In this document: piece after piece, positions 1 to 21,030 of the stretch | Position numbering within the stretch: position 1 is the first letter of the stretch | Layout of the letters: each line of letters starts with the position of its first letter | IMG/VR virus record: IMGVR_UViG_3300033981_000746 | Span: 1 to 21,030 of that record | Direction: 5' to 3' (one strand) | DNA length: 21,030 nt | Source of the DNA: a virus | Position numbers and translations under genes: made by a program | Notes under the pieces: generated by a model | The model's input: only the letters and a program-made list of their open reading frames with translations | Databases searched by the model: none | Told to the model about the DNA's origin: nothing

Positions 1-476
1 AGGCTGAAGGTGCCAGTACCAGCCTGCTGCGCTAGGGCCTCTGCGCCATAGACCGACTTGAACAGGTCATCCGACAGCGCGACCACATTGAGTTGCGTCG
101 GATCGGTCGTGACCACGCTCTGCGCAAACTGCGGGCTGATCTCAACCGTGCGCACCGCATCCCGAGCACCAGCAGGCAGCGCACGCCGCAACTGGTCGGT
201 GACAAACTCAGACTGCAACTGCGCGATGCCTTGCAGCTCAGTCGCCGTTAGCTCGGTCGCATCACCTGCCCAGGTACCGAGGCTGTCCTTCAGTTGCGCC
301 AGGATCGCCCGCAACCGTGCCGCCTTGACCGGTGCTGCCAACTCATCAATGGTGCGCAGTTGGTTGACAGCGTCAATGATGATGTCGTTGTAGGCATTGA
401 TGATGCGCCGCGCAACGCTGTTGCTGTAGCGGTTCAGGTCAATTGCGTTGCGGTATAGCGCTTCTGGTGTGCTCAT
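1..476 (-). CDS. Phage head morphogenesis (MuF/SPP1 gp7-like) protein, N-terminal part
   Basis: The reading frame opens with ATG at 476 and stays open for 158 codons to the window edge, so the C-terminal part is missing. The visible part is mostly helical and rich in Ala, Leu and Gln, beginning MSTPEALYRNAIDLNRYS. It carries no catalytic motif that I can name. The call rests mainly on position: it lies directly downstream of the portal gene, where SPP1-like phages encode the minor head protein that joins the portal ring inside the procapsid. The start codon overlaps the stop of the 84-aa gene by ATGA, indicating coupled translation. It could instead be another portal-proximal structural protein. 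The call is moderate and the reality of the gene is high. Confidence 0.6.
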   Translation of the reverse strand, partial: MSTPEALYRNAIDLNRYSNSVARRIINAYNDIIIDAVNQLRTIDELAAPVKAARLRAILAQLKDSLGTWAGDATELTATELQGIAQLQSEFVTDQLRRALPAGARDAVRTVEISPQFAQSVVTTDPTQLNVVALSDDLFKSVYGAEALAQQAGTGTFS

Positions 477-727
477 GAAATGATGCCAAGATGCTCGGGC
501 CTGTACTGCGACCTGATGCTGACATTAGCGCCCCGGTTCAATGCACCCTGGACCGCTGCAGCGAAGGCGTCGTAACCGTTCTGGCCGTCTTCCATGATGC
601 GCAGCTCGTCTACCTCATCAGCCTTGCCATCCTTGTACCAGGTCAGACGGATGACAGCCAGGATCTCATCAGGAAGGTTGCATATCGTATAGTCCAGTTC
701 CTGTTTCCTCGGCTTCTTCGGCTCCAT
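473..727 (-). CDS. Small hypothetical protein between portal and head-morphogenesis genes
   Basis: 84 aa starting MEPKKPRKQELDY at ATG 727; ATG 736 is an equally possible start and no strong ribosome site decides between them. The first part overlaps the last 59 bases of the portal gene in another frame, and the stop overlaps the head-morphogenesis start by ATGA. The protein looks like a single compact domain with alternating beta strands (residues about 11-45: YTICNLPDEILAVIRLTWY, then DELRIMED) followed by a helix (AFAAAVQGAL). I do not recognise a family. Its place in a tightly overlapping structural operon suggests a virion or assembly accessory role, but nothing in the sequence proves this. 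Confidence 0.65.
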   Translation of the reverse strand: MEPKKPRKQELDYTICNLPDEILAVIRLTWYKDGKADEVDELRIMEDGQNGYDAFAAAVQGALNRGANVSIRSQYRPEHLGIIS

Positions 728-2138
728 CCATATCATCAGATCCACTAGCCAGTCTGTCAGCCGGTCCAGCAGACTGTAGATCAAGGCCCGCATTAGAGGT
801 CGCCTCCAGCTCTTCATCCACATCAAAGTTATCGCCCAGCACATCGCCTTCGGCTAGCTCACGCAGCAAGGTCTCTTGGCTGATGACGCCTGCCACATAC
901 AGATCCCGGAGGCTGTTGATGTCTGCGGGCTCAAGGCGTGCGCCGAGGAAGTCGCGGTTGACGTAGCTGCTGCCTGCGGCTGCGGCATTGCCTAGGTAGG
1001 TGGCGTGCCACTGCAGGCAGTTGTCGATCATGTCCTGCATGTTCTGCGCGATCACCATCATGGTGCTGTCGCCTTGGCTGCGGTCGATGCGCTTTGCCTC
1101 GGCGGTCTCGGCGCTCAGCTTCTGACCTAGCACTGCTGACAGGCCCAACTCGTTGATCTGCATCGCAAGCTGCTCAAGCCTGCGGAACTGCGACTCAAAG
1201 CTCTTGCCTGCTGGTTCGATGTACTCGGCGCGTCCTTCAGCCGGGAATGCAATCGCCTCGCCGGGTCCTGCTGATACCTCCTCAGCGCTAGACGGGAACC
1301 CGTAGAACGCCAGCATCGGCACTGCTGAGATGTGAAGCTGGTTGTCCAGATCGGACTGCACTTGGTAGGTCTTCAGGTTCAGCTCGGCGATGTCCTCAAG
1401 CGGCGGCCGCGACTCCATGAACGCATGGCGCTGGGCGTAGGCGATCGTGAACGGGATCTCGCTCAGGCTGGTGCGACCCTCATCGACGACAGTAAAGTCG
1501 CCGTTGTCTTGTTTGCGGTGGATCCGGTACTTGCCAGGCGTCAGCACCCGGATCTGCTCGACAGCCTTCTCGCCAAACTCGCCATCAGGCACGGTGACCA
1601 CTTCGGCTAGGCGTAGTTGTGTCAGTACCTGCTTGCCCTCTTGCGTCTCGGTGCGCCATCCAAGGATCTGCCGCGGCGTGTAGGTCACCCAGTAGGGTCT
1701 ACCTCCAGTAGCAGGTGCATCCACAAGTGTGCCAACGTGGCCATAACGGACCATCTTTCGTGCTGCTTCATAGGTCCAGACGTTGAGGTCATTGCCTTGT
1801 AGGTCGACATCGAATAGTTGCTCACGGATCACGTCAGCGGTGTCATCCAACCGCACGGGCTTACGGGTCAACATGCCAGCCAGCATCCGCTCGAGGCGGA
1901 TGTAATACGGCGGGCAGACGCTACGGGCTAGGCGGTTGTCGTAACTTTCATCCTGCTCCCTTGGCTCTTGCGGCAGGTAGCGGCGATGCTTCTTGCGCAT
2001 CCCGTAGGTGCCCTGCAGCAGATCCTCGATCAGGATCCAGTGTGGCTCTTGCGCAAACCAGGTCGTGTTCGGGTCGTTGACCTTGGTGACGGTGCGCTGT
2101 GCTAGCGGCCGGTCGTATGCGTTGAAGCCTGTGTACAC
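669..2138 (-). CDS. Phage portal protein, DUF4055 family
   Basis: 489 aa, a typical portal length. The portal forms the dodecameric ring at one capsid vertex through which DNA is packaged. The N-terminal third has the DUF4055 pattern: HWILIEDLLQGTYGMRKK (about 33-50), YLPQEPREQDESYDNRLARS, then a segment ending in GMLTRKPVRL. A long helical stretch around 320-400, from LEQLAMQINELGLSAVLGQ through the AEAKRIDRSQGDSTMM region, matches the stem/wing helices of SPP1 gp6-like portals. The frame starts at GTG 2138 with no clear Shine-Dalgarno; the next in-frame Met lies inside the conserved domain, so GTG is the best start. It sits downstream of terL on the same strand, as in many tailed phages, with two tiny ORFs between. 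Confidence 0.92.
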   Translation of the reverse strand: MYTGFNAYDRPLAQRTVTKVNDPNTTWFAQEPHWILIEDLLQGTYGMRKKHRRYLPQEPREQDESYDNRLARSVCPPYYIRLERMLAGMLTRKPVRLDDTADVIREQLFDVDLQGNDLNVWTYEAARKMVRYGHVGTLVDAPATGGRPYWVTYTPRQILGWRTETQEGKQVLTQLRLAEVVTVPDGEFGEKAVEQIRVLTPGKYRIHRKQDNGDFTVVDEGRTSLSEIPFTIAYAQRHAFMESRPPLEDIAELNLKTYQVQSDLDNQLHISAVPMLAFYGFPSSAEEVSAGPGEAIAFPAEGRAEYIEPAGKSFESQFRRLEQLAMQINELGLSAVLGQKLSAETAEAKRIDRSQGDSTMMVIAQNMQDMIDNCLQWHATYLGNAAAAGSSYVNRDFLGARLEPADINSLRDLYVAGVISQETLLRELAEGDVLGDNFDVDEELEATSNAGLDLQSAGPADRLASGSDDMDGAEEAEETGTGLYDMQPS

Positions 2139-2167
2139 GACCGCTAGCTAGTGACAATGGTGTCAGT

Positions 2168-2311
2168 TTACGGCTTCAGTCCCTGATGACAGGCGGGATG
2201 GTTGTGATGGGCTTGTACGACCTGATCACGGCCCATGCTGACGCCAACGGCGTAGATCATGAACAGAAGGACCAGGGATGCGATGCGGTTGATCATGGTG
2301 TTGGTGGTCAT
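2168..2311 (-). CDS. Putative 47-aa membrane or signal-peptide microprotein
   Basis: ATG at 2311 gives 47 aa. Residues about 9-25 (RIASLVLLFMIYAVGVS) form a plausible membrane helix or signal anchor with an Arg in front, followed by a short His-rich tail (QAHHNHPACHQG). A second in-frame ATG at 2296 would give MINRIASLV and the same helix. There is no good Shine-Dalgarno, and the stretch just upstream on the minus strand is C/A-rich. It lies 29 bases before the portal start in the same direction. No family is recognised. A small holin-like or envelope-interacting role is possible but unproven; it may also be non-coding. Confidence 0.42.
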   Translation of the reverse strand: MTTNTMINRIASLVLLFMIYAVGVSMGRDQVVQAHHNHPACHQGLKP

Positions 2312-2338
2312 GGTTGGGATGGTAGTGGTAGGTGAGTG

Positions 2339-2354
2339 GAGCCCCGAAGGGCTC
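2339..2354 (-). other. Stable RNA hairpin with UUCG tetraloop
   Basis: On the minus-strand transcript this reads GAGCCC-TTCG-GGGCTC: a perfect 6-bp GC-rich stem closed by C(UUCG)G, the classic extra-stable tetraloop. It starts at the stop codon of the 44-aa ORF and lies upstream of the 47-aa ORF and portal. No U tract follows, so it is not a standard intrinsic terminator. It may protect or process the mRNA, or partly terminate terL-side transcripts. The structure is seen directly; the role is inferred. Confidence 0.55.
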
Positions 2355-2487
2355 AGTCGGCATCCAGCAGTCGGATGACTTCGATGCGGCGCTGAGTAAC
2401 AGCCCACCACTGATCGAACTGCTCAGGCTCCATCAGGTTGTCGGCCTGATCGTTCAGTTGATCCAGCTCGAGGAGGAGAGCTTCCAT
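2353..2487 (-). CDS. 44-aa hypothetical acidic helical protein
   Basis: A short frame from ATG 2487 to TGA 2353 encodes 44 aa beginning MEALLLELDQLNDQADNL and ending VIRLLDAD. It is amphipathic and helical, with a Trp-Trp pair in the middle (DQWWAV). The composition is clearly protein-like, and the ORF lies about 50 bases downstream of a good promoter on the same strand. An AGAGG sequence lies upstream at a rather long distance. No family is recognised. The best support is the fit between promoter, ORF and hairpin; there is no homology evidence. Confidence 0.5.
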   Translation of the reverse strand: MEALLLELDQLNDQADNLMEPEQFDQWWAVTQRRIEVIRLLDAD

Positions 2488-2542
2488 GTTCAGCGCAGCC
2501 TCTGGGCTGCCGAGTGGAGGACCGTTCGCCTCCGATGACCTA

Positions 2543-2571
2543 AGTATGGCACCCTATGCCGCCTTGGTCAA
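2543..2571 (-). promoter_or_regulatory. Sigma-70-type promoter upstream of the portal block
   Basis: Reading the minus strand, TTGACC (2566-2571) is followed after exactly 17 bases by CATACT (2543-2548), preceded by TGC, which gives an extended -10 pattern. This is 5/6 and 4/6 to the consensus with ideal spacing. It lies just after the terL stop (2587) and would start transcription near 2536, upstream of the 44-aa ORF, hairpin, 47-aa ORF and portal. It could allow structural genes to be transcribed separately from the replication/packaging genes. The sequence match is direct; activity is inferred. Confidence 0.6.
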
Positions 2572-2586
2572 CCCCCGTTGCACTTG

Positions 2587-3936
2587 TTAATAAAGCCTCA
2601 CCCCAGTGCCGCGGCCAGCGCCAGCGTGCAGCGGGTTGAACTCACGCCAGACCAGGTACCCGAGCGCGTCGTTCATGTGGTCGAACCCTGCGTCCTTGTC
2701 CGGCTCGCCCTTGTCGCTGTAGCACTGAAGCTCCAGGCACTCGATCACCCGTTTACAGTGCTCGGCCACCTGCAACCGGACCTGCCCCTTGCCGTTCTCC
2801 AGCAATGCCTGCACGGCCGCCACTCGATCACGGACTGGCGGGTTGCTTCGTGGTGACTGGTTCGACATGCCGTAGGACTCAAGGATCTGGATGTCGGTCT
2901 GACTCGCGTTGGTGCTGCGGCTGCCGCCGCTCGCGTCTGGGTAGACGTAGATCTGCTGCTGCGGGTGCCGCCTGCGGATCTCCTGCGCCAAGGCGTCGGT
3001 GTCATGCGCACCTGCAATCTCATCGATGACTAGCAGGCCACTGCCAAGCCGGACAGCGATGACCGCAGACATGTTGCCGACGTTGAAGTCCACGCCAATG
3101 CGCAGCGGTTCCCTGCTGATGTCGAGCACGGCGGTGGTGACGTGCTTCGCCCGGTCAAACCGGTCATACACCTGCCCGGTCGTCAGGTTGACGAACTCGC
3201 CGTCAAGGTACGCCCGCAGCAAACTGGGGTCGTAGTTGGCTTCTAGCCGCTCGATGAAGTCCGGCGGCAGGTGTGGGTTGTCCGCCGTGCGCATCTTGAT
3301 CAGCTTCCGATCAACGCGCTGCTTTGCTTCGTCGCTGCCGAACGTGTTCCACATCCATCGGAACCCCTCGGGCGTCGATGCAGCACCAAACTGCCGGACA
3401 TTGCCGGAGCGGAGTCGGCCAAGGATCTTTGGGAACGCCTTGTTGGCAATGGTGGGCGTCACCGTGTCGATCTCATCAGCGAGCACCCATGCAAGGTTCA
3501 GGCCGATGATGCGCGACCAGTTCTCAAAGCTGCGGCACAGGATCTTGGTGTCACCGCCCGGCAGGTGCAGCATGTACTCCGGCAGCGGGCTAGCCCTGAA
3601 CGTGTACGGGATGCCATAGGCATCAAGGAAGTCGTCAAAGTCCGTCTGCCAGATGTCCCGGATCAAAGGACCTGTGGGCTCCATCACGGCACCGATAAAG
3701 CCTTGATTGGCCGCGGCCAGCATCACCGCTTTGGCGCACAGCGCTCGGGTCTTGCCAGCGCCATAGCCCGCACTGATGCCAATGATCTGCGTTGCGGTGT
3801 CATCCACAAACGCAAGCTGCCCAGGGTGCAGGTCGCTGCGGATGCGGGTGATCAGGGCAGCGGTGTCCTCTGGCGTCTGCTGCTGCAAAAACGACAGCAG
3901 CGGAACGTCCTCGCAAATGCCTGCCAGCAGGCTCAT
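2587..3936 (-). CDS. terL: Terminase large subunit (packaging ATPase-nuclease)
   Basis: 449 aa, normal for TerL. It powers DNA translocation into the prohead and cuts concatemers. The ATPase domain shows a Walker A motif (GYGAGKT, about 57-63), Walker B with catalytic acid (VLADEID, 151-157) and a coupling motif (AASTPEG, about 185-191). The C-terminal RNase H-like nuclease shows the expected acidic residues at D283 (GVDFNVG), D334 (YPDASGG) and D423 (DHMNDALGY). Its ATGA start overlaps the stop of terS by 4 bases. The nearby sliding clamp gene two positions upstream is unusual for a packaging operon. The call is secure; which packaging strategy (cos or pac) is used cannot be read from this alone. 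Confidence 0.95.
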   Translation of the reverse strand: MSLLAGICEDVPLLSFLQQQTPEDTAALITRIRSDLHPGQLAFVDDTATQIIGISAGYGAGKTRALCAKAVMLAAANQGFIGAVMEPTGPLIRDIWQTDFDDFLDAYGIPYTFRASPLPEYMLHLPGGDTKILCRSFENWSRIIGLNLAWVLADEIDTVTPTIANKAFPKILGRLRSGNVRQFGAASTPEGFRWMWNTFGSDEAKQRVDRKLIKMRTADNPHLPPDFIERLEANYDPSLLRAYLDGEFVNLTTGQVYDRFDRAKHVTTAVLDISREPLRIGVDFNVGNMSAVIAVRLGSGLLVIDEIAGAHDTDALAQEIRRRHPQQQIYVYPDASGGSRSTNASQTDIQILESYGMSNQSPRSNPPVRDRVAAVQALLENGKGQVRLQVAEHCKRVIECLELQCYSDKGEPDKDAGFDHMNDALGYLVWREFNPLHAGAGRGTGVRLY

Positions 3937-4256
3937 GACATTTCAAACCGCAGCAGCCTGGCCTGCTTGTCCAGTGCAATCAGCGCCGTGTTGAGCTGAT
4001 CCTTTTCGGCGGCACGGCGTTCGTACTCCATCGCTCGTGCAATTGCACCCTCTAGCCACTGGGATCGCTCCAGCTTGGCATCAGCAGACAAAATCTCACG
4101 AGCGCGGGCAATATAAGCATCAGTTTGACGTTCACCAACCCCCCAATTTTCTGCGGCAAACTGAATGATCTGCTTTCTGCTATGAGCGCGCAAGAGCAAA
4201 TCATAAACAGCGTTTGTGCGCTGTTCTGATTCTGTATTGTTGCACTTGCGCGCCAT
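3933..4256 (-). CDS. terS: Terminase small subunit
   Basis: 107 aa from ATG 4256. Residues about 24-60 (SRKQIIQFAAENWGVGERQ followed by TDAYIARAREIL) match the helix-turn-helix of TerS proteins that recognise the phage packaging site. The rest is a charged helix (about 60-105) suitable for oligomerisation. A GGGAG sequence lies 7 bases upstream, inside the end of dnaN, so this start is well supported. It is separated from dnaN by 4 bases and overlaps terL by 4 bases, the usual TerS-TerL order. The family call is strong from sequence and context together. Confidence 0.85.
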   Translation of the reverse strand: MARKCNNTESEQRTNAVYDLLLRAHSRKQIIQFAAENWGVGERQTDAYIARAREILSADAKLERSQWLEGAIARAMEYERRAAEKDQLNTALIALDKQARLLRFEMS

Positions 4257-4260
4257 TGTA

Positions 4261-5301
4261 TTACTCCCGGATTTGAATTGGCATGATGAGGTATGTCTGC
4301 TCTGTCATGCTAGTCGGCGTCAACACCACTGGGGTTGTTGCGCTGTTGGCTGACAGTGTAACAGTCTCCGCCGATCGCATAGCCTTCAGGCCATCGAGCA
4401 GGTAGTGCACGTTGAACGCCCATGACCCAGTGGCGGAGCCCTCGAAGGTGATCAGCTCCTTGCCGTTGTTGGCATCGGCTTCAGCGGTGATGGTGAGCGC
4501 ACCACCCTTGGCCGTGAGTTTGACGGCATTGTTGTGAGCCTCAGCGATCAATGCGACGCGCTCTAGGCATCGGGTAAACCGGTGCCGGTCCATGGTCATG
4601 GCGTGCTCGAAGCTGGTGGGGATCAGCGCTGCCACGTTGGGATAGGTGCCATCGAGGATGCGGCTGTACATGACGATGCCATCACCGGCGTCGATGACCG
4701 CCTGCCCCTTGGCTGCAGCCACTGTCACCATCCGATCCTGCAGCAGCTTCATGGTCGTTGCTGGCAGCACCAGATCAATACCATCGGGCAATGCCACGGG
4801 GACGCGCATGAGCCGATGGCCGTCGGTGGACTCCATGAACCCAGCGGCGAGGTGAATGCCCTGCAGGATCTGCTTGCTGGCGTCAGTGCTGACGGCTGCC
4901 ATGCAGGCACGCACGCCAGCGGTAAGGTCCAGCTCAGCGCCAGGAGCCTCTACAGCGGGCAATGCCGGGTAGTCAGCCGCATCCTGCACAGCAAGGCCGT
5001 AGGAGCCGCTGGAGGCCGTCACAGCGCCGTCTGACAGCGTCACAGGCTCGCCGTCGTCCATGCGGCTCACAAGGCCAGCCAGCAGCCGATACGGCAACGC
5101 CACGGTGCCGGGTGTGTCTACGGCTGCGGGAACGGTGACCGTGATGCCTAGGTCCAAGTTGAAGCCGGTCACGGTCATGGTGCCGCCGCTGGCAGCTACC
5201 AAGCAGCAGGACAGGATCGGATGGCTGTTGCTGGTGCTGATGGCCGGGGCAATGGTGCGCAGCGCATGGCTGAGATCAGCCTGTGTGGTGATGAGTTTCA
5301 T
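4261..5301 (-). CDS. dnaN: Bacterial-type DNA polymerase III beta sliding clamp
   Basis: 346 aa, slightly shorter than cellular beta clamps (about 366 or more). It forms the ring that tethers polymerase to DNA. It begins MKLITTQADLSHALRTIAPA and continues SNSHPILSCCL, the usual beta-clamp opening (x-L-x-x-A-L-x-x-V-x-x-A, then P-I-L). The middle contains STDGHRLMRVPVALP, typical of the second clamp domain. It ends TYLIMPIQIRE, close to the canonical Y-x-I-M-P-M/I C-terminus that forms the partner-binding pocket. Three repeated clamp folds fit the length. It overlaps the 66-aa gene upstream by ATGA and precedes terS. A phage-encoded clamp suggests recruitment of host Pol III, or clamp-dependent factors, to phage DNA. 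Confidence 0.93.
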   Translation of the reverse strand: MKLITTQADLSHALRTIAPAISTSNSHPILSCCLVAASGGTMTVTGFNLDLGITVTVPAAVDTPGTVALPYRLLAGLVSRMDDGEPVTLSDGAVTASSGSYGLAVQDAADYPALPAVEAPGAELDLTAGVRACMAAVSTDASKQILQGIHLAAGFMESTDGHRLMRVPVALPDGIDLVLPATTMKLLQDRMVTVAAAKGQAVIDAGDGIVMYSRILDGTYPNVAALIPTSFEHAMTMDRHRFTRCLERVALIAEAHNNAVKLTAKGGALTITAEADANNGKELITFEGSATGSWAFNVHYLLDGLKAMRSAETVTLSANSATTPVVLTPTSMTEQTYLIMPIQIRE

Positions 5302-5498
5302 GATGCAGCTTCGGTGAGGATTGAAACCAGCCGGTTGTAGTCGGCTGCAAATGACGCGACCAGTTCAGCAGGGATGGGCTGCCGATCGTCTTGGGCATTG
5401 TCGCGGATCGCAGCAGCATACGCCAGCGCGTGCTCCATGGCGTCATGGAGCCGGTTGATCACGGGTTGCTGTTTGGCTGCGATGTTGATGAGTTCCAT
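5298..5498 (-). CDS. 66-aa hypothetical protein upstream of the clamp
   Basis: 66 aa starting MELINIAAKQQPVINRLHD. It is almost entirely helical with heptad-like spacing of Leu, Ile and Ala, and ends with VSILTEAAS. The stop overlaps the dnaN start by ATGA, and the 5' end overlaps the RHH gene by 40 bases, so it belongs to one translational unit with both. No family is recognised. It may be a small clamp- or RHH-associated factor, but that is only from position. Confidence 0.65.
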   Translation of the reverse strand: MELINIAAKQQPVINRLHDAMEHALAYAAAIRDNAQDDRQPIPAELVASFAADYNRLVSILTEAAS

Positions 5499-5731
5499 GT
5501 GAGGGTGAATGCAACAAGCTGCTCAACCAATCGACGTGGGATGTCACCACGGACACTGGCGAGCGCATCTGACACTAAGCGGTGATAACCAGCAACGGTA
5601 AGGCCACCTTTGCAATCCGACACAAGCGCCCGACTGCGGATCAACTCCGACCGGCTGACACCTGCCGCCGCTGCTGCTTGGTCGAGCGCCACCAGATCCG
5701 CAGGCTCAAACCGAACTTTGACTTCCTTCAT
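5459..5731 (-). CDS. Ribbon-helix-helix (CopG/Arc-like) DNA-binding protein
   Basis: 90 aa from ATG 5731 (MKEVKVRFEPADLVALDQA). Residues 2-8 form the ribbon strand, and about 11-42 the two helices with the turn AGVSRSELIRSRAL, the standard CopG pattern. The remainder (about 50-80) is an extra helical tail. An in-frame ATG at 5743 would add four residues. RHH proteins dimerise and often repress their own promoter. Directly upstream lies the block of AGGTGGGGTAC repeats (5752-6009), which makes these repeats candidate operators or origin sites for this protein. The specific target is inferred. Confidence 0.75.
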   Translation of the reverse strand: MKEVKVRFEPADLVALDQAAAAAGVSRSELIRSRALVSDCKGGLTVAGYHRLVSDALASVRGDIPRRLVEQLVAFTLTWNSSTSQPNSNP

Positions 5732-5751
5732 GGCAGGCACCATAAGGGGGT

Positions 5752-6009
5752 GCCCCACCTAAAAGCAAGGTGGGACGGAGGTGGGGTACCGCAAAACCCA
5801 GTCCAGCACTGGCGGTTCCCCACGTACCCTACCTAACCCCACCTATATCAAAACAAATAAAGGAATAGAGAGACGCGTAGGGGAACGTAGGGAAGTTTCA
5901 GACCGAGGTGGGACGCGAGTCAGGTGGGGTACCTGCTCCAGATCCGTTGCAGCGCAGTGGATCTGAGCAATCCATAGGTGGGGTACCCGTCCTACCTAGG
6001 TGGGGTACT
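5752..6009. repeat. Clustered AGGTGGGGTAC repeats with A-rich core; candidate origin or operator array
   Basis: This non-coding block between the primase-helicase stop and the RHH gene holds AGGTGGGGTAC on the plus strand at 5779, 5922, 5976 and 5998. A shorter form, AGGTGGGAC, occurs at 5768 and 5906, each just before a full copy. Inverted copies occur at 5835-5844 (AGGTGGGGTT), 5824-5834 (AGGTAGGGTAC) and 5752-5761 (TAGGTGGGGC). The last full copy runs into the primase-helicase stop codon. Between the repeat groups lies an A-rich stretch (about 5845-5875) that could melt easily. The arrangement resembles an iteron-type replication origin or a multi-site repressor operator. No ORF in the block looks real. 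Confidence 0.7.
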
Positions 6010-8047
6010 AACGGCGGTACACATAGGCCCTGGTTGACCCTTTGCCGCTGCGGTACCGCTTGAACCCAAGCCGCTTGAGCACGTCCGCAACCTGCATCTG
6101 GTCCGCCTTGGTCTGCCGTTCTACGGGCTTCTTGATGGCCTCAGTGAGCAACCTTTCAGTGGTCAAATCAATCTCGCCGTGTCTACGCAACCAGTCTTCA
6201 ATTTCTGCCTGCCAAGGGTTATCAACGACGTAGGATTCGTTCTCCTCGGCAAGCTGTCGTTCATGCTCGGCAGGCAACCGACTGGTCTCACCTGCACGGT
6301 ACGCAGCAACAGCGGCAGACCATATTGCATCGCGTTCTAGCAATAGCGTTGCGGTGTCAATTTGATCCGACTGCGTCTTAGTTGTAGGGATCACCCAGAA
6401 GCGACGGTTACCAGTTTCGTCCACCAAAAAGCCAGTGGTGCGGTTAGTGGTGCCGACGATAATGCCGCGCCTTGGGAATGCCTCAGTAGCCTTGCCATAT
6501 GGCACGCGGAACATATCAACCGCCTGCGATAGAAAGGCCTTGACCTGCCCTGCGTGCTTACGATTAGTCACATGGTCCAGCTCTGCCCACTCCATGATCC
6601 ATGACCGATGCAGCACCATGAGATCGTCTTTGGTGCTGATGTCGCCAAGGGCATCGCTGAAGAAGTCATGGCCGAGGCACGCCCAGAACGATGACTTGTA
6701 GGCGCCCTGATCACCCATGATCACGCAGGCCGAGTCGTGCTTGCAGCCAGGGTTGTAGGCACGGGCAACAGCGCCGATCAGCGTGCGCTTGAGCATCTCG
6801 TCGTAGATGGTGCCAGGCGTGTCACCGGGTCGCAGGTATCCGGTTGACAGGGCCTCGATGTAGGCAGGTGCCACAGTGGCTGCGACGCGATCAAGGTATT
6901 CGACGACCGGGTCATAGGGCGACTCATTGGCCACCTGCACGATGCAGTCGAGGGCTACTTCTTTGGATACCTTGTACCCCATCTCGGCCAGCGTGAGATA
7001 AAAGCGTTCCGCGCCTTCGATGGGTGCGCCGTCTACCTCGATCCGTTGGGTGAACGTGTTGTACCTGTAGCTGCTATCACCATGGCGCAATAGGTTGAGC
7101 AGCTCTGCAGCATTCATCGGCTGAAGCTGCGGGTTCACCGCTGACGGCGGTTGCTTGCCTGCAGGTCGCTCGCGACGGACTGGCTCTTGCTGCTGCCGGC
7201 CACGCCAACCGTCCTGCTTGGCCAGTTGGCCAAGGGTGCCAAGGGTGATACCACCGCCGGACTTGAACCCGCGCCACTTGTGCTCGCAGTCACCTGGCTT
7301 GAACTTGGAAGACTGCGACGACCAGTTGATCCAATCCGCCAGCAGGGCATCATCGACGCTATGGAGCGCCATGCCCACCTCGAGCCACTGGTCATAGTCA
7401 TCAGCGCGGCTGGGCTGCAACACCTCGAGAAACGACCGAGCTCGCGCCGTGTCATCACTGCCGCCACTGACCAGCGGCAACGGCGCCTGCACTGGCTGCC
7501 GCAGCATTCGGGCTATCAGGTCTGCCGGTGCTTCGGCAATGTCTACGTCTGTTGGCGACCGCCCTGGCACCCAGCTATAGCCACTGGTCAACGGGTGCGC
7601 GCCGGCAACAATGGACTGGCAGCCATCCCAGCGCAACTCGACCTGCTCAGGCTTGCCTTCGGTATCGGTTACGCCGGTCTTGTATTTGCGGGTGCGGATG
7701 TCTGCCCAATAGTGCTCAGGCACTTGGTAAATGATCTGAAACCGCCCGTCGCGACCGGAGGTTACGGTCCATGACGGCGGCAACGAGCTGACCGGGATGC
7801 CCCAGTCGTCAAACAACCGCGATGCGGATTTGCCGTCGTGGTCCACGAACAGCAGGCCACCGCTGGGCGTGCCGCAGCAAACGCCGATCGCCTTGGCACG
7901 ACCGGACTGCAGTTCCTTGCCGAGTTGGATGCGGGTGATGAAGTTCTTCTGCCAGTTGTCCATATACGGCCGTTTCTGGCCATCAACTGCCACATAGGAC
8001 CAGTGGCGTGGCAGCGCTGCTAGCTGCCCGAGTAGGTCACTGGTCAT
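6008..8047 (-). CDS. Phage primase-polymerase / VirE-type SF3-like helicase
   Basis: 679 aa. Residues about 14-185 form a prim-pol domain of the bifunctional primase/polymerase type, with the metal-binding FVDHDG motif at 67-72, the GRFQIIYQVP segment and a conserved His in VAGAHP. Residues about 202-282 fit a PriCT-2 domain (DYDQWLEVGMALHS, WRGFKSGGG). Residues about 380-600 match a VirE-family phage helicase, with Walker A-like GDQGAYKSS (445-453), a Walker B-like IMEWAEL and sensor motifs GTTNR (532-536) and GNRRFW (546-551). It should synthesise primers and unwind DNA at the phage origin. Its ATG overlaps the stop of the upstream RHH gene. The repeat block directly downstream is a plausible replication origin. 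Confidence 0.88.
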   Translation of the reverse strand: MTSDLLGQLAALPRHWSYVAVDGQKRPYMDNWQKNFITRIQLGKELQSGRAKAIGVCCGTPSGGLLFVDHDGKSASRLFDDWGIPVSSLPPSWTVTSGRDGRFQIIYQVPEHYWADIRTRKYKTGVTDTEGKPEQVELRWDGCQSIVAGAHPLTSGYSWVPGRSPTDVDIAEAPADLIARMLRQPVQAPLPLVSGGSDDTARARSFLEVLQPSRADDYDQWLEVGMALHSVDDALLADWINWSSQSSKFKPGDCEHKWRGFKSGGGITLGTLGQLAKQDGWRGRQQQEPVRRERPAGKQPPSAVNPQLQPMNAAELLNLLRHGDSSYRYNTFTQRIEVDGAPIEGAERFYLTLAEMGYKVSKEVALDCIVQVANESPYDPVVEYLDRVAATVAPAYIEALSTGYLRPGDTPGTIYDEMLKRTLIGAVARAYNPGCKHDSACVIMGDQGAYKSSFWACLGHDFFSDALGDISTKDDLMVLHRSWIMEWAELDHVTNRKHAGQVKAFLSQAVDMFRVPYGKATEAFPRRGIIVGTTNRTTGFLVDETGNRRFWVIPTTKTQSDQIDTATLLLERDAIWSAAVAAYRAGETSRLPAEHERQLAEENESYVVDNPWQAEIEDWLRRHGEIDLTTERLLTEAIKKPVERQTKADQMQVADVLKRLGFKRYRSGKGSTRAYVYRR

Positions 8048-8217
8048 AGACCCCTCGGGCCGGTAGCTGGCAACAGGCCTTGCTTGTCAAGGCGCATGGC
8101 CTGCTCGACCACAAGCCTGAGCACAGCGCTACGAGACAGGCCGGCAACGCGGCGGGCGTCAAGCCATGCCATCTGCTCTGGCGTGAGCTGGACGGCAAGC
8201 GGGTGTGATAATGGCAC
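8044..8217 (-). CDS. Short ribbon-helix-helix protein
   Basis: 57 aa from a GTG at 8217 that has AGGA 3 bases upstream; a longer frame from 8352 exists, but its extra N-terminus runs through the divergent promoter region and looks unlike protein. Residues 7-12 (LAVQLT) form the ribbon and about 13-43 two helices with the turn VAGLSRSAVLRLV, as in CopG/Arc proteins. The tail is short. The stop overlaps the primase-helicase start by ATGA. As the first gene of the leftward unit next to a divergent intergenic region, it may control one or both directions of transcription; this is inference. Confidence 0.65.
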   Translation of the reverse strand: MPLSHPLAVQLTPEQMAWLDARRVAGLSRSAVLRLVVEQAMRLDKQGLLPATGPRGL

Positions 8218-8286
8218 GAGTCCTAGCGGATACTTGCGCAGTCTACCGGGTTGCGCTAGGGTTGCAGGGCCACTCCGGCACCACAG
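8218..8286. promoter_or_regulatory. Divergent intergenic control region
   Basis: All genes to the left read leftward and all genes to the right read rightward, so both promoters must lie in or near these 69 bases. On the plus strand a weak match TTGCGC (8234-8239), 17 bases, TAGGGT (8257-8262) precedes the 57-aa gene at 8287. No convincing minus-strand promoter is visible. The direct repeat GTTGC at 8250-8254 and 8261-8265 flanks the rightward -10 candidate. The region is inferred from gene layout; the promoter match itself is weak. Confidence 0.4.
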
Positions 8287-8460
8287 ATGAATCCTATCTA
8301 TCGAATCACCTACCAACGCCCTTGGGGCCCTTGCGTTGTCAACACAACCCAATTTGCCAATGAAAACGATTTAAGAGCAAGATTCAATCAATCATACAAA
8401 AATTGTGAGATTCTAAAAATAGAAGACGTAACCTTAGAGTTTTTGCCCAAGGGAATATGA
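8287..8460 (+). CDS. 57-aa leader gene of the IbrA-like cassette
   Basis: ATG 8287 to TGA 8460 encodes 57 aa, starting MNPIYRITYQRPWGPCVV and ending LEFLPKGI. It overlaps the next gene by ATGA at 8457-8460, so it is almost certainly translated and coupled to it. The predicted layout is strand, strand, helix (ENDLRARFNQSY), strand, strand: a small alpha/beta fold. The base composition changes to AT-rich within this gene and stays so through the cassette. No Shine-Dalgarno is visible. I recognise no family; it could be a small partner or a translational lead-in for the PP-loop protein. Confidence 0.68.
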   Translation: MNPIYRITYQRPWGPCVVNTTQFANENDLRARFNQSYKNCEILKIEDVTLEFLPKGI

Positions 8461-9773
8461 AAACCTATTTAGACATAAACGTCTACCAAGCCGCTATTGA
8501 GCGCTTGGATTTTATTTTTGAGCATTTCAGCCGCGTTTACGTCTCTTTTTCTGGCGGCAAGGACAGCGGCGTTCTCTTGAATCTTGTTTGCGATTATGTC
8601 AGAAATCGAAAACTGCCAATAAAGATTGGCGTCCAAATAATGGACAATGAAGCCAACTATACTCATAGCGAGGAGTTTATGCACCGCATTCTCCAAGCTA
8701 ATCGCGACATCCTAGATATTTATTGGTGCTGCCTGCCAATTACTTTGCCATGCACTGTTTCGTCATATGAAATCGACTGGCAGTGCTGGGGCGAACACGA
8801 TCGACACCGCTGGATTCGCCCAATGTCAAAACACGATTACATTGTAAACCTTGAAAATCACCCCTTTGGCGATTTGTTCGCTGAAAACATGGACTACGCT
8901 ACTTTTTGGGACATGTTTGCAGAGTGGTATAGCCAGGGGCAGCCATGCGCCAACTTGATCGGCATTCGTACTGTTGAATCTCTTAATCGTTTTCGAGCTA
9001 TTCTTAACCAGGACAAAGAGACCATGCTAGGTCGGATGTGGACAAAGAAAAATACAGATCACACTTACAACTGTTATCCCATTTACGATTGGCGGACCGA
9101 AGACATTTGGACCGCCAACGCAAAGTTTGGATGGGATTACAACAAACTTTACGACGTGTTCTATATGGCCGGCATTCCTATTAAAAAAATGCGTGTTGCT
9201 TCGCCTTTTATGTCAGAGTCAAAATCAAGCCTTGCAATGTATCGGGTAATTGACCCGCAAGTATGGGCTAGGTTATGCGCTAGGGTTGGCGGCGCTAATT
9301 TTATGGCTACTTATGGGAAACAACTTGATTATAAATCTTTTAAGCTCCCAGCTGGTCATACCTGGAAATCATTTGTAAAGTTCTTGCTTGCTACGTTACC
9401 GGATCAGTCAAGCGCAAATTTTAAGCAGCGCTTCATTCAGTCAATCCGTTACTGGGGACGAGTGGGGCGCGGACTACCCGAGTTTATTATTGATGCCCTT
9501 GGTCGTATTGGCATTCGTTTCTACATCAATGGCACCACACGGCACGGCGGCAACAATCTACGCCGTGTTGTAATCAAGGTGCCACCTGATCAACTTGATG
9601 ATTTGCCATGCCATAACAGCATGGTCACTTCATGGAAACGCTTTGCTATCACGGTTTTAAAAAACGACCACACGTGCAAATACCTGGGACTGGCGCCAAC
9701 CCAAGAACAACAGCGCCGCCAAAGGTCAATCCAACGCAAGTACAGCCAAGTCCTTAATCGCTCCATCAAATGA
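8457..9773 (+). CDS. IbrA-like PP-loop / PAPS reductase-family protein (DUF3440 type)
   Basis: 438 aa. The PP-loop SGGKDSG at 32-38 (within VYVSFSGGKDSG) is the ATP pyrophosphatase signature shared by PAPS reductases, DndC and IbrA. Further features match IbrA-type proteins: WQCWGEHDRHRWIRPM, YNCYPIYDWRTEDIW, and a C-terminal tail with W-K-R-F-A-I and NDHTCKYLG (403-411). Such proteins may activate a substrate by adenylation or handle sulfate-derived groups; the actual reaction of IbrA is not established. In E. coli ibrA and ibrB together raise expression of eib immunoglobulin-binding genes. The start overlaps the 57-aa gene, and the stop overlaps the cupin-ParB gene, both by ATGA. GC content is clearly lower than in neighbouring replication genes, suggesting separate ancestry. 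Confidence 0.88.
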   Translation: MKTYLDINVYQAAIERLDFIFEHFSRVYVSFSGGKDSGVLLNLVCDYVRNRKLPIKIGVQIMDNEANYTHSEEFMHRILQANRDILDIYWCCLPITLPCTVSSYEIDWQCWGEHDRHRWIRPMSKHDYIVNLENHPFGDLFAENMDYATFWDMFAEWYSQGQPCANLIGIRTVESLNRFRAILNQDKETMLGRMWTKKNTDHTYNCYPIYDWRTEDIWTANAKFGWDYNKLYDVFYMAGIPIKKMRVASPFMSESKSSLAMYRVIDPQVWARLCARVGGANFMATYGKQLDYKSFKLPAGHTWKSFVKFLLATLPDQSSANFKQRFIQSIRYWGRVGRGLPEFIIDALGRIGIRFYINGTTRHGGNNLRRVVIKVPPDQLDDLPCHNSMVTSWKRFAITVLKNDHTCKYLGLAPTQEQQRRQRSIQRKYSQVLNRSIK

Positions 9774-10711
9774 AAATCCTAAACGTTTCTCAGCTCTCTT
9801 CTGATCGCATCGTTAACTGTCCCAAAGGTGGTTTTACCAGCCATCGCTTGTTAACAGAAGACGATGGCATGGGATACAGCATGACCAAGACCATTGTGCA
9901 TCCCGGCAAACCACACCGTTGGCATTATCAACACCACCTCGAAACTTGCTACTGCGTCAGCGGCAAAGGTCTGCTCATTAACGAAGCAACACAAGAGATT
10001 CACGCTATCGGGCCTGATGTAACTTATGTGCTTGACAAGCATGATCCTCACATTTTTGAAGCTCTAGAACCGACCACGCTTATTTGCGTTTTTAACCCGC
10101 CACTTAAAGGCGATGAGCTACATGACGAGAACGACTCTTACCCTTGGCGATCCCCGGTTTACTCCGTACGCAGTATTCCTATCGAGAAAGTTACCGCCAA
10201 TGATTACAACCCCAATTCTGTGGCGCCGCCTGAAATGGCACTACTCGAAACATCCATCTGGGAAGATGGTTACACGCAACCTGTCGTTGTCGTGCATGAT
10301 GCCGAGCGTGACCTTTATGTGGTCGTTGACGGTTTTCACCGTTATTTAACTCTAAGGAACAGTCAGCGCATCCGCGAACGCGAAGGCGGCCGGTTGCCTG
10401 TAGTAGTACTGCGCAAAGAATTGCACGACAGGATGGCATCAACCATCCGGCACAATCGCGCTCGTGGTTCGCACAACATTGAACTGATGAGCGTAATTGT
10501 TGCTGAGCTGATCGAGATGGGCAAAGGCGACGCATGGATTTGCAAGCACATTGGCATGAGCCCTGATGAACTGTTGCGCCTTAAGCAAGTTACAGGTTTG
10601 GCCTCGCTGTTTTTGGGTAAAGATTTCAGCAAGGCGTGGGACGTGGAACAAATCGACAACTTGACGGAGGATCTAGAACATGAAGCTCAAGAGAATCTGG
10701 TTACCAATTGA
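9770..10711 (+). CDS. Ectoine-synthase-like cupin fused to IbrB/ParB-like domain
   Basis: 313 aa with two clear parts. Residues 1-126 resemble a full-length EctC cupin: SHRLLTEDDGMGYSM (24-38), HHLETCYCVSGKG (55-67), TYVLDKHDPHIF (85-96), ICVFNPPLKGDELHDE (105-120). Positions E58, Y86 and H94 line up with the Glu/Tyr/His iron ligands described for EctC. Residues about 130-290 are IbrB/ParB-like: IPIEKVTANDYNPN, VVDGFHRYLTL, RHNRARGSHN, then a helix-turn-helix (AWICKHIGMSPDELLRLKQ). EctC normally closes N-acetyl-diaminobutyrate into ectoine, but no other ectoine genes are present, so the cupin probably has another small-molecule or sensing role. It is coupled to the IbrA-like gene, the usual IbrA-IbrB pairing. 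The fusion is in one uninterrupted frame. Confidence 0.88.
   Translation: MKILNVSQLSSDRIVNCPKGGFTSHRLLTEDDGMGYSMTKTIVHPGKPHRWHYQHHLETCYCVSGKGLLINEATQEIHAIGPDVTYVLDKHDPHIFEALEPTTLICVFNPPLKGDELHDENDSYPWRSPVYSVRSIPIEKVTANDYNPNSVAPPEMALLETSIWEDGYTQPVVVVHDAERDLYVVVDGFHRYLTLRNSQRIREREGGRLPVVVLRKELHDRMASTIRHNRARGSHNIELMSVIVAELIEMGKGDAWICKHIGMSPDELLRLKQVTGLASLFLGKDFSKAWDVEQIDNLTEDLEHEAQENLVTN
10666..10670 (+). promoter_or_regulatory. Strong ribosome binding site for the 141-aa gene
   Basis: GGAGG lies 9 bases before ATG 10680, inside the end of the cupin-ParB frame. Most starts in this cluster have no Shine-Dalgarno and rely on ATGA overlap. This site therefore gives direct support for the 141-aa ORF and its start. 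Confidence 0.7.
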
Positions 10712-11105
10712 CACCTGGGAGGAAATTCGCTTTAACATGTGGGGCGACGTGTCAAATCGACGCATTGCCCTGCAACGTGCAATAATTTTCACAGGCAACC
10801 ATCGCCTTTATGGCCGATACATGCAACGGGTTATTTTTGAATGGCCCAACAGCTGCAAAAACGCTTTAACTGATTACAATCTGAATCGCAAAGCATGGAT
10901 AGGCCATGCTGCTTGCGCTTTGGCTTTGCGATGCCCTGAAGACATTACTAGACAAGCATGGGGACTTTTAACTGATGAGCAACGGACATTGGCGAACAAA
11001 CAAGCGGATCGAGCCATTTGCGCTTGGGAAATGCGCTACCGCCAGAGTCTCGGAATACGTGCAAACGTGGAAAGCCCGTTGTTATTCGCACGAGATTCCC
11101 GATGA
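10680..11105 (+). CDS. 141-aa hypothetical protein of the IbrA-like cassette
   Basis: Starts at ATG 10680 behind GGAGG, overlapping the cupin-ParB gene by 32 bases. The N-terminal half is basic and aromatic (DTWEEIRFNMWG, HRLYGRYMQRVIFEW). A second part, about 69-115, reads NRKAWIGHAACALAL and TRQAWGLLTDEQRTLANKQA, a helical segment similar in style to small phage proteins I have seen beside such loci, though I cannot name a domain. The last 43 codons overlap the 110-aa gene in another frame for 131 bases. No catalytic motif is visible. It is probably a partner of the PP-loop/ParB pair by operon position. Confidence 0.68.
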   Translation: MKLKRIWLPIDTWEEIRFNMWGDVSNRRIALQRAIIFTGNHRLYGRYMQRVIFEWPNSCKNALTDYNLNRKAWIGHAACALALRCPEDITRQAWGLLTDEQRTLANKQADRAICAWEMRYRQSLGIRANVESPLLFARDSR

Positions 11106-11307
11106 AGTGCCGGCCAAGGTTGCAGCCTCAGGCCGTGCTCCATCGTGGCGAGCCGTTGCTGTGGCTTTGCTGCAAAATGACCTGCACCTTTATCAACTGG
11201 GTTATTCGCGTCCTGCATACGAGCGACAACGACGTGCCTTGACAATGGCGCAAATTGCTATTCATGGAACGCCAGCCGAAGGTACGCAACTGGAACTGCC
11301 ACTATGA
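10975..11307 (+). CDS. 110-aa protein resembling the C-terminal tail of IbrA, ending in QLELPL
   Basis: The central part (YVQTWKARCYSHEIPDEVP at 28-46, then GRAPSWRAVAVALLQNDLHL at 53-72 and YQLGY) follows the pattern seen at the C-terminus of IbrA/DUF3440 proteins (R-Y/I-PDE ... P-S-W-R/K ... ND ... LG). The IbrA-like protein of this cassette has the matching W-K-R-F-A ... KNDHTCKYLG. This looks like a stand-alone version of that module. The last six residues, QLELPL (105-110), fit the QLxLxL hexapeptide used by bacterial proteins to bind the beta clamp. The annotated ATG at 10975 lacks a Shine-Dalgarno and the first 43 codons overlap the previous gene; no better in-frame start preserves the module. 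Its stop overlaps the helicase start by ATGA. Confidence 0.75.
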   Translation: MSNGHWRTNKRIEPFALGKCATARVSEYVQTWKARCYSHEIPDEVPAKVAASGRAPSWRAVAVALLQNDLHLYQLGYSRPAYERQRRALTMAQIAIHGTPAEGTQLELPL

Positions 11308-12836
11308 ACCTCCGCCCCTACCAACAACAGCTCATCACTGACATCCGACTGCAGTACCAGCTAGGGCACCACAGGGTCCTGGCAGTGCTGCCAACCGGTG
11401 GCGGCAAGACGGTGTGCTTCAGCTATATCGCCCAGTCAGCCGCCCGCAAAGGCAACCGGGTCTGCATCTTGGTGCATCGGGCTGAGCTGCTGGACCAGGC
11501 CAGCCGCAGCCTCACGGCTATGGGCGTGCCGCATGGCCGCATCGCGGCCGGACGCAGCATGGACCTAAGCCATGCGGTGCAGATTGCCAGCGTCCAGACA
11601 TTGGCCCGCAGGCTGCACAAGCTGCCGGCTGGGTTCTTCCAGTTGCTGGTGGTGGATGAGGCGCACCACACCAATGCTGGGCAATGGGCAACGGTGCTGC
11701 AGCATTTCCACCAAGCGCATGTCCTAGGCGTGACAGCGACGCCATGCCGCGGTGATGGCCGCGGCCTTGGTGACCACTATCAGGCCATGGTGCTCGGCCC
11801 CAGCGCTGCATGGTTGACCGATAACGGCTACCTCGCCAGCGCTCGTGTCCTGGCACCACCTGGGTTCGACAGCACCGGACTGCGCAAGCGCATGGGTGAC
11901 TTCGACACCAAGGACGCCGAGCAGCGCGTTGGCACCATCATGGGTGACTGCTGCAGCCACTATCGCAAGCACCTGGCAGGGCAGACCGCAATCGCCTTCT
12001 GCTGCAGCGTGGCTCATGCCGAGGCAGTGGCGCAGCTCTTCATAGCGCAAGGCATCGCAGCCGCCAGCATTGACGGCACGATGAGCAATGATTGCAGGCG
12101 AGATCTGTTGCAGGCACTCGGAACTGGTCGGATCAAGGTGCTCACATCCTGCAGCCTGATCGGCGAGGGCGTGGACGTGCCAAGCGTCGGCGGCTGCATT
12201 CTGCTCCGGCCAACGCAGTCAGTCGGCCTGCACTTGCAGATGATCGGCCGCTGCCTGAGACCGTCACCGGGCAAGCCTGCTGCTGTGGTGCTGGACCATG
12301 TCGGTAACACGCTCAGGCTGGGCCATCACCTAGAGGACCGCGATTGGAGCCTCGACGGCATCAAGAAGCGCGACGCCGATCGTGCGCCATCGGTCAAGGT
12401 GTGCCCGGTGTGCTTTGCCACCAGCATGAGCGCCACACAGGTTTGCCCTGACTGCGGGCATGTGTTCGCCCCGCAAGAGACCAGGGAGCTAAAGGTGGTC
12501 GAGGGTGAGCTGCAGGAGCTGAACACAAACAGCATCAAAGTTGGCAGTTATGTACGGTTTAAAGACCCCAAGTTAATGATGGAAAGTCCTGATACATTTA
12601 TTGTTCTTGCTTTAAATGAGCAATCAGATAGGGTTAGATTAAAACTGTACCCAGATGGGTGTAGAATTGACACCCTTTTGGATCGCATTGAAATTGATCC
12701 TAGAGGTCCAAGGCGCGAGCAGGGCAATGCCCAAAGCCTCGAGGACCTCCGCCAACTAGCACAGCAACGCGGCTACAAACGCGGCTGGGCAGAACGGGTC
12801 TATCAGGCTAGGTTGGCCAAACGGCATGGGTTGTGA
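11304..12836 (+). CDS. DEAD/DEAH-type SF2 helicase with zinc finger
   Basis: 510 aa. Motif I is LPTGGGKT (29-36), motif II VVDEAH (about 116-121), motif III GVTATP (142-147) and motif VI MIGRCLRPSPG, giving a complete RecA-like pair of domains of the UvrB/RecQ-like phage helicase type. A CPVC...CPDCG zinc finger follows at about 366-386. The C-terminal part contains an AT-rich stretch at about 12535-12700 (codons 411-465) whose composition resembles the preceding cassette more than the rest of this gene. It could aid replication, recombination or transcription-replication conflict resolution. It overlaps the previous and next genes by 4 bases each (ATGA, GTGA). Confidence 0.9.
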   Translation: MNLRPYQQQLITDIRLQYQLGHHRVLAVLPTGGGKTVCFSYIAQSAARKGNRVCILVHRAELLDQASRSLTAMGVPHGRIAAGRSMDLSHAVQIASVQTLARRLHKLPAGFFQLLVVDEAHHTNAGQWATVLQHFHQAHVLGVTATPCRGDGRGLGDHYQAMVLGPSAAWLTDNGYLASARVLAPPGFDSTGLRKRMGDFDTKDAEQRVGTIMGDCCSHYRKHLAGQTAIAFCCSVAHAEAVAQLFIAQGIAAASIDGTMSNDCRRDLLQALGTGRIKVLTSCSLIGEGVDVPSVGGCILLRPTQSVGLHLQMIGRCLRPSPGKPAAVVLDHVGNTLRLGHHLEDRDWSLDGIKKRDADRAPSVKVCPVCFATSMSATQVCPDCGHVFAPQETRELKVVEGELQELNTNSIKVGSYVRFKDPKLMMESPDTFIVLALNEQSDRVRLKLYPDGCRIDTLLDRIEIDPRGPRREQGNAQSLEDLRQLAQQRGYKRGWAERVYQARLAKRHGL

Positions 12837-13441
12837 GAGTCCTTGTCGCCTGCGAGTACAGCGCCCGCGTTCGCGATGCGTTTCGGCGCCATGGGCACGA
12901 CGCGTGGAGCTGTGACCTGCTCAATTGCGAGGGCGATCAGCAATGGCACTTGCAAAAGCCGGTTGAGGAAGTGCTTGACAATGGCTGGGATCTGATGATC
13001 GCCCATCCACCGTGCACTCATCTAGCGGTGTCCGGCAGCAGACACTTTCATCGCAAGCAACGTGAGCAGGCCGAGGCGCTCGATTTCGTGCGGCTGCTGA
13101 TGGATGCGCCAATCGACCGGTGGTGCATCGAGAACCCTGTCAGCATTATCAGCAGCGCCATTGCACCACCATCTCAGATCATTCAGCCATGGCAGTTTGG
13201 GCATGGCGAGACAAAGGCCACATGCCTATGGCTCAAGAACCTGCCAAAGTTAAAGCCAACGCAGGTGGTTACCGGTCGCGAGACACGCGTGCATCTGATG
13301 CCACCCGGTCCCGACCGCTGGAAAGAACGCAGCCGCACCTATCAGGGCATAGCCGATGCCATGGCTGAGCAGTGGGGAGTCGCTACCCTGCCGCCAGTTG
13401 CCGAGCAGCTTTGTCTGAGCAGCGTATTCAGCAAGAAATAA
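12833..13441 (+). CDS. Short cytosine-C5 DNA methyltransferase-like protein
   Basis: 202 aa from GTG 12833, overlapping the helicase stop (GTGA). It begins with a motif I-like segment (RVLVACEYSARVRDAFRRHG), followed by a motif IV with the catalytic Cys (AHPPCTHLAVSG, C61) and motif VI (IENPVS, 99-104). These are the hallmarks of C5 methyltransferases, but the protein is much shorter than a Dcm enzyme and lacks an obvious target-recognition domain or motif VIII. Similar short forms are common in phages and may protect DNA from host restriction or act on modified substrates. No restriction enzyme lies nearby. Specificity cannot be read from the sequence. Confidence 0.78.
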   Translation: MRVLVACEYSARVRDAFRRHGHDAWSCDLLNCEGDQQWHLQKPVEEVLDNGWDLMIAHPPCTHLAVSGSRHFHRKQREQAEALDFVRLLMDAPIDRWCIENPVSIISSAIAPPSQIIQPWQFGHGETKATCLWLKNLPKLKPTQVVTGRETRVHLMPPGPDRWKERSRTYQGIADAMAEQWGVATLPPVAEQLCLSSVFSKK

Positions 13442-13770
13442 GACTTGCCATCAGCCACGGTGATACCAAAGTTTTCCGCAATAACACCGGCACCCTTAAG
13501 GACGCCAACGGCCGCCCGGTGCAGTTCGGTCTATGCAAAGGCAGCGCTGACCTGATTGGCTGGCGGACGGTCACGGTGACGCCTGAGATGGTCGGCACCC
13601 AAATGGCTGTGTTCCTATCCATTGAGGTGAAGACCCCCACAGGTAGGCTCAGGCCCGAGCAGCAGCAGTGGCTCGATGTGGTGCAGGCAGCCGGCGGCAT
13701 TGCTGGCGTGGCGCGCAGCGTCGAGGATGCCCAACGGTTGACCATGGATGACCAGGGTGGTATTGTGTGA
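13411..13770 (+). CDS. VRR-NUC nuclease
   Basis: 119 aa if it starts at TTG 13411, which gives the typical opening SEQRIQQEIRLAI; a GTG at 13372 in the same frame would add 13 residues unlike the family. The nuclease core of the VRR-NUC (PD-(D/E)XK) fold is present: FRNNTGTLKD, KGSADLIGW with the catalytic Asp, then LSIEVKTPTGRLRPEQQQW with the E-x-K pair. VRR-NUC proteins act on branched or flap DNA in phage replication and repair. It overlaps the methyltransferase end by 31 bases. The function fits the neighbouring helicase and recombination genes. Confidence 0.85.
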   Translation: MSEQRIQQEIRLAISHGDTKVFRNNTGTLKDANGRPVQFGLCKGSADLIGWRTVTVTPEMVGTQMAVFLSIEVKTPTGRLRPEQQQWLDVVQAAGGIAGVARSVEDAQRLTMDDQGGIV

Positions 13771-13807
13771 TCACGCAGGCAACCCGCCTGCACCACAGAT
13801 CCCACCC

Positions 13808-13987
13808 ATGACAACCACACTGACTCTGATCCTCGTCCTGCTGCTGCTGCCGTTGCTGGTGCTGCTGTGGGCGACGGAATCAACCGAGCAGCGCGCTAAG
13901 CGGCTGCGTAGCTACGGCTGGTCGCAGCGGCGCATTGCCGAGCATCTCGGCATCACCCGCTATCGCGTCCGCGTAGCACTGGCATGA
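13808..13987 (+). CDS. 59-aa membrane-anchored helix-turn-helix microprotein
   Basis: ATG 13808 gives 59 aa. Residues 1-22 (MTTTLTLILVLLLLPLLVLL) form a strong membrane helix. After a short linker (ATESTEQRAK), residues about 34-57 form a helix-turn-helix of the resolvase/transposase type (SYGWSQRRIAEHLGITRYRV). The predicted topology places a DNA-binding module on the cytoplasmic face of the membrane. A longer frame from 13748 would add a Pro-rich leader without support. No Shine-Dalgarno is seen. The role is unknown; DNA tethering or membrane-linked regulation is a hypothesis. Confidence 0.65.
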   Translation: MTTTLTLILVLLLLPLLVLLWATESTEQRAKRLRSYGWSQRRIAEHLGITRYRVRVALA

Positions 13988-14040
13988 GAAAACAGGGCGG
14001 CCCATCACCGCCCCTCGATCCTCACGACACCATTCTACTT

Positions 14041-14835
14041 ATGACAGCGACCATCTCAAACGAGCAGTATCACTCCGATCCAGCCGTCAGCGCCAGTCAC
14101 CTGAAAGCGGTAATGCAATCGCCTTACCATTACTGGAGCCGGTACGTTGACCCGAACCGCAGCCCGGTTGAACCGACTGCTGCGATGAAGCTGGGCAGCC
14201 TGGCCCATTGCGCCATCCTCGAACCCGACGAGCTGCTGAACCGCTACGGCATCTGCGCACCGCGCAACACCAAAGCCGGCAAGGAGCAGGCTGCGGCCAT
14301 GGAAGCCGAAGGTATCGAGGTGGTCACCAGCAGCGACATGGCACTGGCCATGGGCATGAGCGCTGCAGTGCAGGCGCACCCTGCAGCAGCAGCACTGCTC
14401 AAAGAGGGCAAGGCCGAGCAATCCTTCTGGTGGACTGATACATCCACCGGCATGCGTTGCAAGTGCCGTCCTGACTGGTACTACGGCAGCACTGTGGTGG
14501 ACATCAAGACCACCACCGACGCCAGCCCGCAGGCATTCGCCCGCAGCGTGGCCACATTCGGCTACCACATCCAGGCTGCGCACTACCTCGCTGGCCTGCA
14601 TGGTGCCGAGCGGTTCGTGTTCGTTGCAGTCGAGAAGACTTACCCGCACGCCGTTGCGGTGTATGAGCTCGACAGCGAAGCCCTTGCATTAGGGCGGACC
14701 ATGCGTGACAATGGCATGGACGTGATCGCCGGATGCCATGCCGCAGGCGTGTGGCCGGGCTACGGCGACACGTTTATCCAGACCATCAGCATGCCTAAGT
14801 GGGCAACAAATCCCATTCAAACTGAAACCTTCTGA
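14041..14835 (+). CDS. RecE-like / PD-(D/E)XK exonuclease
   Basis: 264 aa from ATG 14041 ([13 protein letters not shown]). A longer frame from 13984 overlaps the previous stop, but the extra 19 residues look like non-coding sequence, so 14041 is preferred. The domain resembles the RecE C-terminal exonuclease: [16 protein letters not shown] (about 18-32), [11 protein letters not shown] (52-62), RPDWY (143-147), [10 protein letters not shown] (152-161) with the catalytic Asp and Lys, and [12 protein letters not shown] (178-189). It resects double-strand ends to expose a 3' strand for the RecT-type annealing protein encoded next, whose start codon shares a base with this stop. Together they form a RecET-like recombination unit. 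Confidence 0.88.
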
Positions 14836-15584
14836 TGTCAACAGCAATCACCACCTGGACCCCTGACCAGGTGCAACTGATCAGCAGCACCATTGCACCA
14901 GGCTGCACCAATGACGAGCTGCGCCTGTTTGCATATGCCTGCCAGCGCACCGGGCTGGATCCATTCAGCAAGCAGATCTACGCCATCAAGCGTGGCGGCA
15001 AGTTGACCATCCAAGCCGGCATTGACGGCCTCCGTGCTATTGCCGAGCGCACCGGGCAGCTGGATGGCAGCGAGACCTACTGGTGTGGCGAGGAAGGCGA
15101 CTGGCGTGATGTGTGGCTGTCATCCAAGCCACCTGCCGCGGCCAAGACGATCGTGCACCGGAAGGGCAGCAACCATGCCTTTGTTGGCGTTGCCCGGTTT
15201 GCGGACTACAACGCCGGCCAGGGGCTGTGGTCCAAGATGCCTGCCGCGATGATCGCCAAATGCTCCGAAGCACTGGCGCTGCGTAAGGCATTCCCCGCTG
15301 ACATGTCCGGTGTCTACACCACCGACGAGATGCAGCAAGCTGACGCCGAACCGGTCACCGTTACCACCGATAGCGCTCCTGCATTGCCTGCGCGTAAAGA
15401 CACCAGCAAGTTCTTCACTGCCGGTGCTGCTGCCATCGCCAAGGCCAAGAGCCTACAGGACCTCGAGGACCTACAACCGCGCATGGCAAAGCGGCTGGAA
15501 GATGGCGACTTGACGCAAGAGCAGCACGACAAGCTGCTGCAGCAGATGCTTGAGAAGGAGGCTGATCTTGTATCTGACGACTGA
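14835..15584 (+). CDS. recT: RecT/Bet-type single-strand annealing protein
   Basis: 249 aa, starting [20 protein letters not shown]. Residues about 25-170 match the Bet/RecT family: [60 protein letters not shown] followed by RKAFP. The protein anneals complementary single strands after resection by the RecE-like nuclease encoded just upstream. The C-terminal third (from about 175) is charged and helical and probably mediates contacts with SSB or the exonuclease. ATG 14835 overlaps the upstream stop by one base (TGATG). Confidence 0.93.
15555..15561 (+). promoter_or_regulatory. Perfect Shine-Dalgarno that fixes a TTG start
   Basis: AAGGAGG lies 6 bases before TTG 15568, inside the end of recT. 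It is the best ribosome site in the window. It supports TTG 15568 rather than TTG 15550 or an ATG as the start of the following gene. Confidence 0.75.
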
Positions 15585-15771
15585 ACAGCTAGCAGCGCGT
15601 TGGGGTTTGAAGCCAAGCAGCATTAAATCCCAACGGCTGCGCGGCCAGGGGCCGGACTATTACACGGTCCCACGTTTCGGCTTGCCGTTAGGCGAGTCGC
15701 GGGTCAGGTATCCCATAGCGGACGTCCTGGCCTTTGAAGAGTCCAATTCCATTACCCCTGTCAACCCATGA
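15568..15771 (+). CDS. Winged-helix/excisionase-like DNA-binding protein
   Basis: 67 aa from TTG 15568, decided by a perfect AAGGAGG site. The sequence [20 protein letters not shown] (2-21) is a helix-turn-helix of the MerR/excisionase (HTH_17) type, followed by RQRG-style wing residues and a short strand ([13 protein letters not shown]), the standard end of this fold. It overlaps the recT end by 17 bases and the ssb start by ATGA. It may regulate transcription, or act as an architectural factor in recombination. No integrase is present in the window, so an excisionase role is unlikely to be provable here. Confidence 0.7.
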
Positions 15772-16109
15772 GCCTTTATGCTTCCGGCGTCGTTCGTATT
15801 ATTAGCGAACCACAGATCAAGTTTTTTGATTCTGGCACTTGTGTTTGCAACTTCGGTGGTGGCATCAGCGAAGGCAAAGATAAGGACGGCAATTACATCA
15901 ACAACGCCATCGACGTAGAAGTCTGGGGCAAAGGCGGTCAGATGATCGCCGACAACTGCAAGAAAGGCGACAGCATCATGGTGACCGGTGCCATCCGCCG
16001 CCAGGACTGGAGCGACAAGGACACCGGCACCAAGCGCAGCAAGCATGTGCTGAACGTGCAACGGTTCGAGTACCTGCCGCGTGCTAAGTCAGAAGAGGCT
16101 GCGTTCTGA
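15768..16109 (+). CDS. ssb: Single-stranded DNA-binding protein
   Basis: 113 aa with a single OB fold: SGVVRIISEPQIKFFDSG, VCNFGGGIS, then IDVEVWGKGGQMIADNCKKG, SIMVTGAIRRQDW, and the aromatic positions typical of SSB. It is short, and its tail ends EEAAF rather than the usual DDDIPF, so it keeps an acidic/aromatic end in reduced form. It should coat single strands made by the exonuclease and helicases. It overlaps its upstream neighbour by ATGA, and the next tiny gene begins at its last base. Confidence 0.93.
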   Translation: MSLYASGVVRIISEPQIKFFDSGTCVCNFGGGISEGKDKDGNYINNAIDVEVWGKGGQMIADNCKKGDSIMVTGAIRRQDWSDKDTGTKRSKHVLNVQRFEYLPRAKSEEAAF

Positions 16110-16252
16110 TGACTGACATCAAGCAGGACAACGAGCGCCAGGAGCTGCTTGAGCGCTTATACCACGAGGACGGCCGGGATAATCCCGACCATCCAATGCA
16201 CTCACTCTACACGGGGCTTCATGAACAGCACATCAATCAAAGCAGCGTTTGA
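16109..16252 (+). CDS. 47-aa hypothetical protein
   Basis: ATG 16109 begins on the last base of the ssb stop (TGATG). It encodes MTDIKQDNERQELLERLYHE..., a charged helix, then DGRDNPDHPMHSLYTGL and a short tail. The sequence is protein-like, and the junction with ssb makes translation likely. It overlaps the next gene by 32 bases. It is not recognised as a known family. Confidence 0.6.
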   Translation: MTDIKQDNERQELLERLYHEDGRDNPDHPMHSLYTGLHEQHINQSSV

Positions 16253-16391
16253 CGCATGGTGGCGTGACAGCTATGGGGTGCCTCCGGGCACCCATGCCGT
16301 CATGACCCACGTTGCCTTTGCTGAACACATCCTCAAGCTGGTGGAGCTGACCTCTCCATCCGATGGATTGGTGGACGCTAATGACGACTGA
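16221..16391 (+). CDS. 56-aa hypothetical protein
   Basis: ATG 16221 (MNSTSIKAAFDAWWRDSYG) gives 56 aa; a longer frame from 16149 runs through the previous gene and has no protein-like N-terminus. The protein has a helix with Trp-Trp (AFDAWWRDSYG), a PPGTHAV turn and a second helix (AEHILKLVEL). It overlaps the preceding and following genes by 32 and 11 bases. No function is assigned. Confidence 0.58.
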   Translation: MNSTSIKAAFDAWWRDSYGVPPGTHAVMTHVAFAEHILKLVELTSPSDGLVDANDD

Positions 16392-16716
16392 ACACAAAGC
16401 AACGCCCGAGCAGTGGCAGGCAGACGCTGCACGCTGGCTGGACGTAATTGTCGAACTCCGCGCCAGGGTCGAGGCGCTTGAAGCCAACTCCAAGCCATCT
16501 CCTAATTCCTCCCAAATTGGGAGATCGCTGGTGGCGCGGGTGGCCATCGCAATCAGCCAATGCGAAGATTCGTCGTGCTGGGACGACGAGTCCGTCAACT
16601 GGACGCCAGAAGCCCGCGCTGCGATCCGCGAGGTGGCGGCGTGGATGACCAGCAATCCCGATATTTACTTTCCACCTGCGCTTGTCTTTGCGATTGAGCA
16701 GGAGATCGAACGATGA
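16381..16716 (+). CDS. 111-aa hypothetical protein
   Basis: Starts at ATG 16381 (MTTEHKATPEQWQADAARWL). The N-terminal half is a long helix with coiled-coil-like spacing (VIVELRARVEALEAN, about 21-36). The C-terminal half is a compact segment with WTPEARAAIREVAAWM. It overlaps the previous gene by 11 bases and the next by ATGA. No family is recognised; the composition is like small proteins in picocyanobacterial phages. Confidence 0.65.
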   Translation: MTTEHKATPEQWQADAARWLDVIVELRARVEALEANSKPSPNSSQIGRSLVARVAIAISQCEDSSCWDDESVNWTPEARAAIREVAAWMTSNPDIYFPPALVFAIEQEIER

Positions 16717-17045
16717 CCCATCCCATTACCCCATCGCCGGAGCTTCTCAAGCAGTGGGAAGACGACTGGTTTGACGAGCGCCAAAACGTCGATGTGCTGC
16801 TGATTCAAGCCTTCCAGACTGGCGCCGATCAAGAGCTGGAGGCGTGCATCGCTTGGTTTGACACCTACATCCCTGGTTATGAGCTAGTAGCCGACCGCCT
16901 CCGCGCTGCTCGCCGTCCCAAGCCGATGAGCTTGAAGGAGCAGGCGCTGGCCCTGATTGACGGCTGCAACGATCCCGACAACGATTACCTAGACGATGAC
17001 GCCCTAGCCACCATCCGCCGCGCCCTAGAGGCGCTACCCGAATGA
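16713..17045 (+). CDS. 110-aa hypothetical protein of a cyanophage-like family
   Basis: Begins MTHPITPSPELLKQWEDDW at ATG 16713 (ATGA overlap). It contains GADQELEACIAWFD and LRAARRPKPMSLKEQALAL, a wording I associate with a recurrent small protein in Synechococcus/Cyanobium phages and genomes; this is recollection rather than a search result. It ends with an acidic segment (CNDPDNDYLDDDALATIR). The function is unknown. It is one of the clearer hints towards a picocyanobacterial host. Confidence 0.68.
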   Translation: MTHPITPSPELLKQWEDDWFDERQNVDVLLIQAFQTGADQELEACIAWFDTYIPGYELVADRLRAARRPKPMSLKEQALALIDGCNDPDNDYLDDDALATIRRALEALPE

Positions 17046-17221
17046 TCAACATCGACTCCGACCAAGGCCGCATCGGTGAGCTGTGGTGGATCAACTCTCA
17101 GCCATCGGTGAAGATCTACGGCGGCAACATCGTCCAAGGCTTGCGACAAATCTTCGTCCTGTGGGGCACCTGCGGATATGGCCGCGACATCAAAGTCTGG
17201 CTGGAGCCGATTGACGATTAA
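17042..17221 (+). CDS. 59-aa hypothetical protein
   Basis: ATG 17042 overlaps the previous stop (ATGA) and runs to TAA 17221. The product is beta-rich: MINIDSDQGRIGELWWINS, VKIYGGNIVQGL, then QIFVLWGTCGYG and DIKVWLEPID. The layout suggests a small beta-sheet domain. No family is recognised. The 4-base junction makes it a likely real gene although it is very short. Confidence 0.62.
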   Translation: MINIDSDQGRIGELWWINSQPSVKIYGGNIVQGLRQIFVLWGTCGYGRDIKVWLEPIDD

Positions 17222-17309
17222 CATTAACGAAGCAGTGCATACCATTGCACTACAACTTGGACCATCACTTTGGCTTTTGCTGTTTCTAACCTATCTCGAC
17301 AGAAAATGA
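17211..17309 (+). CDS. Possible 32-aa membrane peptide
   Basis: A TTG at 17211 opens a 32-codon frame that ends with TGA at 17307-17309, overlapping the next ATG at 17306 in the ATGA pattern used throughout this cluster. The product has a hydrophobic core (ALQLGPSLWLLLFLTYL), a possible membrane helix. No Shine-Dalgarno is seen and the frame is very short. It fills the only gap between its neighbours, but may be non-coding. Confidence 0.33.
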   Translation: MTININEAVHTIALQLGPSLWLLLFLTYLDRK

Positions 17310-17530
17310 CTGACCTTTCCCCCGCTGCTCAAGCAGTGATCACTGCCAGCAACTGCGCTGGATCTCGGGTCGTGCAATTGCACATCGCCGCCGCTCTGCG
17401 AGCTGCTGCGGATCGGGTATTAGCCGCCCAATGGCAAGGGCGAATAGAACCCGATGCAGCGCACAGTCTCGGTATCAACTGGACCCGTGACGCGTTGCAC
17501 GCCATCGCCGCCGAGCTGGAGGGCCAATGA
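17306..17530 (+). CDS. 74-aa hypothetical protein
   Basis: ATG 17306 (MTDLSPAAQAVITASNCAG) gives 74 aa; the ATG-like frame from 17270 adds residues unlike protein. It is a helical, Ala-rich protein (AAALRAAADRVLAAQW, then ALHAIAAELEG). The MTDLSPAAQAV opening recurs in small proteins of picocyanobacterial phages, as far as I recall. It is coupled to the RlpA-like gene by an ATGA overlap. No function is assigned. Confidence 0.68.
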   Translation: MTDLSPAAQAVITASNCAGSRVVQLHIAAALRAAADRVLAAQWQGRIEPDAAHSLGINWTRDALHAIAAELEGQ

Positions 17531-17850
17531 TCCGCCTTGCATTGCTGCTGCTGCTCCAAGCGCCCGCCATGGCACAGCCCAGCAGGTCCGTGACTGCCAC
17601 CGTTTACGACGGCTGGTTCCATGGTCGCGTCACCTATTGCGGCCAGACGTACCAGCACTGGGGCGTCAGCGCCGCGCACCCATGGCTGAGCTGCGGCACC
17701 CGTGTTCGCGTCAGCCATCAAGGCCGCACGCTGGTGGTGCCAGTGACTGATCGCTGCGACTGCAACAGCATCGACCTCAGTGCTGGCGCTGCACACCGCT
17801 TAGGCGTGCCGCTTGACGGCATCGCAACCGTTCGCATCTCACACCAATGA
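17527..17850 (+). CDS. RlpA-like double-psi beta-barrel protein with signal peptide
   Basis: 107 aa. Residues 1-16 (MIRLALLLLLQAPAMA) form a signal peptide with a likely cut before Gln17. The mature part is a small double-psi beta barrel: ATVYDGWFHGRVTYCGQ, GTRVRVSHQGRTLVVPVTDR (with the D75 region), then CNSIDLSAGAAHRLG, matching the RlpA/expansin-like pattern V-x-D-R ... D-L-S. Several Cys residues fit disulfides outside the cytoplasm. RlpA proteins cut or bind glycan strands lacking peptides, so this may weaken or remodel the host wall during lysis or exit. It overlaps both neighbours by ATGA. Whether it is catalytic cannot be judged from sequence. Confidence 0.82.
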   Translation: MIRLALLLLLQAPAMAQPSRSVTATVYDGWFHGRVTYCGQTYQHWGVSAAHPWLSCGTRVRVSHQGRTLVVPVTDRCDCNSIDLSAGAAHRLGVPLDGIATVRISHQ

Positions 17851-18050
17851 ACGACCCAGTCAACCACCCATCGCATTACACGCAAGGCGGAATCGAGTGC
17901 ATCGAAGCCATCCAGGCAGCACTGACGACAGAAGAGTTCAAAGGCTACTGCAAAGGCAATGTGTTCAAATATGTCTGGCGTGAGCAACACAAAGGCGGCA
18001 ATGAGTCACTGCGCAAAGCCAATTGGTACATGCAATGGCTAATCAAGTAA
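17847..18050 (+). CDS. DUF3310 phage protein
   Basis: 67 aa with the DUF3310 signature NHPSHYTQGGIECIEAIQA (6-24), then FKGYCKGNVFKYVWREQHKG and a C-terminal helix (LRKANWYMQWLI). The family is common in phage replication/nucleotide regions and has been called a phage nucleotide kinase-like protein, but its activity is not established. It overlaps the RlpA-like gene by ATGA and the next gene by 16 bases. Confidence 0.85.
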   Translation: MNDPVNHPSHYTQGGIECIEAIQAALTTEEFKGYCKGNVFKYVWREQHKGGNESLRKANWYMQWLIK

Positions 18051-18271
18051 ACAAAGGCCGCAACTTTACGGTCAACATCCGCATGAGCCGTGAAGAGATC
18101 GAAGCTGCTCGCAAATTAGGCGACGGCAACATTAGTATGGGCTTCCGTCATGCCATACGGTATGCCTGCTGGAAGAACATGCGCCCGATTAAGCTCAGCA
18201 CCATGCTGCGCAGTGCGGCCGTCATGGCACAGGATCTAGAAGATGCCCGCGATTCAAGTTCAATGCCCTAG
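18035..18271 (+). CDS. RHH-like DNA-binding protein
   Basis: ATG 18035 (MANQVNKGRNFTVNIRMSRE) gives 78 aa. NFTVNIRMSREEIEAARKLG has the ribbon-then-helix form of CopG-type proteins, followed by ISMGFRHAIRYA as the second helix. The rest is a basic/helical tail. It overlaps DUF3310 by 16 bases and the zinc-ribbon gene by 29 bases. A regulatory role is inferred; the fold match is moderate. Confidence 0.55.
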   Translation: MANQVNKGRNFTVNIRMSREEIEAARKLGDGNISMGFRHAIRYACWKNMRPIKLSTMLRSAAVMAQDLEDARDSSSMP

Positions 18272-18467
18272 CTGCACATCTAGGCAGACCTATATCGTCA
18301 TGACCAATCAACTTGACGATGGCACTATCGTTAGGCGTCGCCACTGCAGAGCCTGCGATCATCGGTGGTACACGCAGCAACCAGCCGAAGTGCAGGTGCC
18401 GCGCTGCCTATTGCAGTGGTCCAATAAAAAGTACATCATCGCTATCCGCAACAATGATCCTTTGTGA
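18243..18467 (+). CDS. Small zinc-ribbon protein, NrdR-like
   Basis: 74 aa with two Cys pairs: C8-x2-C11 (QCPSC) and C35-x2-C38 (HCRAC) spaced by an R-rich strand (TIVRRRHCRACDHRWYT). This is the zinc-ribbon layout of the NrdR N-terminus, where the finger binds DNA upstream of ribonucleotide reductase genes. The ATP-cone domain of true NrdR is absent, so it is only the ribbon. It lies directly before dCTP deaminase, so nucleotide-metabolism control is a reasonable guess. It overlaps the dcd start by 14 bases. Confidence 0.72.
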   Translation: MPAIQVQCPSCTSRQTYIVMTNQLDDGTIVRRRHCRACDHRWYTQQPAEVQVPRCLLQWSNKKYIIAIRNNDPL

Positions 18468-19005
18468 CACCGAGATCCACGACTTGATTCAACAGGGCAT
18501 GGTGCAGCATCACCAGCAAGAGCTGATCAACCCTGCCAGCTTGGACCTGCGGCTTGGCAATCTGATCATGCTTGAATCGGTGGAGTCGCACCAGATGATT
18601 CCACTATCGATCAAGGACTACACCGCCGAGCATCCGTATCAGTTGGTGCCAGGGCAGTTCATCCTTGCGCAGACCATTGAGACCTTCGTCATGCCGGAGG
18701 ACGTCGCCGGGTTGTTTTTTCTGAAGTCAAGCCGCGCACGCGAGGGCTATGAGAACCTGCACGCCGGCTATGCCGATCCAGGCTGGCATGGCAGCGCACT
18801 AACGCTTGAGCTGAAGAATGCCCGCCAGTTGCAGCCGCTGCCGATCTACCCAGGGCTGAAGATCGGGCAAATGGTATTCTTCCGCATGAGCCAACGCCCG
18901 GCACTGAGCTACGCGCTGACTGGCAGTTACAACAACGACCAGCTAGTCGCGGCCTCTAAGCAGTTCAGCAGCCGCAGCCAGATGCCACGGTTCAACGCTG
19001 CATGA
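18454..19005 (+). CDS. dcd: dCTP deaminase
   Basis: 183 aa from ATG 18454 (MILCDTEIHDLIQQGMV). It converts dCTP to dUTP in thymidylate supply. Motifs: INPASLDLRLG (25-35), KSSRAREGYENLHAGYADPG (91-110), WHGSALTLELKN with the likely catalytic Glu at about 119, and IGQMVFFRM (137-145). A longer frame from 18313 runs through the zinc-ribbon gene and is a shadow. No dUTPase is present in the window, so host dUTPase may complete the path, or this enzyme may also make dUMP as some bifunctional members do. Confidence 0.9.
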   Translation: MILCDTEIHDLIQQGMVQHHQQELINPASLDLRLGNLIMLESVESHQMIPLSIKDYTAEHPYQLVPGQFILAQTIETFVMPEDVAGLFFLKSSRAREGYENLHAGYADPGWHGSALTLELKNARQLQPLPIYPGLKIGQMVFFRMSQRPALSYALTGSYNNDQLVAASKQFSSRSQMPRFNAA

Positions 19006-19185
19006 GCGCATCGCTTCAGCGATTAACCACTTGATCTGTGATCGCTGGCTGGCCTCTTGTTCAGCCAGCAGCAGCGCATACTCCAGCAGTGCGTTGTAAT
19101 CCTTTGCTGCATGTAGCTCACGCAACATCTGGGCATTGGCTGCGCCGTGAAATTGTGCTTCCATTGTGTGAACTAACGGATTCAT
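18943..19185 (-). CDS. Possible small protein antisense to the dcd end
   Basis: The minus strand from ATG 19185 gives 80 aa (MNPLVHTMEAQFHGAANAQM...) with a convincing helical body (LRELHAAKDYNALLEYALLL, then EQEASQRSQIKWLIAEAMRS). The last 63 bases run under the dcd C-terminus on the other strand. It fills the 181-base gap between dcd and the sigma factor, which otherwise has no plus-strand gene. It has no visible promoter or Shine-Dalgarno, and faces against the operon, so the call is tentative. Confidence 0.42.
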   Translation of the reverse strand: MNPLVHTMEAQFHGAANAQMLRELHAAKDYNALLEYALLLAEQEASQRSQIKWLIAEAMRSCSVEPWHLAAAAELLRGRD

Positions 19186-19186
19186 C

Positions 19187-20083
19187 ATGTCTGACAGCAT
19201 CAAGGACTATCTCAACAGTATCGCCAAGTATCCACTGTTGACACCGCAGCAAGAGATACAACTCGGGAGGCGCGTGCAGCGGCTGCGTGAACTGCAATCA
19301 CTGAATCGCCCGCTGACCAACGCTGAACAGCGTGAGAAGCGCAGCGGTGAACGCGCCCGCCAGCGGTTCATCCAGTGCAACCTGCAACTGGTCGTGCATG
19401 TCGCCCGCAGGTACGACAAGCGCAATAACAAGACCATGGAACTGCTCGACCTGATCCAGGAGGGCAACATCGGATTGGCGCGTGCTGTTGAGCTGTTTGA
19501 CCCAAGCCGCGGCTATAAGTTCTCGACCTATGCCTACTGGTGGATCCGCCAAGGCATCACGCGTGCACTGATCAGCAGCGATGCCATTATCCGACTACCG
19601 ATCGGTGTGCACGAGACGATGTATAAGATCAACCGCACGATCCAGCATCTCAGCCACCAGCTCGGTTACCAACCGAGCATCACCAGAGTGGCAGAAGAGA
19701 TCGACATGGATCCTGGCGAGCTATCCAATTTGCTCCGGCAAACCTACACCGTTACCAGTATCGACCAACAGATCAACAACTCAGAAGGCCACAGCATTGT
19801 TGACACCATTGCCGACCCCAATGTAGTTGACAATGACATCAGCCAAGATGTGCAAATCATGCTGCGTTACGTTGACCAGTACCTAGACGATAGAACCAAG
19901 GCAGTCATTGAAGCGCGGTCGTGCTATCCAGCCGTCACATGGACGCAACTTGAACGCGAGTATGGCATTTCGAAGACTGCCCTGTACGACATCTATAAGC
20001 GCGGCGTCGGTCGCATCCGTATGCTGATGAGCAACCCCCTAGCGGACACGCCCCTTGGAACCAACGATCAAGCGGCACGGTGA
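19187..20083 (+). CDS. Phage-encoded sigma factor, cyanobacterial group-2 style, with divergent region 4
   Basis: 298 aa. It begins like cyanobacterial sigma factors (DSIKDYLNSIAKYPLLTPQQ at 3-22, then EIQLGRRVQ). Region 2 is intact (FIQCNLQLVVHVARRYDKRN, DLIQEGNIGLARAVELFDPS, YKFSTYAYWWIRQGITRAL; 61-127), so core binding and -10 recognition look normal. Region 3 begins IRLPIGVHETMYKINR (135-150). Region 4 (about 222-282) is degenerate: where sigma-70 has R-E-R-x-R-Q in the recognition helix, this protein has KTALYD (263-268) within GISKTALYDIYKRG, so the residues that contact the -35 element are replaced. This suggests altered promoter recognition. It starts about 180 bases after dcd. Confidence 0.9.
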   Translation: MSDSIKDYLNSIAKYPLLTPQQEIQLGRRVQRLRELQSLNRPLTNAEQREKRSGERARQRFIQCNLQLVVHVARRYDKRNNKTMELLDLIQEGNIGLARAVELFDPSRGYKFSTYAYWWIRQGITRALISSDAIIRLPIGVHETMYKINRTIQHLSHQLGYQPSITRVAEEIDMDPGELSNLLRQTYTVTSIDQQINNSEGHSIVDTIADPNVVDNDISQDVQIMLRYVDQYLDDRTKAVIEARSCYPAVTWTQLEREYGISKTALYDIYKRGVGRIRMLMSNPLADTPLGTNDQAAR

Positions 20084-20084
20084 C

Positions 20085-20228
20085 ATGTGGCGCGTCTGTA
20101 TCAACGGCATGTGCCGTGATCATGCACAAGACTGGCAGGCGCTTATCTTCTATCATCAGATGTTGAATCAATCAACCAATCCTGAATCTTTAATACGCGA
20201 TCAACAGTCCATGAGTCCTGACGGCTGA
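20085..20228 (+). CDS. Possible 47-aa protein overlapping the HNH gene end
   Basis: ATG 20085, two bases after the sigma stop, opens a 47-aa frame (MWRVCINGMCRDHAQDWQAL, then IFYHQMLNQS). The start and first 20 residues look protein-like, but the second half lies under the minus-strand HNH gene (86 bases shared). No Shine-Dalgarno is seen. It is either the last gene of the rightward cluster or an accident. Confidence 0.38.
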   Translation: MWRVCINGMCRDHAQDWQALIFYHQMLNQSTNPESLIRDQQSMSPDG

Positions 20229-20463
20229 ACCACTCGCGCCATTCCTCACTACCTTTTCTGCGGTTGCAATTGCGGCACGCTGGCACCAGATTCGTTGTAA
20301 CTGTAGCGCCGCCCTTATGGCGTGGCTTGACGTGGTCCAGCGTGTCGGCTAGCGCGCTGCAGTATGCGCACTGATGGCCCCATGCCTCAAAGATCTGCTG
20401 CCTGAATTGATGCTTTGCACTGCGCTTAGAAACGAGATTCGAGCCATCAATCGAGTGATCCAC
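20143..20463 (-). CDS. HNH endonuclease
   Basis: 106 aa from GTG 20463. The HNH core has CAYCS (32-36), LDHVKPRHKGG with the D43-H44 pair, NLVPACRNCNRRKGS (58-72) with N58, the second Cys pair C63/C66 and N67, and a WREWF end. The two Cys pairs bind the structural zinc. In phages such small HNH proteins are either homing nucleases or packaging-linked nicking enzymes; here it is far from terL, so the first or a replication role is more likely. The 5' end overlaps the 60-aa gene by 17 bases. Confidence 0.85.
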   Translation of the reverse strand: MDHSIDGSNLVSKRSAKHQFRQQIFEAWGHQCAYCSALADTLDHVKPRHKGGATVTTNLVPACRNCNRRKGSEEWREWFSRQDSWTVDRVLKIQDWLIDSTSDDRR

Positions 20464-20629
20464 GCAATTCGGGGATTGGTAGCACCTGAAGACTTAACCC
20501 CAGGATGTGATCGTTGGACGGCGCTAACTCAGTGAGCCGCGCTGCAAAGTCGTCCGACACCTCTCCCGGATCATCGTTGTCACTCTCAACGACGATGGTG
20601 TACTCGATCTCTAGGACGTACTGCTTCAT
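20447..20629 (-). CDS. 60-aa hypothetical protein
   Basis: ATG 20629 overlaps the metallophosphoesterase stop by ATGA. The product opens with a strand-rich part (MKQYVLEIEYTIVVESDND), then a helix (DDFAARLTELA) and a second strand (HILGLSLQVLPI), a compact small fold. Acidic. No family is recognised. The coupling makes it a likely real gene. Confidence 0.62.
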   Translation of the reverse strand: MKQYVLEIEYTIVVESDNDDPGEVSDDFAARLTELAPSNDHILGLSLQVLPIPELRGSLD

Positions 20630-21030
20630 ACGGTTGGCCGGCAGGTGATGTCAACGCCACCGCGTTTGCGTGGCTTCAGCGTAAGCCAGATCCCGCCTAG
20701 TGACTTAGGCATAACGATGCGCTCAATGGCCCAGCCGCCAGTGCCGCCAAACTCTTGCTTGTAGGTGCCGGTTTGCAGGTGCCAGCGCTGCTCAATCCAT
20801 GCCTTGCCGTTGTCAGCAATCCTGTAGCACGGATGCGCGACAATGCTGCGCTCATGGTTGTGGCCATTGACAATTACATCCGCATCCGGTGCGATGCTTG
20901 CATACCGGCCTCCACCCATGGTGCCTTTGGTGATGATGCCGCCCCATGCGCCGTGATGGAAGAACAAAGTACACCGCCTGACGGCTTCATTCTCGCCACG
21001 ATAGAACACAAACCGCACAAACCCTTGATA
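20626..21030 (-). CDS. Metallophosphoesterase (calcineurin-like), 5' end missing
   Basis: The frame is open to the window edge, so the N-terminus lies outside; the GTG at 21018 is unlikely to be the true start. The visible C-terminal part has the metal-binding pattern of calcineurin-like phosphoesterases: FFHHGAWGG and VIVNGHNHE, with the paired His residues. Such phage enzymes cleave phosphoesters, for example in nucleic acid or nucleotide repair. It overlaps the 60-aa gene by ATGA and heads the leftward unit with the HNH gene. Confidence 0.8.
   Translation of the reverse strand, partial: YQGFVRFVFYRGENEAVRRCTLFFHHGAWGGIITKGTMGGGRYASIAPDADVIVNGHNHERSIVAHPCYRIADNGKAWIEQRWHLQTGTYKQEFGGTGGWAIERIVMPKSLGGIWLTLKPRKRGGVDITCRPTV

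Follow-up and report, generated by a model that had tools for sequence, protein, structure and literature searches.

The window, by which we mean the whole 21,030-nucleotide stretch of viral DNA analyzed here, carries a cassette with the order ibrA–ectC-like+ibrB–o141–o110. Its features are as follows:

8457..9773, plus strand: IbrA-like protein, 438 aa, of the PP-loop ATP pyrophosphatase type (PAPS_reduct) with DUF3440 (Pfam, phrog_2302)
9770..10711, plus strand: EctC-like cupin/IbrB fusion protein, 313 aa, a single open frame (Pfam, PHROGs)
9770..10147, plus strand: EctC-like iron-cupin domain, residues 1–126 of the fusion (PF06339; structure model against 5bxx)
10160..10708, plus strand: IbrB/ParB-like domain, residues 131–313, with a predicted helical (HTH-like) part (phrog_2159; model against Noc)
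10680..11105, plus strand: o141, an all-alpha protein of 141 aa with no family assigned, its start overlapping the end of the fusion gene (80/80 relatives)
10975..11307, plus strand: o110, a free-standing relative of the C-terminal DUF3440 region of IbrA (Pfam, PHROGs, BLAST)

The fusion protein combines two recognizable parts. Residues 11–126 match Pfam Ectoine_synth PF06339 (E 2.8e-37, 128.2 bits against a cut-off of 27), and the protein also passes the NCBIfam ectoine synthase model PRK13290 (136.2 bits, cut-off 128). Residues 75–306 belong to the phage ParB-like family phrog_2159 (E 7e-77), while the match of residues 133–198 to Pfam ParB_N (E 8e-5, 23 bits) stays below the cut-off of 26.3. 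Pfam and phrog_2159 thereby confirm the preliminary description, made from the sequence alone, in which an EctC-like cupin and an IbrB/ParB-like domain were read in one frame. Structure modeling of the fusion gave a mean pLDDT of 77 and a pTM of 0.49; the modeled cupin aligned with ectoine synthase 5bxx (Z 19.8, rmsd 1.0, 112 residues, 42% identity), and residues 131–232 with Noc 7ol9 (Z 12.4, rmsd 2.4, 96 residues). The IbrB motifs DG[FYH]HR and RHNRARG were each found in 369 of 370 IbrB proteins.

The fusion gene is tightly packed with its neighbors, its start overlapping the ibrA stop codon (ATGA). IbrA matches DUF3440 (4.3e-53) and PAPS_reduct (9.6e-9) in Pfam as well as phrog_2302 (7e-109), and the SGGKDS motif is present in 260 of 289 full-length IbrA proteins. 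The window shows the arrangement that defines an IbrA/IbrB pair, with a PAPS_reduct plus DUF3440 protein directly beside an IbrB/ParB-like protein. The PADLOC DndC model matches IbrA at 1.4e-6 over a short stretch only, and a stretch of IbrA is common to DndC and BrxP in that collection. For o141, scans of Pfam, PHROGs, NCBIfam and PADLOC gave no match within the thresholds applied. Its model has a pLDDT of 92.4; fold comparison with the PDB yielded nothing better than Z 3.7 or a Foldseek E of 3.6, and the single BFVD match under 0.001 is an unnamed 116-aa protein, 59% identical. The protein o110 matches phrog_15645 (2.4e-4) and, below the Pfam cut-off, DUF3440 (0.066), and BLAST aligns it with the C-termini of IbrA from loci L085 (1.4e-9) and L086 (1.3e-8) and from the window itself (1.4e-4). 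The start codon of o110 is uncertain because the first part of the gene overlaps o141.

Conservation was assessed in the closest viral relatives, taken as the best 80 of 227 candidates; the window copy (L001), the genome-search loci and MT835761 (L084) do not enter the cassette counts. The cassette order is kept in nearly all of them, with ibrA present in 79, the fusion in 80, o141 in 80 and a short o110 in 76. The sole relative without ibrA (L007) lies on a contig that starts too late to include it; among the four without a short o110, L019 and L069 end earlier, L016 is cut inside the gene, and L077 has o110 in a 420-aa ORF. Replacement of o110 by a full IbrA in L077 was considered and rejected, as this ORF matches IbrA only over the C-terminal stretch. 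Beyond the closest relatives, the order and the fusion vary and the parts are mostly found together, for example as o141–o110–ibrA–ectP–ibrB or ectP–ibrB–o141–o110–ibrA, and EctC co-occurs with o141 across 356 loci (Fisher p 2.8e-46, shared ancestry ignored).

These data settle several points on the integrity and novelty of the fusion. A frameshift or chimeric assembly join, named in the preliminary description as a possible refutation, left no sign and was rejected, given that the parts are fused in 80/80 relatives and in Mycobacterium phage Gaia. The two parts are also not always separate genes, the other possibility raised there; they are separate in 50 of the 131 EctC-bearing loci with ibrA, so covalent coupling is not required, and the idea that function depends on the fusion was discarded. 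The suggestion that such a fusion was undescribed does not hold, since GenBank record KJ567043 (Gaia) already names an 'ectoine synthase/ParB multidomain protein'. A search of the published, mainly open-access literature found no paper on the fusion or the cassette.

The active site of the cupin is largely that of an ectoine synthase. Equivalents of P. lautus EctC residues S23, R25, T40, Y52, E57 and Y84 are present in all 123 viral-type copies, that of H92 in 122 and that of F106 in 119. Three of these residues, E57, Y84 and H92, are the iron ligands and correspond to E58, Y86 and H94 of the window, exactly where the preliminary description had placed them. According to PMC6344544, Trp-21 is completely conserved in 437 EctC proteins from ect clusters and is conserved, sometimes shifted by two residues, in 145 orphan EctC proteins, and the W21A variant of the P. 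lautus enzyme has 9.7% activity left. In the window cupin, Trp-21 is replaced by Phe. An automatic anchor placed Phe at one of the two known Trp-21 positions in 117/123 viral-type copies; inspection by eye added two further copies (L126 and L152), and Trp was at neither position in those read. Because W21A retains activity, Phe at this site is compatible with ectoine synthesis. Cys at residue 60 is invariant in the viral type (123/123) versus 5/43 bacterial EctC proteins. The N38 equivalent also varies among bacterial EctC (His in 33/43) and does not discriminate, so the idea that it marks a new substrate was dropped.

The bacterial controls comprised 45 loci, 43 of which gave an EctC row. After removal of viral-type rows more than 90% similar (123 to 74), the 74 remaining copies formed one clade against the 43 bacterial rows, with support 100/100. 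The cupin is under strong purifying selection (dN/dS 0.018–0.049 in four pairs, with dS of 1.5–2.8 near saturation).

To place the cupin among viral ectoine genes, IMG/VR was searched with an alignment of five bacterial EctC proteins, which returned 33 viral loci with a best identity of 47%. All 33 have ibrA and/or ibrB beside the EctC match, some of their contigs being shared with the earlier locus set. Among 50,697 phage records, five had an EctC match; four of these (three phages, Gaia being listed twice) adjoin PAPS reductase and ParB-like genes, and the fifth (MT835761) adjoins an ORF read as bacterial ectB. EctB was found in 0 of 517 viral records (a redundant set that includes the window) versus 34 of all 45 bacterial control loci. 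The earlier statement that the window holds no other ectoine genes is thus borne out for EctB, which has no match there. Orphan EctC proteins are likewise encoded without a neighboring ectB.

A wider view of IbrAB loci was obtained from a sample drawn with our own IbrB and EctC queries, in which loci sharing the same 340 bases of ibrB counted only once, reducing 563 loci to 371. Among 356 distinct loci with both ibrA and ibrB, an EctC-like protein occurs in 131 and a GNAT in 49, and the two occur together in none (Fisher p 2.5e-11, shared ancestry ignored). Some sister loci have a GNAT, a methyltransferase or a nuclease in the corresponding slot; in most, the slot is empty. Matches of the slot proteins reached 2.7e-7 for GNAT (Pfam) and were 1e-20 for methyltransferase (phrog_9361) and 7.6e-13 for exonuclease (phrog_298). 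In 176 of the 225 loci without a cupin, ibrA and ibrB lie within 200 bases of each other, and the remaining 49 carry an insert of 200–1500 bases, in some cases o141, a broken ibrA or unidentified sequence. None of the accessory enzymes searched for was detected in 160/356 loci, with profiles that were built from the slot proteins themselves, applied within 3.5 kb and bound to miss other accessory kinds; the IbrAB core may therefore function without such an enzyme, or the enzyme lies elsewhere. That the slot GNAT might be EctA was rejected, as none of eight scanned GNATs matched the EctA model in NCBIfam; their best matches were RimI, PaiA and an arsenic-resistance acetyltransferase, all far below cut-off, and three of the eight had no match.

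Taken together, the fusion is very probably a component of the IbrA/IbrB cassette and not an osmoprotectant enzyme. The fuller proposal that the cupin is an active, exchangeable tailoring enzyme of this cassette and that it acts on something else than the precursor of ectoine is our leading explanation, although we give it only an even chance. The cupin would be a working iron-dependent cyclo-dehydratase, in which Fe(II) activates an amide carbonyl, an amine attacks and water is lost, and its substrate would not be free N-gamma-acetyl-diaminobutyrate but a molecule that IbrA and IbrB generate or one that partners them. IbrA may provide ATP-driven group activation through PP-loop chemistry, as in DndC, and IbrB may bind NTP and present the target; the slot enzyme, whether EctC-like, GNAT or methyltransferase, would perform the final chemistry, with o141 and o110 as putative helpers of the EctC-type variant. 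The likeliest target would be phage DNA or a nucleotide, with protection from host defences as the outcome; we propose this target only tentatively. Bolder still, and unlikely on balance, is the hypothesis that IbrA/IbrB forms the central part of a machine, widespread in phages, that hypermodifies DNA or nucleotides and has a slot for finishing enzymes. In this branch an ectoine synthase would have been recruited as an iron-dependent cyclase that closes a ring (e.g., a cyclic amidine) on the modified base, and sister branches would use a GNAT or a methyltransferase. If true, this would be, to our knowledge, the first ectoine-synthase-type cupin acting on nucleic acid.

The preliminary description left the choice between a small-molecule sensor and an enzyme on a new substrate, and the evidence leans toward the enzyme: a catalytic role is reasonably likely. 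A cupin that binds ectoine, glutamine or a nucleotide-linked metabolite could instead switch IbrB, which would then be an NTP-dependent DNA-binding activator of phage genes. Cupins are commonly ligand-binding domains, the IbrB part resembles Noc in the model, and IbrAB is annotated in phage records as a co-activator of prophage gene expression; the ParB fold is moreover an NTP switch often joined to other domains (PMC12704722). A mere binder, however, would not need the three iron ligands and the Thr/Tyr residues kept around the substrate, IbrA is of the ATP pyrophosphatase type, the alternative occupants of the slot come from unrelated enzyme families (GNAT, methyltransferase and nuclease), and the loci with separate genes make covalent coupling dispensable, so that we regard sensing as rather unlikely.

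Osmoprotection of the infected cell by a viral ectoine synthase using host precursors is disfavoured and, in our estimate, highly improbable. Both ectoine synthase cut-offs are exceeded, PMC13079714 interprets viral 'ectoine synthase' in this way, and PMC13288924 takes viral ectoine-related genes as osmotic-stress genes. Against this stand the ibrA/ibrB neighborhood of every viral match to the bacterial query, the lack of EctB in the viral records, Phe in place of Trp-21, the ParB-like partner and the separation of the viral clade from bacterial EctC. Finally, the cassette might counter host defence without modifying DNA, by making or destroying a nucleotide-like signal, with cupin and GNAT variants altering a host defence metabolite. 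Accessory genes do swap between loci, as in conflict systems, and PMC10853773 considers that proteins of the ParB superfamily might be effectors that degrade nucleotides; yet nothing was found that ties the cassette to a defence signal already known, and PADLOC gave short partial matches for IbrA and none for the fusion, o141 or o110, which leaves this scenario improbable.

Viral genes like the one studied here would be annotated as 'ectoine synthase' but are best seen as repurposed relatives of that enzyme, and they are probably of no help to host salt survival. Calls of this type, used in the virome paper PMC13079714 as evidence of viral help to hosts under salt, may represent this cassette, as every one of the IMG/VR matches to the bacterial EctC query did. 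IbrA/IbrB, a pair common in phages for which we found no biochemistry, gains a functional clue from the extra enzyme in or beside it at some loci, the two commonest of which, EctC-like and GNAT, never occurred at one locus, and its function becomes testable with isolated phages. The cupin sits on a new scaffold with its iron site intact and its catalytic center mostly so, and assays may therefore reveal a new reaction.

Among known systems, the EctC crystal structures 5bxx (S. alaskensis) and 5onm/5onn/5ono (P. lautus) share the fold and the iron-site residues with the viral cupin, which differs in Phe for Trp-21, the invariant Cys 60 and the lack of a detected ectB neighbor. The IbrB part falls short of ParABS-type ParB CTPases by the ParB_N cut-off, though its model matches Noc. 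IbrAB of E. coli ECOR-9 is said to have been described by Sandt et al. in 2002 as an activator of prophage eib genes. By description, the pair also resembles YbdN/YbdM of E. coli K-12, a putative PAPS reductase/DUF3440 protein with a ParB-like partner (PMC9068703). In DNA phosphorothioation, PP-loop DndC is encoded with DndB of the ParB superfamily (PMC10853773), a pairing like that of IbrA with IbrB and accompanied by the short IbrA–DndC match; no full-length DndC match to IbrA was found in NCBIfam or PADLOC, however, and the DndC- and ParB-type resemblances would point to a common superfamily, not to function. Streptococcal and Lactobacillus phages encode IbrA with a short IbrB that is 59–64% identical to the IbrB part of the fusion, but has no EctC-like part, and o141 and a free-standing o110 were not found in these loci (L088–L090). 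Pseudoalteromonas phage XCL1123 (MN313256) has the identical cassette order, with the EctC-like protein and IbrB as two genes (QGJ84329/QGJ84330) separated by a stop, both annotated 'ectoine synthase/ParB multidomain protein'. Mycobacterium phage Gaia (gp103–gp107), whose host is M. smegmatis, has one additional gene, gp105, separating the fusion from the o141 homolog; otherwise ibrA is again followed, with a four-base overlap, by an EctC–IbrB fusion (gp104, AID58923.1) and by o141 and o110 homologs downstream, and the two fusion proteins are 68.6% identical over 94%.

The preliminary description placed an EctC-like cupin and an IbrB/ParB-like part in one reading frame, and the analysis bore this out for the open reading frame at 9770-10711 (+ strand, 313 codons). 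Residues 11-126 belong to the ectoine-synthase family of cupins (PF06339, E 2.8e-37), and the remaining part is IbrB/ParB-like (phrog_2159, E 7e-77; ParB_N, E 8e-5, under the cut-off). In the predicted structure, the cupin is confident (block means 79 to 98 across residues 1-120), while the ParB domain is fair and the domain-to-domain placement ill-defined (mean pLDDT 77, pTM 0.49). The modelled cupin matches the S. alaskensis ectoine synthase (Z 19.8, rmsd 1.0, 112 residues), and modelled residues 131-232 match Noc (Z 12.4). The observation stands; the fusion is not undescribed, as had been supposed, since its architecture already carries an annotation.

The fusion gene is part of a cassette. 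Upstream, with an ATGA overlap, lies ibrA, encoding a PAPS reductase domain and DUF3440; downstream, two small overlapping ORFs follow, o141, without a family match, and o110, a stand-alone relative of the C-terminal DUF3440 region of IbrA. Among 80 IMG/VR relatives kept of 227, ibrA was present in 79, the fusion and o141 in 80 each, and a short o110 in 76; all parts are also present in the isolated phages Gaia and XCL1123. At distant loci the parts are shuffled and mostly retained, with orders such as o141>o110>ibrA>ectP>ibrB, ectP>ibrB>o141>o110>ibrA and ibrA>ectP>o141>o110>ibrB, where ectP is the EctC-like cupin gene. Both small ORFs are missing from 7 of 131 EctC-like loci with ibrA, for which contig ends are perhaps partly responsible. 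Phages Amjad_SA and Mwe-JY13 are cupin-less, with the order ibrB>o141>ibrA, and the C-terminus of their IbrA is nearer to o110 than the window IbrA is; from this resemblance, o110 may descend from a second IbrA copy. A second ibrA start follows the cassette in L064, a 4.3 kb viral contig (539-1858 and 3924-4258), an arrangement resembling a tandem duplication of the cassette or of ibrA. At locus L077 (4074-5336), o110 lies inside a longer open frame of 420 aa, and at locus L145 (4773-5512) a sliding-clamp-like gene, read by eye, follows the cassette.

The window, a virus record of 21,030 bases in IMG/VR, also encodes a terminase, a sliding clamp, RecT, SSB, a dCTP deaminase, a sigma factor and a presumably portal-like DUF4055 protein. 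Individual features are:

4261-5301, - strand, DNA polymerase sliding clamp with three DnaN domains (Pfam)
12833-13441, + strand, DNA methyltransferase-family protein (phrog_757)
13372-13770, + strand, VRR-NUC nuclease, overlapping the methyltransferase gene
19187-20083, + strand, sigma-70 type factor (regions 1.2, 2 and 3)

The sigma factor has a cyanobacterial look and may fit a cyanobacterial host. The phrog_757 methyltransferase type was seen in 4 of the 80 kept viral relatives, some of which end short of that region.

To place the cassette more widely, 371 distinct IbrB loci were gathered and merged, 356 of them with ibrA. The accessory gene in these 356 was EctC-like in 131 (81 fused, 50 separate), GNAT in 49, PD-(D/E)XK in 11, methyltransferase in 2 and methyltransferase plus PD-(D/E)XK in 3, with none of these in 160; two EctC-like loci carry a PD-(D/E)XK gene as well, and EctC-like and GNAT genes never occurred together in the 356. 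Across the 225 cupin-less loci, ibrA and ibrB lie within 200 bases of each other in 176 and are separated by an insert in 49. For the 46 GNAT loci with order listed, the GNAT gene is between ibrA and ibrB in 29, before ibrA in 16 (a GNAT-like gene upstream of ibrA is seen, for example, at genome loci L164, L170, L175, L179, L186 and L187) and after ibrB in 1. Pfam GNAT matches of the slot proteins at L265, L282 and L284 range from 2.7e-7 to 5.7e-7 and are weak or absent for other slot proteins; the Clostridia-type proteins at L217, L222 and L229 gave no GNAT match when scanned, so their placement with GNAT rests on profile cross-matches. The small ORF o141 accompanies 123/131 EctC-like, 1/49 GNAT, 13/16 methyltransferase or PD-(D/E)XK and 31/160 accessory-free loci. 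Because the locus samples are biased and phylogenetically dependent, the pattern was weighed above p-values.

In a cupin tree of 74 viral-type rows, 38 of them fused and 36 separate, six bacterial rows served as root. Separate genes occupy the deepest branches, with modest support; explaining the fused state takes 5 changes, of which at least 3 are imposed by branches with good support. On this tree the fusion looks like a secondary state that seems to have been gained or broken more than once.

Active-site positions, taken from the P. lautus structures in the available part of PMC6344544, were compared between viral-type cupins (123 distinct copies) and 43 EctC proteins of bacteria, drawn from phylum samples of 119 and 200 genomes (one protein was first found in a separate search). 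The equivalents of S23, R25, T40, Y52, E57 and Y84 are invariant in both sets; one viral-type copy has Met in place of H92, and four have Trp in place of F106. The non-catalytic C104 is Ser in 30/123 viral-type and 4/43 bacterial sequences. With an automatic anchor, Trp-21 was found at one of two known positions in 40/43 bacterial rows; in the other three the anchor picked the wrong S-x-R, and the Trp is visible in the sequence. The same anchor gave Phe in 117/123 viral-type copies; of the remaining six, L126 and L152 also have Phe, missed by the anchor, and L121, L137, L145 and L292 have other residues. In L279 a Trp occupies a third position close by. Every viral-type copy has Cys-60; in 38/43 bacterial rows the residue is Val. 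In a tree of 74 viral-type and 43 bacterial rows, the viral type groups as a single clade apart from the bacterial sample (100/100). The viral-type cupin is thus a derived protein and not a decayed one, with which dN/dS agrees (0.018-0.049 in four pairs, with dS near saturation). In EctC, as the same part of PMC6344544 describes, iron polarises the amide carbonyl, and the attacking amine is surrounded by Thr and Tyr/Glu; judged from its residues, the viral-type cupin has what this chemistry needs.

EctC matches were found in 5 of 50,697 records of a phage collection. Four of them (Nebkiss, Gaia twice, XCL1123) sit next to genes for a PAPS reductase and a ParB-like protein. The fifth, MT835761 (L084), is an unannotated fecal 'bacteriophage' scaffold in which an aminotransferase-like ORF, read as ectB, adjoins EctC, and owing to this apparent ectB-ectC pair it is probably bacterial DNA. 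To lessen the bias of our own query, viral_contigs was scanned with five bacterial EctC sequences; this non-exhaustive scan, which requires one of two short peptide patterns and includes contigs already met, returned 33 loci (best identity 47%). Every one has ibrA, ibrB or both, counting as ibrA also a C-terminal end of it at a contig edge; ibrB is present in 32, and the L621 contig is cut shortly after the cupin. EctB was found in none of 517 viral records, a set in which some records overlap as copies of a single contig; in the bacterial control it lay within the flank in 34/45 loci. A genome scan gave 137 relatives, of which 80 were kept; the EctC-like part occurs in three of these 80, the MAGs L151-L153. 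On plasmids, EctC was matched in 120 records; among the 20 matches listed, all are annotated as ectoine synthase except one, which is unannotated.

The available parts of PMC13079714 and PMC13288924 read a viral ectoine synthase and viral ectoine-related genes, respectively, as osmotic stress genes. Since 33/33 viral loci of the bacterial-EctC scan had ibrA or ibrB, we infer that the genes described there may belong to this cassette. No paper on the fusion or the cassette was found in the literature searched, and the terms IbrB, ectoine, cupin, PAPS and YbdM are absent from the main text of PMC12704722. The cassette and the exchange of enzymes in its slot seem to be new, as does what follows for genes annotated as viral ectoine synthase.

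The PP-loop motif SGGKDS is present in 260/289 full-length IbrA proteins from the gathered loci. True PAPS reductases carry the motif ECGxH, which was found in 0 of these 289; its absence makes sulfate reduction by IbrA appear unlikely and viral 'cysH' auxiliary-gene calls based on IbrA doubtful.

In DndC and DndB, as in IbrA and IbrB, a PP-loop protein is paired with a member of the ParB superfamily (PMC10853773, available part), and ParB-fold fusions to DNA methyltransferases are described as frequent in phages in the available text of PMC12704722. These parallels, along with the interchangeable enzyme families, suggest that IbrA/IbrB could form a modification machine whose final step would be exchangeable and carried out by an acyl-transferring, methyl-transferring or ring-forming family. 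That DNA or a nucleotide would be its target is a guess, and a somewhat improbable one. The GNAT-fold DNA modifier Mom of phage Mu is a further precedent. Separately, Fusobacterium phage phiFN37 (L090, 7463-8492) carries, ~3 kb from ibrAB, a second ParB-like gene beside a queuine tRNA-ribosyltransferase-like gene, a pair that resembles DpdA/DpdB-type DNA modification pairs.
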